Below are positions 1 through 64,000 of a stretch of 64,000 nucleotides of DNA, in pieces. The notes under the pieces are model-generated. The model saw only the letters and a list, made by a program, of their open reading frames with translations. It was not told where the DNA came from and made no database searches. The DNA comes from Geothrix oryzisoli (GTDB lineage Bacteria; Acidobacteriota; Holophagae; Holophagales; Holophagaceae), in contig NZ_JAKZLB010000005.1 in NCBI RefSeq assembly GCF_022808865.1, positions 1 through 64,000 on the forward strand, in the 5' to 3' direction. Positions within the stretch are counted from its first letter, which is position 1. Each line of letters begins with the position of its first letter. The translations under genes and the position numbers were made by a program.

Positions 1-125
1 TTCTCGATCACGAAGAGACCCGCGCACCGCGCCATGCGGGGCGACCAGATCACCGGAGGCGGCGCGAGCTCCCACCCCGCCTCGCGGAGGATGGCCTGGG
101 CCCTGTGGCGGAGCGTGAGGTTCAT
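1..125 (-). CDS. Partial gene, N-terminus only, possibly SprT-like
   Basis: The first 41 codons of a minus-strand gene whose remainder lies outside the window. It starts at ATG 125-123, seven bases after a GGAGG. The visible part is an amphipathic helix followed by a strand with the motif V-I-W-S-P-R-M-x3-AG, which resembles the W-N-x-R-L-x3-AG segment found early in SprT-like zinc metallopeptidase domains. The HExxH motif that would confirm this is beyond the edge, so the family call is a guess from about 15 residues. The gene follows the DinB gene with a gap of 64 bases and may be the last gene of the same transcript. Confidence 0.35.
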   Translation of the reverse strand, partial: MNLTLRHRAQAILREAGWELAPPPVIWSPRMARCAGLFVIE

Positions 126-189
126 GCCTCCATTCTGGGACAGATCCGGCGGTGGGTCGCCTCGGGGCGCGGGGCGTTGACGGGTCGAT

Positions 190-645
190 CTAGACCTTTG
201 CGACCTCCGGCGCCTTCATCGCGCCGGGCAGCCCCATAAGCTTCCGGGCCGTGCCGATCTGGCCCAGGTGATAGGCCTCCTCCATGAGGAAGGTGCCCAC
301 GATCTGGTCCAGGGGGGCCGGGGTCTGCAGGGCGGGATGGATCCGCAGCTCACTCCAGTCGGCGACGGCACCGAAGGCCTCCGCCAGGGCCGCCTGCGTC
401 TCGTCCATGGCCGCCTCAAGCTGTGCCAGGGACTGCGGCCCGGCTGCCGCCGGGCGCTCGCCCGACCGGCTCAGGGTCCCGAGGAGCCAGCGGCGGTTCT
501 CCACGAGGTGGGTGAGGATCCAGGTGATGCTGTTCACGCGGGGCGCGGGCGGCTGGTCGGCCTGGTCCTGGGTGACGTCGGCCAGGTTCCGGGCCATCAG
601 GACCTGACGGTTGAGGGAGAAGAGCGTGGTCCAGGGCTGGGACAT
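190..645 (-). CDS. DinB-family four-helix protein
   Basis: A 151-residue protein with the layout of the DinB/YfiT superfamily, four-helix-bundle proteins that often bind a metal through histidines and include thiol-dependent S-transferases. Visible markers are the T-H-L-x-E-N segment with His46 in helix 2 and the E-E-A-Y-H-L-G-Q-I-G segment with His126 in the last helix, the usual positions of metal ligands. The third ligand is not clear. Length is normal for the family. The start is well supported by AAGGAGGA six bases upstream. It lies 123 bases downstream of the ArsR gene on the same strand, so co-transcription is possible. The substrate is unknown. Confidence 0.75.
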   Translation of the reverse strand: MSQPWTTLFSLNRQVLMARNLADVTQDQADQPPAPRVNSITWILTHLVENRRWLLGTLSRSGERPAAAGPQSLAQLEAAMDETQAALAEAFGAVADWSELRIHPALQTPAPLDQIVGTFLMEEAYHLGQIGTARKLMGLPGAMKAPEVAKV

Positions 646-768
646 GGGTCCTCCTTGTAAGGGCGCGTGGGCGCGGGTTGTCCGCTGAGGGCAGACGGGG
701 ATCTGCCTGCCTGGTGCAGGCGGTGGGGGATCGGGGCGGGGATCCCGCCCGGGATGGCTGGTCGGGGG

Positions 769-1113
769 TCAGTCTTCGACGAAGGCCTTGAGGCTCGCCA
801 GGGCGACGTCCCACTCCCTGGAGAGGCGCGCCAGGTACTGGTGGGCGTCCTCGAGGCGCTTGGGCTCGAAGGTCCAGATGCGTTCCCGCCCATGGCGGGT
901 GCTCTTGACGAGCCCCGCCTCGGACAGCACTTCGAGATGCTTGGTGATGGCCTGCCGGGAGACTGCCGACTGGCCGCTCAGGCGGGTGACGGTGAGGGGC
1001 CCGCCGGCGCAGAGGCTGACGAGCAGGCTCAGGCGCGTGGCATCCCCCAGCGCAGCGAAGAGCGGCGCCGCGTCCTTCAGGCGCGCGGGGGAGAGGGCCT
1101 CAGGCCGTGACAT
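769..1113 (-). CDS. ArsR-family transcriptional regulator
   Basis: A 114-residue winged-helix repressor. The segment FAALGDATRLSLL is the typical first helix of ArsR proteins, and SRQAITKHLEVLSEAGLV is the helix-turn-helix recognition region. The wing follows with R-H-G-R-E-R-I-W. No CxC metal-binding motif of the arsenic or cadmium sensors is visible, so this is the subtype paired with SRPBCC proteins rather than a metal sensor. ATG 1113 was chosen over an upstream start at 1152 because family alignment begins near here; its ribosome-binding site is weak and it overlaps the end of the SRPBCC gene by 14 bases, suggesting translational coupling. It probably binds the double palindrome at 1560-1617. 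Confidence 0.88.
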   Translation of the reverse strand: MSRPEALSPARLKDAAPLFAALGDATRLSLLVSLCAGGPLTVTRLSGQSAVSRQAITKHLEVLSEAGLVKSTRHGRERIWTFEPKRLEDAHQYLARLSREWDVALASLKAFVED

Positions 1114-1558
1114 GGCGCTCGATCCGGGGCAGCTGGCCCGCCCACCCGGCATCGTTCATGCGGAAGGCCTCGTCGCGCCGATCGGGCGGCAGCTGGTCGA
1201 AGCCGGACTCCATCACCTTGAGCAGGGTGCCGCCCTCGGCCGCTTCGAGGTGGAACTCCACGAGGGTCATGGGTTCGACCGAGTAGTCCCGTTTCACGTC
1301 CATGGGGTAGGGGTGCCAGCGGTAGGAGAAGAGGCGCTCGGCTTCCATGCGCTCGATCCTCATCTCCAGGAGGATGTGCGAGTAGTCGGAATGGGTGATC
1401 CGCCCGAAGACCGGCTGGCCGGGCACGAAGCGCCCCTCCAGCTTCATCCCGAACCAGGTGCCGAATTCCTCGGCGTCCGACAGCGCCTTCCAGACCCGTG
1501 CTTGGGGCGCGCGGAGATGGATCTCCTTCCTGATGCAGTCGGTGTTGGACGTCGTCAT
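1100..1558 (-). CDS. SRPBCC (AHSA1-like) domain protein
   Basis: A 152-residue START/Bet v1-fold protein of the AHSA1 type. Seen: the N-terminal I-x-L-R-A-P-x-A-R-V-W-K-A-L-S-D motif and the middle segment FGMKLEGRFVPGQPVFGRIT, both characteristic. Such proteins have a hydrophobic ligand pocket and are very often encoded next to an ArsR regulator, as here; the ligand is not known. The start ATG 1558 has GGAGG seven bases upstream, and that ribosome-binding site lies inside one of the two operator palindromes. It is the first gene of the SRPBCC-ArsR pair, the reverse of the more usual order. Confidence 0.88.
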   Translation of the reverse strand: MTTSNTDCIRKEIHLRAPQARVWKALSDAEEFGTWFGMKLEGRFVPGQPVFGRITHSDYSHILLEMRIERMEAERLFSYRWHPYPMDVKRDYSVEPMTLVEFHLEAAEGGTLLKVMESGFDQLPPDRRDEAFRMNDAGWAGQLPRIERHVTA

Positions 1559-1559
1559 G

Positions 1560-1617
1560 TGTAACCTCCAGGTTGCATGTTAGGCGGGTCGGGAGTGAGT
1601 GCAACCCATCGGTTGCA
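1560..1617 (-). promoter_or_regulatory. Double palindromic operator and promoter of the SRPBCC-arsR operon
   Basis: Two inverted repeats of the form TGCAACC-N4-GGTTGCA. The upstream site, 1600-1617, is perfect; the downstream site, 1560-1577, has one mismatch (TGTAACC on the plus strand). Their centres are exactly 40 bases apart, about four helical turns. A promoter fits between them on the minus strand: -35 TTGCAC at 1604-1599 (inside the upstream site), 16-base spacer, -10 TAACAT at 1582-1577 (touching the downstream site). The downstream palindrome also contains the GGAGG of the first gene. A repressor bound here would cover the -35 region, the transcription start and the ribosome-binding site. 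Confidence 0.65.
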
Positions 1618-1711
1618 TTTTTTCTGGTTGGGGCCGGCCTGGGCCTTCCCTCCCGGCGTAGGCTTGGATCGGGCCACCCCCGGAAAGGGGGCGGAGGGAA
1701 GGAGGCGCGCC

Positions 1712-2245
1712 ATGAGGAGGGCCCTTCCACTGTCGGAGGTGTACACCCTGCTGGAGCCTGGCCCCGTGGTGCTGCTCACCACGGCCCACCGGGGGCGGGC
1801 CAACCTCATGGCCATGTCGTGGCACATGATGATGGAGTTCAATCCGCCCCTGGTGGGCTGCTTGGTGAGCGGGGCCAACCACAGCTTCGAGGCGCTGCGG
1901 AAGACGCGGGAATGCGTGATCGCGATTCCCGCGGCCGGGCTCGCGAAGCAGGTGGTGAAGGTGGGCAACGCCTCGGGCCGGGACCTCGACAAGTTCGCGG
2001 CCTTCGGCCTCACGCCCCTGCCGGCGAAGAAGGTGGCCGCGCCGCTGGTGGCCGAGTGCTTCGCCAACCTGGAGTGCCGAGTCGCGGACACGCGCTTCGT
2101 GAACCGCTACAACCTCTTCGTGCTGGAGGTGGTCCAGGCCTGGATCGATTCCACGCAGAAGAAGCCGAAGACCCTCCACCACCACGGGTATGGGGTCTTC
2201 GTGGTGGATGGCGAGACGATCCGGTTGAAGTCCGGCAAGCCCTGA
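1712..2245 (+). CDS. Flavin reductase-like (flavoredoxin-type) protein
   Basis: A 177-residue protein of the flavin reductase-like domain family (FMN-binding split barrel). Seen: V-V-L-L-T-T-A-H-R-G-R-A-N-L-M-A-M-S-W near the start, P-P-L-V-G-C-L-V-S-G and the end of the domain with N-R-Y-N-L-F-V-L-E-V-V. Members bind FMN and use NAD(P)H or act as electron carriers (flavoredoxin). The start ATG 1712 follows GGAGG by about seven bases; upstream in-frame starts would add 45 residues unlike the family. It is divergent from the SRPBCC-arsR operon with 153 bases between them. The physiological partner is unknown. Confidence 0.85.
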   Translation: MRRALPLSEVYTLLEPGPVVLLTTAHRGRANLMAMSWHMMMEFNPPLVGCLVSGANHSFEALRKTRECVIAIPAAGLAKQVVKVGNASGRDLDKFAAFGLTPLPAKKVAAPLVAECFANLECRVADTRFVNRYNLFVLEVVQAWIDSTQKKPKTLHHHGYGVFVVDGETIRLKSGKP

Positions 2246-2256
2246 GGCTCGGCCGC

Positions 2257-2712
2257 TCAGCACCCGTAGGTGCCCATCCAGGTGCCCTCGGCGAGGACCT
2301 TGCCCTTCATCGCCGCGTCCACCTGGGCCCGGCTGGCGCCGGCGGGGAGGCCCAGCGGGGCCGAGAGGGCTGTGAGCCGGAAGAGGTAGCGGTGGGGCCT
2401 GCCTGGCGGGGGCGAGGGGCCGTTCCAGCCCAGGCGGCCCCAGCTGTTCTTGCCCTGGTGGGCGCCCCCCGGAAGATCGGCCGTGCGGGGCTGGTCCTCT
2501 GCCAGGGACCTCGCGGTTCCCGGCAGGTCGTAGAGGACCCAGTGGACCCAGGTGCCGGCGGGGGCGTCGGGATCCTCCACGACCAGGGCGAAGGCGGCGG
2601 TGCCTGCGGGCGGCTCGCCCCACTGGAGGGCCGGGGAGCGGTCGGCCCCATCGGCGGTGTGGGCGCGGGGAATGGTGCCGCCATTGGGAAAGGCCGGGAT
2701 CCGAAGCTCCAT
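2257..2712 (-). CDS. YbhB/YbcL-type PEBP (Raf kinase inhibitor-like) protein
   Basis: A 151-residue phosphatidylethanolamine-binding-protein family member. Diagnostic motifs are D-P-D-A-P-A-G-T-W-V-H-W-V-L-Y-D-L-P (the ligand-pocket DPDxP and HWV segments) and H-R-Y-L-F-R-L near the end. ATG 2712 is preceded by GAAAGGAGG at good spacing. An alternative in-frame start at 2787 would add a short hydrophobic leader (MLPVLLLPILLA), making a secreted form possible, but the strong ribosome-binding site favours the short form. It lies 108 bases after the AmrS gene on the same strand. The substrate and role of bacterial PEBPs are largely unsettled. Confidence 0.85.
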   Translation of the reverse strand: MELRIPAFPNGGTIPRAHTADGADRSPALQWGEPPAGTAAFALVVEDPDAPAGTWVHWVLYDLPGTARSLAEDQPRTADLPGGAHQGKNSWGRLGWNGPSPPPGRPHRYLFRLTALSAPLGLPAGASRAQVDAAMKGKVLAEGTWMGTYGC

Positions 2713-2820
2713 GCGGGCCTCCTTTCGAGGTGCCGGGCCGCCCGACGAGGGGGCGAGCAGGATGGGAAGCAGCAGCACCGGGAGCATGGCTTCAAGGTAC
2801 GCCCGCCGGGGAGAGGCGCC

Positions 2821-3903
2821 TCAATCGTCCTGGGGGATCGTGACCGGGATGCGGCGGTTGCCGAAGGGCAGGGCCGCCTTCTCGAAATGCCCGGGGATCT
2901 TGGCCCCGCAGTCCGGACAGCGGCCGGCCGCGGCCAGGCGATTCCGCTCGATCCGGTACCAGTCCCGGACGATGAGGGGCGCCTGGCACGAGGGGCAGCG
3001 GGTCGTGCCTCCGTCGAGGTCCTGCACATTGCCGGTGTAGACGTAGTGGAGGCCTGCGGCCAGGGCGATCTCCCGCGCCCGGGTGAGGGTGGCGGCGGGC
3101 GTCCGGGGCAGGTCCGTCATCTTGTAGTCCGGGTGGAAGGCGCTGAAGTGCAGGGGCACGTCAACGCCCAGCTCCCGGGCGATCCAGTCGGACAGGGCCG
3201 CGAGCTCGTCGCTGGAATCATTCTGGCCGGGGATCAGGAGGGTGGTGATCTCCAGCCAGGTGTCCGTCTCGTGCCGGAGGTACCGGAGCGTGTCCAGAAC
3301 CGGCTGGAGGTGGGCCGCGGAGAGCCGCGCATAGAACCCCTCCGTGAAGGCCTTGAGGTCCACGTTGGCGGCATCCATCTTGGCGTAGAAGGCCTGCCGG
3401 GGCTCCGCGTGCATGTACCCGGCCGTGACGGCGACGGTCCGGATTCCCCGCTCGTGGCAGGCGTCGGCCACGTCCATGGCGTATTCCGCGAAGATCACCG
3501 GGTCGTTGTAGGTGAAGGCGACGCTCTGGCATCCGGAGGCGGCCGCGGCCCCCGCGATGCCCTCCGGCGAGGCCCGGTCCGTGAGGCGGTCCATGTCCCT
3601 CGCCTTGCTGATGTCCCAGTTCTGGCAGAACTTGCACATGAGGTTGCAGCCCGCGGTGCCGAAGGACAGAACTCGCGAGCCCGGGAGGAAATGATTCAGC
3701 GGCTTCTTCTCGATGGGGTCGATGCAGAAGCCCGAGGACCGGCCGTAGGTGGTGAGGACCATGCCGCCCGCCGTGTGCTGGCGGACGAAGCAGGCGCCCC
3801 GCTGGCCTTCGCCCAGCTTGCAGTCGCGGGGGCAGAGGTCGCACTGGAGGCGGCCGTCCTCGAGCCGATGCCACCAGCGGGCCGGATGGGGAACCTCGCC
3901 CAT
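2821..3903 (-). CDS. amrS: AmmeMemoRadiSam system radical SAM enzyme
   Basis: A 360-residue radical SAM protein. The cluster motif C-N-L-M-C-K-F-C (CxxxCxxC) binds the SAM-coupled [4Fe-4S] cluster. An N-terminal C-D-L-C-P-R-D-C pair and a C-terminal pair C-P-S-C ... C-P-D-C are further potential metal sites; the latter is zinc-ribbon-like. The N-terminal pattern followed by G-x-C-I-D-P-I-E-K-K-P-L-N-H-F is typical of the AmrS family found with AMMECR1 and MEMO proteins. The start ATG 3903 has GTGAGG close upstream, and the gene begins four bases after the stop of the AMMECR1 gene, completing a B-A-S operon. The reaction catalysed by this trio is not established. Confidence 0.92.
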   Translation of the reverse strand: MGEVPHPARWWHRLEDGRLQCDLCPRDCKLGEGQRGACFVRQHTAGGMVLTTYGRSSGFCIDPIEKKPLNHFLPGSRVLSFGTAGCNLMCKFCQNWDISKARDMDRLTDRASPEGIAGAAAASGCQSVAFTYNDPVIFAEYAMDVADACHERGIRTVAVTAGYMHAEPRQAFYAKMDAANVDLKAFTEGFYARLSAAHLQPVLDTLRYLRHETDTWLEITTLLIPGQNDSSDELAALSDWIARELGVDVPLHFSAFHPDYKMTDLPRTPAATLTRAREIALAAGLHYVYTGNVQDLDGGTTRCPSCQAPLIVRDWYRIERNRLAAAGRCPDCGAKIPGHFEKAALPFGNRRIPVTIPQDD

Positions 3904-3907
3904 GGCC

Positions 3908-4489
3908 TCACCTGCGGTGTCCCACGCCTGCCGGTTCCTGGAACTGCATGACGCTGAACCGGGCGAACCGGAATCCGTCGTCCCAGAATTCCCCGGGCAG
4001 GCCCGCCTTCTGCTTCAGGTGGGCGAGGAAGTCCCCGGGATCGCCCAGTTGATCCCAGACCTGGGGCAGGAAGGCGGCCCTCTGCCCGCCCCACTCCAGC
4101 ACCAGGCCATCCTCGTGAGGCCGGAGCTGGGCCATCAGGTGGGCCTGGCTGTCGAATGAAAGGGCTTCCAGGGGCCCGAGGAGCGAGACTTCGACCTCCG
4201 TGTCGGGGAATTCGCTCCGCGACAGGGGGGGGAAGCGGGAATCGTGGAAGGCGGCCTCCCTCGCGTTGGCGGCCACATCCTCTCCCAGGGGCCGCCTTGG
4301 GGAAAGGGTGCCGATGCAGCCCCGGAGCAGGCCGTGACGCTTGAGGGTGACGAAGGTCGCGCCGGGCTCCTGAAGCCAGGGTTCCACCTCGAACGGCGGC
4401 GCGCCCATGCCCAGCTGGCTCGCGATGGCGCCATGGGCGATCGCCAGGAGGATGGGGCCGCGGTCAGGGGGCGGGTGCGGATGGAACAT
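3908..4489 (-). CDS. AmmeMemoRadiSam system protein A (AMMECR1 domain)
   Basis: A 193-residue AMMECR1-domain protein. Seen: F-V-T-L-K-R-H-G-L-L-R-G-C-I-G-T-L, containing the invariant RGCIG motif with a conserved cysteine, followed by N-A-R-E-A-A-F-H-D-S-R-F-P-P-L, the second block of the family. ATG 4489 is chosen over the in-frame start at 4522 because GGAGG sits six bases before it; it overlaps the end of the MEMO gene by 26 bases. The family is found in all domains of life and is nearly always tied genetically to MEMO and the radical SAM protein in bacteria; its enzymatic activity is unknown. Confidence 0.92.
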   Translation of the reverse strand: MFHPHPPPDRGPILLAIAHGAIASQLGMGAPPFEVEPWLQEPGATFVTLKRHGLLRGCIGTLSPRRPLGEDVAANAREAAFHDSRFPPLSRSEFPDTEVEVSLLGPLEALSFDSQAHLMAQLRPHEDGLVLEWGGQRAAFLPQVWDQLGDPGDFLAHLKQKAGLPGEFWDDGFRFARFSVMQFQEPAGVGHRR

Positions 4490-5300
4490 GGGGGGCCTCC
4501 GGGGTGAAGGCGAAGGCGGCATAGCCCACCACGTGGTCGCGGTCCCCGGCGGTGTCGCCGGAGTTGCGCAGGTCCACCAGATGGGGCTTCAGCCGGTGCC
4601 GGCGGGCGGCCAGCAGCAGTCCGTTCACGGCCGTGGCGCCGCAGGCCTGCTCGTGGCTGGCCAGCGGATCCAGGTCCGAGATGCTGCCGCAGGTGCGTCG
4701 ATCCAGGGCCAGGGCCTGGTCGTAGGGGAGGTAATGGGACAGGTCGGAGCTGATGACGATCAGGGTCTCCAGGCCGCCCCAGAGGACCTCGAGGACCTCG
4801 GCCACCGCGGCTGCGGAGGCCTGCCCCACGGCCAGCGGCACCAGGTGGAAGGCGCCGAGGGTCTGCTGAAGGAAGGGCAGCTGCACTTCGATCGAGTGCT
4901 CCCGCGCATGGGCCGCAGGGTTGGTGGTCACCCGGGCCAGGGGACGCAGGAGGTCGGCGGCCTCGCCATCCACCGGGATCCGGCCCAGGGGCGTATCGAA
5001 GGCCGAGGTGCCGGGGAGGGCCAGGCCCGGGAAGGCCACATGGTGGGCGGGACCGAGCACCACCACCCGCTGGATGATGTCCCGCAGCCGGCCCAGGGGC
5101 CCGTACGCGCTGGCGGCGATGGGGCCGGAGTAGATATAGCCCGCATGCGGCACGATCAAGGCCTTGGGCGGGCCGAGCCACGGGCTTGCTCCGGCCGCGT
5201 CGGCGAACAGGGCCTGGATGGTACGACTCAGTTCCCCGCTTTCGCGCGGGTAGAACGTTCCGGCCACCGCGGCCGCCCGGACATCCAGCGTGGTGCCCAT
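4464..5300 (-). CDS. AmmeMemoRadiSam system protein B (MEMO)
   Basis: A 278-residue MEMO-family protein, related in fold to class III nonheme iron dioxygenases. Seen: A-V-A-G-T-F-Y-P at the N-terminus, P-H-A-G-Y-I-Y-S-G, L-G-P-A-H-H, E-H-S-I-E-V-Q-L-P-F and S-S-D-L-S-H-Y. The histidines in these blocks are the metal-site residues of the family. First gene of the ammB-ammA-amrS operon. No clear Shine-Dalgarno sequence lies at the usual distance from ATG 5300; the nearest, AGGGGG, is buried in the terminator hairpin at 5314-5339. Confidence 0.92.
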   Translation of the reverse strand: MGTTLDVRAAAVAGTFYPRESGELSRTIQALFADAAGASPWLGPPKALIVPHAGYIYSGPIAASAYGPLGRLRDIIQRVVVLGPAHHVAFPGLALPGTSAFDTPLGRIPVDGEAADLLRPLARVTTNPAAHAREHSIEVQLPFLQQTLGAFHLVPLAVGQASAAAVAEVLEVLWGGLETLIVISSDLSHYLPYDQALALDRRTCGSISDLDPLASHEQACGATAVNGLLLAARRHRLKPHLVDLRNSGDTAGDRDHVVGYAAFAFTPEAPHVPSAPAP

Positions 5301-5304
5301 GCCG

Positions 5305-5339
5305 CAAAAATAACCCCCTGGCCCGGTGGGGCCAGGGGG
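5305..5339 (-). terminator. Rho-independent terminator of the NHL lipoprotein gene
   Basis: A perfect 11-bp stem (CCCCCTGGCCC at 5314-5324 with GGGCCAGGGGG at 5329-5339, four-base loop) followed on the minus strand by TTATTTTT. It lies 83 bases after the stop of the NHL gene, whose transcript it would end, and only 13 bases before the ATG of the MEMO gene, which is on the same strand. Confidence 0.82.
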
Positions 5340-5421
5340 CGAGGGCAGATCGTGCGTGCGGGAGGCCGGTTGGCCCGGTGGGGATCAGGCGACCGGCAGG
5401 GGCGCCATCCTGGGGCCGGGA

Positions 5422-6813
5422 TCAGGGCGTGGTGAAGGTCGTGACGGCCCCGGCGGAAGTCACGGTCCTCAGCTGGTGATTGTTCACGTCGGTCACCACC
5501 AGGCTGCCCGAAGGGGCGGTGGCGATGCCGCAGGGGAGGTTGAAGAGCGCTGCGCTGCCGCTGCCATCGGCGTTGCCGAAGACGCCCCCCGAGCCCGCCG
5601 GGGTGCTGACGGTGCCATCCGCGGCCAGACGCCGGATGGCGTGGTTGTGGGTGTCGGCGACCCACAGGATGCCGGCGGCATCCAGGGCGATTCCCACGGG
5701 CGTGCGGAACTGGGCCGAGAGGCCGCTGCCATCGGCGAAGCCGGCATTGTTGATCTGCCCCGCCAGCCGGGTCACGATCCCGCCCGGGGCGACCTTCCGG
5801 ACACAGGAATTGCCATAGTCCGCGACATACAGCGTTCCATTCGGCGCGAGGGCGATCCCGTTCGGCTGGTCGAACAGGGCGCTGGAGCCGGTTCCGTCCG
5901 CCAGCCCGGCCGTGCCGGGGGTGCCAGCGTAGGTCGAGACGGTCCCGTTCGTGGCCATCATCCGGATGGTGTGGTTCTGGGAGTCGGCGATGTAGAGGAC
6001 TCCGGTCGCGTCCACCGCCAGGCCGAAGGGCGCATTGAAGCGGGCCTGGGAGGCTCCACCATCGGTGGACCCGGGGATCCCCGCGGCGCCGGCGAGGGTC
6101 GTGACGGTGCCATCCGCGGCGATGCGCCGGATGGTGTGGTTGCCCGTATCGGCCACCAGCAGGTTTCCGGCCGGGTCGAAGGCCAGGCCACCCGGGTGGT
6201 TGAACCGCGCGCTGCCGCCCTGGCCATCCAGGGTGCCGGGCAGGCCGGAGCTCCCGGCCACCAGCGCCTTGTGGTTCGTGGCATCCACCTTCCAGATGGT
6301 GTGGTCGTCCATGTCGGACACGAACAGGTTCCCCGACCCGTCATAGGCCAGGCCCATGGGGGAGGTGAAGGTCAGGGCCGCCGCCACGGTGAGCGTGGCC
6401 GCCCCGCTGGTGGCGGTGCCGATGGAGTTGGTCACGGTCACGGTGTAGCTCCCCGCGTCCTCGACCTTGGCCTGATAGAGGGTGAAGGTGGACCCGATGG
6501 CGCCCAGGATGTCGTGGCCGTCCTTCGCCCACTGGTAGGACAGGGTGGCCGCCCCGGTGGCCGTGATCGCGAAGCTGACGGATCGGCCGGAAACGGTGCT
6601 GACACTCGTTGGATTCGAGGTGATGGCCGGCGGGGTTCCGGGGGCGGAGGCATCGGTATGGTGGGACGAGCAGCCGAAGCCGAGGGCCAAGAGCAGCATG
6701 GGGAGGATGAGGAGCCGGGTGCGGCGCAGCCCGCGGACGGAGCGTCCGGCAGCTACGAGCCACGCGCGCATGGAATGAAATCCCGCACTCGGGCTAGGGA
6801 ATCCCTGGATCAT
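5422..6813 (-). CDS. Lipoprotein with Ig-like domain and NHL repeats
   Basis: A 463-residue surface or periplasmic lipoprotein. The N-terminus has arginines, a hydrophobic stretch LLILPMLLLALGFG and a lipobox cysteine at residue 48. Residues about 62-143 form an Ig-like fold (S-Y-Q-W-A-K-D-G-x-D-I, then D-A-G-S-Y-T-V-T-V). The rest is a run of NHL repeats with the recurring pattern P-x-G-[LI]-A-x-D ... G-x-L-[YFW]-V-[AS]-D-x-x-N-H-x-I-R, expected to make a six-bladed propeller. ATG 6813 has GGGAGG four bases upstream; an internal ATG at 6771 would give a more typical signal length. A strong terminator follows. The binding partner is unknown. Confidence 0.85.
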   Translation of the reverse strand: MIQGFPSPSAGFHSMRAWLVAAGRSVRGLRRTRLLILPMLLLALGFGCSSHHTDASAPGTPPAITSNPTSVSTVSGRSVSFAITATGAATLSYQWAKDGHDILGAIGSTFTLYQAKVEDAGSYTVTVTNSIGTATSGAATLTVAAALTFTSPMGLAYDGSGNLFVSDMDDHTIWKVDATNHKALVAGSSGLPGTLDGQGGSARFNHPGGLAFDPAGNLLVADTGNHTIRRIAADGTVTTLAGAAGIPGSTDGGASQARFNAPFGLAVDATGVLYIADSQNHTIRMMATNGTVSTYAGTPGTAGLADGTGSSALFDQPNGIALAPNGTLYVADYGNSCVRKVAPGGIVTRLAGQINNAGFADGSGLSAQFRTPVGIALDAAGILWVADTHNHAIRRLAADGTVSTPAGSGGVFGNADGSGSAALFNLPCGIATAPSGSLVVTDVNNHQLRTVTSAGAVTTFTTP

Positions 6814-6936
6814 CGAACCTCCCAGAAAACAAGACCGCGAAGGCCAAGGCGTGGTTGAAGGGTAGACCTGGTCTCTCGTCGAACGGGAGGATCCCCTGAA
6901 TGGTGGGCTCTCGTCCAGGAAGGTTCCGGGAAGGGG

Positions 6937-8919
6937 TCAGAACTCGAAGGTCGGGCCACTGAGGGTCTGCGCATCAAGGATCTGACCCTGGGCGTCGAGG
7001 GTGACGAGGCCCTGGGCCTGCCGGGGGGTCATCTGGCCGATCTGCTGGAGCGCCTGGCCACGCAGCTCGGGGCTGCCGCCTTCGGCGGATTCGAAGAACA
7101 CGGCACCCACGCGGTAGGTCTGCCGGGCGTCCTGCAGGAGGTGCAGCTCGCGGAGCTGGCGTTCGTCCACGGGGCTGGGGGCGTCCGTCATGAGGCAGCG
7201 GGCCTGGGCGGTCTTGGGGAAGGCGATGACCTCGCGGATGTTGTCCACCCCCGCCAGCAGCATGACGAGCCGGTCCAGGCCCAGGGCCAGGCCGCCGTGG
7301 GGCGGGGCGCCGTAGCTGAGGGCGTCCAGCAGGAACCCGAACTTGGCGCGGGCCTCCGCTTCGCCGATGCCGATGGCCCGGAACATGCGGCTCTGGGTCT
7401 CGGCGTCGTGGATGCGGATGCTGCCGCCGCCGACCTCGAAGCCGTTGAGCACCAGGTCGTAGGCCACGGCGCGGCACCGGCCCGGATCGGTCTCCAGCAG
7501 GTCCAGGTCGTCGGGATGGGGGCTGGTGAAGGGGTGGTGGCAGGCCACATACCGGCCGCCCTCCCCGTCGTCCTCGCCGCTCCATTCCAGCAGGGGGAAG
7601 TCCACGACCCACAGAAACGCGAACTGGGATTCGTCCAGCATCCCGAACTGGCGGGCGAGGCGCAGCCGCAGCTCACCCAGCACGCGGCTGGTCTGCGCGT
7701 CCGTGCCCACGGCGAAGATGGCCAGTCCTTCCCCCTTGGCGCCGAAGTGGTCCTTCAGGGCCGCTTCGGCCCCCTCGTCGAGGAACTTCTTGAAGCTGCT
7801 GGAAAGCCCGTCCTTGCCCCACTTGGCGTAGGGCAGGCCGCCGGCGCCCAGCTGCCTGGCGGCTTCGCCCAGCTCGTCGAGCTGCTTGCGGCTCAGCGAC
7901 CCCGCGGCCTCGCCGGGGAAGAACAGGGCCCGGACGCGGCGCTGGCCCTGGCTCTCGGCGGCGGCGCGGAAGAGGTTGAAGCCGCTGGTGGCGAAGAGGC
8001 GGGTGGCATCCTGGATCTTGATGGCGCAGCGGAGGTCGGGCTTGTCGGAGCCGTACCACTCCATGGCGTCCCGGTAGGGCAGGCGGGGGAAGGGCGCGGT
8101 CACATCCCTGCCGATCATCTTGGCCAGCTTCACCATCAGCGGCTCGATGACGCCCTGGACGTCCTCCTGGCGCACGAAGCTCATCTCGATGTCGATCTGG
8201 GTGAACTCGGGCTGGCGGTCGGCCCGCAGGTCCTCGTCCCGGAAGCAGCGGCAGATCTGCACGTAGCGCTCGAAGCCGCTCACCTGGAGCAGCTGCTTGA
8301 AGAGCTGGGGGCTCTGGGGCAGCGCGAAGAACTCGCCGGTGTGGACGCGGCTGGGCACCAGGTAGTCGCGGGCGCCTTCCGGCGTGGACTTGGTGAGGAT
8401 GGGCGTCTCCACCTCGATGAAGTCCAGCTCCCGGAAGTGGTTCCGGGTGAGGTTCGCCACCTCGCTGCGGAGCACCAGGTTCCGCTGGAGCTGCTCGCGG
8501 CGCAGGTCCAGGAAGCGGTAGGTGAGGCGCAGGTCCTCGCCCACGCCCTCATCCTCCAGGGGGAAGGGCAGGGGGGCAGCGGTGTTGAGGATCTTCAGGC
8601 CCGTCAGGCGGATCTCGATGTCGCCCGTGGCCATGTTCGGGTTCTTGCTCTCCCGCTCGGCCACCACGCCTTCCACGGCCAGCACGAACTCGCTGCGCAC
8701 GGCCTTGAGTCGGGCCAGCAGGTCGGGATCGGCGGTCTCCTCGTTGGCCACCAGCTGCACCAGGCCCCAGCGGTCGCGCAGGTCCAGGAACACCAGGGAG
8801 CCCAGGTTGCGCACGCGGCGGCACCAGCCGAGCAGGCGGACCGCCTGGCCGGCGTGGTCGAGGCGCAGGTCGCCGTTGCGGTGGGTGCGTTGGAAGTCGC
8901 CGAGCCGATCGAGTTTCAT
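6937..8919 (-). CDS. aspS: Aspartyl-tRNA synthetase
   Basis: A 660-residue class II synthetase that charges tRNA-Asp. Order: N-terminal OB fold (RRVRNLGSLVFLDLRDRWG), motif 1 region (Y-R-F-L-D-L-R-R, F-I-E-V-E-T-P-I-L), motif 2 (Y-V-Q-I-C-R-C-F-R-D-E-D-L-R), a GAD insertion typical of bacterial enzymes, and motif 3 (G-L-A-L-G-L-D-R-L-V-M-L). Leucine in the N-L-G-S segment, where non-discriminating enzymes carry histidine, suggests a discriminating enzyme. The catalytic domain ends normally with A-P-S-P-V-D-E, but about 66 further residues follow. ATG 8919 was preferred to an upstream GTG at 8937. Confidence 0.96.
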   Translation of the reverse strand: MKLDRLGDFQRTHRNGDLRLDHAGQAVRLLGWCRRVRNLGSLVFLDLRDRWGLVQLVANEETADPDLLARLKAVRSEFVLAVEGVVAERESKNPNMATGDIEIRLTGLKILNTAAPLPFPLEDEGVGEDLRLTYRFLDLRREQLQRNLVLRSEVANLTRNHFRELDFIEVETPILTKSTPEGARDYLVPSRVHTGEFFALPQSPQLFKQLLQVSGFERYVQICRCFRDEDLRADRQPEFTQIDIEMSFVRQEDVQGVIEPLMVKLAKMIGRDVTAPFPRLPYRDAMEWYGSDKPDLRCAIKIQDATRLFATSGFNLFRAAAESQGQRRVRALFFPGEAAGSLSRKQLDELGEAARQLGAGGLPYAKWGKDGLSSSFKKFLDEGAEAALKDHFGAKGEGLAIFAVGTDAQTSRVLGELRLRLARQFGMLDESQFAFLWVVDFPLLEWSGEDDGEGGRYVACHHPFTSPHPDDLDLLETDPGRCRAVAYDLVLNGFEVGGGSIRIHDAETQSRMFRAIGIGEAEARAKFGFLLDALSYGAPPHGGLALGLDRLVMLLAGVDNIREVIAFPKTAQARCLMTDAPSPVDERQLRELHLLQDARQTYRVGAVFFESAEGGSPELRGQALQQIGQMTPRQAQGLVTLDAQGQILDAQTLSGPTFEF

Positions 8920-8952
8920 AGCCTTACAGGATCGCACCCCGAGGGGGCCGGC

Positions 8953-9534
8953 TCAAGCGGGGAGGCCGCCGGCCGGGCCCCGGGAAGGCCCACGGAAGGC
9001 GGTGCGGGCTCCGGCCCTGGCTTTCCGGAGGGCCCTTCGCGCTGCGTCACTGGGTCCCCGGGTCGGGGAGAACTCCAGGCGGAGGATCCCCTCCCCCGGC
9101 ACTTTCTCGAGGAGGATGTCCTGCCTCACCTCGAGGGTGGCCCAGGACCCGTCCGAGCCCTGCACGGAGGCTCGGAACCCGTTGGGCCCCGCGTGGCACT
9201 CGTAGCGGTCGGCCTTGGGCGGCAGGCCCGGCAGGCTGGCGAACTGGGTCCGGTAGGCCCGCACCCGCTCGAGGAAGGCCTCCTCGCTGGGATAGCTCCT
9301 CAGCAGCGCCGGGTTGGCCCGGTAGAGCCGCCTCGCTTCGGCGTCGGTCTGCAGCCGCAGGGCGACCCGGCGGACCACGGGCCAGGCCTGGGCTTCGACC
9401 GTTTTCGACTGGCCGAGGAGGAACAGCACCAGGGCGATGGGGATGGCCAGGATCCCCAGTGCCACCTTCAGGCCCAGGGAGGCACCCTGCCGGGACGGCT
9501 GGGGAACTTCCCGGGACCAGTCGCCCGAGGCCAT
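8953..9534 (-). CDS. Hypothetical single-span membrane protein after the efflux operon
   Basis: A 193-residue protein of no family I recognise. It has a short basic cytoplasmic N-terminus, one hydrophobic segment (about residues 20-42, LKVALGILAIPIALVLFLL), then an extracytoplasmic part rich in charged residues and ending in an Arg/Ala/Gly-rich tail. ATG 9534 has AGGG five bases upstream and lies only seven bases after the MdtC stop, so the gene is very likely the last of the marR-mdtABC operon. By position it may be an accessory to the pump, but nothing in the sequence proves this. Confidence 0.65.
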   Translation of the reverse strand: MASGDWSREVPQPSRQGASLGLKVALGILAIPIALVLFLLGQSKTVEAQAWPVVRRVALRLQTDAEARRLYRANPALLRSYPSEEAFLERVRAYRTQFASLPGLPPKADRYECHAGPNGFRASVQGSDGSWATLEVRQDILLEKVPGEGILRLEFSPTRGPSDAARRALRKARAGARTAFRGPSRGPAGGLPA

Positions 9535-9541
9535 GGCGCCC

Positions 9542-12500
9542 TCAGCTTTCGCTGGCCGGGGCAAGGGCGCGCCGGGCGGCCCGGAACCGCTCCCAGCGCA
9601 GCCGCACCCGGTCCATGTAGAGGTAGATGACCGGGGTGGTGTAGAGGGTCAGGAGCTGGCTGAAGAGGAGCCCACCCACGATGGCGATGCCGAGGGGGCG
9701 GCGCAGCTCGGAGCCGGTGCCCATGCCGATGGCCAGGGGCAGGCCGCCGAGCAGGGCCGCCATGGTGGTCATGGTGATGGGGCGGAATCGCAGCAGGCAG
9801 GCCTGGAAGATGGATTCCTCTGGGGTCTTGCCCTCCCGGCGCTCCACCTCGATGGCGAAGTCGATCATGAGGATGGCGTTTTTCTTCACGATGCCGATGA
9901 GCAGGATGATGCCGATGAAGGCGATGACGCTCAGCTCCGTACGGAAGGCCAGCAGGGCCAGCAGAGCGCCCACCCCTGCGGAGGGCAGGGTGGACAGGAT
10001 CGTGAGCGGATGGATGAGGCTTTCGTACAGCACGCCCAGCACGATGTAGACCACCAGCAGGGCGGCGACCAGGAGGAGGGGCTGGTTCGACAGCGAGGCC
10101 TTGAAGGCCTGGGCCGTGCCCATGAAGCTGCCGCGGATCGTGCCGGGCAGGCGGATCTCCTCCTGGGCCTTGTCGATGGCGGCCACCGCATCGCCCAGGG
10201 CCACGCCCGGGGGCAGGTTGAAGGAGAGGGTCACGGAGGGCTGCTGGCCCTGGTGGTTCACGGAGAGGGCCGTGTTCCGCCGCTCCAGCCGGGTGAAGGC
10301 GCTGAGGGGCACCAGGTCCCCGGAGGTGGAGCGCACGTAGGTGTGGCGCAGGCCGTCGGGGGTCTGCATGAAGGGGGTGTCCACCTCCATCACCACATGG
10401 TACTGGTTCAGAGTCGTGTAGATGGTGGACACGAAGCGCTGGCCGAAGGCGTCGTAGAGGGTGCTGTCGATGGCCTGGGGCGTGATGCCCAGCCTCGAGG
10501 CGGTGGCGCGGTCGATGACCAGCGAGGCTTCGAGGCCCTTGTTCTGGAGGTCCGTGTTGGCATCGGCCAGCTGGGGCACCGTACGGAGCTTCTGGAGCAC
10601 CTTCGGCGCCCATTCGAACAGCTCGCGGGCATCGTCGCCCTGGAGGGTGTACTGGTACTGGGAGCTGGAGGGCCGCCCGCCGATGCGGATGTCCTGGACG
10701 GGCTGCATGTAGAGGGTGCCGCCCGGAAGGTGCGCGGTCTTGCCGCGGAGGCGGGCGATGACCTGGTCGGCGGTCTCCTTCCGCTGGTCGTTGGGTTTCA
10801 GGGAGGCGAACATGCGGCCCGTGTTGCCCCCGCCGATGAAGGCCGTGACGTTCTCCACGGCGGGATCGGCCTGCACGATGGCCACATACCCTGTCATCAG
10901 CTTCTCCATGCCGGCGAAGGAGATGTCCTGGGCGGCCTGGATGGAGCCGGTCAGACGCCCCGTGTCCTGCTGGGGGAAGAAGCCCTTGGGGATGACCACG
11001 TAGAGCCCCACCGTGGCGAGCATGGTTCCCAGGGCCACGGTCAGGGTGAACCGCTGGTGCCGCAGCACCCAGGCCAGCGAGGTCTCGTAGTGCCGCATGA
11101 TCCACTGGAAGGCGCGCTCCGTGGCCATGAAGACCCGGCCGTGGCGCTCCTCGCCGTGGGGCCGGAGCAGGCGGGAGCACATCATGGGCGTGGTGGTGAG
11201 GGACACCACCATGGAGACCACGATGGCCACGGACAGCGTCACCGCGAACTCGCGGAACAGCCGGCCCACGATGCCGCCCATGAGCAGGATGGGGATGAAC
11301 ACGGCGATCAGGGAGATGCTGATGGAGACCACCGTGAAGCCGATCTCCTTGGCGCCATGCAGGGCCGCTTCCATGGGCTGCATGCCGCCTTCGAGGTGGC
11401 GCGTGATGTTCTCCACCACCACGATGGCGTCATCCACCACGAAGCCCGTGGCCACCGTGAGGGCCATCAGCGACAGGTTGTCGATGGTGTAGCCCAGCAT
11501 GTACATGGCGCCGAAGGTGCCGATGAGGGAGATGGGCACCGCCACGCTGGGGATGAGCGTGGAGCGCACGCTGCGCAGGAACACGAACACCACCAGGATC
11601 ACCAGCGCGATGGAGATGCTCATGGCCAGCTGCACATCCTTCACCGAGGCGCGGATGGTGCGGGTGGCGTCGATGAGCACCTTCAGCTCGATGGTGGGGG
11701 GCAGCGAAGCCTGGAGCTGGGGGAGGATGGCCCGGACCCGGTCCACGGTCTCGATGATGTTGGCATCCGGCTGGCGGAAGATCGGGACGATGATGGCGGG
11801 GACGCCGTTCGACAGGCCCCGGTTGCGGACGTTCTCCACGGAATCCGTGACCGTGGCCACGTCGGACAGGCGCACAGCGTTGCCGTTCCGGTATCTCACG
11901 ATCAGCGGCTGATAGTCGGCGGCCTTCATCAGCTGGTCCGTCGTGGACAGGGACCACGCGGTGCTGCCGTTGGCGATGTCCCCCTTCGGCCGGTTGATGT
12001 TGGCCCCGGCGATGGCGAGGCGGACATCCTCCAGGGCCATGCCCTGGGCATTGAGGACGGCCGGATTCACGTCCACGCGTACGGCGGGCAGCGCGCCGCC
12101 CCACACGAAGACCTGGCCCACGCCCTGGATCTGGGAGAGCTTCTGCTGGAGCACCGAGGAGGCCACGTCATACATGCGCTCCCGGGGGATCAGGTTCGAG
12201 GTCAGCGCCAGCATGAGGATGGGCGAATCCGCGGGATTCACCTTCCGGTACGAGGGGTTGTTCGGCAGGTTGGAGGGCAGGTCGCCCCGGGCTGCGTTGA
12301 TGGCTGCCTGCACGTCGCGGCCTGCGGCGTCGATGTTCCGGCTGAGGTCGAACTGGAGGGTGATGTTCGTTCCGCCCAGGGAACTGGCGGAGGTCATCTC
12401 GGTGATCCCCGCGATGCGCCCGAACTGGCGTTCCAGGGGCGTGGCCACGGACGAGGCCATGGTCTCCGGACTGGCGCCGGGCAGCCCGGCGGAGACCTGG

Positions 12501-12634
12501 ATGGTGGGGAACTCCACCTGGGGCAAGGGCGAGACCGGCAGGAACGTGTAGGCGATGGCACCCAGCAGGGCCAGGGCCACCGTCAACAGCGTGGTGGCCA
12601 CGGGCCTGTGGATGAAGGGGGTGGAGATGCTCAT
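9542..12634 (-). CDS. mdtC: RND multidrug efflux permease, MdtC-type
   Basis: A 1030-residue inner-membrane proton-driven pump of the hydrophobe/amphiphile efflux RND family. Seen: N-terminal [14 protein letters not shown] and [12 protein letters not shown]; the TM4 segment [13 protein letters not shown] with the paired aspartates of the proton relay; and the C-terminal [17 protein letters not shown] repeat. Full length. It starts at ATG 12634, overlapping the MdtB stop by four bases (ATGA). The order adaptor-pump-pump is that of mdtABC, in which the two pumps form a mixed trimer. No TolC-type outer-membrane channel is encoded nearby. Confidence 0.93.
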
Positions 12635-15600
12635 TCCGCGGGAACCTTGCGCAGGCCGCGGACGCGGCGTGCGAGCCGGTCGAACGCCAGGTAGATGACG
12701 GGGGTCGTGTAGAGCGTCAGCACCTGGCTGAAGATGAGACCACCCACGATGGCGATGCCCAGGGGACGGCGCAGCTCGGCGCCGACGCCGGTGCCCAGCG
12801 CCAGGGGAACGCCCCCCAGCAGGGCCGCCATGGTGGTCATGATGATGGGGCGGAACCGCAGCAGCGAAGCCTGGTAGATGGCCTCCTCCGGCGGCAGGCC
12901 GTCCTTGCGTTCGGCCTCCAGCGCGAAGTCGATCATCATGATGGCGTTCTTCTCCACGATGCCGATAAGCAGGATGATGCCGATGAGCGCGATGACGCTG
13001 AAGTCCGTCCGGCAGAGCATGAGCGAGAGCAGGGCGCCCACGCCGGCCGAAGGCAGGGTGGAGAGGATCGTGATGGGGTGGATGTAGCTCTCGTACAGCA
13101 CGCCCAGCAGGATGTAGACCGTCAGCACCGCCGCGAGGATGAGGAAGGGCGTGTTCGAGAGCGAGGCCCCGAAGGCTTGGGCCGTGCCCTGAAAGCCCGC
13201 CTTGATGCTGGGGGGCAGGTCGAGCTCGTTCCGGGTCCGCTGGATGGCCTTCACGGCATCGCCCAGGGAGGCGCCGGGGGCCAGGTTGAAGGACACGGTG
13301 GCCGTGGGGAACTGGCCCTGGTGGTTCACCGCCAGGGGGGCTGAAACGGTCTCGATGCGCGTGAAGGCGCTGAGGGGTACGGACCCGCCGGAGGCGGAGC
13401 GCACGTAGATGGCCTGGAGGTCCTCGGGCCGCTGATACTGGCCGGGGCGGGCCTCGAGCACCACGCGATACTGGTTCAGCTGCGTGAACATGGTGGAGAC
13501 CTGCCGCTGGCCGAAGGCATCGTACAGTGCGTCATCCAGCATTTGGGGCGTGATGCCCAGGCGCGAGGCCGTGGCGCGATCGAGGATGATGCGGATCTGG
13601 AGGCCGGCGTTCTGCTGGTCGCTGGCCACGTCTCGCAGCTCGGGCAACGCGGAGAGCCGCTCTACGAACCGGGGTACCCACACGCCGAGTTCCTTGGGGT
13701 CCGCATCCTCCAGCGTGTACTGGTACTGGGTGCGGCTGACCCGGTCCTCCACGGTGAGGTCCTGTACGGGCTGGAGGTAGAGGCGGATGCCCTCGACCTT
13801 CGTCAGCGCCGGCTGGAGGCGGTGGATGACCTCGATGGCGCTGAGGCCCCGCTCCTCCAGAGGCTTGAGGTTGATCTGGATGCGGCCGCTGTTGAGGGTG
13901 GTGTTGGTGCCGTCGATGCCGATGAAGGAGGACAGGCTTTCCACGGCCGGATCCTTGAGGATCTCGGCGGCGAGGGCCTGCTGCCGCTCCGCCATGGCGG
14001 GGAAGGAGACGGTCTGGGGGGCCTCGGAGATGCCCAGGAGCACGCCGGTGTCCTGCACGGGAAAGAAGCCCTTGGGGATGGCGATGTAGAGCAGCACCGT
14101 GGAGGCCAGGGTGGCCACGGCGACCACCAGGGTGCCGGTCTGGTGCTTGAGCACCCAGGTGAGGGTGCGGCCGTAGAAGGCGATGATCCGCTGGAAGACG
14201 CGCTCCGAGGACTGGTAGAAGCGGCCCTGCTCGGATTCCGGCGTGTGCTTCAGGAGCTTGGCGCACATCATCGGCGTGAGCGTGAGCGACACCACGGCAG
14301 ACACCAGGATGGTGACGCTCAGCGTGACGGCGAACTCCCGGAAGAGGCGCCCGACGATGTCGCCCATGAAGAGCAGCGGAATGAGCACGGCGATGAGCGA
14401 GACGGTCAGGGACAGGATGGTGAAGCCGATCTGGCCCGAGCCCTTCAGCGCCGCCTGGAGAGGCGGCTCGCCCTCCTCGATGTAGCGCATGATGTTCTCG
14501 ATCATCACGATGGCGTCGTCCACCACGAAGCCCGTGGAGATGGTGAGGGCCATGAGCGTGAGGTTGTTCAGGCTGTAGCCCAGCAGGTACATCACCCCGA
14601 ACGTGCCCACCAGCGAGAGGGGCACGGCCACGCTGGGGATGATGGTGGCCGCCAGGGTGCGGAGGAACAGGAAGATCACCATGACCACCAGGGCGATGGT
14701 GAGCATCAGCTCGAATTCGACATCCGCGACCGAGGCCCGGATGGTGACCGTGCGGTCCGTGAGGATGTTGAGCTCCACGGCGGCGGGCAGGGAGGCCCGG
14801 AGCTGGGGCATCAGGTCCTTCACCCGGTCCACCACGGCGATGATGTTGGCGCCGGGCTGCCGCTGGATGTTGAGGATGACGGCAGGGGTGGCGTTCTTCC
14901 AGGCGGCCAGGCGCGCGTTCTCCACGTCGTCCTGCACGAGGGCGACATCGGACAAGGTCACGGGGGCGCCGTTCCGGTAGGCGATGATGAGGGGCCGGTA
15001 ATCCTCGCTGGACAGCAGCTGGTCATTGGCGCCGATGGCGTAGGCCTGGCGCAGGCCGTCGAAGCTGCCCTTGGCCTGGTTGACGTTGCTCGCGGCCACG
15101 GCGGTGCGCACATCGCCCAGGGTGAGGCCCTTGGCGGCGAGACTCGTGGGGTTGGCCTGGATGCGGACCGCGGGCTTCTGGCCGCCGCTGATGCTGACGA
15201 GGCCCACGCCCGGCAGCTGGGAGATCTTCTGGGCGAGGCGGGTGTCCGCGAAGTCCTCCACCTTGGAGAGTGGCAGGGTCTTCGAGGTGAGCGCCAGGGT
15301 GAGGATGGGCGCGTCGGCCGGATTGATCTTGCTGTAGATGGGTGGGTTGGGGAGGTCACGGGGGAGGTAGGTCCCCGCGGCGTTCACGGCCGCCTGCACC
15401 TGCTGCTCCGCCACGTCGATGTTCAGGTCCAGCACGAACTGCAGGGTGATGATGGAGCTGCCGCCGGAGCTGGAGGACGACATGCGGTTCAGCCCCGGGA
15501 GCTGGCCGAACTGGCGCTCCAGGGGGGCGGTGATGGCCGAGGCCATCACGTCCGGGCTGGCGCCGGGATAGAAGGTGACGACCTGGATGGTGGGGTAGTC

Positions 15601-15720
15601 CACCTGGGGCAGGGCGGAGACGGGCAGCTGGCGGAAGGCCAGCAGGCCCACCAGGAGCAGCCCGGCCATCAGCAGCGAGGTGGCGATCGGCCGGAGGATG
15701 AAGGGCCGGGATGGATTCAT
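12631..15720 (-). CDS. mdtB: RND multidrug efflux permease, MdtB-type
   Basis: A 1029-residue RND pump. Seen: [16 protein letters not shown] at the start, [25 protein letters not shown] (an MdtB-like periplasmic segment), [13 protein letters not shown] with the two relay aspartates, and the internally repeated [20 protein letters not shown] 15720 follows the adaptor stop by four bases; an upstream in-frame start would run into the adaptor gene. Together with the MdtC-type neighbour it probably forms a heterotrimer. Confidence 0.93.
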
Positions 15721-15724
15721 CGGG

Positions 15725-16915
15725 TCAGCCCTTCGCGGCCGGGGGCTTCGGCAGGGCGATCTTGCTGCCGGGGCGGAGCTTGTCGAGGCCATCGGTGATG
15801 ACGGTCTCGCCGCCGGCCAGGCCCTGCTTGAGGGCGGTCTCGTCGCCGTCGGTGGCGAGCACTTCGACGGCGCGCATGTCCGCGGTGCCGTCCGCCTTCA
15901 CCACATACACGAACGCGCCCTGGGGGCTGCTCTGCACCGCGGCCGTGGGCACGATCACCACGCGGCGCAGGGTGTCGACGAGCAGGCGGGCATTCACGAA
16001 CTGGTTGGGGAAGAGGCTCCGGTCGTCGTTGGTGAACAGGGCCTTGAGCCGCACGGTGCCGGTGGTGGGGTCCACCTGGTTGTCGATGGCCGCCAGGGAG
16101 CCCGTCGCGAGGCGGGTCTTGAGGTCGCGATCCCAGGCCTCGACGGGCAGCTTCCCGCCCTTCGCGGTCTGCCCCAGCACCTTCTGGATGCTGTCCGCGG
16201 GCACCGAGAACACCACGTTGATCGGCTGGATCGGGGCGATGACGGCGAGGCCGTTGGCATCGCTGGCGCGCACCATGTTGCCGGCATCCACTTGGCGGAG
16301 GCCCACCCGACCCGAGATGGGGGCGGTGATGCGGCTGTAGGTGAGGTTCAGCCGGGCGCTTTCCACCTGGGCCTGGTCGGCCTTGAGCGTGGCCTCGTAC
16401 TGGGCCACGGAGGAATTCTGGGTGTCCAGCTGCTGCCGGGAGACGATGCCCTGCTCCACCAGGCCCTGGAGGCGCTTCAGGTCCGCCAGCGTGTTCTGGT
16501 AGGCGGCCCGGTCCTTGGCCAGCTGGCCTTCGGCCTGCATGAGCTGCACCTGGAAGGGGCGTGGATCGATCTCCGCCAACAGCTGGCCCTGGCCCACCAT
16601 CTGGCCTTCGGTGAAGGCCACGCGTACCAGCTGGCCATCCACGCGGCTCTTCACGGTCACGGTGTTCAGGGCGGTGACGGTGCCGAGGCCCGTGAGGCTC
16701 ACCGGCATGTCGCCGAGGCGGGCCTGAGCCGCCACGACGGGTACGGGGCGTCCACCGGCCGGGTTCTTGTCAGCACCCTTTTTGCCACTGCGGCCGAAGA
16801 GGGCCAGGGCGAGAATCGCCGCGGCCGCCAGGATGGCCACGAGGCGCCAGCCGCGGAGCAGGGCGGGGCGCCCGGCGCCAGATTCAGGGGACTGGATGGG
16901 ATCGTTGGCGTCCAT
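15725..16915 (-). CDS. mdtA: Periplasmic adaptor (membrane fusion) protein, MdtA-type
   Basis: A 396-residue HlyD/RND adaptor. It has an uncleaved N-terminal membrane anchor (about residues 24-42), then the lipoyl half-motif [10 protein letters not shown], an alpha-hairpin of about 80 residues, the second half [15 protein letters not shown], and the beta-barrel with [14 protein letters not shown]. It connects the RND pumps to an outer-membrane channel. The Gly/Lys/Asn-rich linker after the anchor is common in MdtA proteins. First structural gene after marR, with an 83-base gap. Confidence 0.93.
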
Positions 16916-16998
16916 GGGGGATCGAGGCCTTTTCGAGCGAGTGGAGCGGATGGACTTTGGTGCTTGGCGCCGGGCGGAGAACCAGCCCTCAGGTCGGA

Positions 16999-17496
16999 TC
17001 AGGACTGCAGAGCCAGGGGCTTGCCGGCGTCTTCGGCGAGGGCGGCCGAGTACATGGCCTCCAGGTTACCGATCATGGTCCGGAGTCCGCTCTGCAGAAC
17101 GCCCTGCTGCACCGGGGTCAGGCCGGCGGCCATGGACTCATCGAGCTCCTTGGCCAGATTCTGGAGCTCGCGGGCCGCGGCCACGGATCCCGGTGCCAGG
17201 TCGATGAGGATACGGCGGCCATGCCGGGGGTCGGGCTTGGCCGTCAGCCAGCCGCTCTTCACCATCGCCTTCACCACCCGACTGGCGGTGGGGTCGTCCA
17301 TCCACACCTGCTGGGCCAGCGGGTGGAGCGACGAGGGCCCCTTCCGGATGAGCACCAGGATCACCCAGAACTGCTGGGGACTGAGCCCATAGGGGGCGAG
17401 GCGGGCCCAGACGACCTGCTTGAGCGTTCGGCGGACGGCGGCGGCCAGGATTCCGATGCCGGCGTCAGAAAGGGGGTCGGGGGCCAGTTCTTGCAT
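16999..17496 (-). CDS. MarR-family transcriptional regulator
   Basis: A 165-residue MarR-type winged-helix dimer. Seen: L-S-P-Q-Q-F-W-V-I-L-V-L-I, then H-P-L-A-Q-Q-V-W-M-D-D-P-T-A-S-R-V-V-K-A-M-V-K-S-G-W-L (recognition helix) and D-P-R-H-G-R-R-I-L-I-D-L (wing with the D-x-R motif). It stands at the head of the mdtABC efflux operon and is likely its repressor, released by pump substrates. The start is uncertain: ATG 17496 is used here, and a TTG at 17505 would add three residues; neither has a strong ribosome-binding site. Confidence 0.88.
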   Translation of the reverse strand: MQELAPDPLSDAGIGILAAAVRRTLKQVVWARLAPYGLSPQQFWVILVLIRKGPSSLHPLAQQVWMDDPTASRVVKAMVKSGWLTAKPDPRHGRRILIDLAPGSVAAARELQNLAKELDESMAAGLTPVQQGVLQSGLRTMIGNLEAMYSAALAEDAGKPLALQS

Positions 17497-17534
17497 AAGC
17501 AACAAGGCTGCGCCTGGTTTACCCTCGTGTCAAG

Positions 17535-17545
17535 GGGTATAACCC
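17535..17545 (-). promoter_or_regulatory. Candidate MarR operator over a -10 element
   Basis: The inverted repeat GGGT-ATA-ACCC lies about 40 bases upstream of marR. Read on the minus strand it includes TATACC, a possible -10 hexamer. A MarR dimer binding here would block transcription of the efflux operon. The arms are only four bases long, so this is weak evidence. Confidence 0.3.
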
Positions 17546-17592
17546 GACTTAATCTCCCTGAACGTCCGGAGATGGCCGGGCCCCGCCCGCCT

Positions 17593-18891
17593 TCACTTTC
17601 CGCGCGAACTGGGCCGGGCGGGGTGGCGCCCCCGCTCGCCCCGGGGGGGCTGGCCCGAGGAGGGGCGGGCGCTGCGGGCGGGACCGCGGCCACGGCCGCC
17701 ACCACCCCCCTGCCGGCCGGTCTGGATGGGCTCGGCGGGGATGCTGGGATCCGGGGCGTAGCCCTGGATCACGTCCTTGGGCAGCTCCTTGCGCAGCAGC
17801 TTCTCGATGTCCTTGAGCAGCTTGTGTTCGTCCACGCAGACCAGCGACAGGGCTTCGCCCTCGCTGCCGGCCCGGCCCGTGCGGCCGATGCGGTGGATGT
17901 AGTCCTCGGGCACCTGGGGCAGCTCGTAGTTCACCACGTGGGGCAGCATGTCGATGTCCAGGCCGCGCGCGGCGATGTCCGTGGCCACCAGGACGCGGAC
18001 TGCGCCCTTCTTGAAGTCCTCCAGCGCCTTGATGCGCTGGGGCTGGCTCTTGTTGCCGTGGATGGCCATGGAGCTGATGCCATCCTTGTCCAGCTGCTCG
18101 GACAGCCGGTTGGCGCCGTGCTTGGTGCGGGTGAAGACCAGCACCTGCTCGAGCTTGCGGCTGGTGATCAGGTGGGCCAGCAGGGCGCGCTTGCGCTCGC
18201 GGTCCACGGGATGGACGACCTGGCGGACCAGCTCGGCGGCCGTGTTCTGGGGCGTGATCTGCACGGAGGCGGGGGCCTTCAGGAACTTGGAGGCCAGCTG
18301 CTTGATCTCGTCCGTGAAGGTGGCCGAGAAGAGCAGGGTCTGCCGCTTGGCGGGCAGCAGGGCGAGGATCTTCTGGATGTCGCGGATGAAGCCCATGTCG
18401 AGCATGCGGTCGGCTTCGTCCAGCACCAGGATCTCCAGCTGGCTGAAGTTCAGGTTGCCCTGTCCCTGGTGGTCCAGCAGGCGGCCCGGGGTGGCGACGA
18501 GGATCTCGACGCCGGCGCGGAGGGCCTTGGTCTGGGGGTTGATGTTCACACCGCCGAAGATGGTGGTGGACCGCAGCGGGAGGTATTTGCCGTAGGTGCG
18601 GACGCTCTCCTCCACCTGCATGGCCAGCTCGCGGGTGGGCGTGAGGATGAGGGCGCGGATGGGGTGGCGCGCGGGAGAGGCCGAGGTGTTGGCCTGGGGG
18701 GCCAGGATCTGCAGCATGGGCAGGGTGAAGCCGGCGGTCTTGCCGGTGCCGGTCTGGGCCCGCGCCATGAGATCGCGGCCCTCCAGCACCAGCGGGATCG
18801 CCTGGGTCTGGATGGGGGTGGGGTGTTCATAGCCCTGCTCGCGTACGGCGCGCAGCAGCTCGGGCAGCAGCCCGAGGGTATCGAAGGACAT
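17593..18891 (-). CDS. rhlE: DEAD-box RNA helicase, RhlE-type
   Basis: A 432-residue ATP-dependent RNA helicase. Motifs in order: Q motif (G-Y-E-H-P-T-P-I-Q), I (A-Q-T-G-T-G-K-T), Ia (P-T-R-E-L-A), Ib (T-P-G-R-L-L-D), II (D-E-A-D), III (S-A-T), IV (L-V-F-T-R-T-K), V ([11 protein letters not shown]) and VI (H-R-I-G-R-T-G-R). The C-terminal 60 residues are Gly/Arg/Pro-rich and basic, as in RhlE proteins that bind RNA nonspecifically. ATG 18891 has CAGGAG upstream and matches the family start. It stands alone, tail-to-head with the MarR operon. Confidence 0.95.
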
Positions 18892-19091
18892 GGTCGCTCC
18901 TGAAAGGGCCCGCCCGCGGATGGTTCCGGGGGCCCGGTCAGGGCGAAAAGGGGGGTTCGGACTGAGAAGAGGCGGAGACCGGGGGTCGCCTGCGATCACG
19001 AAGGAGATAGTCTACCGCCCTGGTCAGGATTTGGCGAGCCATCTCCGTCAGGCGAGCCCCCGGCGGTCCACCACAAGGTAAAAGGCGTGAA

Positions 19092-19985
19092 TCAGAGCTC
19101 CATCCCACTGAGGGGGCTGGTCCGCAGGGACTGGATGGTGGCGTCGATCTCCCCCGGGTAGTCGGGGGTGCAGATGGTGATGGCATCCGCCAGGGCCAGC
19201 CCGATGAGCTGCACCAGGGCGGGGCGCTGGTCCGGCGGGACGGGGGGCAGGACCTGGAGCTGGATGCCCAGGTCCACCAGGAAGTCCGCCATCATCGGCA
19301 GGGCCTTGGCCTCGGGTTCCTTGAGGATGTGGCCGTAGCGGACCATGAAGGTGCGCCAGACGCCTTCCATGTACGCCAGGGTAGCGCCGCCTTCCGTGTC
19401 TCCCGGGGCATAGGCGCGGGCCATGAGCGAGCCCATGGCGGGGCTGCGGTGGGAGGCCGCCTCCACGAGCTTGGCGCCGAGGTAGGGATCCAGCCGCCGG
19501 GCCAGCAGGTCGATGCCGTATTCCAGGATGAAGTGGCAGTTGTCCGGGGTGATCAGTCCGAGGTAGCTGTCCATGCCGGCAGCGGTGAGCTGGGCGTCCA
19601 GCGTGGCCTTGAGGACCGCGGCCTTCTGGATGACATAGCCCTGGGAGGTGTCCGTCAGGGTGAGGCTGGCGATGTGGGCGGTATGGTCCGCGCCCCAGGC
19701 CTCGTTGTGGCTGGCGAAGCCCCAGGCCAGGGCGCGCTCCTCGGGCGTGCCGGCCACTTCCCAGGGGGCCAGGGCCAGGTAGTGGGTGGCGAGGAACAGC
19801 GGATCCGTGGCCGACATGGACTTGAGCAGGTTGAAGTCCGGGGCGATGGCGCCGTAGAGCAGTTCGGCCTTGTTCGTACCCACCTCCTTGAGCTGGTAGG
19901 CGACATAGGTATGGGTGCCGGGACCCCAGGCCTGGAGGGCGGTGGCGGAGGCCACCAGGGCGAGGATGCGAAGGGACAGGTGCAT
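19092..19985 (-). CDS. Secreted zinc-dependent phospholipase C-like protein
   Basis: A 297-residue protein with a signal peptide (MHLSLRILALVASATALQA, cleaved before W-G). The mature N-terminus W-G-P-G-T-H and the later blocks A-P-D-F, A-T-H-Y and S-H-N-E-A-W-G-A-D-H-T-A-H match the metal-ligand spacing of the zinc-dependent phospholipase C/S1-P1 nuclease fold, where the N-terminal Trp itself helps bind zinc. The start ATG 19985 has GGAG upstream. It lies 50 bases downstream of the large activase gene on the same strand. Substrate unknown; a phosphoester hydrolase is inferred. Confidence 0.7.
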   Translation of the reverse strand: MHLSLRILALVASATALQAWGPGTHTYVAYQLKEVGTNKAELLYGAIAPDFNLLKSMSATDPLFLATHYLALAPWEVAGTPEERALAWGFASHNEAWGADHTAHIASLTLTDTSQGYVIQKAAVLKATLDAQLTAAGMDSYLGLITPDNCHFILEYGIDLLARRLDPYLGAKLVEAASHRSPAMGSLMARAYAPGDTEGGATLAYMEGVWRTFMVRYGHILKEPEAKALPMMADFLVDLGIQLQVLPPVPPDQRPALVQLIGLALADAITICTPDYPGEIDATIQSLRTSPLSGMEL

Positions 19986-20035
19986 GGCGACTCCAGTGCA
20001 GGGCCGGCCGAGGGCCGACGGGGTTGCGGGGTGGT

Positions 20036-23000
20036 TCAGAGCGCGGAGGCGGTCCGCAGCAGACCGTCCGCGGAGGCGGAAGGGCGGTGCCGGCGGCGGA
20101 GCAGGTGCCGGCGGCGCACTTCGAAGGCGAAGGCGTCCAGGGCTTCGGGGTCCGGCGGCTCGCCGTTCAGGTTCACGGAGAGGGTGAGCAGGCCCTCCCG
20201 CTCGGAGGCATGGATGAACTGCGCATCCGCCAGCTTGGAAGGCATGCATTCCAGGGGGCCGACCAGGACGGCGGCGTCAATCTCGCCGCGGCGCCAGGCC
20301 AGGAGCGGGGCGCCGAGGGTGAGCACGGCCTCGCCCTCCAGGGCCTCGCGCAGGTAGGGGGCGGAGGCCTCCAGGACCTTGGGCAGGCTCCCGCGGCGGC
20401 GCCAGCCGAACTCGGTCTCGAGGGTACCTTCGGCCACGGCCAGGATCCGTTCCCGGACCCATCGCTCCACCAGGGCGGCCGGACCGGTCTTGGTCCCCAT
20501 GACCCGCGCGGTGTACTCGGAATACTCGATGAAGTCGGTGGTGGCTTCCACATCCACCCGGAGGCCCCGGGCGGCGAGCCCGCGGGCCATCTGCCCGTTG
20601 GCGAAGGGATCGAGGCGCACGTAGATCTCCCCCGTGAGCAGGATCCGGGGCAGGTCCGCGCCGCTGTCGGCCTGCCGGAGCTCGGCAAGGGCCTGGCGGA
20701 GGAGGGCGGGGATCCCGTAGATACGGCCCGTGGCGACCTCGGACACCACCCGTGCCGCGCCGAGGTCTCCGGCGGCCGTGGCCTCGAGGTGGGCGGCGAT
20801 GCGGGCGGCCCAGCGGTCCCGGATGGTGTCCGCCGCGCCGGGTGTCCGCTCGGCGGCCCGGACGTGGCAGAGGGCCCGTTCCAGCGTGCCGAAGGCCGCC
20901 ATGCCGGCGAGGATGAGCGCCTTGAAGCCGGTGGGCAGGCCCCGGAAATAGTCCCCGTAGGGCGGCGACCAGATCCGCACCCGTCCCGCCTCGCCCAGAC
21001 GCTTCAGGATCAGCTGGTGCAGGGTGCGGTAGGCGCCCATGCGGCAGGGGCCGAAGGCGGCCGGCAGCAGCAGGATCACGCGCTGGTCCGGATGGCGCTC
21101 CAGGTGGGCCAGGAGCCCGCCCAGCACCAGGGTCATGGGCAGGCACTCCTTTCCGGAGGTCTGCCGCCGCCCCAGCCGGAGCGCGTCCGCATCCGAAGGG
21201 GGCAGGGCCTCGGCCGGCAGTCCCAGGCCGCGCATGACCGCCGCGACCGCCGCGGCCTCGGGACCCATGGGCGGGATCAGGAGGAGGTCTCCGCTCTGGT
21301 GGATCTCCTGGAAGGTGTGGGTGCCCACGCACAGGTCTGCGGCCTCCCGGGGTTCGGCGGCGCCGACGCGGAGCCGGTCCTCGCGGACGCAGTGGAGGAA
21401 GGCCTCCACCCGCGTCTTGGTGCCGGCGTCCCCGGAGTGCCCGTCCGTTTCGATCACGGCGTACGGGCGGCCCTCCATGAGCCAGGCGAAGAAGGGGACG
21501 GTGAAGCTGTCCGGACCGCAGGCGTAGTTCGAGCAGAAGACGCTGTAGAGGCCAGGCGTCCGGCGGATCTGCCAGGCGGCCCGCAGGATGCGCTGGCTGT
21601 GCCCCCAGAACACCTCGTCGAATATGGGGGCGCCCTCGTCCACGGGCAGGCAGTCCAGCGGGAGGGCGATGGCGCCCTGCTCCCGCAGGATGGCGGGCAC
21701 GTTGGAATTCAGCACCTCGTTGTGCAGGGTGTAGCTCCGGCCCAGCAGCACCACGGGCACCAGGTTCCGCTCCCGGCAGAAGGCCAGGGCCCGGCGGCCC
21801 AGGTCCTGCAGCTCCGCCTCGAAGGCCAGCTGGGCGCTGCGGGCCGCCCGCCAGGCGGAGCGCCACTCCGACGGCAGGTCCCGGCCCAGGTCCCTGGCCA
21901 GGCGCCGGCAGACACGGAGGAAGGCCGGAGAGTCGTAGGCTCCGGTACCGAAATCCACCACCGGGGACAGCACCTTGGGCGCAGCCGCTCCCAGCTGCAG
22001 GCGGAGCACGTCCGGAGCCCCCTGGGAGATGGGGCAGACCACGGCATGGGATTCCCCGCCCACCCTCGGGAGCTCGCGCATCATGGGCAGGAAGAGGTAG
22101 TCCGGTTTCGCGTCGGCCATGCCGGCGACCAGGCCGTGGTACTGCTGCATGGGCGCGCAGAACGGCACGCCCGCCTCCTCGATGCCCCGCTTCAGGGTGT
22201 CGCGTCCTGGCGTGGGCGCCACCTGCAGGTCGAAACCGAGCTCGTGGAGGAAGGTCGCGAAGAAGGGGAAGGAACCCTGGAGTTGGAACTCGCTGCTGAT
22301 CCCGATGAGGGGCCGCCCGCGCCGGTCGGAAAGACGCGCGGACAGCTGTGCGACCCGCTCCTTGCGCTCCCGGAAGGGGTCGGGGGCCCGGTCCGGCAGC
22401 TTGGCCCGCCGGGTGCCCTTGTCCCACAGGGAGCAGCCCCCGCCCCAGGTGAACCGGGTGGTGGTGCCGTCCACCCGAGTGGTGAGGCGGTCGATGCGGC
22501 ATTTGTTCCCGGCGCCGCCGCAGCCCTGCGTGGCGGTGCACACGAACTGGTCCTTGGCGGCCACTTCCGCCTGGAGGAAGCGGGCCCCGTCGAGATCCTC
22601 CCCTTCCTCCCAGGCCAGCTCGCGGGCGGCCAGGAGCGCGATGCCCACCGCGCCCATGAGGCCGGGCCGGGGCGGCACGATGACTTCCGAGCCAGTCTGC
22701 CGGGCCACGGCCGCGGCGAGGGCGTCGGAGGCGAAGGGCATGCCCTGGCAGAAGATCACCTGACCCACAGAGCGGCTGCCCTTCACGCGATTCAGGTAGT
22801 TCGCCACCACGGAGTCGTAGATGCCCGAGATGATGCTGGACTGGGGCATGCCCGCGGCCACGGCCTCGTCGATGACCTCGGCCATGAAGATCGAACAGTG
22901 CTGGCCCAGGGAGATGCAGTGCTCTGCGGAGAGCGCCACCTCGCCCAGCTGCGCCACGGAGTCGATCCCGGTGAAGCGGCGGCCCTGCTCCTCGATGAAG

Positions 23001-24343
23001 GATCCGGTGCCCGCGGAGCAGGCCTCGTTCATGGCGGCGTCCACCACTTTGCCGTCCGCGAGGCGGATGTACTTCGCGTCCTGCCCGCCGATCTCGAAGA
23101 TGGTGTCCACCCTCGGATCGCACTGGAGGGCGCCGGTGGCGTGCGCGGCGATCTCGTTGAGCACGGACACGGCTTCCCGGCCGTAGCAGACGGAGAGCAG
23201 GGAACCCACGATCTCCCGGCCGGAGCCGGTCACGCCGAAGCCCCGGATGCTGAGCTCGCCCGCAGGGCCCGCCAGGAGGTCGCTCATGAGCGCCTGGGCC
23301 GCCGTCACCGGCGCCCCGTCCGTGGGCAGATAGCCATCCCAGAGCACGCGGCCGCTGAGCGGTTCCAGGGCCACGGCCTTCGAGCCCGTGGAGCCGATGT
23401 CGAAGCCCACGATCACTTCCACGGGCCCGGGCTTCACGGGGCCTGCGGCCAGAGGCTCGGAGGGCGCCAGGCGGCGGACCCGATCCAGGTGGAAGGCGAG
23501 GGGTTCCGATAGCGCCAGCGCCACCCGGTCCGGGGTGTGCAGCAGCGCTCCCAGGGTCGGCAGGGGGCCGGGGGTCTCGCCGGCCAGGACGGCGCAGCCC
23601 AGGGCCTCCAGGTAGATGCGGTCATCTTCGGAGGCATCCAGGTAGGTCATCCCGTGGGTGGCCGCATGGCGGCGGAAGTGGGCCTGGATGCGGGCGGACT
23701 TCGCCACACCGCCGGCGAGCAGCAGCCGTTCCGGACAGACCTTGGGCTTCATGAGGGCCTGCACGTTCTCCGCGATGGCGTCGAGCAGCCCGGCGAGGAT
23801 GCGCTCGCGGGATTCCCCCTTGTTGGCCAGGTGGGTCATGTCCGTCTTGAGGATCACGGGGCAGCGGCCCGACAGGGGCGCGGGATCGGTCACGCCCTCC
23901 GCCAGGGCCGAGGCCTCTTCCACCGTGAGTCCGAACCGCCCCACCAGCTGCTGCAGGAAGTTCCCCGTCCCCTGCGCGCAGCGGCCGTTCTCTCGGTAGA
24001 CCTCGGGGCCCTTGGCCCGGAGTTCCAGCACCGAGAACCCCCGGCTGCCGATGGAGACCACCGTGGCGGGCTCCGGCCCGTGCCGGAGCCGGAAGCCCGC
24101 GGCCAGAGCCTGGCGCCCCGGCACCCGGGGCAGCGCCACGGGGCGCCCCAGGCGGCCCGTCACCGCCGCACCTGCCACACCCTCCCAATCCCACCCGCCC
24201 AGCAGGTCCAGGAGGGCCTTGCCAGGATCCTTGCCATGGGCGATGCAGGCCCGCCGCGCCCAGGTCCAACGGCCATCCTCCCGCACCAGTTCGGCGGCTT
24301 TGAGGGTTTCCGCGCCAAGGTCGAGACCGATGAACCGTGCCAT
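20036..24343 (-). CDS. Fused 2-hydroxyacyl-CoA dehydratase activase/dehydratase-like protein
   Basis: A 1435-residue cytoplasmic fusion. Residues 1 to about 290 and 308 to about 575 are two BadF/BadG/BcrA-type ATPase modules of the actin fold: F-I-G-L-D-L-G in the first, V-G-F-D-I-G-S-T-G-S-K in the second. Each keeps the paired cysteines that hold the shared [4Fe-4S] cluster in activases (C-A-Q-G-T-G and R-C-P; C-S-A-G-T-G and H-C-S). A cysteine-rich linker (G-C-G-G-A-G-N-K-C) follows, then from about 683 a DUF2229/HgdB-like region to the end. The design implies ATP-driven one-electron transfer onto a 2-hydroxyacyl-CoA-type substrate. Start chosen at ATG 24343 with GGGAGG upstream. Confidence 0.88.
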   Translation of the reverse strand: MARFIGLDLGAETLKAAELVREDGRWTWARRACIAHGKDPGKALLDLLGGWDWEGVAGAAVTGRLGRPVALPRVPGRQALAAGFRLRHGPEPATVVSIGSRGFSVLELRAKGPEVYRENGRCAQGTGNFLQQLVGRFGLTVEEASALAEGVTDPAPLSGRCPVILKTDMTHLANKGESRERILAGLLDAIAENVQALMKPKVCPERLLLAGGVAKSARIQAHFRRHAATHGMTYLDASEDDRIYLEALGCAVLAGETPGPLPTLGALLHTPDRVALALSEPLAFHLDRVRRLAPSEPLAAGPVKPGPVEVIVGFDIGSTGSKAVALEPLSGRVLWDGYLPTDGAPVTAAQALMSDLLAGPAGELSIRGFGVTGSGREIVGSLLSVCYGREAVSVLNEIAAHATGALQCDPRVDTIFEIGGQDAKYIRLADGKVVDAAMNEACSAGTGSFIEEQGRRFTGIDSVAQLGEVALSAEHCISLGQHCSIFMAEVIDEAVAAGMPQSSIISGIYDSVVANYLNRVKGSRSVGQVIFCQGMPFASDALAAAVARQTGSEVIVPPRPGLMGAVGIALLAARELAWEEGEDLDGARFLQAEVAAKDQFVCTATQGCGGAGNKCRIDRLTTRVDGTTTRFTWGGGCSLWDKGTRRAKLPDRAPDPFRERKERVAQLSARLSDRRGRPLIGISSEFQLQGSFPFFATFLHELGFDLQVAPTPGRDTLKRGIEEAGVPFCAPMQQYHGLVAGMADAKPDYLFLPMMRELPRVGGESHAVVCPISQGAPDVLRLQLGAAAPKVLSPVVDFGTGAYDSPAFLRVCRRLARDLGRDLPSEWRSAWRAARSAQLAFEAELQDLGRRALAFCRERNLVPVVLLGRSYTLHNEVLNSNVPAILREQGAIALPLDCLPVDEGAPIFDEVFWGHSQRILRAAWQIRRTPGLYSVFCSNYACGPDSFTVPFFAWLMEGRPYAVIETDGHSGDAGTKTRVEAFLHCVREDRLRVGAAEPREAADLCVGTHTFQEIHQSGDLLLIPPMGPEAAAVAAVMRGLGLPAEALPPSDADALRLGRRQTSGKECLPMTLVLGGLLAHLERHPDQRVILLLPAAFGPCRMGAYRTLHQLILKRLGEAGRVRIWSPPYGDYFRGLPTGFKALILAGMAAFGTLERALCHVRAAERTPGAADTIRDRWAARIAAHLEATAAGDLGAARVVSEVATGRIYGIPALLRQALAELRQADSGADLPRILLTGEIYVRLDPFANGQMARGLAARGLRVDVEATTDFIEYSEYTARVMGTKTGPAALVERWVRERILAVAEGTLETEFGWRRRGSLPKVLEASAPYLREALEGEAVLTLGAPLLAWRRGEIDAAVLVGPLECMPSKLADAQFIHASEREGLLTLSVNLNGEPPDPEALDAFAFEVRRRHLLRRRHRPSASADGLLRTASAL

Positions 24344-24378
24344 GGTGCCTCCCATCCGGGGCCTCCCGGAAGCTGTTT

Positions 24379-24981
24379 TCAGAAGCGGTAGATGAAGCCG
24401 GCGGCGCACCGGGTCATGCGGGCCTCGAGGATCCGGTCCGCCACGCTGGCCTCGAGCCGGAGGTCCCAGCTCTGACCGAGGCTGAAATCCAGGCCTGTGG
24501 CCAGCAGGGGCGTTCCGCCACTCCGGCCGCGGTCCCTGCCGTCCGTGACCGACGCCCAGCCGTTCTGGTGCGAGCGCGGCTCGGCGGACCAGAACATCAG
24601 GCCCGCTTGGCCATAGAGGGCCACCCGCCGGCCCAGCTGCACCCGTGCGGTCCCCGTGAACGAGAGCCCATGGACCTCCCGTTCCCAGTCGATGGTGCCG
24701 TAGGCATCGGTGCTGCTGCCCGCGGGATAGCGGCCGAGGAAATGGAACCCCAGTTCCGCGCCCCAGGTGGGGCCGAAGGTCGCCCCGGTGAGGAGGCCCA
24801 GCGTGCCGCGGTCCAGCGGGGTCAGACCGGCCTGGCCGGTACGGGCCACCTCGGTGTGCTGCGAGCCCACCGTGAATCCCACATAGAGGCGAGCGGAGGA
24901 GGGGAACGCCTCCTGAGCGCCAAGACTGAGACTGCAGAGCAGAATGAAGAGGCTCGATCCATGCGACCGGATCACGGACAT
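24379..24981 (-). CDS. Small outer-membrane beta-barrel protein
   Basis: A 200-residue protein with a signal peptide (about residues 1-22, ending S-L-S-L-G-A-Q) and alternating amphipathic strands rich in Gly, Tyr and Trp. It ends in I-Y-R-F, the terminal aromatic signature of barrel proteins recognised by BamA. The size fits an eight-stranded OmpA/OmpW-like barrel; I cannot name the family. ATG 24981 has GGAG nine bases upstream. It is 35 bases ahead of the giant activase gene on the same strand and probably shares its transcript. Function unknown. Confidence 0.65.
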   Translation of the reverse strand: MSVIRSHGSSLFILLCSLSLGAQEAFPSSARLYVGFTVGSQHTEVARTGQAGLTPLDRGTLGLLTGATFGPTWGAELGFHFLGRYPAGSSTDAYGTIDWEREVHGLSFTGTARVQLGRRVALYGQAGLMFWSAEPRSHQNGWASVTDGRDRGRSGGTPLLATGLDFSLGQSWDLRLEASVADRILEARMTRCAAGFIYRF

Positions 24982-25123
24982 GACGGTCTCCAGAGGTGGG
25001 CCAGGTGCGCTGGAGAAGGTGAGCCCATCCAGGGGGTGGAGGCCAGCGGCAAGGCACGCATGTCGTCCTTTGTCGTGCCCTCGATCCGCTTCTTTCAAGT
25101 TCCCTTCGCGGCCCATGGATGTT

Positions 25124-25132
25124 TGGTATAAT
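25124..25132 (+). promoter_or_regulatory. Extended -10 promoter of the HTH-TPR gene
   Basis: TGGTATAAT is a full extended -10 element (TG-N-TATAAT, hexamer 25127-25132). No good -35 is visible, as is usual for extended -10 promoters. The expected start is near 25139, giving a leader of about 65 bases that ends in a small GGCTG/CAGCC hairpin just before the ribosome-binding site. Confidence 0.65.
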
Positions 25133-25202
25133 TTCGGGTCATTCCACCATCAGCTCGATCATTCGGTCCTGGGTGCAGGCTGGCCTTTCAGCCGGGGGGA
25201 CA

Positions 25203-27029
25203 ATGGCACAAGAGGTCCTGGAGGCGCGCCTCGAATCCTGGAAGGAGATCGCGGCCTATCTGGACCGGGACGTCAGGACCGTGCAGCGCTGGGAGAAGCT
25301 GGAGGGCCTCCCGGTTCACCGGCACCTGCATGACAAGCAGGGCAGTGTGTTCGCGCTGCGTTCCGAGGTGGACGTCTGGCTGGATGGGCGCCGCCTGCCG
25401 CCGGCCAACGGGAACGGCCCCGAGGTGGAAGTGGGGCTGCCCGGACCCGGGCTGGCCCTGGAGGAACCTGCGGGGCTGGAGGCTGTCCCCGAAGAGAGGG
25501 CCGCGGCCGAACCATCGGTGCCCGTGCCCCCGGCGCTGCGAGGGCGCTCGTCCGCCGGGCCGCTGGCGCTCTGGTCCCTGCTCGCCGTTCTGCTCGCGGG
25601 CGGAACCTGGATGGTGGCCCACCGGGTGGTCCGTTCCCGCCCGGGCCCGGCCCTGGCGGTGCTGCCCTTCGTCAACCTCGGAGAGGAGAAGAACCAGGAG
25701 TTCTTCAGCGATGGTTTCACCGAGGAGCTGATCACGCAGCTCGGGCAGCAGCAGGGCGAGGGGGCCCGGGTGGTGGCGCTGCGGTCGGCCCTCGGGTACC
25801 GGAATACCCCGAAGCGCCCTCGCCAGATCGCCCGGGAACTGGGGGTGGACTACCTGCTGCAGGGATCGGTCCGGCGCGCCGGGGACCGGGTGCGCGTCAC
25901 GGCCCACCTGGTGCGGGGCGATGACGAGACCTATGTCTGGGACCACAGCTATGACCGCGATGTCCGCGATGTCCTCGTGCTGCAGCGAGAAGTGGCGGAT
26001 GCCATCGCCGGGGGCATCAACCTCCGGCTGGATCCCGGCCGCACCCATCCCCGGGCCGTGAAGCCGGAAGCCTACGCGGCCTACCTGAAGGGGCGTTTCT
26101 TCTGGAACCGGCGCACGCCGCAGGACCTCTACCGGGCCCTGGAGCAGTTCCAGGTGGCGGTCCGGCTGGATCCGACCTTTGCGCCCACCCACGTGGGGAT
26201 CGCGGATTGCTATGCCCTGCTGGGTTCCGCCGAAATGGGCGCCATGGCCCCGAAGGAGGCCATGCCCCTGGCCAAGCAGGCGGTGATGGCGGCGCTGACA
26301 CTGGATCCGTCCCTGGCCGAGGCCCACGCCTCCCTTGGCCACATCCGCCTCATCTACGACTGGGACTGGGAGGGCGCCGAGGCCTCCTTCCGGCGGGCCA
26401 TCGAGCTGAATCCCGGCTACGCCACGGCGCACCAGTGGTACGCCCTCTACCTGAACGCCCGGGGGCGCAGCGAGGATGCCCTGGAGGAGCTGGGGAAGGC
26501 CGAACAGCTGGATCCCCTGTCCCCGGCGGTGAAGTCCGCCCTGGCCGAGGCGCACTACTTCGCCCGCCGTTACGGCGAGGCCGCCGCCGCCTCCCAGAAG
26601 GCCCTGGAGCTGGATCCCCATTTCATCCTCGGTTACCTGAACCTGGGGCGGGCCCTGGAGATGCAGGGGCGCTACGACGAGGCCATCACGGCCCTGCACC
26701 AGGGGTGGGAACTCTCGGGGCGCGCGCCGGGGATGACCCTCTTCCTCGGGCATGCCTACGCCGCGAAAGGCGACCGCCGGAGGGCGGAGGAGATGCTCGA
26801 CCTGCTCCGGCACCCGCCCGACTTCGGGGGCAGACCCCTCTATGTGCCTGCGCTGTTCCTGGCGGGGATCCAGGGTGGGCTGGGCGATCGCGAAGGGGAA
26901 CTCCAGAGCCTGCGCAGGGCCCTGGACGAGCGCTGCGAATACCTGATCTACCTGGAGCGGGAGCCCATGGCCGACCCCATCCGAAAGGATCCGCGGTTCA
27001 AGGCCCTGCTCAAGGCGGTCCGTTCCTAG
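25203..27029 (+). CDS. Membrane-anchored HTH regulator with FlgO-like and TPR domains
   Basis: A 608-residue protein. Residues 10-61 form a MerR/excisionase-like winged helix (S-W-K-E-I-A-A-Y-L-D-R-D-V-R-T-V-Q-R-W-E, then S-E-V-D-V-W-L). A Pro/Glu-rich linker leads to one membrane span at about 121-143. Residues 148-275 match the FlgO/TolB-N-like module seen in such sensors (A-V-L-P-F-V-N-L ... D-Y-L-L-Q-G-S-V-R ... H-L-V-R-G-D-D-E-T-Y-V-W). From about 310 on there are TPR repeats (A-E-A-H-A-S-L-G, P-G-Y-A-T-A-H-Q-W-Y). The topology is CadC-like: DNA binding inside, protein scaffold outside. Such proteins are abundant in acidobacteria. ATG 25203 is placed after GGGGGGA. The target genes are unknown. 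Confidence 0.82.
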   Translation: MAQEVLEARLESWKEIAAYLDRDVRTVQRWEKLEGLPVHRHLHDKQGSVFALRSEVDVWLDGRRLPPANGNGPEVEVGLPGPGLALEEPAGLEAVPEERAAAEPSVPVPPALRGRSSAGPLALWSLLAVLLAGGTWMVAHRVVRSRPGPALAVLPFVNLGEEKNQEFFSDGFTEELITQLGQQQGEGARVVALRSALGYRNTPKRPRQIARELGVDYLLQGSVRRAGDRVRVTAHLVRGDDETYVWDHSYDRDVRDVLVLQREVADAIAGGINLRLDPGRTHPRAVKPEAYAAYLKGRFFWNRRTPQDLYRALEQFQVAVRLDPTFAPTHVGIADCYALLGSAEMGAMAPKEAMPLAKQAVMAALTLDPSLAEAHASLGHIRLIYDWDWEGAEASFRRAIELNPGYATAHQWYALYLNARGRSEDALEELGKAEQLDPLSPAVKSALAEAHYFARRYGEAAAASQKALELDPHFILGYLNLGRALEMQGRYDEAITALHQGWELSGRAPGMTLFLGHAYAAKGDRRRAEEMLDLLRHPPDFGGRPLYVPALFLAGIQGGLGDREGELQSLRRALDERCEYLIYLEREPMADPIRKDPRFKALLKAVRS

Positions 27030-28279
27030 GATGCTGCCGGCTTCAGCCGGGCAGCCAATTCACTCAAGGGCCAGCTCTCCTGCTCGCCCGTGGCCATGTG
27101 CCGGGCGGTGATGGTGCCGCCGTCCAGTTCGCCATCGCCGAGGATGAGCACGGTCTGGACGCCGGTGCGGTTGGCCGTGGCCATGGCCTTCTTGAGGGCC
27201 CCGCCCCGGGTCTCCAGCTGCACCGCCACGCCCACGTCCCAGAGGCCGCGCGCGAGTTTGAAGGCCTCGGTGGCGGCCCGCTCGCCCAGGGGGATGAGCA
27301 GGGCCGGAGCGACATGGGGCGCCTCGCCCCGCACCTGCTGCAGGACCATGGCCAGGCGGTCCAGGCCGATGGCCCAGCCGAAGGCCGGCACCTCGGGTCC
27401 GCCCAGCTGCTTGACCAGGCCGTCATAGCGCCCGCCGCCCAGCAGGGCGCTCTGGGCGCCGAGGTCGGAACTGAGCAGCTCGAAGGCGGTGCGGGTGTAG
27501 TAGTCCAGGCCGCGCACCAGCCGGGGGTTCTCCTCGAAGGGGATGGCCAGCTCCGTCAGCAGGGCCTTGAGGCGCGCATGGTGCTTCGCCGAGGCCTCGT
27601 CCAGGTAGTCGGTGATGACGGGATGCCCTTCCAAGGCCGCTTGGCAGCTTTCATTTTTGCAGTCCAAGACGCGCAGCGGATTGGACTCGATGCGCCGATG
27701 ACAGTCGGAGCAGAAACGGTCCTGGCGCTCCGCGAAGAAGGCCCGGAAGGCCTCGTAGAAGGCGGGGCGCGACTCGGGCGTGCCCACGCTGTTGATGGAG
27801 AAGACCATCTGCTTGAGGCCCAGTTCCTTCAGGAAGCTGTGGAGCATGAGGAGGCTCTCGGCCTCGCTTTCGGGGCTTGCCACGCCGAAGCTCTCGGCCC
27901 CGATCTGCCAGAACTGGCGGTAGCGGCCCGTCTGCATGCGCTCGTAGCGGAACTGCTGGCCGATGTAATAGAGCAGCACCGGATCGCTGGAGGCCAGCAG
28001 CTTGTGCTGGATGGCGGCCCGCACCACGCCTGCGGTGTTTTCGGGGCGCATCACCACCTGGCGGCCCCCCTTGTCCGTGAACTCGTACATCTCCTTGTTC
28101 ACGATGTCGGAGCTTTCGCCCACACTGCGCTTGAAGACGTCCAGTTCTTCCAGGATGGGGGTGCGGATCTCGCCGTAGCCGTGGCGGCCGAACACGCGGC
28201 GGGCGGTTTCTTCGATATGCTGGAACCAACGCAGCTCCGCCCCGAACAGATCCCGCATGCCTTTCACCGATTGGGCCAT
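27026..28279 (-). CDS. hisS: Histidyl-tRNA synthetase
   Basis: A 417-residue class II synthetase, normal length. Seen: G-M-R-D-L-F-G near the N-terminus, motif 1 (G-Y-G-E-I-R-T-P-I-L-E), motif 2 (R-P-E-N-T-A-G ... Q-F-R-Y-E-R), the histidine-binding L-V-R-G-L-D-Y-Y-T-R-T-A-F-E, motif 3 (G-G-G-R-Y-D-G-L ... G-W-A-I-G-L-D-R-L), and a C-terminal anticodon-binding domain. ATG 28279 has AGGAG eight bases upstream. Its start codon overlaps that of the divergent amidase in the tetramer CATG, and its stop codon overlaps that of the convergent TPR gene in CTAG. Confidence 0.96.
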   Translation of the reverse strand: MAQSVKGMRDLFGAELRWFQHIEETARRVFGRHGYGEIRTPILEELDVFKRSVGESSDIVNKEMYEFTDKGGRQVVMRPENTAGVVRAAIQHKLLASSDPVLLYYIGQQFRYERMQTGRYRQFWQIGAESFGVASPESEAESLLMLHSFLKELGLKQMVFSINSVGTPESRPAFYEAFRAFFAERQDRFCSDCHRRIESNPLRVLDCKNESCQAALEGHPVITDYLDEASAKHHARLKALLTELAIPFEENPRLVRGLDYYTRTAFELLSSDLGAQSALLGGGRYDGLVKQLGGPEVPAFGWAIGLDRLAMVLQQVRGEAPHVAPALLIPLGERAATEAFKLARGLWDVGVAVQLETRGGALKKAMATANRTGVQTVLILGDGELDGGTITARHMATGEQESWPLSELAARLKPAAS

Positions 28280-29063
28280 GATCCGACTCCTGAGCCTTCC
28301 GCTCACCTTCAGCCTACTGTCTTGGGCCCAGACTCCCAAACCCACCGGTCCCCCGGTCCACCCGCCGCGCCTGAAGGTCATGGTCGACCCCGGCCACGGC
28401 GGGGATGACGGTGGCGCCAAAGGTCCCAAGGGCCTGAAGGAGAAGGCCGCCGCCCTGGAGATCGGCCAGGCCGTGGCCGCCAAGCTGGAAGCCGCCGGGT
28501 TCGAGGCGGTCTTCACCCGGGATGACGACACCTTCATCCCCCTCTGGGACCGGGCCCGGGCTGCCAATGCCCAGGGGGCCGACCTCTTCATCAGCCTCCA
28601 CCTGAACGCCGCCCGGACGCGCGCCGCCCGGGGATCCGAGGTCTACTTCCTGAGCCTGGGCAAGGGGGACGACGACGAGGTGGTGGCCGCCGAGAACGCC
28701 GGCGCCGGGGCCGCCCCGGCCAGCGCCGACAGCGTGGTGGCGAGCATCCTCGACGACCTGGCGCAGAAGGCCTTCCTCCAGGATTCCGAGCGTCTGGCGG
28801 TGGCGATCCAGGGCCAGCTGAACCGGCTGGCGGGCATCAAGGAACGGGGTGTCAAGCAGGCCCCCTTCATCGTCCTGCGGGGCGCGGCCATGCCCGCCGT
28901 CCTCGTGGAGGTGGCCTTCATCTCCAACCCCAAGGAGGAGGCCAAGCTCAAGGACGCCGCCTTCCGCGCGAAAGTGGCCGACGCCATCACCCGCGGTGTC
29001 CGCCGCTACTTCGCCGAGGCCAACGGCAGCGTGCGGCGGAGAACCGTGGCCGGGCCAAGCTGA
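28278..29063 (+). CDS. N-acetylmuramoyl-L-alanine amidase (Amidase_3)
   Basis: A 261-residue exported zinc amidase that cleaves the bond between MurNAc and the stem peptide. A signal peptide (MIRLLSLPLTFSLLSWAQ) precedes a Pro-rich linker and the catalytic domain. Zinc and catalytic residues are visible: His in V-D-P-G-H-G-G-D-D-G-G, Glu in L-K-E-K-x3-L-E-I, His in F-I-S-L-H-L-N-A, and Glu in V-E-V-A-F-I-S-N. There is no AMIN or LysM domain. The start is ATG 28278, without a recognisable ribosome-binding site; an in-frame ATG at 28257 would put charged residues before the signal. Confidence 0.92.
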   Translation: MIRLLSLPLTFSLLSWAQTPKPTGPPVHPPRLKVMVDPGHGGDDGGAKGPKGLKEKAAALEIGQAVAAKLEAAGFEAVFTRDDDTFIPLWDRARAANAQGADLFISLHLNAARTRAARGSEVYFLSLGKGDDDEVVAAENAGAGAAPASADSVVASILDDLAQKAFLQDSERLAVAIQGQLNRLAGIKERGVKQAPFIVLRGAAMPAVLVEVAFISNPKEEAKLKDAAFRAKVADAITRGVRRYFAEANGSVRRRTVAGPS

Positions 29064-29070
29064 GGGGGCC

Positions 29071-29090
29071 TTGGCCTCCGAAGCCAAAGG
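29071..29090 (+). repeat. 20-base copy of the tRNA-Arg anticodon arm
   Basis: These 20 bases, TTGGCCTCCGAAGCCAAAGG, are identical to positions 29187-29206 of the intact tRNA-Arg(CCG), i.e. the anticodon stem-loop plus three bases. The copy begins seven bases after the amidase stop and lies 116 bases upstream of the original. Such a copy is what an integration or recombination event at the anticodon arm leaves, but no integrase gene is present. Confidence 0.7.
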
Positions 29091-29119
29091 CCGCCCGCCG
29101 CAGGTTCGGCGCGTCAACC

Positions 29120-29148
29120 TTGAATGAAAAGCCGATCGAAGCCATGAT
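29120..29148 (+). promoter_or_regulatory. Promoter of tRNA-Arg
   Basis: TTGAAT (29120-29125), a 17-base spacer and CATGAT (29143-29148), each four of six to the sigma-70 consensus. The predicted start is about five bases before the mature 5' end of the tRNA. Confidence 0.5.
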
Positions 29149-29159
29149 GAGAGGTCGTA

Positions 29160-29236
29160 GTACCCGTAGCTCAGTTGGATAGAGCGTTGGCCTCCGAAGC
29201 CAAAGGTCGCTGGTTCGATTCCAGTCGGGTGCACCA
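29160..29236 (+). tRNA. tRNA-Arg (anticodon CCG)
   Basis: A 77-base tRNA with encoded CCA. The acceptor stem GTACCCG pairs with CGGGTGC, discriminator A. The D arm is GCTC...GAGC. The anticodon stem TTGGC/GCCAA closes the seven-base loop CTCCGAA, giving anticodon CCG, which reads the arginine codon CGG, a common codon in this GC-rich DNA. The T arm contains TTCGATT. All stems pair, with one G-T each in the acceptor and T stems. Confidence 0.95.
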
Positions 29237-29273
29237 ACAAAGCCAGGGGGGCCAGCGGCCCCCCTGGCTTTGT
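29237..29273 (+). terminator. Hairpin directly after tRNA-Arg
   Basis: A perfect 17-bp stem with a three-base AGC loop begins at the base after the tRNA CCA. There is no T-tract beyond a TTTGT inside the stem, so it may act as a terminator or as a 3'-processing signal. Confidence 0.7.
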
Positions 29274-29557
29274 GGATGGTTTCTGGGATCGAACCAGCGA
29301 GTGGGATCGCGGAGACAGCCCAGTGGGCTGTCGGAAGCGAGACCGGGGATGGCGCAGCCAGACCAGTTCGATTTCCGATCGGGCTAGCCCCCCTCTGCTT
29401 TGTTCCGGCCCCCTGGCTTCCAGCCGGCGAGTGGGGATCGCCCAGGTTTTTCCGGGTCGCGGCGGGGCCCTCCGCTGGGCGCCACGGGGTGGCGGTCAGA
29501 CCAGACTCCCTGTGCTCCGATTCCCTTGAGTCAAAAGGATTTTTCAAGCCCCCGGCC
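29274..29557. other. Non-coding stretch with tRNA-like fragments
   Basis: No credible gene. It holds a near copy of the reverse complement of the tRNA T arm (GATCGAACCAGCGA, inside 29286-29301), an 8-bp hairpin GACAGCCC-AGT-GGGCTGTC near 29314-29332, and a decayed direct T-arm-like piece (GTTCGATTTCC at 29366-29376, followed by TCGGG). The two T-arm-like pieces are in opposite orientation and could pair, forming a long imperfect hairpin of about 90 bases. A further near-repeat, GCGAGTGGGATCGC at 29297-29310, recurs with one extra G at 29427-29441. Confidence 0.5.
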
Positions 29558-29586
29558 TTGACGGCCATCAATTTGCGAGGCACAAT
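29558..29586 (+). promoter_or_regulatory. Promoter of the padR operon
   Basis: TTGACG (29558-29563), 17-base spacer, CACAAT (29581-29586): five and four of six to the sigma-70 consensus. The start would be about 20 bases before the GTG of padR. Confidence 0.55.
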
Positions 29587-29611
29587 AAGCCTGCCTAACC
29601 CGGAGGACCCT

Positions 29612-29938
29612 GTGGATCGTGAACTGCTGAAGGGCAGCACTCCCCTGCTGCTGCTGTCGCTGCTCTGCGAGGGGCCCATGTACGGCTACCAGATCATCGA
29701 GACGGTCCGCCAGCGTACCGGTGGCACGTACACCTTGAAGGAGGGGGCCCTCTACCCGGCCCTCCACAAGCTGGAAGCCACGGAATTCATCGCCTCCTAC
29801 TGGGAAACCCAGGAGAACGGCCGGGAGCGCCGCTACTACGCCATCCAGCCCGCCGGGCAGGCCTTTTTGACCGCGAAGAAGAAGGAGTGGAACCAGTTCG
29901 TGGACATGGTCCAGGCCTTCGTCGGGCCCAGGGCCTGA
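29612..29938 (+). CDS. PadR-family transcriptional regulator
   Basis: A 108-residue PadR winged-helix protein of the short subfamily. Seen: L-L-L-L-S-L-L-C-E-G-P-M-Y-G-Y-Q-I-I-E-T-V, L-K-E-G-A-L-Y-P-A-L-H-K-L-E (recognition helix) and R-E-R-R-Y-Y-A-I-Q-P-A-G (wing). The start is GTG 29612, with GGAGG five bases upstream; the upstream in-frame ATG lies in the tRNA-flanking repeats and has no support. The next gene follows 13 bases after its stop and is a typical PadR partner, so this PadR probably controls its own operon. Confidence 0.9.
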   Translation: MDRELLKGSTPLLLLSLLCEGPMYGYQIIETVRQRTGGTYTLKEGALYPALHKLEATEFIASYWETQENGRERRYYAIQPAGQAFLTAKKKEWNQFVDMVQAFVGPRA

Positions 29939-29951
29939 GGATTTTCCGTCC

Positions 29952-30710
29952 ATGTCCCGGGCCCTCGACGGCTACCTCTCCCAAGTGGCTGCCGGCCTGG
30001 GGGGCGTGTCCCGACGGCGGAGGTTCATGCTGCTGCGGGAACTGGAGGCCCACCTTCTGGATGAGGCTGACGCCAGGGGACTAGAGGGCGAGTCCGCCAT
30101 GGCGGCCCTGCTTGCGGAAAAGGAACGCCCGGGCCGGCTGGCGCAAGAGCTGGCCGCAGGGGAGGGGCAGGATGCCAACCACCGTGGCGGCACGGCCCTG
30201 GCCGCTGGCATGATCATCGGCGTGGCCACGGGGAGCCACATGTGGTTCGAAGGCTGGCGCTGGTATATCTGCGTGGCTTTTGCGGCGGCCCAGGGCCTGG
30301 CCGTGGGGGCCGGCTACTTCTGGGCCCGGCGGCACTGGCTGCGGCTGGACCCCTGGGCGAGGACGGTCGTGGCCGTCCTGCTCACCTCCCTGCTGTCCAT
30401 TCCCCTCGGATTCACCACCGCCCATGGGTTCAAGCCGACCCGGCTGTTCTACGGGGCCTACACCGGCTTCCTCCTGGAACGCCACAGCCAGGAGCGCCCT
30501 CTCTGGCAGACCCTCCTCGAGCCGGTCCTCTTCACGGCCTTCATGTTCGCCGTCGAGACCGGCTTCCTGGGCCGGATCCGCTTCCAGTGGTGGCAGGTGC
30601 CCCTGGAGCTGAGCTTCAACGCCACCCTGCTGGTCAGCGTGATGCTGGCGTTGAAGCTGCGCCGCGTTCTGGCCGAGCGCTGGGTGCTGATGCCCCAGGA
30701 ACAGGGGTGA
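29952..30710 (+). CDS. PadR-associated membrane protein with HAAS-like N-terminus
   Basis: A 252-residue protein. The first 75 residues (Y-L-S-Q-V-A-A-G-L ... R-R-R-R-F-M-L-L-R-E-L-E-A-H-L-L-D-E-A) look like the alpha-helical HAAS/DUF1700-type domain that occurs next to PadR regulators, where it is thought to pass a signal from the membrane part. About five or six membrane spans follow (from G-G-T-A-L-A-A-G-M-I-I to the C-terminus). ATG 29952 is chosen for spacing after GAGG. The signal sensed is unknown. Confidence 0.7.
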   Translation: MSRALDGYLSQVAAGLGGVSRRRRFMLLRELEAHLLDEADARGLEGESAMAALLAEKERPGRLAQELAAGEGQDANHRGGTALAAGMIIGVATGSHMWFEGWRWYICVAFAAAQGLAVGAGYFWARRHWLRLDPWARTVVAVLLTSLLSIPLGFTTAHGFKPTRLFYGAYTGFLLERHSQERPLWQTLLEPVLFTAFMFAVETGFLGRIRFQWWQVPLELSFNATLLVSVMLALKLRRVLAERWVLMPQEQG

Positions 30711-30834
30711 GGCTCTCCCGGGGAATCCCCCTTGAGGAACAGGGGCTTTGGCGATAAGCTATTCGTCTTGCGTGGACAAGCCGCGTGCGTACACCCCGCC
30801 CATGGGGGCATCCGGTCGGTCCCAGGAGGAAGAG

Positions 30835-31083
30835 ATGAAGGAAAAGATCCACCCCGAGTTGCATGACGTGAAGGTGCACTGCGCCTGCGGCAACGAGTTC
30901 ATGACGCGCTCCACCAAGAAGGAGCTGCGCGTGGAAATCTGCTCCAACTGCCACCCGTTCTTCACGGGCAAACAGCGCCTGATGGACACCGAAGGCCGCG
31001 TGGAGAAGTTCAACAAGAAGTATGCGAAGAAGGAAGTCCCCGCTGCGGCCCCCGAGGCCGCTGCCGAGACCACCGAAGCCTAG
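30835..31083 (+). CDS. rpmE: Ribosomal protein bL31, zinc-binding type
   Basis: An 82-residue large-subunit protein. It starts M-K-E-K-I-H-P and has the two cysteine pairs of the zinc form (H-C-A-C-G and [11 protein letters not shown]). An Ala/Glu-rich tail of about 18 residues extends beyond the normal end. ATG 30835 has AGGAGGA upstream. A terminator follows the stop by about 15 bases, so it is largely monocistronic. Confidence 0.95.
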
Positions 31084-31098
31084 CTGTGTCATTCCGAG

Positions 31099-31133
31099 GG
31101 ACGGGCCGAGCATTCGGCCCGTCCTTTTTGTTT
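31099..31133 (+). terminator. Rho-independent terminator of rpmE
   Basis: Stem GGACGGGCCGA/TCGGCCCGTCC of 11 bp with a GCAT loop (31099-31124), followed by TTTTTGTTT. Confidence 0.92.
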
Positions 31134-31203
31134 GGCTGGTCGGCCGGTGATCGCCTCTTCCGGCCATCCGATGCTCCGACCATCTGATCATCCCGGAGGT
31201 TCC

Positions 31204-32277
31204 ATGCTCGACCAACTCGAAGCCGTCGAAGCCCGCTTCCAGGAAGTGGAGGCGCAGCTGCAGGATCCGGCTGTGGTGTCGGATCCCAAGCGCCTGCGTG
31301 AGCTGACCAAGCTCCGGGCCGAACTCGAGCCTGTGGTGCTGGCCTTCCAGGCTCAGCGCACGCGCCTGAAACAGCTGGAGGAGGCCGAGTCCATCCTGGG
31401 CGACAAGACCATGGATCCGGAACTCCGCGAGATGGCGGAAATGGAGATTCCCGACCTCAAGAAGGCCATCGCCGAGGGCGAGGCCGAGATCAAGCACCTG
31501 CTCATCCCCAAGGATCCGGCCGATGAGAAGAACGTGATCCTCGAAGTCCGCGCCGGTACTGGTGGAGAGGAGGCGGCGCTGTTCGCGGCGGAGTTGTTCC
31601 GCATGTACATCCGCTTCGCAGAGCGCCGGGGCTTCAAGGTGTCCGTGCTGGACGAAAGCGACGCGGATGCGGGAGGGCTCAAGGAGGCCACCGCCGAGAT
31701 CCAGGGCGATGGCGCCTACAGCCTCTTCCGTTTCGAGAGTGGCGTCCACCGGGTCCAGCGCGTGCCCAAGACCGAGACCCAGGGCCGCATCCACACCTCC
31801 GCGGCGACGGTGGCGGTCATGCCCGAGGCCGAGGAGGTGGACATCGAGATCCACCCGAAGGACCTGCGCATCGACACCTTCTGCTCCGGCGGCAAGGGCG
31901 GCCAGAGCGTGAACACCACCTATTCCGCCGTGCGCCTCACCCACCTGCCCACGAACACCGTGGTGAGCTGCCAGGACGAGCGGAGCCAGATCAAGAACAT
32001 GGCCAAGGCCATGACCGTGCTGCGCAGCCGGCTGCTCCAGAAGGCCCAGGACGAAGCCGACGCGGCCCACTCGGCGCTGCGCAAGTCCCAGGTGGGCAGC
32101 GGTGACCGCAGCGAGAAGATCCGCACCTACAACTTCCCCCAGGGCCGCGTCACCGATCACCGGGTGGGGGTGACCATCCACCAGATCGACAGCTTCATGA
32201 GCGGGCAGATCGAACCAATCATCGAACCGCTGAGGGCAGCGTTCGAGGCCGAGCGGCTGCAGGCGTTGGAAGCGTGA
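31204..32277 (+). CDS. prfA: Peptide chain release factor 1
   Basis: A 357-residue class I release factor that reads UAA and UAG. Seen: the codon-recognition loop R-V-P-K-T-E-T-Q-G-R-I-H-T-S (PxT tripeptide, here PKT), the catalytic G-G-Q in G-G-K-G-G-Q-S-V-N-T-T, the Q-D-E-R-S-Q block, and R-T-Y-N-F-P-Q-G-R-V-T-D-H-R. ATG 31204 has GGAGG five bases upstream. No prmC methyltransferase gene follows; a terminator comes next. Confidence 0.96.
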   Translation: MLDQLEAVEARFQEVEAQLQDPAVVSDPKRLRELTKLRAELEPVVLAFQAQRTRLKQLEEAESILGDKTMDPELREMAEMEIPDLKKAIAEGEAEIKHLLIPKDPADEKNVILEVRAGTGGEEAALFAAELFRMYIRFAERRGFKVSVLDESDADAGGLKEATAEIQGDGAYSLFRFESGVHRVQRVPKTETQGRIHTSAATVAVMPEAEEVDIEIHPKDLRIDTFCSGGKGGQSVNTTYSAVRLTHLPTNTVVSCQDERSQIKNMAKAMTVLRSRLLQKAQDEADAAHSALRKSQVGSGDRSEKIRTYNFPQGRVTDHRVGVTIHQIDSFMSGQIEPIIEPLRAAFEAERLQALEA

Positions 32278-32281
32278 GGCG

Positions 32282-32378
32282 GGCTGTCAGCCATCAGCTG
32301 TCAGCTCTCGGTAAAAGCAAAGAAGCGGGAGGCACGCCTCCCGCTTCTTTTTTGTCTGACAGCTGATAGCTGACAGCC
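32282..32378. repeat. Nested inverted repeat around the prfA terminator
   Basis: An outer inverted repeat of 22 bases (32282-32303 and 32357-32378, one mismatch; core CAGCTGTCA) encloses the inner terminator hairpin. The outer arms are built of short alternating pieces of the type CTGTCAGC and ATCAGCTG. It is the kind of mobile-looking intergenic palindrome found in many copies in some genomes; only one is seen here. Confidence 0.7.
32318..32353. terminator. Bidirectional terminator between prfA and the lipoprotein gene
   Basis: The stem GAAGCGGGAGG/CCTCCCGCTTC with a CACG loop (32322-32347) is flanked by AAA on the left and TTTTTT on the right, so it can end both the plus-strand prfA transcript and the minus-strand lipoprotein transcript. 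Confidence 0.88.
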
Positions 32379-32383
32379 AAACG

Positions 32384-33226
32384 CTACTTCTTCAGCGTCA
32401 CCCGCTCGGGGCTGGTCAGGCTGAAGGCCACGGGCTTGTTGGCGGGGATGCGGATGACGGTGTCGGCGGTGCCGGCGGCCACCGCGGTGCCGGCGGCGGC
32501 GCCAAGGGCCGCGCCGCCGAGGGCGTGGTCACCCTGGTTCTTCTTGTCGGACAGGAGGCCGACCAGCGCGCCAAGGGCCGCGCCGCCGCCGATGTACTTG
32601 GCGTTGCGCTCGCCCCTGGCCGTCGCCACCACCACGTGGGTATCCGTGTCGATGCCGACGCCGGCGATCTCGGTGAGCCGGATGCCCAGGGCCCCCTTGC
32701 CGTTGCTCAGGCGGCCCGCGGCGGCGCTCTGGGTCACCACGCCCCGGGCGGAGCTGCCGGCGCTCCACACCAGCTTCCCGTCCACGACGACATCGCTGGC
32801 GAGGGAGCCTTCCCAGGCATCACCGGCCTGATCCTTGTCGGTGGCCAGGTCGCGGGTCAGGGCGATCTCCAGCTTGGTGCCGGTGGGCACCTCCACCACC
32901 ACGGGCTTGGGGGCCTCCTTGGCGACGGGGGCGGCGGCCAGGACGGCGGCTTCCTGCTTCTTGGCCTCGGCCCGCTTCTTCGCGTCGGCCACCTGGCGCT
33001 CCAGGGCCTTCACCTGGGACTTGGTGACCTGCTTGACGGTCTCGGCGTCCTCACCGGTGACCTTGCCGGACTTGGCTTCGGCCAGCTGCTGTTCGAGTTG
33101 GGCAACTTTGGCCTCCGCGGCCTTCGCGGCCTCGTCGGCCTGGATGGCAGCCTCGCTCTTGCGGTTGCACGCAAAGCTCAGGATGAGCGCTGCGGCGAGG
33201 GAAAGGCGGGTCAGGGCGGTGCGCAT
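32384..33226 (-). CDS. Coiled-coil lipoprotein with glycine-zipper-like C-terminus
   Basis: A 280-residue lipoprotein. The signal ends in a lipobox (L-S-F-A-C, Cys20). Residues about 25-100 form an Ala/Glu/Lys-rich coiled coil, followed by a folded part with V-P-x-G-T-K-L-E-I-A-L-T-R-D-L and a Gly/Ala-rich stretch (G-G-G-A-A-L-G-A-L-V-G-L-L, A-L-G-G-A-A-L-G-A-A-A-G-T-A-V-A-A-G) like a glycine zipper. The arrangement resembles envelope lipoproteins of unknown role. ATG 33226 has GGAGG upstream. It is divergent from hrcA, with only 52 AT-richer bases between them. Confidence 0.72.
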   Translation of the reverse strand: MRTALTRLSLAAALILSFACNRKSEAAIQADEAAKAAEAKVAQLEQQLAEAKSGKVTGEDAETVKQVTKSQVKALERQVADAKKRAEAKKQEAAVLAAAPVAKEAPKPVVVEVPTGTKLEIALTRDLATDKDQAGDAWEGSLASDVVVDGKLVWSAGSSARGVVTQSAAAGRLSNGKGALGIRLTEIAGVGIDTDTHVVVATARGERNAKYIGGGAALGALVGLLSDKKNQGDHALGGAALGAAAGTAVAAGTADTVIRIPANKPVAFSLTSPERVTLKK

Positions 33227-33278
33227 GGGACCTCCGGATCGGGGGTATATAGTATGACAGTCCGGCAAAGTTCACCCC

Positions 33279-34328
33279 ATGGCCACTCCCAACCTCAATC
33301 CCCGCGGCGAGTCCGTGCTCCGCACCCTCATCGAGGCCTACCTCGAGGCGGGGGAGCCGGTGGGGTCGCGCCTGCTGGCCAAGCGGTTCCCAGAGCCCCT
33401 TTCCAGCGCCACGATCCGGAACGTGCTGTCGGACCTGGAGGACGAGTCCATGGTGGCCCAGCCGCATACCTCTGCGGGGCGCGTGCCGACGGAGCGGGCC
33501 TACCGCTACTACGTGGACCGCTGGCTGAAGGCGCAAGCTCCGGATCCCGAGCTGGAGGGCCGCCTTTCCGCAGCCCTGGAGGGCCTGGATCTGGACCCTG
33601 AATCCTGGGCGCGCCATGCCAGCCGGACGCTGGCCGAGGTGATGGGCGGAGTTTGCGTCGCCCTGCCTCTGCCCCTGACGCAGAGCCGCCTGGTGCGCCT
33701 GGAATTCGTGCCGGTCGGTCCCGGCCGTCTCGTGGCGATCTGGGTGGGGAGCCTGGGCGAGGTGGACCACCGCCTCATGGACAACCCCTGGAACTATGCC
33801 GACACCGTCCTCACGGAGCTGGGGAACTATGCCACAGCCCAGTTCGCGGGCCTCACCCTGGCGGACATGCGGACCCGCCTCCTGGATGCCCTCAGGGCCG
33901 GAGCCGAGGAGGGCGAGACCCTGCGGACCCGGCTTCAGGAGCTGGCCTCCCGCTGGCCCGAGGACGGGCCGGCCGGGGACCCCCCGGTGCTGGTCTCCGG
34001 CCTGGGTCGACTGGGTGGGCTCCCCGAGTTCGAGGATGTGGCCCGGTTCCGGGGCCTGGTGGCGGCCTTCGAGGAACGCGGCCGCCTGGCCCGCCTGCTC
34101 AACGCCTTTGCGGATCGCGCCTCGCAGGACATCCAGCTGCTGCTGGGTTCGGAGAACCCCTACCTGGACGGCTGGCCCCTGGCCACGGCGGTCCGCACCG
34201 TGGGACTCGGCCCCGCCGGCTACGTGACTTTCGCCCTGGTGGGACCGCTCCGCATGGACTACGGCCGGGTGATGGGCGGCCTGCGCTGGTGGTCCCGGCA
34301 GATCCAGCGGCGCCAGGGCGGTTCCTGA
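33279..34328 (+). CDS. hrcA: Heat-inducible transcription repressor HrcA
   Basis: A 349-residue repressor of class I heat-shock genes. The N-terminal winged helix reads L-I-E-A-Y-L-E-A-G-E-P-V-G-S-R-L-L and L-S-S-A-T-I-R-N-V-L-S-D-L-E, followed by H-T-S-A-G-R-V-P-T-E-R-A-Y-R-Y-Y-V-D; all are diagnostic. A GAF-like inserted domain and the C-terminal dimer region follow. First gene of hrcA-grpE-dnaK-dnaJ. No CIRCE operator (TTAGCACTC-N9-GAGTGCTAA) is visible in the 52 bases upstream or elsewhere in the operon. Confidence 0.95.
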   Translation: MATPNLNPRGESVLRTLIEAYLEAGEPVGSRLLAKRFPEPLSSATIRNVLSDLEDESMVAQPHTSAGRVPTERAYRYYVDRWLKAQAPDPELEGRLSAALEGLDLDPESWARHASRTLAEVMGGVCVALPLPLTQSRLVRLEFVPVGPGRLVAIWVGSLGEVDHRLMDNPWNYADTVLTELGNYATAQFAGLTLADMRTRLLDALRAGAEEGETLRTRLQELASRWPEDGPAGDPPVLVSGLGRLGGLPEFEDVARFRGLVAAFEERGRLARLLNAFADRASQDIQLLLGSENPYLDGWPLATAVRTVGLGPAGYVTFALVGPLRMDYGRVMGGLRWWSRQIQRRQGGS

Positions 34329-34362
34329 CGGCCTGGGGCCCGGACTTGCGTATACTGCTGCG

Positions 34363-35052
34363 ATGACCACCGGTACCCCCCGCGAGCCCCATGACAAGCC
34401 CGCTCCGCCTTCCGGAGAACCCGAGGACGTGGTGGACCTCAGCCTGGATGATGCCCTGGAGGGGGACCTCCAGTCCGTCGCCGACGAAGTGGCTTCGGTG
34501 TACCCGGCCACAGCGGGTGATGAAGCCGATCCCACGGACCTGGGGGAACCCCGGGTGGACCTGGAATCGGCCCTCACCGAGGCCGAGAAGCAGATGGAGG
34601 AGATGCTCCATCGTGAGGCGGAGCTGATGGATCAGCACCGGCGCCTCGCTGCGGACTTCAACAACTTCCGTAACCGGGCCCAGCGGGATATCGCCATGGC
34701 CGTGGAGCAGGCCGAGCGCAAGATCCTCCTCGAGATGCTGCCCGTGCTCGACAACTTCGAGCGGGGCCTCAGCGCCTCCTACCAGGACGTCGAGTCCTTC
34801 CGCGCCGGTGTGGAACTGATCCAGAAACAGTTCCTGGAAGCGCTCCGCCGCATGAACGTCGAAGCCATGCCCCTCAAGATCGGCGATGCCTTCGATGCCC
34901 TGCACGCCGAGGCGCTCACCACCTTCAGTGATCCGAACCTTCCAGACGGAGCCGTGGCTGCGGTCTACGAGCGCGGCTACAGCCTCAAGGGACAGCTCCT
35001 CCGCCCGGCCCGGGTCGTAGTGAACCGGCTCCAGGAGCCGGGAAAGTCCTAA
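34363..35052 (+). CDS. grpE: Nucleotide exchange factor GrpE
   Basis: A 229-residue GrpE. An acidic, disordered N-terminus of about 75 residues is followed by the long dimerising helix (L-A-A-D-F-N-N-F-R-N-R-A-Q-R-D), the four-helix region (L-P-V-L-D-N-F-E-R-G-L) and the C-terminal beta-wing (V-Y-E-R-G-Y-S-L-K-G-Q-L-L-R-P-A-R-V-V-V). It releases ADP from DnaK. It lies 34 bases after hrcA and 76 bases before dnaK. Confidence 0.95.
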   Translation: MTTGTPREPHDKPAPPSGEPEDVVDLSLDDALEGDLQSVADEVASVYPATAGDEADPTDLGEPRVDLESALTEAEKQMEEMLHREAELMDQHRRLAADFNNFRNRAQRDIAMAVEQAERKILLEMLPVLDNFERGLSASYQDVESFRAGVELIQKQFLEALRRMNVEAMPLKIGDAFDALHAEALTTFSDPNLPDGAVAAVYERGYSLKGQLLRPARVVVNRLQEPGKS

Positions 35053-35067
35053 CCAGGTGCAGCGCCA

Positions 35068-35100
35068 GCAGTGGATGACACTGCGAATTCCTTTTATCAT
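35068..35100 (+). promoter_or_regulatory. Candidate dnaK promoter with overlapping palindrome
   Basis: GCAGTG-GATGA-CACTGC (35068-35084) is a perfect 6-bp inverted repeat with a five-base spacer in the grpE-dnaK gap. TATCAT at 35095-35100 is a good -10 hexamer, and a poor -35 (TGGATG) would fall within the palindrome. It is not a CIRCE sequence. It could be an internal promoter with an operator, or a stem in the operon mRNA. Confidence 0.3.
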
Positions 35101-35128
35101 CGAGCCGCGATCCCCCGGAGTTCCACCC

Positions 35129-36991
35129 ATGGCAGGCAAACTGATCGGCATTGACCTGGGAACGACGAACAGTTGCGTCTGCGTGATGGAAAGCGGGGAC
35201 TCGCGGGTGATCCCCAACCGGGAGGGAAGCCGCACCACGCCTTCGGTGGTGGCCTTCACGGACAAGGGCGACGTCCTGGTGGGGCACATCGCCAAGCGCC
35301 AGGCCGTCACGAATCCCCAGCGCACCTTGTTCGCCGTGAAGCGGCTCATTGGGCAGCGGTTCAGCGCCCCCAAGGTCCAGGAGGCCGTGGGCCGCCTCCC
35401 CTTCCCGGTGGTGGCTGCGCCCAACGGGGACGCCTGGCTGCGCGTGGGCGAGCGGGACTATGCACCGCCCGAAGTGACGGCCATCGTCCTCCGTTCCCTG
35501 AAGCAGGCCGCCGAGGCCTTCCTCCACGAGGACGTGACCGACGCCGTGATCACGGTGCCCGCCTACTTCGATGATGCCCAGCGCCAGGCCACCAAGGACG
35601 CCGGCAAGATCGCCGGCCTCAACGTGCAGCGCATCATCAACGAGCCCACGGCAGCGGCTCTCGCCTACGGCTTCAACAAGAAGGGCCTCAAGCAGATCCT
35701 GGCCATCTACGACTTCGGCGGCGGCACCTTCGACTTCACCCTGATGGAAATGAATGATGGCGTCTTCGAGGTGCTGGCCACCAGCGGCGACACCTTCCTC
35801 GGCGGCGAGGACATCGACCTGGCCATCCAGAACTGGCTGGTGGAGCAGTTCCGCGAGAAGACCGGCATCGACCTCTCTTCGGACCGCATGGCCCTGCAGC
35901 GGCTCAAGGAGGCCAGCGAGAAGGCCAAGTGTGAGTTGTCCACCCTGGATCGCGTCGAGATCCGCCTGCCATTCATCGCGCAGGCCCCGGGCGGTCCGCA
36001 GCACCTGGAGGCCACCCTCACCCGGGCCCAGCTGGAAGGGATGGCCCAGGGGCTGGTGGAGCAGACCCTGATCCCCATCAAGGACGCGCTGGAGCAGGGC
36101 GGGAAGACGCCGAAGCAGATCGATGAAGTGATCCTGGTGGGTGGCCAGACGCGCATGCCGATGGTGCAGCGGCTGGTGCGCGACTTCTTCGGGAAGGAAC
36201 CCAACCGGAGCATCAACCCCGACGAGGTGGTGGCCACCGGCGCCTCCATCCAGGGCGCCGTCCTCAAGGGCGACATCAAGGACCTGGTGCTGCTGGACGT
36301 GACGCCGCTGTCGCTGGGCATCGAGACGCAGGGCGGCGGCTTCGTGAAGATCATCCAGCGCAACGCCACCATCCCCACCCGGGACGCCCGGACCTTCACC
36401 ACGGTGACGGACAACCAGAACCGGGTGGAGATCCACGTGCTCCAGGGCGAGCGGGAGCTGGCCGAGCACAACAAGAGCCTGGGTCGCTTCGACCTCATCA
36501 ACCTGCCGCCCCTGCCCAAGGGCGTGCCGCAGATCGAAGTGGCCTTCGACATCGACTCCAACGGCATCGTCAAGGTGTCCGCTCGGGATCTCATGACCGG
36601 CCTGGAACAGGGCCTGAGCATCCGGCCCAGCTCGGGCCTCTCGGAGCTGGAGATCCAGCGCATGATCCGCGAGGCCTTGGCCAACGCCGAGACGGACGTG
36701 AAGAAGCGGGACGCGCTGAAATACCTCGCCTCTGCGGAGGGGCTGATCTTCTCCTGCGACAAGAGCTTCGCCGAATGCGGCAAGTACCTGCAGGAGAGCC
36801 AGCAGGCCATGATCCGGGACGTGCTCACCCGGGCTCGGCAGGCCGTGGCCGCCCAGGATCCTGCCGCGCTCCGGGCCTGCGAAGGCCAGCTGCTGGAAGC
36901 CCAGAACCTGCTGACCGATGCCGTCCTCGCCGCCAGCGAGGCCATGATGGCGTCCCTGGACCGCGAGGATGAGGGCGCGGGGCCCAACTAG
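35129..36991 (+). CDS. dnaK: Chaperone DnaK (Hsp70), somewhat divergent
   Basis: A 620-residue Hsp70. ATPase domain: [23 protein letters not shown], and [12 protein letters not shown] where most DnaKs read D-L-G-G-G-T-F-D-V-S. The linker [15 protein letters not shown] is normal, as is the substrate domain core. The C-terminal lid is shorter and the usual acidic EEVD-like tail is absent; it ends [11 protein letters not shown] 35129 has GGAG nine bases upstream. Its place between grpE and dnaJ argues that it works with them. Confidence 0.93.
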
Positions 36992-37030
36992 GCCCGGGCT
37001 ATCGGCTATCCTGGAATCCAGGATGGGTGC

Positions 37031-38191
37031 ATGAAGCGCGACTACTACGAAGTGCTCGGCGTCTCCAAGGAGGCCGGGGCGGACGAACTGAAGAAGGCCT
37101 ACCGCAAGCTGGCCATGGAATTACATCCCGACCGCAACCCCGGGAACAAGGAGGCGGAGGAGAAATTCAAGGAGGCTGCGGAAGCCTACAGCGTGCTGTC
37201 GGACCCCGAGAAGCGGAAGGCCTACGATCAGTACGGCCACGCCGGCCTGGGCGGAGCCGGCGGCGGGCAGCAGTTCCAGTTCGACCCCAACCAGTTTGCG
37301 GACTTCGAGGACATCCTCGGCAGCTTCTTCGGCGGCGGGCTCTTCGGGGACCTCTTCGGGGGTGGCGGCCGGCGCCGGTCCAGTGGTGAGGAACGCGGCT
37401 CGGACCTGCAATACAACCTGAAGCTGAGTTTCCGGGATGCGATCTTCGGCAAGGACAGCGTGGAGCTCAGCATCCCGCGCCTCGAGGCCTGCGGCACCTG
37501 CCACGGCTCCGGCTGCGAGGCCGGCTCCCGTCCGGAGACCTGTCCCCAGTGCCGCGGTGCGGGCCAGGTGGCCATGCGGCAGGGGTTCTTCCAGATGCTC
37601 ACGCCCTGTCCCCGCTGCGAGGGCAAGGGCCGAATCATCCCCAAGCCTTGCCGCGAATGCCGGGGCGAGGGCCGCGTCCACCGCAAGTCCAAGGTGAGCT
37701 TCAAGGTGCCGGCCGGCGTGGACCGGGGCACCCGGCTGCGCCTCCAGAACCAGGGCGAGGCCGGCCGGTTCGGCGGCCGGACCGGTGATCTCTACGTGGT
37801 GTTCGACGTGGAGCCGGATCCACGGTACGAACGCGATGGCTTCGACCTCCATCAGCGCCTGGAGGTCTCCTGGCCCCTGCTGGTGACCGGCGGTGCGCTG
37901 GAGGTGGAGACGCCGTACGGTGCCGACAAGGTGAAGCTCGCCCCCGGCACCCCTGCGGACCATGTCGTGAAGCTGGTGAACGCCGGCATCCCCCGCCTGC
38001 AGGGCAGTGGCCGCGGCGACCTCTTCCTGCACCTGCGCGCGGCCGTCCCCACCTCCATCACGGCCGAGCAGCGCCAGCTCCTCGACCAGCTCCGCCGCAG
38101 CCTCGACGGCGAGCGCGCCGGGGACGAGGAAGCGGGCTTCCTCTCCAAGGTGTTCGGGTCCGAGAAGGGCGGGAAGAAGAAGCGGAAGTAG
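37031..38191 (+). CDS. dnaJ: Chaperone DnaJ (type I Hsp40)
   Basis: A 386-residue co-chaperone. The J domain has the H-P-D motif (M-E-L-H-P-D-R-N-P-G), then a Gly/Phe-rich region (F-F-G-G-G-L-F-G-D-L-F-G-G-G-G) and four zinc repeats of the type CxxCxGxG (C-G-T-C-H-G-S-G, C-P-Q-C-R-G-A-G, C-P-R-C-E-G-K-G, C-R-E-C-R-G-E-G). The C-terminal substrate domains and a basic tail complete it. It follows dnaK by 39 bases. Confidence 0.96.
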   Translation: MKRDYYEVLGVSKEAGADELKKAYRKLAMELHPDRNPGNKEAEEKFKEAAEAYSVLSDPEKRKAYDQYGHAGLGGAGGGQQFQFDPNQFADFEDILGSFFGGGLFGDLFGGGGRRRSSGEERGSDLQYNLKLSFRDAIFGKDSVELSIPRLEACGTCHGSGCEAGSRPETCPQCRGAGQVAMRQGFFQMLTPCPRCEGKGRIIPKPCRECRGEGRVHRKSKVSFKVPAGVDRGTRLRLQNQGEAGRFGGRTGDLYVVFDVEPDPRYERDGFDLHQRLEVSWPLLVTGGALEVETPYGADKVKLAPGTPADHVVKLVNAGIPRLQGSGRGDLFLHLRAAVPTSITAEQRQLLDQLRRSLDGERAGDEEAGFLSKVFGSEKGGKKKRK

Positions 38192-38218
38192 GCATCCAGT
38201 CCGGACTTCAGACTGCCC

Positions 38219-39379
38219 TTAGCCCCCCGCCACCGCCACCTGCCGCTTGCCTTCCCGCTTGGCGCGCAGGAGGGCCCGGTCGGCCTGTTCGATGAGGTGG
38301 CCGGCGCCATCGGCATGCTCGGGGAAGGCGGCGACGCCCGCGCTCAAGGAGATGGTCAGGCGGTCGCTCCCCAGGGTCACGGTCTGCCCGAGGATGACCT
38401 GGACCAGGCGTTCTGCGAGTTTCTGCGCGCCCCGGGCGAGGGTGCCCGGCATGAGAATGCAGAACTCGTCCCCCCCGTAGCGGTAGAGGCGGTCGTGGGC
38501 GCGGCAGAGGCGCTGGGCGGTCCGGGCCACGGCCTCCAGCACGATGCTGCCGGCGGGATGGCCGTACTGGCTGTTCACCTGCTTGAGGTCATCGACATCG
38601 AGGAAGACGAGGGCCACGGACTCGCCCTTGGCGGCGGCGATGCGCACGGCCTGGGGCAACTCCGCCTCCAGGCAGCGGCGGTTCTGGGCCACGGTCAGGT
38701 CGTCCTTGAAGGAGAGCGCCCGGCTCTCCTCCAGCCGCCAGGCATTGAGCAGCAGGGGTTCCACGTCCTCGAAGCCCTGGAGGAACCGCTCGGGCGGCTC
38801 CTGGGGATCCAGCAGCCGCAGGAGGCCCAGCTGCTCCGACGCTGCCAGCTGATGGGCCTCCCCCCGGCGCACCAGCTCCGCAGCCTCCTTGCGGGGCAGG
38901 GGGGCCTCGGGGAAGGAACCGTCTCCGGCCCTCTGGTAGAACAGGTTGTCCTTCCGGAGCCAGATGGCCCCGCCCCTCGCCCGGGCTTGGCGCACGGCGC
39001 GGTTCAGCACGAGCTTCAGGAGGTCATCCAGCGAGGCGAGGTGGAGCATCTGGCGCAGCCAGCCCTCGCTGCCGAGATCCCGCTGGCGCAGGTTCCGGAG
39101 GGCCTCCTGGGCCGCCTCGAGGGGGCGGTCCTGGAGGAGCACCCAGCCGGGTCTCAGCTCGAGCACCGCACTGACCTCCTCCGGATCCGCCCGCTGCACC
39201 CACCAGAGGATCTCCGAGCCCTCCGCGGGGATCAGCCCAGGATCGGGCCGCTCTGCCACCAGCACCAGCGAACCGGGCCCCGGCCCAGGCACCACCGGGT
39301 GGCCCCACCCTTCCAGAGCCTGGCGCAAAGCGTCACCCGCCCGGGAGGGATGCGGTTCCAGCCAGTGGAGGTGGTGCAT
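38219..39379 (-). CDS. GGDEF diguanylate cyclase
   Basis: A 386-residue cytoplasmic protein. The N-terminal 110 residues look like a receiver-type fold without clear phospho-acceptor chemistry, followed by a helical or GAF-like middle part (L-V-L-N-R-A-V-R-Q-A-R-A-R-G-G-A-I-W). The C-terminal GGDEF domain is intact: V-F-L-D-V-D-D-L-K-Q-V-N and Y-G-G-D-E-F, so it should make c-di-GMP. R-A-H-D five residues before GGDEF is the inhibitory I-site, implying product feedback. It is the second gene of a two-gene unit with the helical protein, divergent from pilB, whose product probably binds c-di-GMP. Confidence 0.9.
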   Translation of the reverse strand: MHHLHWLEPHPSRAGDALRQALEGWGHPVVPGPGPGSLVLVAERPDPGLIPAEGSEILWWVQRADPEEVSAVLELRPGWVLLQDRPLEAAQEALRNLRQRDLGSEGWLRQMLHLASLDDLLKLVLNRAVRQARARGGAIWLRKDNLFYQRAGDGSFPEAPLPRKEAAELVRRGEAHQLAASEQLGLLRLLDPQEPPERFLQGFEDVEPLLLNAWRLEESRALSFKDDLTVAQNRRCLEAELPQAVRIAAAKGESVALVFLDVDDLKQVNSQYGHPAGSIVLEAVARTAQRLCRAHDRLYRYGGDEFCILMPGTLARGAQKLAERLVQVILGQTVTLGSDRLTISLSAGVAAFPEHADGAGHLIEQADRALLRAKREGKRQVAVAGG

Positions 39380-39416
39380 GGAACTCCCGGGAAGAGGGTG
39401 GTGGTCAAGGGCCGGG

Positions 39417-41375
39417 TCAGCCCAGCGCGGCTTCCAGTCTCAAGGCAAGCTGGCCGAGGTGGGCCCCCAGCTGTTCCAGGATGGGCAGGGATCCTTCCCG
39501 CTGGCTGCGCTCGGCCCGGACCCAGCGCTTGAGCAGGATCACGGCCTGGGCATCGCGGACACCAAGCCGCTTGGCATTCTGGATCAGCTTGTGGGAGAGG
39601 CGGGTGCGCTCGGGGCCGGTGGGCCCCTCCTTCAGGTCGGCGATGAGCCTGAGCGCCTCCTGGGCCACTTCGAGGTCCTGGCGGATGAGGGGGACCCGGG
39701 CATTGATCCGGAGCAGGAACAGTTCCAGGAAGCGGAGCAGCTCGCCCAGCACGTCCATGCTGTCGCGCAGGGCCTGGTGGACCTCTTCGGGGGACTCCAG
39801 GAGCCGGCCCAGGTCCTGGATGAGCCGCTCGGCCTCCTCCCGGTCGGGCCGCCGCATCAAGGGGAATTCCGGGCTGCGGCGGAAGGTCAGCAGGTGGCGG
39901 TAGGCCTGGGCGAGGCCCAGGGCGAGCCTCGGCCAGTCCTGCAGTTCCAGGCTCAGCAGGAGCTGGGCATGGATGGGCGGGACCTGTTCCCAGAGCCGCT
40001 GGATGCGGAGCCGGAGCCGCTCGCCCTCCTCCATCAGGCTGGGGGATTCAGGGAACAGCCGCTGCTGGACGTCCGGCGAGAACAGGCCCACCAGCTCGCC
40101 CATGAGCTGTTTCTGGTGGTTGATGAGCAGGCCGCGCAGGTTGTCCAGGGTGTGGGCCAGCTGATCCGCATCCCCCCCCGCCAGGGCCTGCTGCAGGAGG
40201 CTGCGGAGCGTCGCCTGATCCTGGCGCAGACTCAGCACGGCCTGCCGCAGGTAGGCCCTGAGCCGCGGGATCTCGGCCCGATCCGGGTTCAGCAGCGCCG
40301 CCCGGCCCGGATCGTAGGCCCGTTCCACCACCCGTCCCAGTTCGGATTCGATGACCAGGAAGGTGGGCACGGTCGCATAGAGATCCTGGACCCCGGCGCC
40401 GGTGGCGGGCTCCATGGATTCCATGAGTCCCAGGAGGGAGATGTGGCTGGCCAGGGCCCGGGCCACCACGGAGAAGAGGGCCCGGTCCTCCCGGCGGAGA
40501 TCCTGGAGCAGCTTCCGCAGGTCGGCGGGCATGCGGTCCCGGAACAATTCGGCGTCCATGCGGGGCAGGACCCAGCCGAGGTGGTCCCAGAGCCAGCGCA
40601 GGCTTCCCCGCACCTGCTCCACCGCGGGCCAGTGGATCCCCCGGTCCAGGGGGCGCAGCAGGCTCAGACGCAGGTTGGACACCACATTCTGCAGCAGCAG
40701 CAGCGGCTCCACCCGCGCGTGGAACTTCGGGGGGATGCAGGCCTCCAGCTGCTCCGCCAGCCGCGCCAGGGATTCCTCCAGGCGGCCCCGGCCCTGGATG
40801 GCCCGGTTCACCACCTTCATCTGGGCGTTCAGCAGGGCCACGGCTTCCGGCCCGTTCTGGCAGGTCTGGAGGGCCGCCAGGATCTGGCGGAAGGGTTCGC
40901 GGTGGTCCTCCAGGAAGGCCGCCCACAGAGCCCGGAGGGCCCCGGCATCCTCTCCTGAAGGGGGGGCCATGGCCCGGAGGGAGGCGAGAAGATCCAGCAG
41001 GAGCCCCACCCAGGCGGGCTGCTCCAATTCCACCATCAGCTCCCGGTGGGCGGTCCCGGTCAGGTCGGCCAGCCGCCCCAGGCTGTGCTGGAGGACCTGG
41101 CCCATGGCCGCCCGGGCCTCGCCGAGCCGGCGGGGCGAGAACTGGTGCAGGAAGGCCAGGAAGAGGCCGAGGTTCCGTCGCAGGTTGGCCTGGGCAGAGG
41201 ACTCCCCGGCGGGGGCCGCCCCCCGCGAGGGCGCCTCCAGCAGCGGATCCAGGTCGCCCGCCCCTTCGCGGAGAATGTCCTCCAGCAGGGTGAGGTCCGT
41301 CCGGGATAGACCCTTCTCCCGGATCAACTGCCGGGCCAGCAGCAGGCGCTGAGGCGGGGTTCCTGGGACAGGCAT
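39417..41375 (-). CDS. Unrecognised large all-helical protein next to pilB
   Basis: A 652-residue cytoplasmic protein with no signal, membrane span or motif I recognise. It is almost entirely alpha-helical by composition, Leu/Arg/Glu/Gln-rich with many heptad-like stretches (S-L-A-R-L-A-E-Q-L-E-A, L-R-K-L-L-Q-D-L-R-R-E-D-R-A-L), and has an early Ala/Gly/Pro linker near residues 55-65. ATG 41375 is used because the upstream in-frame start is a TTG with no support; the ribosome-binding site is weak. The diguanylate cyclase follows 37 bases downstream and pilB starts 97 bases away on the other strand. A role in pilus or c-di-GMP control is inferred from position only. Confidence 0.7.
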   Translation of the reverse strand: MPVPGTPPQRLLLARQLIREKGLSRTDLTLLEDILREGAGDLDPLLEAPSRGAAPAGESSAQANLRRNLGLFLAFLHQFSPRRLGEARAAMGQVLQHSLGRLADLTGTAHRELMVELEQPAWVGLLLDLLASLRAMAPPSGEDAGALRALWAAFLEDHREPFRQILAALQTCQNGPEAVALLNAQMKVVNRAIQGRGRLEESLARLAEQLEACIPPKFHARVEPLLLLQNVVSNLRLSLLRPLDRGIHWPAVEQVRGSLRWLWDHLGWVLPRMDAELFRDRMPADLRKLLQDLRREDRALFSVVARALASHISLLGLMESMEPATGAGVQDLYATVPTFLVIESELGRVVERAYDPGRAALLNPDRAEIPRLRAYLRQAVLSLRQDQATLRSLLQQALAGGDADQLAHTLDNLRGLLINHQKQLMGELVGLFSPDVQQRLFPESPSLMEEGERLRLRIQRLWEQVPPIHAQLLLSLELQDWPRLALGLAQAYRHLLTFRRSPEFPLMRRPDREEAERLIQDLGRLLESPEEVHQALRDSMDVLGELLRFLELFLLRINARVPLIRQDLEVAQEALRLIADLKEGPTGPERTRLSHKLIQNAKRLGVRDAQAVILLKRWVRAERSQREGSLPILEQLGAHLGQLALRLEAALG

Positions 41376-41414
41376 GGCGAAAGCATACAATGGGCCGGCC
41401 GAGGGGATGAGGCC

Positions 41415-41446
41415 GGACGCAGGGATGCGTCCAAGGGTGATACCAT
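41415..41446 (+). promoter_or_regulatory. pilB promoter region with GGACGCA palindrome
   Basis: A perfect 7-bp inverted repeat GGACGCA-GGGA-TGCGTCC (41415-41432) sits where the -35 would be for an extended -10 element TGATACCAT (hexamer TACCAT, 41441-41446). The half-site core GACGCA recurs in the repeats upstream of pilA. Confidence 0.45.
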
Positions 41447-41472
41447 CGGCTCACCCCATCCGGAGGCAGCCA

Positions 41473-43320
<1,848 letters not shown>

Positions 43321-43331
43321 GAGTCCCCAGC

Positions 43332-44519
43332 ATGAGTGAAATCGGTTCCAACTACGTGGCTCCGCTGCAGCAGCTGCTCAAGACGATGGTGGAGTACGGG
43401 GGTACGGACCTTCACATCACCACGGATACCGCCCCGCAGATCCGCATCGATGGTCGCATGGTCCCCCTCAAGCTGCCGCCCATGGATGCGTCCCAGACGC
43501 GCTGGCTCTGCTACGGTGTCATGACGGACCAGCAGAAGCACCGTCTCGAGGAGGATCTCGAAGTGGACTTCTCCTTCGGCCTCCAGGGCGTGGCCCGCTT
43601 CCGCGCCAATGTCTTCAACCAGCGCGGCGCCACCGCGGGGGTCTTCCGCACCATCCCCGAGAACATCCGCAGCTTCGATCAGCTGGGCCTGCCGCCTTCG
43701 GTCCAGGCCCTCTGCGATAAGCCCCGCGGCCTGGTGCTGGTGACGGGCGTGACGGGCTCCGGCAAGTCCACGACTCTGGCCGCCATGGTGGACAAGATCA
43801 ATGCCGAGGAGCCGGTGCACATCCTCACCATCGAGGACCCGGTGGAATACGTCCACAAGCACAAGCGGGCCCTGGTGAACCAGCGGGAGATCCACGCGGA
43901 CACCCACAGCTTCAAGAAGGCCCTCCGCTCGGCCCTGCGCCAGGATCCCGATGTGGTGCTGGTGGGTGAAATGCGCGACCTGGAGACCATCGAGTCGGCC
44001 CTCACCATCGCCGAGACGGGCCACCTCACCTTCGCCACCCTGCACACCAACAGCACCGTGCAGACCATCAACCGCATCATCGACGTATTCCCCAGCCATC
44101 AGCAGGCCCAAGTCCGGGCCCAGCTCTCCCTGGTGCTCGAGGGCGTGATCTGCCAGAGCCTCATCCCCAAGGCCGGCGGCAAGGGCCGTGCCCTGGCCCT
44201 AGAGATCATGATCCCCAACTCCGCCATCCGGAACCTCATCCGCGAGGACAAGATCCACCAGATCTACGGGACCATGCAGTCCGGCCAGACCAAATACGGC
44301 ATGCAAACCTTCAACCAGAGCCTGTCCGACTTGGTGCTCCGGAAGGAGATCACCCAGGAGCAGGCCTTCGAGTATTCCTCCAACGCCGACGAGTTGCGGG
44401 AACTCATCAACCGGGGCGTGGGTGTCGGCTCCGCCGGCGGTCGGGGGGCCGCCGCACAGCCCGCCACCACCAGCAACCCCGCGCTCGGCGGGCGGAATCC
44501 CAACATCAAGTACACCTAA
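43332..44519 (+). CDS. pilT: Type IV pilus retraction ATPase PilT
   Basis: A 395-residue retraction motor. Walker A G-V-T-G-S-G-K-S at 139-146, Asp box (T-I-E-D-P-V-E-Y), Walker B (V-V-L-V-G-E-M-R-D), His box (T-G-H-L-T-F-A-T-L-H-T) and the A-I-R-N-L-I-R-E motif required for retraction are all present. The C-terminus has a Gly/Ala-rich tail. It begins 11 bases after pilB, with GGAGT before the ATG. Confidence 0.96.
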   Translation: MSEIGSNYVAPLQQLLKTMVEYGGTDLHITTDTAPQIRIDGRMVPLKLPPMDASQTRWLCYGVMTDQQKHRLEEDLEVDFSFGLQGVARFRANVFNQRGATAGVFRTIPENIRSFDQLGLPPSVQALCDKPRGLVLVTGVTGSGKSTTLAAMVDKINAEEPVHILTIEDPVEYVHKHKRALVNQREIHADTHSFKKALRSALRQDPDVVLVGEMRDLETIESALTIAETGHLTFATLHTNSTVQTINRIIDVFPSHQQAQVRAQLSLVLEGVICQSLIPKAGGKGRALALEIMIPNSAIRNLIREDKIHQIYGTMQSGQTKYGMQTFNQSLSDLVLRKEITQEQAFEYSSNADELRELINRGVGVGSAGGRGAAAQPATTSNPALGGRNPNIKYT

Positions 44520-44609
44520 AGTCACACTCTGCGACCCATTGGGTCTTCACCACTGATCCATTCCTGCCTATCCTGAAGGCACCACCGTTCCTAGCCCGCC
44601 GAGGTCCGC

Positions 44610-45812
44610 ATGCCCGCATACGCATGGAAAGGCAAGAATCGAATGGGGGAGGCCCAGGAGGGTGTCCTGGTGTCCGAATCCAGGGATGCCGCCGCCGCCA
44701 CCCTGAAGCGCAACGGTATCGAGGTGACCTCCATCGGCGCCATGGCCGCCAAGGGCACCAAGTCCTTCGGTAGCGTGAAGGCCAAAGACCTGGCCATCTT
44801 CACCCGGCAGTTCAGCGTCATGATCGACGCCGGCCTGCCCCTGGTGCAGTGCCTGGAGATCCTCGGGGCCCAGCAGCAGGACAAGGGCTTCCAGAAGATC
44901 ATTGAGGCCGTGCGGGAGGATGTGGAGAAGGGCCTCACCCTCCAAGCGGCCCTCTCCAAACACCCCAAGGCCTTCAACGATCTCTACGTGAACATGGTGG
45001 GTGCCGGCGAAAGCGGCGGCATCCTGGATGTCATCCTCCAGCGGCTATCCACCTATATCGAGAAGGCCGTGAAGCTCACCGCCAAGGTAAAAGGCGCGAT
45101 GACCTATCCCGTGGCCGTCATCACCATCGCCATCGCCGTGGTGGTCATCATCATGGTGAAGGTGATCCCCGTCTTCTCCGCCATGTATGACGGTCTGGGC
45201 AGCAAGCTGCCCTTCCCGACCCTGATGTGCATGGCCCTGTCCAGCGCCCTCATCAACTACAGTTGGATCATCATCATCGCCGTGGTCCTCATCGTGATTG
45301 GCCTCCGCCAGTACTACAGGACGCCGGCTGGCCGCCTCCTGATCGATGGCTTCATGCTGAAGATCCCCATCATTGGTGACGTGCTCCGCAAGGTGGCTGT
45401 GGCCCGGTTCTGCCGGACCCTGGGTACCCTCATCAGTTCCGGCGTGCCCATCCTCGAAGGCATGGACATCACGGCCCGCACCGCTGGCAACATGGTCATC
45501 CAGAACGCAATCCTCAAGTCCAAGGATGCCGTGGAGCAGGGCCGCAACATCGCCACGCCCTTGGCCGAGACCAAGGTCTTCCCGCCCATGGTGGTGCAGA
45601 TGGTGGGTGTGGGCGAGGCCACCGGTGCCCTGGATGCCATGCTGTCCAAGGTGGCGGACTTCTACGAGGACGAGGTGGACAACGCCGTGGCGAACCTCAC
45701 CAGCCTCATGGAACCCATCATGATCGCTATCCTCGGCGGCATCATCGGCTTCATCGTCATTGCCATGTATCTGCCCATCTTCAACCTGGCCAATGTGTTC
45801 GGGAAGGATTGA
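44610..45812 (+). CDS. pilC: Type IV pilus inner-membrane platform protein PilC
   Basis: A 400-residue polytopic membrane protein on which PilB and PilT act. Two T2SSF domains (F-T-R-Q-F-S-V-M-I-D-A-G-L-P-L-V and F-C-R-T-L-G-T-L-I-S-S-G-V-P-I-L-E) each precede hydrophobic spans, and the E-x-x-G pattern G-E-A-T-G-A-L-D is conserved. Full length. It follows pilT by 90 bases, in which a short GACCC/GGGTC hairpin is seen. Confidence 0.95.
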   Translation: MPAYAWKGKNRMGEAQEGVLVSESRDAAAATLKRNGIEVTSIGAMAAKGTKSFGSVKAKDLAIFTRQFSVMIDAGLPLVQCLEILGAQQQDKGFQKIIEAVREDVEKGLTLQAALSKHPKAFNDLYVNMVGAGESGGILDVILQRLSTYIEKAVKLTAKVKGAMTYPVAVITIAIAVVVIIMVKVIPVFSAMYDGLGSKLPFPTLMCMALSSALINYSWIIIIAVVLIVIGLRQYYRTPAGRLLIDGFMLKIPIIGDVLRKVAVARFCRTLGTLISSGVPILEGMDITARTAGNMVIQNAILKSKDAVEQGRNIATPLAETKVFPPMVVQMVGVGEATGALDAMLSKVADFYEDEVDNAVANLTSLMEPIMIAILGGIIGFIVIAMYLPIFNLANVFGKD

Positions 45813-45868
45813 TCGCGGCGGTTCAGCACGCGCCTTGCATGTTTTTCCCGAAACCCCTGGAGGTCCCC

Positions 45869-46318
45869 ATGTCCGGCCTGCTATCCCGCTTGGCGCCCCG
45901 CCGTTCCGGCCATGCCCGGGGCTTTTCCCTTATCGAACTGCTGCTGGTGCTGGCCATCATCGGCGTCATCAGCGCCATCGCCATTCCCAGCTTCCTGGGC
46001 CAGCGGCGCCGGGCCCGGGTCATTGGAGATGCCATCTCCAACGCCAAGGTGCTGGCCATGGCTCTGGAAAACCGCAAGGCTGAGAATGGCCTTTACGGTA
46101 CGGCTGGCACCTATTCCTGGAAGGCCGACGGCACCCGCCCCAGCACCGATATCGCTCCGAGTTTCACCCCTCAGGGCAACAGCAAGATGAACTACACGGT
46201 GACGATCACCAACGCCGGGCTCGCTTACACCTTGACGGTGTTCGACCCCAGCCTCAGCGATACCACGGTGGCCTACCAGATGGACCAGTCTGGGAAGGAA
46301 CTGGCGCGGCTTCGTTAA
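45869..46318 (+). CDS. Type IV prepilin (pilin-like)
   Basis: A 149-residue prepilin. An 18-residue basic leader ends in Gly, followed by the mature start F-S-L-I-E-L-L-L-V-L-A-I-I-G with the invariant Glu5 for PilD cleavage and assembly. The globular part ends with a hydrophobic strand, and there is no cysteine pair. ATG 45869 has GGAGG six bases upstream, and the gene lies 56 bases after pilC, so it is probably in the same transcript. It may be a minor pilin or a second main pilin. Confidence 0.88.
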   Translation: MSGLLSRLAPRRSGHARGFSLIELLLVLAIIGVISAIAIPSFLGQRRRARVIGDAISNAKVLAMALENRKAENGLYGTAGTYSWKADGTRPSTDIAPSFTPQGNSKMNYTVTITNAGLAYTLTVFDPSLSDTTVAYQMDQSGKELARLR

Positions 46319-46329
46319 GCCGGTCCTCT

Positions 46330-48270
46330 TCAGTTTTCCGTTTCTTTTCGGAAGTAGTCGGCTTCGATGTCCTTCTTCACCTTCTGGAAGGCCTCTTCCG
46401 ATATTTCTGTGGACTCCACCCGGACATAGCCCTTGTAGACCAGCTTGTGGGCGCCCCCGGCCTTCAGGGGCTTGTACACTGTGAGGACATCCTTGGCGGC
46501 TTCGGCTACGGCCACGTCCTTGTTACGTTCAGAGGCGGGCTTCTCGTACTGCAGGGCCCATAGGCCGTCGTAGCCGATCGCCAGTCCTTTGATGACTCCC
46601 TCCGCAGAGAATTGCCGGTATTCCTTGGCGGGTTCCCGCAGAAACTGGCCATTGATGGTGTGGTACCGGATGAAGGCGCGGTGGCCCGCGGGCGGGTCCA
46701 CCGAGAAGGGAGCATCGTCGATCAGGTGGTGGTAGATGGTCCGCCGCAGATCCAGCAGGCTCACGGCTTCTTCTGAGCCTTGAGCAGGACCGGGAGTATG
46801 GGGGTTCCAGACCACCAGGGGGATCCGCCCCTCCCAGGGGTCAATGTCGAACCCATGCACTCCTTGGAGGCGGATGGTATCGGTGACGTGGTAGAACCGT
46901 TCGCCGTGGTCCGAGAACAAAATTTTGACCGCATCCTTGTAATTGGGATCCTGATCGAGGGTATTCCAGAGCTCCTTCCAGGCGGCGAGGATGTGCCGCA
47001 TTCGGATCGTGTAGGCCAGGAAGGGGTCAGTCCTGGGGTTCCAGGTGGCGGCGGCCTGGTCATCGAGCATGGCCCAGCTACCGAAGGGCCGAAAGCTGAG
47101 CGGGGAGACACGCCACCAACCCGGAATCTCCTTCAATTCCTCCCGGGTGAGAAAAATGGGGGAGTGGGCCAAGCAGGAGTGGTACATCACCCAACCACTG
47201 CCCCGCCCGTGGTCCAACGCCTGCCTTAGCCCTGCGTCCAGGGGGGTCCAGGGGGTGGTCGTGGGGAAGACCCGCAGCACGTTCAGCCAAACGGCGTACA
47301 GCGGCAGGTGAGGGGCCAAGTTGCTGTTGACGAAGTTCTCCCAACCTCTTGCGGGCATCTCCACCGCGTCGAAGGCCTCGGATCGACCCGCCAAGCCGAT
47401 GGTACCGCCATCGTCGATGAAGAAGCGGGGCTTCAGGCCCTTGGCTCGGGCGAGCAGGACGGTCTCGAAGGGAAACTTCCCTTCCATTTCCTCGATCGCA
47501 GGAAAGGCGTGACCGGTGGAATAGTGCTCAGGGTCCCCCCCCCAGAGGATGCCGTACAGCAGGCGAGTGGCCGGGATGCAGGTGTAGGCATTGGGGTAGC
47601 GGGTGCCCTGGAAGGTTGGGAGGCCGGCCTCGGTGGCCGTGTCATCCCGCAGGCCATCCAGACCTACCATCAGCACCTTGGCGGAGCCGGGTACCGCAGG
47701 AGGCTTGGGATGAACCCTGGCCAGCCAGATCGGGGTCTGGGCGAAGACCGTCCAGAGCAGAATCCATCCAGCTAAGGTCGTCAAGATTTGGGCCGGCCGA
47801 CTCGCCCGACGGATGAGCGCCCAGGCGCCCAGCGCCAGCAACAGGGCCAGCAGGGGGAAGAGCAGGCCGAAGGGGACCCGGTTGAGGCCAGGCACCAGCC
47901 ACAGGGCCGTGGGGACCTCCCACCAGAGCACCCCGTGGACCCAACCTAGGGCCAGGGCCGTGAGTCCCATGGCTTGCCATCCCGTCCAACGATGCCACCA
48001 GCCCCGGCCCAGGGCCCAGGGCAGGCCCGCCCAGAGCAAGGTGATGCACCAGAGCAGGATCCCAGTCACCAGGTAGAGTGGCAGCACCTCGGTCAGGGCC
48101 AGCTTCCAGGCGAAAGCCCGGACGAGAGGGGACTTCAGGCCGTCTGAGACGAAGGCTGACATACCCCCCTGGGGGGTCTTCATGTACAGCCAAGCCAGGC
48201 ACAGAAAGAATGCGAGGACGGAAAGGGCGGAAACCAGGACTCCTGACCAGCGCGTTATACGATTCGGCAT
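46330..48270 (-). CDS. Membrane sulfatase/phosphotransferase-like enzyme
   Basis: A 646-residue inner-membrane protein. Five hydrophobic spans fill the first 185 residues, followed by a periplasmic alkaline-phosphatase-superfamily domain: V-G-L-D-G-L-R-D-D (metal-binding aspartates), P-A-T-R (candidate nucleophile Thr in the usual place) and F-S-D-H-G-E-R-F (Asp-His metal pair). This layout, five spans plus hydrolase, is that of LtaS, EptA and pilin phosphotransferases as well as some sulfatases. It lies between two pilin genes. ATG 48270 is preferred. Whether it transfers a phospho-group or hydrolyses one cannot be told. Confidence 0.75.
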   Translation of the reverse strand: MPNRITRWSGVLVSALSVLAFFLCLAWLYMKTPQGGMSAFVSDGLKSPLVRAFAWKLALTEVLPLYLVTGILLWCITLLWAGLPWALGRGWWHRWTGWQAMGLTALALGWVHGVLWWEVPTALWLVPGLNRVPFGLLFPLLALLLALGAWALIRRASRPAQILTTLAGWILLWTVFAQTPIWLARVHPKPPAVPGSAKVLMVGLDGLRDDTATEAGLPTFQGTRYPNAYTCIPATRLLYGILWGGDPEHYSTGHAFPAIEEMEGKFPFETVLLARAKGLKPRFFIDDGGTIGLAGRSEAFDAVEMPARGWENFVNSNLAPHLPLYAVWLNVLRVFPTTTPWTPLDAGLRQALDHGRGSGWVMYHSCLAHSPIFLTREELKEIPGWWRVSPLSFRPFGSWAMLDDQAAATWNPRTDPFLAYTIRMRHILAAWKELWNTLDQDPNYKDAVKILFSDHGERFYHVTDTIRLQGVHGFDIDPWEGRIPLVVWNPHTPGPAQGSEEAVSLLDLRRTIYHHLIDDAPFSVDPPAGHRAFIRYHTINGQFLREPAKEYRQFSAEGVIKGLAIGYDGLWALQYEKPASERNKDVAVAEAAKDVLTVYKPLKAGGAHKLVYKGYVRVESTEISEEAFQKVKKDIEADYFRKETEN

Positions 48271-48325
48271 GAAAGGGCCCTCTCCAACCAGTCGATCTGT
48301 GTGCAATCAGGTGGGGTAGACCACC

Positions 48326-48356
48326 AAAAAGAGGGCCCAGGAATGCCTGGGCCCTC
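48326..48356 (-). terminator. Rho-independent terminator of pilA
   Basis: A perfect 11-bp stem GAGGGCCCAGG/CCTGGGCCCTC with a four-base loop (48331-48356), followed on the minus strand by TTTTT. The strong stop after pilA is typical of highly expressed pilin genes. Confidence 0.9.
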
Positions 48357-48382
48357 TTTTCCAGGTGTGCGGTTCGAGTTGA

Positions 48383-48913
48383 TTACTCGACAGCACTGAC
48401 CTTGGTGACCGTGCTCTGCCCGTTCACGACGCCATTGATCTTGGCGGCGCCGGCAATGAAGCCAGCACCAGCCGGAACGGCCGAGGCCGTCGAGGTGGCG
48501 GCCACGGAGGGCTGGGGGGGGCTCACGACAAAGGCCACATCACCAGGCTTCGAGACCTTCGCCGCCGCGGACAGAGCCGCCGTGGAGGCGGTGCGGTCCG
48601 TGCCAGCCGTGACGCAAGTGGCGGGGAAGGCGGGGAGGGCGGGATTCCAGGGATTGTAATCCTTGCCGGAGGTCTGAGTGAGATAGGTCTGCAGCATGCC
48701 GGGAATCAGGCTGGCGGAGGTTCCGCTCTCCTTCAGGCGATCATACTGGCCGACCAGATCGCCCACGCGACCGTCCATGTTGGAGATGGTGGCCTTGTCA
48801 CGGGCCCGGGCGCGCTGACCCAGCAGGGCCGGGATGGCGATGGCGCTGATGATGCCGATGATCGCGAGGACCAGCAGCAACTCGATGAGGGTGAAGCCGG
48901 ACTGCTTCTTCAT
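48383..48913 (-). CDS. pilA: Type IV major pilin
   Basis: A 176-residue pilin. A very short leader M-K-K-Q-S-G precedes mature F-T-L-I-E-L-L-L-V-L-A-I-I-G with Glu5, then a long N-terminal helix and a Thr/Ala/Ser-rich globular part with few aromatics. It is not of the short, aromatic-rich kind proposed for conductive pili. AAGGAGA seven bases before the ATG, a strong terminator and a sigma-54-type promoter suggest high, regulated expression. It is on the opposite strand to pilBTC. Confidence 0.9.
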   Translation of the reverse strand: MKKQSGFTLIELLLVLAIIGIISAIAIPALLGQRARARDKATISNMDGRVGDLVGQYDRLKESGTSASLIPGMLQTYLTQTSGKDYNPWNPALPAFPATCVTAGTDRTASTAALSAAAKVSKPGDVAFVVSPPQPSVAATSTASAVPAGAGFIAGAAKINGVVNGQSTVTKVSAVE

Positions 48914-48946
48914 GGGCGTCTCCTTAGTAAGGGCCGAGCCAAGATT

Positions 48947-48962
48947 ATCAAGTCTCGTGCCA
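48947..48962 (-). promoter_or_regulatory. Sigma-54-type promoter of pilA
   Basis: On the minus strand TGGCACG-AGAC-TTGAT matches the -24/-12 consensus TGGCACG-N4-TTGCW except for one base in the -12 box. The expected start is about 22 bases before ATG, just ahead of the ribosome-binding site. Sigma-54 with PilR drives pilA in many bacteria. Confidence 0.65.
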
Positions 48963-49047
48963 GAGGTGGTGTGCTCAGTGTATTCAAGGTCCTGTATGAG
49001 GCAAGTGGGATTACGTATCGGCCCGTCTCATTTTCAGGAGATGGTGC

Positions 49048-49075
49048 TGACGCAATGGGTCCATTTTTTGACGCA
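49048..49075. repeat. Paired TGACGCA direct repeats upstream of pilA
   Basis: TGACGCA occurs at 49048-49054 and 49069-49075, starts 21 bases apart (two helical turns), with AATGG-GT-CCATT palindromic between them. They lie about 85-115 bases upstream of the sigma-54 -24 box, a normal distance for an enhancer-binding protein such as PilR. Confidence 0.5.
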
Positions 49076-51037
49076 TCAGGGCCGGAATCGGGATCGGTCC
49101 AGCAATAAGGCTGTCATCAATGCTCCCAGGAGCACGCCAAGAACCCAGACCATGCCGGGCCCTTCTGGCGTGCCTTCCCAGCGACCGTCCGGCAGGCGCT
49201 GCCAATCCACTGCCCTGGGATTATTGAGGGATGGCACCTGGTCCGAGGGGGAGGCCGTCTGTAACCTGCCATCGGGCTTGTGTTCCAAGGGCGTCATCCG
49301 GCCCTGCACCCCTGCCCATGGGTAGGTGAAGGGCATGGCCTCCGGCATTCGGGCGACATAGGTTCTCCGCCCAAGGACATCCACAAAACAGCTGACATTC
49401 CCGAGGGGGGCCAGCACCATCGGGTCCGCGGCCACCAGAGCCTGAACGCCAGCCTGCCGGAGACGATCGATCGATTCCTGACGTTTGGCCGCAAACCCTT
49501 CCACGGGAATGGCCCCCCGCCAGGGGACCGTCAGGCCATAGTGGGCCCGGCTCGCCACGGCAGGCTCCATCGGCTCGTAGAGCGAGAGGTTCCCCTGGTC
49601 ATAAAGTAATGGCGCATTGCCAATGAGGCCAAGCATGGGCACGGGGAGGGGCTGCAGCATGTTGAAGGCCCCGATCATCACCAAGCGGGATCCGGGGGGA
49701 ACCTCAGCCTTTTCCAAGCACCGGCGGGACTCCGATAGAACCACCTGGGCACCGAGGGCATGCGTGCCCTGGAGGCTGGGAAGCAGATCGAAGGCGAGGC
49801 CTCTGAGGCAAACCAAGGTGCCCAGGACGCAAAGGGTTCCCAGGATGCCTTGGCGCCAATAAGGCTTGAGCCCCCTAAACCCCTCTTCGCGCAGGAGCGA
49901 CAGGAGGCTCAGCGTTCCAAAGAAGATGCTCAGCTTCCAGGTCCACCGGAAACCCGCGAAGGGTCCGACAGCCAGGAACCGAAGCCATGGGAAAGTCGCG
50001 ATGCTGAGCAGAGCGCCGAAGAACAGGAAGAACACGACGGGGCGGAAGTTTCGCCTCTTTGAAGCCAGGCACACCACAAGGACGAGGCTGGGGGCGAAGA
50101 ACATGCCGATGCCCGTCCAACTGGCCCGGGCCCAGACCTGGAACCCTCCGCTGGGGATCAGGTTTCCGACCAAGACTCCATGCAGCCAAGTCCCCAGGGT
50201 TTGCGCGTGCATCAGGATGAATTTCGGGTTGTCCCGGCTCAGCATCCAATCGGGATTGGCCCCAGTGGAAACCCCCTTCAGATAAAGCAGAGGCGCCACC
50301 GCGGGAATCTGGGCCAAGGCCAATCGGACCATCCCCAGCCGCGATGATGCCCACTTCTCGTAGGACAAGGTCCATAGGGCGAGCAGAGACACCCCGAACA
50401 CGTACATGCTTGGATGAGCCGATAGGAAGAAGGCCAGGCTGGCACCGACCATGGGCAGGTTCGGGCGCCAGGATTGGATTTCCAGTTCGGAGTCTCGCCA
50501 GGAGAGGAGGGCCATGGCCAGGAACCAGGGGTGGCATGCCAGATAGTTGTGCCAGTTGGCCCCAAGGATGAAGGGGCCGGGGAGGGCCATGGTGGCAAGG
50601 CTGGCCAGCAGGCGCTCACGCCATTCGAACCGAGTGGGAAGCAGGCGCCATGAGAAGGCCCCGGCCAGAACCAGATGCAGCCAGGCGCTGGTCTCCAGGA
50701 TGGCAAGAGGATGACCGATCATTCGGGCCAGCAGGTTCGCCAAGTGGTATGCCGGGTAAAGCAGACCGACCTGCCCGCTCTCCCAGGGAGACCAGCCCGC
50801 GCCGAGATCCCAAACCATGCGGAGCAGCTGGCCGTGGTCCAACAGGCAGTCCGTGTGTGCCTTGATCAGCGGGCCATAGTAAGGGAGGTTGTCCGCGGTC
50901 GTTGTGAAGGGGTAGGGGCGGACAGCTTGGGCCAAGCCCACGAGCAATCCGGCGAACCCGGTGATGGCCAGGAAGACACCGGGGGAGGACAGGGCGAATG
51001 CTTGTAGTTTCTCAACCCAAGCCTTGCGTGGGCCCAT
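49076..51037 (-). CDS. Large polytopic membrane protein, GT-C/YfhO-like
   Basis: A 653-residue membrane protein with about 11-12 predicted spans in residues 1-470 and a C-terminal extracytoplasmic domain before a final span. The D-N-L-P-Y-Y-G-P segment after the first span, with charged residues in the first outer loop, resembles GT-C glycosyltransferases and YfhO-type proteins, which use lipid-linked sugars. I do not recognise it firmly. ATG 51037 was chosen because upstream in-frame sequence looks non-coding. It precedes pilA on the same strand and is divergent from the GT2 gene, with which it may work. Confidence 0.6.
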   Translation of the reverse strand: MGPRKAWVEKLQAFALSSPGVFLAITGFAGLLVGLAQAVRPYPFTTTADNLPYYGPLIKAHTDCLLDHGQLLRMVWDLGAGWSPWESGQVGLLYPAYHLANLLARMIGHPLAILETSAWLHLVLAGAFSWRLLPTRFEWRERLLASLATMALPGPFILGANWHNYLACHPWFLAMALLSWRDSELEIQSWRPNLPMVGASLAFFLSAHPSMYVFGVSLLALWTLSYEKWASSRLGMVRLALAQIPAVAPLLYLKGVSTGANPDWMLSRDNPKFILMHAQTLGTWLHGVLVGNLIPSGGFQVWARASWTGIGMFFAPSLVLVVCLASKRRNFRPVVFFLFFGALLSIATFPWLRFLAVGPFAGFRWTWKLSIFFGTLSLLSLLREEGFRGLKPYWRQGILGTLCVLGTLVCLRGLAFDLLPSLQGTHALGAQVVLSESRRCLEKAEVPPGSRLVMIGAFNMLQPLPVPMLGLIGNAPLLYDQGNLSLYEPMEPAVASRAHYGLTVPWRGAIPVEGFAAKRQESIDRLRQAGVQALVAADPMVLAPLGNVSCFVDVLGRRTYVARMPEAMPFTYPWAGVQGRMTPLEHKPDGRLQTASPSDQVPSLNNPRAVDWQRLPDGRWEGTPEGPGMVWVLGVLLGALMTALLLDRSRFRP

Positions 51038-51230
51038 GGGCACCCCCGAGATGATGTTCCGGCGGAAATTACGGATGGATTCGACATGCCTGGGTCTGGT
51101 CTTCGACAGTGTCAGGATAGCGAATGCAGAGCTCTGGATGGCTTGGGCCGTTCGAAAATGGCAAGAACGCTGCATGCTACTCTCGGGAACCCCCTCTCCT
51201 AGGATCTCCCACACAAGGATCTGGTTCCCG

Positions 51231-52208
51231 ATGAGCGATACGTTCTTCGACTTGGTGCCGCGGCCCCTTCCCCCGCTCCTCTCGCTGGTCATTCCGATTT
51301 TCAACGAGGAAGAGGTTTTACCGCTCCTGATACCCCGGCTCAGGGAGATCCTCAACACCCTCTCCTGTCCTTCGGAGGTGATCCTGGTCGATGACGGCAG
51401 CAGCGATAGGAGCATTCAGATTCTGCTCAAGGAATCAGAATCCGACTCGCGCCTGAAGGTACTCGCGCTCGCCCGGAATTTTGGGCACCAATTGGCAGCA
51501 ACGGCAGGGTTGGACTTCTCGCGGGGAGAAGCTGTCATCTTGATGGATGCTGACCTCCAGGATCCGCCCGAGCTTATCAGCGCCATGCTCGAAAAATACT
51601 GCCAGGGCTTCGATGTGGTTTATGCGAAGCGGACCGCCCGCGAAGGCGAGACCTGGTTCAAGAAGGCCACCGCATGGGCGTTCTACAGAATCATGCGCCG
51701 ACTGATTCACAAAGACTTGCCAGTTGATGTGGGAGACTACCGGCTCATGAGCCGCCCCTGCCTTGATGCCCTGCAATCCATGCGTGAAACGCATCGATTT
51801 CTCCGCGGTATGGTGGCCTGGATCGGTTTCCCACAGACCTCCGTCGAATTCATACGGCCCCGCAGAGCGGCCGGGGAAACCAAGTACCCATTGAGCAAGA
51901 TGCTCCTGTTCGCTTGGAATGCGGCGCTCTCCTTCTCTCCCTTGCCCCTCAGGCTGATCTTCGGAGCGGGCATGACTCTGGCCATTGGGAGTTTCAGCTA
52001 CGGCCTGTTCGCCATGGGGGCTACCTTCTGGGGTCTCGACGTGGTTCGCGGGTGGGCTTCCAGCATTGCGGTCACCTGCTTTATTGGAGGAACCATCTTG
52101 GTGAGCATCGGGTTGCTCGGTGAATATGTGGCCAAGATTTATGAGCAGGTCAAGGAACGCCCTCTGTATGTCGTCGCAAGAACCAAGAATTTCCCCCCGA
52201 AGGCATGA
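51231..52208 (+). CDS. GT2 glycosyltransferase, GtrB/DPM1-type
   Basis: A 325-residue membrane-bound glycosyltransferase that places a sugar on undecaprenyl phosphate. Seen: S-L-V-I-P-I-F-N-E-E, L-V-D-D-G-S-S-D (nucleotide-binding Asp), R-N-F-G-H-Q-L-A-A-T-A-G-L-D, M-D-A-D-L-Q-D-P-P-E (D-x-D metal site) and D-Y-R-L-M-S-R; two C-terminal membrane spans follow (about 237-260 and 270-295). The ribosome-binding site AAGGAT is weak. It heads a group with a methyltransferase and an epimerase. Base composition from here to about 53.97 kb is visibly less GC-rich than in the neighbours. Confidence 0.9.
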   Translation: MSDTFFDLVPRPLPPLLSLVIPIFNEEEVLPLLIPRLREILNTLSCPSEVILVDDGSSDRSIQILLKESESDSRLKVLALARNFGHQLAATAGLDFSRGEAVILMDADLQDPPELISAMLEKYCQGFDVVYAKRTAREGETWFKKATAWAFYRIMRRLIHKDLPVDVGDYRLMSRPCLDALQSMRETHRFLRGMVAWIGFPQTSVEFIRPRRAAGETKYPLSKMLLFAWNAALSFSPLPLRLIFGAGMTLAIGSFSYGLFAMGATFWGLDVVRGWASSIAVTCFIGGTILVSIGLLGEYVAKIYEQVKERPLYVVARTKNFPPKA

Positions 52209-52233
52209 ACCGGCCTCAGGAGCCCGACCTCCC

Positions 52234-52947
52234 ATGAATGCTGTGGATCATGAAGACAAGAACAGGGAATTCGATGGGTTCGCAGGGCAGTACCGCGAAC
52301 TTCTGAAGGATCCCATCCGGGAGGCTTTCACGAAGGATTCCGGGTTCTTTGCCGAGAGGAAACGCCAGGTCTTCGCAGCTTTTTTCGCACGCCAAGGAAT
52401 GGACCCCCACCGCATGCGGTGGTTGGATGTGGGGTGTGGCCAGGGTGAGTTGATGTCCATGGCGCAGGCTGATTTTGCCGGTTCAGCGGGCTGCGACCCT
52501 TCGGCTGAAATGCTGGCCCGAGCAGGCAACCCGAATGTCCGGGTGCAGAGAACCCCCACTTCGATCCCTTATCCGGACGAGAGCTTCGAATTCGTCTCCG
52601 CCGTCTGTGTGTACCACCATGTGCTGCCGGCGGATCGTGATGCGCTCACGCGGGATATTTTCCGTGTTCTCGTCCCGGGCGGGATCTTCGCCATGGTGGA
52701 GCATAATCCCCTGAACCCGGTCACCCAGATCATCGTGCGGAGATGCCCAGTGGATGCGGATGCACAGCTTCTACTTGGCAGGCTTGCACGCCGCCTGATG
52801 CACCGTCAGGGTTTCCGGAATATGGGAATGGATTTCTTCCTGTTCCTTCCCCAAGGGCTGACCCGGCGTTTCCCCTGGGTAGAAAAAATGCTCCGGAAGT
52901 TCCCGATGGGGGGGCAGTACTGCTCGTTTGGATTCAAACCAAAATAG
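52234..52947 (+). CDS. SAM-dependent methyltransferase
   Basis: A 237-residue class I methyltransferase. Motif I W-L-D-V-G-C-G-Q-G-E-L binds SAM; the acidic residue of motif II is the Asp in C-D-P-S; C-V-Y-H-H-V follows, then F-R-V-L-V-P-G-G-I-F-A-M-V-E-H-N-P (motif III). The C-terminal part is basic. In this setting it probably methylates a sugar or lipid-linked intermediate. ATG 52234 starts 25 bases after the glycosyltransferase stop. Confidence 0.8.
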   Translation: MNAVDHEDKNREFDGFAGQYRELLKDPIREAFTKDSGFFAERKRQVFAAFFARQGMDPHRMRWLDVGCGQGELMSMAQADFAGSAGCDPSAEMLARAGNPNVRVQRTPTSIPYPDESFEFVSAVCVYHHVLPADRDALTRDIFRVLVPGGIFAMVEHNPLNPVTQIIVRRCPVDADAQLLLGRLARRLMHRQGFRNMGMDFFLFLPQGLTRRFPWVEKMLRKFPMGGQYCSFGFKPK

Positions 52948-52995
52948 CAACACAGATTCAATGTATAAGGAATGAATGATGGACGCTCAAACCCC

Positions 52996-53973
52996 ATGAA
53001 AATCTTAGTCACAGGCGGTGCAGGCTTCATCGGAAGCACGGTGGCCGCGGAGTTGATCTCTAGGGGCTATGAGGTGGTCATCCTGGATTCCATGGAGAAG
53101 GGGCACCGGCAGGCCGTTCCTGTAGGGGCGAGGCTTGTCAAAGGCGATCTGGCTTCGGATGAGGTGCTGTGGCGGACATTTGACCAGGGACCCTTCGCTG
53201 CTGTGATGCACTTCGCGGCCTACATTGAGGCCGGAGAATCCATGCGGGACCCAAGTCGGTTCCTGCGGAACAACACGGGGAATACGTTCCGACTGTTGGA
53301 GATTGCAGCCCATCGGGGCGTTCGCAAGTTCATTTTCTCATCAACCGCGGCAGTCTATGGCGATCCGCAATACACGCCCATCGATGAGGCCCACCCCACC
53401 TGCCCGACCAACACCTATGGCCAAGCCAAGCTTTTTGCAGATCACGGTATGGATTGGGTGGCAAAACTTCACGACATGACTTGTATCTCTCTGCGCTACT
53501 TCAATGCGGCGGGGGCAGGTCCGGTTTACGGGGAGGACCATCGCCCAGAGACGCACCTGATCCCCCTGTTGCTGGAGACGGCCATGGGTCAGCGCGAGGC
53601 ACTTACCCTGTTCGGTACGGACTACCCTACGCACGATGGAACATGCGTTCGTGATTACATCCACGTAATGGATCTGGCCAGCGCGCACATCCTTGCGCTG
53701 GAGGCAGAACTTCCTGGCAGGCGGCACATCTTCAACCTGGGGAATGGCCGGGGATTCAGCAACCGAGAGGTGATCGCTGCAGTAGAACGAGTGGTTGGGC
53801 GCCCGGTTCCCGTGGTTGAGGCTCCTCGCAGGCCCGGGGATCCAGCGATCCTCATTGCCAGTTCAGAGAAAATCCGCCGGGAACTTGGATGGGCGCCCCG
53901 CCATGCCGACCTAGAGGGGATCATCCGGGATACCTGGGATTGGAAGAGGGACCACCCCAATGGGTATGCCTGA
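52996..53973 (+). CDS. galE: UDP-glucose 4-epimerase-like (GalE)
   Basis: A 325-residue extended short-chain dehydrogenase. NAD-binding G-G-A-G-F-I-G at the N-terminus, D-S-M-E-K-G in place of the usual D-N-L, F-S-S-T-A-A-V-Y-G with the catalytic Ser, Y-G-Q-A-K (YxxxK) and L-R-Y-F-N-A-A-G-A. It converts UDP-glucose and UDP-galactose or a related pair and supplies the glycan group. The start at ATG 52996 has a weak ribosome-binding site. It converges with the TPR gene, with 22 bases between stops. Confidence 0.9.
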   Translation: MKILVTGGAGFIGSTVAAELISRGYEVVILDSMEKGHRQAVPVGARLVKGDLASDEVLWRTFDQGPFAAVMHFAAYIEAGESMRDPSRFLRNNTGNTFRLLEIAAHRGVRKFIFSSTAAVYGDPQYTPIDEAHPTCPTNTYGQAKLFADHGMDWVAKLHDMTCISLRYFNAAGAGPVYGEDHRPETHLIPLLLETAMGQREALTLFGTDYPTHDGTCVRDYIHVMDLASAHILALEAELPGRRHIFNLGNGRGFSNREVIAAVERVVGRPVPVVEAPRRPGDPAILIASSEKIRRELGWAPRHADLEGIIRDTWDWKRDHPNGYA

Positions 53974-53995
53974 TATTTAGTCTGGAATGCAGGCC

Positions 53996-55075
53996 CTAAC
54001 TTGGCCCCGAATTTTCCAGCAATTCCCTCGCCCCCCGGTGCCTGGGATCAAGTTTAAGGGCCTCCTGGGCGGCTCTGCGGGCTTCGTCCTTCTTCCCGAG
54101 GTCCCGCAGGATCTGCCCCTTCCGCCACCAGGCGCCGGGGTAGCCGGCGGCACCGCCTTCGAGGGGTTCGCGGAGGACCTGATCGAGGGCGGCGAGGCCC
54201 TCGGGGCGGTGGAGGCCGCTGACGGCGGCCACCTTGCCGAGCTGCAGGCGGAGGAGGCTGGGGGCGTCCACGCGGGCGAGGTGGTCCTGGACGACCTGCC
54301 AAGCCAGGTCGGGCCGACCGCCGTGGAGGTAGGCATCGCTGACGGCGGCCACGCCGCGGGCGCGGGTGCGCACCCCGGGCAGCAGGCGGGGCGCTTCCGC
54401 CAGCAGGCGGGCATTCTTTCCCGCTTCGCCAAGGGCCCGCTTGGCGGGCCGGCGGTCCAGGGCGTCCAGCCACTGGCCCACCACTTCGGGGTCCTGCGGG
54501 GCCTGGGCCAGAGCGCGGCCGAAATAGGGCTCGGCCTCGCGCCACTTGTCCTCTTCCACCAGGACGAGAGCCTGGAGGAGGTCGCCCCGGGCGGGGGCCA
54601 AGCGGCGCAGCTGGTCGGCGCAGCGCAGGGCCTTCTTCGTGGAACCGCCCAGGATCCCTGGCAGCATCTCGTAGGCCAGCCCCAGGCTCATCCAGGCGGG
54701 AGCCAAGGTGGGGTCGGCCTCGGTGGCGGCCCGGAGGTCGTCCATGGCACTCAGGGCCCCCCGAAGGCTGCCCAGATCGCGCTGGCGGATGGCCTCACCG
54801 GCCCGGGCCAGACCATGGGCCAGCAGGGCATCAGCCAGACCGGGTTTCAAGGCCAGTGCGCGATCCGCCGCCACACGGGCCTCGGTGAAGCGCTGGAGAC
54901 TGGACAGAGCTTGGGATTTCGCGGCCCAGGCGGCAGCGTCGCTGCCGTCCTGGCGCAGCCGGGCCTCGGCGTCCGACAGCACCTTGAGGTAGCGTCCGGC
55001 GTCCAGGTCGGCGCGGAAGGCGGGGGCTGGGGACTGGGCCAGGAGGATCAGGGCGATGGGGATGGGGAGGGGCAC
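53996..55075 (-). CDS. Exported TPR-repeat protein
   Basis: A 359-residue protein with a short signal peptide (MPLPIPIALILLAQSPAPA) and about six degenerate TPR units, for example A-R-V-A-A-D-R-A-L-A-L-K-P-G-L-A-D-A and A-R-R-A-A-Q-E-A-L-K-L-D-P. It is an Ala/Leu/Arg-rich helical solenoid, probably a periplasmic protein-interaction scaffold. No partner is visible nearby. It is convergent with galE. Confidence 0.75.
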   Translation of the reverse strand: MPLPIPIALILLAQSPAPAFRADLDAGRYLKVLSDAEARLRQDGSDAAAWAAKSQALSSLQRFTEARVAADRALALKPGLADALLAHGLARAGEAIRQRDLGSLRGALSAMDDLRAATEADPTLAPAWMSLGLAYEMLPGILGGSTKKALRCADQLRRLAPARGDLLQALVLVEEDKWREAEPYFGRALAQAPQDPEVVGQWLDALDRRPAKRALGEAGKNARLLAEAPRLLPGVRTRARGVAAVSDAYLHGGRPDLAWQVVQDHLARVDAPSLLRLQLGKVAAVSGLHRPEGLAALDQVLREPLEGGAAGYPGAWWRKGQILRDLGKKDEARRAAQEALKLDPRHRGARELLENSGPS

Positions 55076-55103
55076 GGACGGCCTTTCAGCAAACAGGCGA
55101 AAC

Positions 55104-55141
55104 CAGGATTAACAGGATCGGAGGGCCGGATGGACAGGATT
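55104..55141. repeat. Short ACAGGATT-type intergenic repeats
   Basis: CAGGATT, AACAGGAT and GACAGGATT occur within 38 bases upstream of the TPR gene. A similar GACAGGATTAG appears at 58772-58782, at the 3' end of the dppC-like gene. These look like members of a simple intergenic repeat family. The rest of the gap to fabI holds no gene. Confidence 0.45.
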
Positions 55142-55321
55142 GGGGGAAGATTTTTTTTGCCACTGATTTCAGCGCCATCCCTGAAATCGGGGACGATCGG
55201 TCTTCCTCCGGGGGGCCGGCCCGCCGAGGCCCGTGGTCCAGTCCTGACCCCGGGTATAGCGTGGCGGTGCGGGTTCCGCTATGCTAAGTGATTGTCTGCA
55301 CACGACTCTGGAGGAGATCGC

Positions 55322-56101
55322 ATGAGCACCAAGGGCGGGTTGTTGGAGGGGAAGCGCGGGCTGATCATCGGCGTGGCGAACAAGCGGTCCATTGCCTGGG
55401 GCATCACCCAGAAGGTGGCCGAGGCCGGTGCCCAGCTCTGCCTGACCTACCAGAACGAGCGCCTGGGCGAGAACGTCCGCGAGCTCGCGGCGGACCTGAA
55501 GAACCCCCTGCTGCTGCCCATGGACGTGGGCAGCGACAGCCAGATCGTCATGGCCTTCGACGAGATCCGCAAGAAGTGGGGCAAGCTGGACTTCGTGGTG
55601 CATGCCGTGGCCTACGCGCCCCGGCAGGCCCTGGAAGGCCGCTTCGTGGAGACCAGCCGCGAGGACTTCCGGGTGGCCCACGACATCAGCGCCTACTCCC
55701 TGGCGGCGGTTTGCAATGCGGCCCAGCCCCTCATGGCCGAAGGCGGCGCCATCGTGACCCTCACCTACCTGGGCGGCGAGCGGGTGGTGCCCGGCTACAA
55801 CGTGATGGGCGTGGCCAAGGCCGCCCTGGAATCGACGGTTCGCTACCTGGCCGCCGACCTCGGCCCCCAGGGCATCCGGGTGAACGCCATCTCCGCAGGC
55901 CCGATCAAGACCCTGGCCTCCTCGGCCATTCCCGGCATCGGCTCGAAGCTGAAGGCCCACCGTTCCCACACGCCGCTGCAGCGGGATACCGACCAGCTGG
56001 AAGTCGGAGATGCCGGCGTGTTCCTCGTCAGCGACATGGGCCGTGGCATCACCGGCCAGGTGCTCTACGTCGATGGCGGCTTCAGCATCATGGCGGGATA
56101 G
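55322..56101 (+). CDS. fabI: Enoyl-[acyl-carrier-protein] reductase (NADH)
   Basis: A 259-residue FabI-type reductase, last step of each fatty-acid elongation round. Seen: G-V-A-N-K-R-S-I-A-W-G-I (NADH binding), D-V-G-S-D, A-Y-A, the catalytic Y-N-V-M-G-V-A-K (Tyr-x6-Lys) and N-A-I-S-A-G-P-I-K-T-L-A. Full length. ATG 55322 has GGAGGAG upstream. This is the triclosan-target family. Confidence 0.96.
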   Translation: MSTKGGLLEGKRGLIIGVANKRSIAWGITQKVAEAGAQLCLTYQNERLGENVRELAADLKNPLLLPMDVGSDSQIVMAFDEIRKKWGKLDFVVHAVAYAPRQALEGRFVETSREDFRVAHDISAYSLAAVCNAAQPLMAEGGAIVTLTYLGGERVVPGYNVMGVAKAALESTVRYLAADLGPQGIRVNAISAGPIKTLASSAIPGIGSKLKAHRSHTPLQRDTDQLEVGDAGVFLVSDMGRGITGQVLYVDGGFSIMAG

Positions 56102-56144
56102 GCGCCGGCCATTCGGAAGGCTTGGGCAGGATTGAAATCCGGTT

Positions 56145-56948
56145 TCAGCTTTTCCCCTTCGGGGGCAGGGTCTTCTGGATGGCGGCCGCACGCTGGGCGG
56201 CTTCCTCGCGCTGGGGCTTGTTGAGGGGGCCTTCACTCAGCTTGAGGATGACGGCCTTGAGCGGGTCCATCCCCAGGCGCTGGGCGACGAGCATCCAGGC
56301 CACGCCTTCGACGGGGTCCTTCTCGATGCCCTTGCCGGTGGCGTGCATCAGGCCATAGGACAGGCAGGCATCCGCGTCTCCCGACTGGATCCGCTGGCGA
56401 TAGCCGGCCAGAGCGCGCTGATACCAGCTTCCGGCGGCCGCTGCGTCGCCTGGGCGCAGCAGGTCTCCGGTGAGGACCATGGCATCGGGAAGGCCCTGGT
56501 TCGCCGCAGCCTGGGCCCACCGGAGGGCGCCTTCGGGGTCACGGGGGAGGCCTTGGCCATTCAGTAGGACTCGGGCCAGGAGGAGTTGCGCCTCCGCATC
56601 GCCCCCCTCGGCCGCCCGTTGGAACCAGAGAGCAGCTTTGGCTGGATCCTTTCGGAGGAAATGACGGCCGCTGGCACGCAGCTGGCCGATCACGCGCTGG
56701 TCGGCCGGTCGGCCCAGCGCGACGCCCGTAAGGCCTCGCCACACCCGATGGCCATCCCAGAGTGCGGCCAGCAGGAACGCGAGGGGGAACACCAGGGCCA
56801 GGGTGCGGAGGAGGCGGTGGAAGGCCACGCGGCTGCTGCCGCCGGCCCGGTTGGAGCGGATGGCCTGGACGGCCCCTGCCAGCAGGGTTGCGATCAAGGC
56901 GGCGGTCAGCGGCAGGAGGGCCGCGATCCCGAGGTAGGTCCAGTTCAT
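56145..56948 (-). CDS. Membrane protein with Sel1-like repeats
   Basis: A 267-residue protein. Two N-terminal spans (about 5-30 and 47-65) are followed by Sel1-like TPR repeats: K-A-A-L-W-F-Q-R-A-A-E-G-G-D-A-E-A-Q, G-A-L-R-W-A-Q-A-A-A-N-Q-G, and Y-G-L-M-H-A-T-G-K-G-I-E-K-D-P. It begins one base after the stop of the peroxiredoxin gene, so the two are co-transcribed and probably translationally coupled. Role unknown; Sel1 proteins commonly act as adaptors. Confidence 0.78.
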   Translation of the reverse strand: MNWTYLGIAALLPLTAALIATLLAGAVQAIRSNRAGGSSRVAFHRLLRTLALVFPLAFLLAALWDGHRVWRGLTGVALGRPADQRVIGQLRASGRHFLRKDPAKAALWFQRAAEGGDAEAQLLLARVLLNGQGLPRDPEGALRWAQAAANQGLPDAMVLTGDLLRPGDAAAAGSWYQRALAGYRQRIQSGDADACLSYGLMHATGKGIEKDPVEGVAWMLVAQRLGMDPLKAVILKLSEGPLNKPQREEAAQRAAAIQKTLPPKGKS

Positions 56949-56949
56949 G

Positions 56950-57420
56950 TCAGCCCTTCAGGTTCGAAAGCACGTCCAGAACGTCCTGCACGTGCCCTTT
57001 CACGCTGACCTTGGGCCACGCGTGGCGAACGATGCCCTTGGGATCGACGAGGAAGGTGCTGCGGATGATGCCTTCGACTTCCCTGCCGTACATCAGCTTC
57101 TTGCCGAAGGCGCCGAGCGGCTTAAGGAGGGCGCAGTCGGGGTCGGAGAGCAGGCGGAAGGGGAGGCTCTGCTTCGTGATGAAGTTCTGGTGGCTCTTCA
57201 GGCTGTCGCGGCTGATCCCGTACACCTGGGCGCCGAGGGACTGTACCCGGGCCAGGTTGTCGCGGAAGTCGCAGGCCTCCGTGGTGCAGCCGGGGGTGCT
57301 GTCCTTGGGGTAGGCGTAGAGCACGGTCCAGTGGCCCTTGAGGTCCGCGGCCGTGACCGTCGCCCCCTGGTCGTCCTGGAGGGAGAAGGCGGGGAGGGGG
57401 TGTCCGACGAGGGGAGTCAT
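56950..57420 (-). CDS. bcp: Thiol peroxidase, Bcp-type peroxiredoxin
   Basis: A 156-residue peroxiredoxin that reduces hydroperoxides using thioredoxin. Seen: P-K-D-S-T-P-G-C-T-T-E-A-C-D-F, with the peroxidatic Cys and a resolving Cys five residues later as in atypical 2-Cys Bcp enzymes, then G-I-S-R-D-S-L-K-S-H and S-T-F-L-V-D-P-K-G. ATG 57420 fits the family start; its ribosome-binding site is poor. First gene of an operon with the Sel1 protein. Confidence 0.93.
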   Translation of the reverse strand: MTPLVGHPLPAFSLQDDQGATVTAADLKGHWTVLYAYPKDSTPGCTTEACDFRDNLARVQSLGAQVYGISRDSLKSHQNFITKQSLPFRLLSDPDCALLKPLGAFGKKLMYGREVEGIIRSTFLVDPKGIVRHAWPKVSVKGHVQDVLDVLSNLKG

Positions 57421-57495
57421 GGGCGGTAGGGTAGCGCAGGGCCTGTGACCGGGGACATGCTTCATTCCGGCCAGAATGGGGCCCCGAGGATGGCC

Positions 57496-58746
57496 ATGAA
57501 CCTGACCGACTATCTTTCTGCCGAGTGGAAACCCGCCCTGGGCTGCACGGAACCCGCGGCCGTGGCCTACGCCGCCTGCCTGGCCGCCCGCCAGGGCCAG
57601 GGCGAGCCGCGCATGGCCCGGCTGGTGCTCGACGTGCGCACCTACAAGAACTGCCATGCCGTGGGCATCCCCAACAGCGGGGGGCGCACAGGCGTGCTCT
57701 GGGCCCTGGCCCTGGGGGCCGTGCTGCCGGATCCGTCCCCGGCCCTGCAGATCTTCGAGTCCGTCACGCCGGAGGCGCTGGAGCGGGCTGAGCGGCTCCT
57801 GGAGCGCGGGGCCCTCCACGTGGAGGTCGACGCCACCCGCCCGGACCTTTACATCGACTGCATCGTGGCCAGCGAGGGTGGTGTGGGCCGGGCGGTCCTG
57901 GAGCAGGAGCACACCCGTCTGGTGCGCCTGGAGGCCGACGGTGTCGCGGTGCCCGTGGCCGCGGCCCAGGTCGGTCCGGATGCGGGAGACCGCATCCGGG
58001 AGCAGGTGGGATCCATGTCCCTGGCGGAGCTGGCAGCCCTGGCCGGCACGATCACCGAAGTCGATCGGGCGCGCCTGCGCCAGGGCCTGGCCCTGAACCT
58101 GGCCATGGCCGAGCAGAGCGTGGGCCATCTGCCGCCGGGCTTCGTGCCGGGACCGGAGGGCGAGCCGTGGCTGCGCATCCCGCGCCTGGTGAGTTCCGGG
58201 GTGCTGGGCCGCATGTCCGGTGAGCCGCTCACGGTGATGTCCCTGGCAGGATCCGGCAACAAGGGCATCACCGTGTCCGTGGCGCTGGGGTTGTGGGCCC
58301 GGCACCAGGGCTACTCCGAGGCCCGGATCGAGGAGGCCCTGGCCCTGGCCTGCCTCCTTACCACAGCCACGACGCACCGCCTGGGGACGCTCTCCGCGGT
58401 GTGCGGCGCCTCCAACGCCGCGGGCATCGGCATCGCCGTGGGCCTGGTGCACCTGGGCGGCGGCGGGATCCCCCAGATGGAACTGGCCATCCACAACATG
58501 GTGGGCAACCTGGCGGGCCTCATCTGCGACGGAGCCAAGATCGGCTGCGCCATGAAGGCCATGACGGGGGTCGAGGCCGCCTTCCGCTCGGCGGAGCTGG
58601 CCCTCGCGGGCTTCGGCATTCCGGCGACGGATGGCATCGTCGGCGCCACCGGCGAAGCCTCCCTGGCCCACCTGGGCCGCCTGGCCCAGCAGGGCATGGC
58701 CTGCGCCGACGGAGAGATCCTCGACATCATGCAGGCCAAGCTCTAA
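57496..58746 (+). CDS. L-cysteine desulfidase / L-serine dehydratase-like (CyuA/YhaM)
   Basis: A 416-residue protein of the CyuA/UPF0597 family, relatives of the L-serine dehydratase alpha chain that use a [4Fe-4S] cluster to break L-cysteine into pyruvate, H2S and ammonia. Seen: L-G-C-T-E-P-A-A-V-A-Y-A near the start, I-P-N-S-G-G-R-T-G, S-G-N-K-G-I-T and I-C-D-G-A-K-I-G-C-A-M-K, containing the candidate cluster cysteines. Of two near starts, ATG 57496 has GAGG six bases upstream and is preferred to 57490. It is convergent with the peptide-transporter group. Confidence 0.88.
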   Translation: MNLTDYLSAEWKPALGCTEPAAVAYAACLAARQGQGEPRMARLVLDVRTYKNCHAVGIPNSGGRTGVLWALALGAVLPDPSPALQIFESVTPEALERAERLLERGALHVEVDATRPDLYIDCIVASEGGVGRAVLEQEHTRLVRLEADGVAVPVAAAQVGPDAGDRIREQVGSMSLAELAALAGTITEVDRARLRQGLALNLAMAEQSVGHLPPGFVPGPEGEPWLRIPRLVSSGVLGRMSGEPLTVMSLAGSGNKGITVSVALGLWARHQGYSEARIEEALALACLLTTATTHRLGTLSAVCGASNAAGIGIAVGLVHLGGGGIPQMELAIHNMVGNLAGLICDGAKIGCAMKAMTGVEAAFRSAELALAGFGIPATDGIVGATGEASLAHLGRLAQQGMACADGEILDIMQAKL

Positions 58747-58778
58747 GCCGCCGGGAAGCCGGAACAGGGTCGACAGGA

Positions 58779-59516
58779 TTAGTAACTGGCCCTGCCCTTG
58801 AGGGCCGTGTTCTGGTCTCCGGTCCCTCGGGAGGCGCTCCAGGCGAGGGCCAGCACCAGGGCCAGGGCGGCCCAGCCGAGGGGCGTGGGGTCGGTGGCCA
58901 GGCGCGGCAGCTGCTCAAGGAGGAGCCGGCCCAGGCTGTCGTGGTCGGGACCCGGGCCCAGGCCCAGCGTGGACAGGGTGGCCTCGCCCCAGAGGGCGCC
59001 GAGCCAGGCGCTGGGGAGGAGACCCGTGGTCTGTTCCCAGCCCCAGGGAGCCCAGCGGCGGAGGCTGGAGGCCGGCGTGGCGCCCAGGGTGCGCTCTGCC
59101 GCCCAGGCCGGTGACTGGCGGAAGGTTTCCAGCCGGGTGCGCAGGGGCGGCTCCAGGTGGGGGGCGAGCAGCAGACCCAGCAGCAGGAGCAGGGCCGGGG
59201 CACCGATCCCGCCGGTGACCGCAGCCAGGGGCAGCAGGAAGAGCACCGGCGGCAGGCTGCGGAGGGCCGACAGGGCCCCGTGCCAGCGCTGCCCCCGCCA
59301 GGCCAGGACCAGGGCCAAGCCGAGCGCCAGCAGCGCACAGGCGCTGGCGAACCCCACGCTGCGGGCACCCGCCAGCAGCAACCGCGCCAGGGCGTCCCGT
59401 CCTAGCTCGTCCACCCCCAGAGGGTGCCGAAGCGAGGCCGCGAGGCTGCCATGGAAGGGGTCCAGAGGCAGGTCCGGCAGGGCCAAGGCCAGCAGGAAGG
59501 CGAGGCGCCATCTCAC
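58779..59516 (-). CDS. ABC transporter permease, DppC-like, short
   Basis: A 245-residue membrane protein with about five spans. The diagnostic DppC segment H-P-L-G-V-D-E-L-G-R-D-A-L-A-R-L-L is intact, but the total is shorter than the usual 280-300 residues and the EAA loop is weak. The start is GTG 59516, overlapping the stop of the upstream permease gene (GTGA). No dppD or dppF ATPase follows; the next gene is convergent. Confidence 0.75.
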   Translation of the reverse strand: MRWRLAFLLALALPDLPLDPFHGSLAASLRHPLGVDELGRDALARLLLAGARSVGFASACALLALGLALVLAWRGQRWHGALSALRSLPPVLFLLPLAAVTGGIGAPALLLLLGLLLAPHLEPPLRTRLETFRQSPAWAAERTLGATPASSLRRWAPWGWEQTTGLLPSAWLGALWGEATLSTLGLGPGPDHDSLGRLLLEQLPRLATDPTPLGWAALALVLALAWSASRGTGDQNTALKGRASY

Positions 59517-60175
59517 GAGGCCGGCTCGGCATCCAGGGACCTGGACAGCAGCCAGAGCAGGGCCAGGGCCGCCACCCAGGCCGCGAGGCCCGCCCGGTCC
59601 CGCCCGGCCACACGGTCCATCCAATCCGTCCCGAGGCCCGGCACGCCCAGCATCCGCTCCAGCACCAGGGAGGCGGTGAGCCAGACCGGCAGGCGGGCGG
59701 CCAGCCAGCGGCCCAGGAGCCGCAGGAGGGCGAGCTGGCGCGTCTTCCGCACCACCTGCCGCCCCCAGGCCGCGGGGAAGGGCACTTCGCCTGGAAGGGC
59801 CGAGGCCAGCCAGCGAACCTCGCCGGGAAGCGCCGCGGCGAGGAAGGCGAGGAGCCAGCCCTCCGGACCCGGGGGACCCCAGGCGGCGGGCCAGAACGCC
59901 AGCAGGGCGCCGGCCCAGAGCAGGTCCGGCGGGGCCTCCAGGAGGGCCAGAGGCCGCCGAGTCGCGAGGTCCGGTCCGCCAAGCCAGGCCAGCAGAGGCG
60001 CCGCCACGGCCAGGAGGGTCAGGCCGATCCCGGCGGGGACCAGGGCGTGGAAGGGGAAGGGCGGTGGCGGGACCGGGCGCCAGAGAGCCCCGGGAAGGCT
60101 CCAGGCCAGGGCGAGGGCCAGGCCCCAGATGGCGACGCCCTGGGCCAGGGGCCGGCGGGAGGAAGGCCAGGTCAC
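59513..60175 (-). CDS. ABC transporter permease, DppB-like, short
   Basis: A 220-residue membrane protein, very rich in Ala, Leu, Pro and Trp. Its C-terminal part L-V-L-E-R-M-L-G-V-P-G-L-G-T-D-W matches the region after the EAA loop of DppB permeases; the N-terminal third normally conserved in DppB is missing. ATG 60175 overlaps the binding-protein stop by four bases. It is a reduced partner of the DppC-like protein. Confidence 0.65.
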   Translation of the reverse strand: MTWPSSRRPLAQGVAIWGLALALAWSLPGALWRPVPPPPFPFHALVPAGIGLTLLAVAAPLLAWLGGPDLATRRPLALLEAPPDLLWAGALLAFWPAAWGPPGPEGWLLAFLAAALPGEVRWLASALPGEVPFPAAWGRQVVRKTRQLALLRLLGRWLAARLPVWLTASLVLERMLGVPGLGTDWMDRVAGRDRAGLAAWVAALALLWLLSRSLDAEPAS

Positions 60176-61533
60176 CGGTTCCAGCGCCAGCCCGCGGCTC
60201 CGGGGGTGCCCAGGTAGAGCCCCAGGGGACTGGGCGCCACTTCGAGGCGCTTGTCCACCCAGATGACGCTCTGGAAGTCGAGCAGGGGCAGGGCGGCCGG
60301 ATGGCCGGCCCAGAGGCTCTGGAGATCCCGCCAGCCGACCTCTCCTGCCTGCCGGAGGCCTGCGGCCAGCGCCGCGAACTGCGGATCGTGCCAGCCGGTG
60401 ACATTCATGGGGCCCTTGGGTTCCATGTATTCCAGGACGGCCCAGGGGTGCGGCTCGAAGACGACCACGGAGCAGGCCAGGTCGAAGTCGCCCTTGCGGA
60501 GCCGGTCCACGAGGATGGCCTGCTCCAGGGGGATCAACTGGAGGTCGAAGCCGTCCTTGCGGGCCCGCTCCCGCAGGGCGAGCAGCAGGTTCCCGGTGAA
60601 GGCATCGCCCGAGACATAGATCAGCTTCAGGGGCGCCGGAGGTCTGGGCGGGGCGGCTTCAGTCTCGATGGCCTGGGGTTCGAAGCCCAGGCTCTCCGGC
60701 CACAGACCGCGGCTGGGCTTGGCATTCTGCCCCAGGAGACCCGGCGGGAAGGCATCCTGGCGCCAGCGTTCCAGGAGCTGAAGGGGGCCCGTTCCGGCGT
60801 GGCTCCACACCACGAGCTGGGCGTTCATGGGCTGGACCAGCACCCGGTGGGTGGCGGGAGGTGCCACGGGTCGGGCGGGCGGGGCGCCGATGGTGAGCCA
60901 GCCCTTCTGGAGGGCCTGGAGCACTGTGGTCGGATCACCCAGCAGGCGGAACCGGATGCCGTCGACACCGGGCTTCAGGAAGTGTTCGCGGCGGAAGAAG
61001 GTCCAGGCCGCCGGTTCCTTCTGGAACCGGAAGGGGCCGCAACCCCGCTCCGGGTGGCCTTTCTGGGCCACAGGCACCCGGGCCAGCTCCAGCAGCAGGC
61101 GGCCCGGGGGCTTGGGCGAGCGGATCCAGACCCGGCCATCCTGCTGGCCCGCCGTGGCGCCCTCCAGGATGGCCCGTTTGGTCGGGCTGGCCTTGGGATC
61201 GCGGCGGATCTCCGCCAGCGTCCACAGGATGTCCTCCGGGGTGACCGGGCTGCCGTCCGTGAAGCGCACATCCTCGCGCAGGGTGAAGGTGATGGTGCCA
61301 TCCCTCTGGATCTTCCAGGAGGTCGCCAGGCGCGGCACCGCCTGGCCGCTGCTTCCGAGGCCCACCAGGGCGTCGCCAGCCAGGGCCTGGAGGATCCACT
61401 GCTCGTAGCTGTCGCCGTGGATGAAGTCGAGCGGCCCCGGATCCCTGGGCAGGGACTCCTCCACCATCTGGGCCCGGGCTGGGAGCAGGGCCGAGAGGAA
61501 GACCAGGGACAGGGCGACCAGGCGGTTCCGCAT
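60172..61533 (-). CDS. Peptide/nickel-type ABC substrate-binding protein
   Basis: A 453-residue exported protein of the SBP_bac_5 family. A signal peptide (ending L-L-P-A-R-A-Q) is followed by A-T-S-W-K-I-Q-R-D-G-T-I-T-F-T-L-R-E-D-V-R-F-T-D-G-S-P-V-T-P-E-D-I-L, a textbook block of this family, and by later lobes that are less conserved. It has no lipobox Cys. First gene of the SBP-permease-permease operon. Ligand unknown; peptides are most likely by family. Confidence 0.85.
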   Translation of the reverse strand: MRNRLVALSLVFLSALLPARAQMVEESLPRDPGPLDFIHGDSYEQWILQALAGDALVGLGSSGQAVPRLATSWKIQRDGTITFTLREDVRFTDGSPVTPEDILWTLAEIRRDPKASPTKRAILEGATAGQQDGRVWIRSPKPPGRLLLELARVPVAQKGHPERGCGPFRFQKEPAAWTFFRREHFLKPGVDGIRFRLLGDPTTVLQALQKGWLTIGAPPARPVAPPATHRVLVQPMNAQLVVWSHAGTGPLQLLERWRQDAFPPGLLGQNAKPSRGLWPESLGFEPQAIETEAAPPRPPAPLKLIYVSGDAFTGNLLLALRERARKDGFDLQLIPLEQAILVDRLRKGDFDLACSVVVFEPHPWAVLEYMEPKGPMNVTGWHDPQFAALAAGLRQAGEVGWRDLQSLWAGHPAALPLLDFQSVIWVDKRLEVAPSPLGLYLGTPGAAGWRWNR

Positions 61534-61632
61534 CGTGGGAGGCTCGAGGAAGTTTCCTCCAGGATGCCCGGGGCCCGGAGGCCTGCCAAGGGGTGGCGCT
61601 CAGGGGGCGGCCCCGCTTCGGGGAACCGCAGT

Positions 61633-61658
61633 CCGCCGGTCCTCCTGCCGGCGGTTTT
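61633..61658 (+). terminator. Terminator-like hairpin upstream of the ABC exporter
   Basis: CCGCCGG/CCGGCGG, a 7-bp stem with an eight-base loop, followed by TTTTG. It lies between divergent genes, with no plus-strand gene to end, so it may be an attenuator in the leader of the exporter gene. Confidence 0.35.
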
Positions 61659-61715
61659 GCCCGACCAGCCTAGGGTCCGGGGATCGGTGTTGCTACTCTG
61701 ATTGGCGGAGGCCTC

Positions 61716-63470
61716 GTGGCGGATCTTTCGGAGTCCAAGCTGTTCTGGTGGTGGCCGCTGATGGACCGCCACCGGCGCACCCTGTACTGGGGCTTGGCGG
61801 CCACAGTCTGGTGCAGCGTGGCCGCTTCGGTGGTGCCCTACTGGTCGGGGCGGGCGGTGCACGCCCTGGAGCGGCAGGACTGGCACGGCTCGCGGGTCTT
61901 CCTGGCGTGGATGCTGGCCTTCACGGCGGTTGCGGGCATCGGTCGCTACCTCATGCGCAACACCCTCATCGGCCTCAGCCGCGATGTGGAGCGGGAGCAG
62001 CGCGAATCCCTCTACACCTTCCTGCTCTCCCGCCCCTTCGCCTTCTACGAGCGGCAGCGGGTGGGCGATCTCATGTCCCGCCTGGGCGACGATGTGGGCA
62101 CCGTCCGCATGGCCACGGGGCCGGGGCTCATGAGCTTCCTCCAGGTGCTTTCGATCCTGCCGGTGACGCTGGGCCTGATGTTCAGCACGAGCTGGAGGCT
62201 CACCCTCGCGGTGATGCTGCCCTTCTCCTTCCTGGCCATGGGCTACTACGTCATCGGGAAGTGGAGCCACATGGTGCAGCAGAAGCTGCAGCTGGCCTTC
62301 TCGGCCCTCACCACCCACAGCCACGAGACCATCAGCGGCGAACGGGTGGTGCAGGCCTTCGGCTTGGAGGAGGTCCGGGTGGCGCAGTTCGACGCGCTCA
62401 GCCGGCGCCATGCCTCGCTCAGCATGAAGCAGTCGGTCATCTTCAGCGCCTACGCGCCGCTTTCCGCCCTCATCAGCGGCGTGTCCGCCCTCGTGCTGGT
62501 GACCTACGGCGGCAGCCTGATGGTGCGGGGCATCCTGAACCTGGGCGACCTCACGGCTTTCACGGGTTTCCTTGTGGCCCTGGCCTGGCCCATGATGAGC
62601 CTGGGCTGGTCGGCCAACCTCTTCCAGCGGGCCAAGGCCGGCCAGGAGCGGCTGGATCAGCTGCTTCACAGCCCCGAACGGCCGCTGCCTCCAGCCGAAC
62701 CCATCACCCTGCCGGAGGTTCCGGCGGCCCTGGCGCTCGAGGATGTGACGCACCGCTTCGAGACCGGCCGTGGCCTGGGCCCCCTGGACCTCGCCCTCGC
62801 GCCCGGCGACAGCCTGGCCGTCGTGGGGGGCATCGGCTCCGGCAAGACCCTGCTGCTGCAGGTGCTGGCGGGCCTGCGGGCCCCGCAGGCGGGGCGGATG
62901 CTCGTGGACGGCGAGCCGCTTTCCGACACCACGCTGCGCCGCCACTGGGCGGGGCTGGGCTGGGTGCCCCAGGAGGCCTTCCTGTTCTCCGACACCCTCC
63001 GCATGAATCTGGCCATGGGCCGCCCCGAGGCCACGGAGGAGGAGATCTGGGAGATCGCCCGGGTGGTGGCCATGGATGAACTGATCCACCGCCTGCCGGA
63101 TGGCCTGGACACCGTGGTGGGCGAGCGGGGCGTGGCCCTCAGCGGTGGCGAGCGCCAGCGCACGGCCCTGGCCCGCGCCCTGTTGCGCCGGCCCCGGCTG
63201 CTGCTGCTGGATGACGCCCTCTCCGCGGTGGACTCCGAAACCGAAAGCCGCATCCTCGAGAACCTCCGCGCCTTCCTCGGCAAGTCCACCCTGGTGCTGG
63301 CCACGCACCGGGTCTTCGTGGCTGAGACCTGCGCCCGGGTGCTGGTGCTGGAGGAGGGCCGGGCCATCCAGCTGGGCACCCCGGATGAACTGGCCCTCGA
63401 GGCGGGTCTCTTCGCACGCCTCAAACGGCTGCAGAGCCTGGAACGGGAACTGGTCAAGGGCGCGGGATGA
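61716..63470 (+). CDS. ABC exporter half-transporter (MdlA-like)
   Basis: A 584-residue fusion of a six-span membrane domain and an ATPase domain. Walker A is G-G-I-G-S-G-K-T, Q-loop P-Q-E-A-F-L-F, signature L-S-G-G-E-R-Q-R, Walker B L-L-L-L-D-D. The residue after Walker B is Asp rather than the catalytic Glu, as in one half of heterodimeric exporters such as MdlA. GTG 61716 has GGAGG four bases upstream. The next gene overlaps its stop by four bases. The active partner half is not in the window. Confidence 0.88.
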   Translation: MADLSESKLFWWWPLMDRHRRTLYWGLAATVWCSVAASVVPYWSGRAVHALERQDWHGSRVFLAWMLAFTAVAGIGRYLMRNTLIGLSRDVEREQRESLYTFLLSRPFAFYERQRVGDLMSRLGDDVGTVRMATGPGLMSFLQVLSILPVTLGLMFSTSWRLTLAVMLPFSFLAMGYYVIGKWSHMVQQKLQLAFSALTTHSHETISGERVVQAFGLEEVRVAQFDALSRRHASLSMKQSVIFSAYAPLSALISGVSALVLVTYGGSLMVRGILNLGDLTAFTGFLVALAWPMMSLGWSANLFQRAKAGQERLDQLLHSPERPLPPAEPITLPEVPAALALEDVTHRFETGRGLGPLDLALAPGDSLAVVGGIGSGKTLLLQVLAGLRAPQAGRMLVDGEPLSDTTLRRHWAGLGWVPQEAFLFSDTLRMNLAMGRPEATEEEIWEIARVVAMDELIHRLPDGLDTVVGERGVALSGGERQRTALARALLRRPRLLLLDDALSAVDSETESRILENLRAFLGKSTLVLATHRVFVAETCARVLVLEEGRAIQLGTPDELALEAGLFARLKRLQSLERELVKGAG

Positions 63471-64000
63471 AAGCGCCGCACCTCGACCGCGCCGTGGTCG
63501 TGCGGGCGCTGGTGCTGGCCCTGTCGGCTTGGGTGGCCTTCGCCATCGCCACGCTCGTGCATGTCCAGAACGCCTACTGGGCGGCCATGCCGGTGTGGGT
63601 GGTGGCCCAGGCCTCCCGGGGCGTGCTGGTCGAGCGGGCCCTCTTCCGCGTGCTGGGCACCCTGCTGGGCGCGGCGGTCGGTTTCGCGATCCTCCACATT
63701 CCCGTGGATGCGTATGTGCAATTCGGCCTGCTGGGCCTGTGGGTGGCCCTCAATGGCGGGCTGACCCATGTCCTGCGGGGGGTGCACGGCTACGGGGCGC
63801 TGCTGGCGGGGATCACCGCAGCCATCGTCGTGATGCCGGCCGTGCTGGCGCCGGGGGCCTCGCTGGAGTTCGCCATCGCCCGGGTGGAATGCACCCTCAT
63901 CGGCGTGATGGTGGCCACCGTGATCACGGGGTTGGCGACCCCCGAATCGCCCCGCCAGGCGTTCTTCCTGCGCATCCGGCTGCTGTCGGCGGATGCCGTG
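63467..64000 (+). CDS. FUSC-family membrane protein (partial)
   Basis: The first 178 residues of a polytopic protein cut by the window edge. About five hydrophobic spans and the family segment Y-W-A-A-M-P-V-W-V-V followed by R-V-L-G-T-L-L-G-A-A-V-G match the FUSC/aromatic-acid exporter family (AaeB, YccS). ATG 63467 overlaps the exporter stop (ATGA). Substrate unknown. Confidence 0.85.
   Translation, partial: MKAPHLDRAVVVRALVLALSAWVAFAIATLVHVQNAYWAAMPVWVVAQASRGVLVERALFRVLGTLLGAAVGFAILHIPVDAYVQFGLLGLWVALNGGLTHVLRGVHGYGALLAGITAAIVVMPAVLAPGASLEFAIARVECTLIGVMVATVITGLATPESPRQAFFLRIRLLSADAV

Follow-up and report, generated by a model that had tools for sequence, protein, structure and literature searches.

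A Holophagaceae-specific helical protein encoded between a diguanylate cyclase gene and pilB, a possible docking protein for pilus signalling

The genes discussed in this work lie in a stretch of 64,000 nucleotides from Geothrix oryzisoli (contig NZ_JAKZLB010000005.1, positions 1 to 64,000), hereafter referred to as the window. A reading frame of 652 codons plus a stop, located on the minus strand at 39417..41375, encodes the helical protein P0001 (652 aa), hereafter ORP. The gene of a diguanylate cyclase, P0002 (386 aa; 38219..39379, minus strand; Pfam GGDEF, 6.3e-36), begins 37 bp downstream of ORP on the same strand, and because of this close and codirectional arrangement we infer that the two genes form an operon. 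On the other side of ORP, and on the plus strand, there are pilB (41473..43320; T2SSE 3e-140, MshEN 8.7e-23), pilT (43332..44519; T2SSE match) and pilC (44610..45812; named by reading the sequence), the last two being found in the same order in relatives. The longest open reading frame of pilB would start from the ATG at 41374 and overlap ORP by 2 bp; homologous PilB proteins begin near MVSKLG, which points to the GTG at 41473, and the sequence GGAGG is placed 6 bp before this codon. Judging from the homologs, the ATG start is an over-call.

With the corrected pilB start, the divergent region between ORP and pilB spans 97 bp (41376..41472), and the alignment of 16 loci revealed two conserved blocks within it. 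The first one, TATGCT on the minus strand, ends 6 bp before the ORP ATG, while the second one, TGnTACCAT (41438-41446), precedes pilB, with a single locus of the 16 departing within the block. The two blocks might represent the -10 elements of two divergent promoters, in which case the ORP message would be nearly leaderless. The scan for a sigma-70 consensus with -35 boxes returned no site in the divergent region, and no Rfam family reached the gathering score between 36900 and 52300. Further along the window, two genes for pilin-like proteins that carry N-terminal methylation motifs (45809-46318, plus strand; 48383-48913, minus strand) flank a minus-strand gene (46330-48306) whose product has a weak sulfatase match (24.3 bits versus a cut-off of 25). 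They are followed by a gene for a hydrophobic protein of 779 aa with no Pfam match at E <= 1e-4 (49076-51415, minus strand), and a second PilB-like ATPase gene is located just past the window (G000:C5:67909-69078).

The ORP frame appears to be under purifying selection, since, when its codons are compared with those of four equally long Geothrix orthologs, dN (0.035-0.148) is far below dS (0.42-0.63), which corresponds to a dN/dS of about 0.08-0.24. No stop codon falls inside the matches in the 32 of 60 genomes (the window's genome counted) having one at E <= 0.001; two orthologs, L096 and L098, are frame-split, and both belong to draft metagenome assemblies. The nearest named relative is a Geothrix campi protein, 93% identical. 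The scan of the window protein against Pfam and NCBIfam gave no significant match, the search of PDB sequences gave nothing significant (best E 0.17 with phmmer and 0.1 with a profile search), and no recognised family was retrieved when 35 members of the ORP family were scanned against Pfam. The sole weak Pfam match present in more than four of these 35 members was Mce4_CUP1 (13 members, best 6.6e-4); it covers part of one long helix, it scores 13.4 bits in the window ORP versus a cut-off of 32.6, and it was judged to be helix noise. The existence of a receiver domain within ORP itself was also rejected (profile comparison probability 0.3%). No transmembrane segment is evident from hydropathy (the maximum 19-residue Kyte-Doolittle mean is 1.66), and no internal repeats were detected by self profile comparison. 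A literature search limited to co-occurring terms found no paper joining Geothrix, type IV pili and diguanylate cyclase, and none pairing Holophagaceae with pilB.

These data agree with the preliminary description of this DNA, according to which ORP is an all-helical protein without a recognised family; indeed, no confident match to a known unrelated family emerged, and the AlphaFold model (mean pLDDT 80.8, pTM 0.75) is made up of helices only, organized in bundles in series. The structural comparison proposed in the same description yielded no confident relative, since Foldseek retrieved nothing at E <= 0.001 from the PDB and viral models. The top row was a vinculin homolog (E 0.027, probability 0.28), and vinculin, talin and alpha-catenin recur lower in the list. 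The matches obtained with VIA were helical bundles with Z <= 11.9, which is under the background of about 13 for bundles, and covered mainly residues 333-651; vinculin had a Z of 11.2 (300 aligned residues, rmsd 14.7). Vinculin, alpha-catenin and talin resemble ORP only in the general layout, that is bundles in series, with no confident match and with scores below the chance level for helical bundles.

The organization of the locus was then compared using 56 ORP loci from named records, retrieved by a peptide-pattern scan of about 85,000 species that reaches close relatives only. In 51 of them, referred to as pil-type, an ortholog of the cyclase gene lies directly after ORP on the same strand, and in 48 of these 51 pilB is divergent and upstream of ORP; the contigs of the other three (L073, L083, and L098) end first. 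No exception to the orientation of the pilB, ORP and cyclase genes was found among the pil-type loci, and the same order also holds, by coordinates, in genomes of nine genera. Only 1-159 bp separate ORP from the cyclase gene in those pil-type loci for which the gap was measured (48 of 51, with starts chosen by script). Both neighbours reported for ORP in the preliminary description, the cyclase beside it and pilB back-to-back with it, are thus found well beyond the window, and the gene does not occur mostly away from pil genes, an outcome that would have spoken against that description. Two of the 51 loci, L083 and L088, come from one metagenome assembly (JAFDVN), which carries two pil-type ORP copies on separate contigs, perhaps because two strains were binned together.

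It is possible to imagine that ORP has some unrelated function in the cytoplasm and is just a conserved neighbour, its synteny reflecting nothing but the slow rearrangement of genomes in the Holophagaceae. This idea fits the finding that dnaJ lies near 37 and dnaK near 33 of the 51 pil-type loci (some contigs being too short to judge). However, in the DNA examined, the order of the three genes persists without dnaJ/dnaK (e.g., in L084, L085, L118, and L119), and a sister gene, described below, is also embedded in a signalling cluster, so that we regard an unrelated role as improbable.

As for the distribution of ORP, a profile built from 33 members detected it in 62 of 77 Holophagaceae genomes and in none of 16 other genomes of the same class; a profile built from 35 members detected it in 34 of 396 genomes of the phylum, all 34 belonging to the Holophagaceae. 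Two ORP loci carry the record titles Deltaproteobacteria and Bacillota; these titles are probably misassignments, since both proteins fall among those of Holophagaceae in the phylogenetic tree. A PilB ortholog is harboured by 66 of the 77 family genomes (68 exceeded the threshold; G097 and G099, which possess only a paralog with about 45% identity, were left out), and the phylogenetic profile suggested in the preliminary description places ORP in 61 of these 66. Among the five PilB genomes without ORP, G021 has a contig that begins inside pilB, whereas G030, G035, G096 and G098 hold, as far as gene content is concerned, a full-length pilB ortholog without ORP. In G030 and G035 ORP is gone and the cyclase gene is directly back-to-back with pilB; in G096 and G098, which belong to one genus, neither ORP nor an ortholog of the cyclase gene is found beside pilB. 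The fragmented genome G091 harbours pieces of ORP and no PilB match. Outside the Holophagaceae, a PilB relative was present in all 12 genomes tested, and ORP in none of them.

The presence of ORP does not follow that of the pilus motor, as would be expected for a core pilus component. Since four Holophagaceae genomes keep pilB without ORP, and two of them still keep the cyclase gene, ORP is a Holophagaceae-specific accessory. The proposal that it is the best candidate for an undescribed component in the window is therefore to be retained only in part: the protein is unclassified and encoded at pil genes, but it is a lineage-specific accessory and not a core component. In the two loci from the window's genus, L112 (8079-10605, from G035) and L113 (from G030), ORP is missing exactly between the cyclase gene and pilB, and L112 has an additional ORF of 134 aa between pilB and pilT. 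At the L115 locus of G098, an ORF of 564 aa (L115:5497-7191), whose GGDEF part is 34% identical, is located some 0.5 kb upstream of pilB, in the same orientation; it possibly codes for another cyclase at the same site.

Five Geothrix genomes harbour a second copy of ORP (che-type), 47-48% identical, in a different genetic context. In all five loci this sister gene precedes, on the same strand, a gene coding for CheY (PF00072, 8e-27 in L093), which is followed by a coiled-coil/GAF-like ORF and by cheD, cheA, a gene for an MCP, cheW and cheR; cheB was recognised by eye beyond cheR in L031. No pil gene was found at any of the five. The distance between the sister gene and cheY is 215-270 bp and, in L093, the intervening DNA contains a promoter-like site, with no terminator-like one detected; because of this gap and of the promoter-like site, the co-transcription of the two genes is not assured. 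The ORF between cheY and cheD (L093:12597-13370, L090:3552-4330) codes for a coiled-coil protein with a weak GAF-like part. In a set of 14 genomes tested, a close CheA (at least 80%) was found only in G007 and G063, the two carriers of the sister gene; nine of the remaining 12 have more distant CheA relatives only, and three, including the window's genome, have none at E <= 1e-60.

The phylogenetic tree of 35 ORP proteins (with a midpoint root, for drawing only) groups the five che-type proteins in a separate clade, outside the 30 pil-type proteins (support 100/100; branch 0.85). For this reason the split between the two types looks old, and a recent duplication as the origin of the sister gene is not favoured. 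Across the aligned sequences (30 pil-type and five che-type), 115 of the 652 ORP positions are invariant; the densest blocks of 25 residues are 601-625 (12 invariant positions), 251-275 (11) and 551-575 (9), and residues 498-514 also form a cluster of residues invariant in both sister types. These patches, conserved in both the pil-type and the che-type proteins, are the strongest candidates for the site of a shared binding function.

The presence of a CheY gene next to the sister gene, the helical bundles of the model and a stretch near residue 595 (SHKLIQNAKRLGVRD) that is Hpt-like by eye might also be explained by assuming that ORP consists of degenerate histidine phosphotransfer (Hpt) domains of the ChpA/FimL type, arranged in an array and passing or receiving phosphate. 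Nevertheless, the hhalign comparison with 30 Hpt domains gave a probability of 0.3% (E 0.18) without aligning the stretch at residue 595, and no PF01627 match was obtained in 35 ORP members at E <= 2. Moreover, the Hpt phospho-site motif, which we take to be HxLKG (a motif also seen in the compared Hpt set), is not preserved: SHKLIQ of the window protein is without the K and the G of the motif, and the H is replaced in the che-type sisters (RLAKILIQ, RLTKILIQ). With neither the profile similarity nor the phospho-site found, ORP was rejected as an Hpt protein, and a role in phosphotransfer seems very improbable to us.

Regarding the protein encoded by the gene downstream of ORP, both the sequence motif and the domain fold of a diguanylate cyclase are found in the GGDEF domain of P0002 (residues 225-379; 38243..38707, minus strand), as revealed by Pfam (PF00990, 6.3e-36), by the alignment and by the Foldseek probability of 1.00 to GGDEF structures. 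The GGDEF motif (residues 302-306) and the RxxD inhibitory site (293-296) are identical in all 37 aligned cyclases, i.e., those of the window and L112 and 35 from the 48 loci whose cyclase is full-length. Motifs of this kind are established as determinants of c-di-GMP synthesis and of its product inhibition, respectively, and, given their invariance, P0002 should make c-di-GMP and be inhibited by its product. The middle part of the protein (residues 104-190; 38810..39070, minus strand) has GAF_2 and GAF matches, each in 15 of the 37 orthologs at E <= 1 (best 7.8e-5 and 0.0083), and VIA aligned the cyclase model from residue 111 with Dcsbis and from residue 101 with a bacteriophytochrome cyclase, both of which presumably hold GAF domains. 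On the basis of sequence and model, the region from about 101 to 220 is GAF-like.

The N-terminal part (residues 1-98; 39086..39379, minus strand) is likely a degenerate receiver, although the evidence from sequence is weak. In the model, its strands and helices follow a receiver-like order, and hhalign against 30 receiver domains from the same genome gave a probability of 30% (E 5e-4), compared with 0.1-0.3% for five control pairs and 10.8% when the query was the entire cyclase. VIA aligned the model with PleD, WspR and DgcR, which we take to be receiver-GGDEF cyclases; the alignments start at residue 1 or 2 of the model and cover about 255 residues with an rmsd of 10.8-19, the score being carried mainly by the GGDEF domain. 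P0002 differs from these three enzymes in the GAF-like domain lying in between, in the degenerate nature of its receiver-like part and in the looseness of the end-to-end alignment. None of the 37 cyclase orthologs has a Pfam receiver match, and no phospho-acceptor aspartate is recognisable in the N-terminal part. With a pTM of only 0.45, the cyclase model leaves the arrangement of the domains uncertain. In G035, which is devoid of ORP, conservation of the receiver-like part persists (L112 row of the alignment). In their layout, the receiver-like and GAF-like parts of the cyclase resemble the chemosensory locus, in which CheY and GAF are encoded by separate genes; the likeness of the two loci concerns the layout only, since no relation is detectable between the two GAF-like parts (0.3%). 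The occurrence of receiver-type neighbours in both settings suggests that members of the ORP family might act as docking proteins for signalling partners with receiver-like features.

On the pilus side, the N-terminal region of the window PilB matches MshEN (8.7e-23 at residues 56-143; query from 41476, one codon after the GTG) and contains two near-canonical MshEN-type c-di-GMP-binding motifs of 24 residues (41482..41640, plus strand). With respect to the two-copy RLGxx...Q motif described in PMC5013675, both copies have K for R, and the first one has Q for G at the turn. These substitutions are typical of the 51 PilB sequences counted, some of which are partial: K stands in place of R in 47 of 51 first motifs and in 49 of 50 second motifs, and 46 of 51 sequences have Q instead of G at the turn of the first motif. 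The closing Q is retained in nearly every sequence (50 of 51 for the first motif, 50 of 50 for the second). The binding of c-di-GMP by PilB is plausible, though uncertain.

The 20 of the 51 loci in which all seven genes are whole were used for a distance test, in which distances were regressed on DnaK and DnaJ. The partial correlation was 0.65 between ORP and the cyclase (0 of 2000 permutations), 0.58 between ORP and pilT, 0.42 between ORP and pilB, and 0.31 between ORP and pilC; it was 0.71 between the cyclase and pilB and 0.12 between pilB and pilT. These correlations fit a common pathway, but the distance test is unable to tell it apart from common linkage.

Two other interpretations have to be weighed at this point. 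The first one is that ORP regulates the cyclase alone, by allostery, the c-di-GMP being for general use and the location beside pilB being due to history. Indeed, the strongest partial correlation of ORP is that with the cyclase, and the pair occupies the same position in all 48 judgeable loci, so that the linkage to pilB could be simply inherited. This interpretation accounts less well for the fact that the cyclase itself correlates best with pilB, for the adjacency to pilB in nine genera, and for the c-di-GMP motifs of PilB; we consider it unlikely, while still worth keeping in mind. According to the second one, ORP would act directly on PilB or PilT as a regulator of extension/retraction, and the cyclase would be a separate, co-regulated input. 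The divergent region common to ORP and pilB and the correlations of ORP with pilT and pilB are in agreement with this idea; on the other hand, the sister gene lies beside CheY and the chemosensory cluster, with no pil gene found in five of five loci, and the gene content of G030, G035, G096 and G098 shows that pilB is kept without ORP. A direct action on the motor therefore receives little credence from us.

Our preferred interpretation, to which we assign a probability of roughly 0.4, is that ORP is a docking protein tying the signals of the cyclase to the pilus machine, the sister protein doing likewise for CheY. ORP would be a cytoplasmic docking protein made up of several helical bundles and able to bind signalling proteins of the receiver-like kind; the partner at the pil locus would be the neighbouring cyclase, contacted via the degenerate receiver-like and/or the GAF-like N-terminal part. 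The complex might place or switch the cyclase near the pilus motor, where the locally made c-di-GMP would be read by the N-terminal motifs of PilB and would set pilus extension, while the sister protein would have an equivalent role for a phosphorylatable CheY. In this scheme we infer the physical contacts, the direction of control and the location in the cell. The idea of a scaffold joining the cyclase and the pilus machine, which had already been put forward in the preliminary description, is plausible and is strengthened by the sister gene. A broader proposal, that the ORP family represents a new class of receiver-docking scaffolds serving two circuits (cyclase-PilB and CheY-chemosensory array) in one bacterial family, is more tentative and, in our opinion, somewhat doubtful.

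Some of the data do not fit the docking interpretation easily. The cyclase need not have ORP, since G030 and G035 keep both the cyclase gene and pilB without it; the sequence evidence for a receiver-like part is weak (30%, no Pfam match); 215-270 bp separate the sister gene from cheY, with a promoter-like site between them (L093); the first c-di-GMP motif of most PilB sequences departs from the published one at its turn residue; and, in the 20 of 51 loci of the distance test, the ORP distances correlate with those of pilT, pilB and pilC too, and not with the cyclase alone. If the docking interpretation is true, it would provide the first function for an unclassified protein family. The issue bears on local versus global c-di-GMP signalling, as a cyclase, its probable partner and a motor that probably reads c-di-GMP are genetic neighbours in dozens of species. 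The two natural losses of ORP alone, together with the gene neighbourhood, make local pilus signalling testable in cultured Geothrix.

The docking interpretation can be compared with two systems of Pseudomonas. According to PMC10519157, FimL interacts with FimV and with the CheY-like PilG, and it helps to recruit PilG to the pole (see also PMC12632253). As far as these sources go, FimL of Pseudomonas aeruginosa would be similar to the proposed ORP in tethering a receiver protein that acts on type IV pilus extension. The FimL N-terminus is reported to be homologous to ChpA (PMC10519157), and ORP was compared with FimL by description only; in contrast to the FimL system, the receiver-like element proposed as the partner of ORP forms part of a diguanylate cyclase. 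The second system is that of the cyclase DgcP, which, according to PMC7033161, depends on the polar hub FimV, with a local c-di-GMP pool being proposed. The DgcP-FimV pair resembles the proposed ORP pair in that the position and the regulation of a cyclase are entrusted to a hub that is non-catalytic and associated with the pilus; FimV, however, is a peptidoglycan-binding polar protein, whereas ORP belongs to no Pfam family and has no transmembrane segment that we could see. Thus, on the basis of what these sources describe, FimL and DgcP-FimV indicate that both halves of the docking scheme exist elsewhere.
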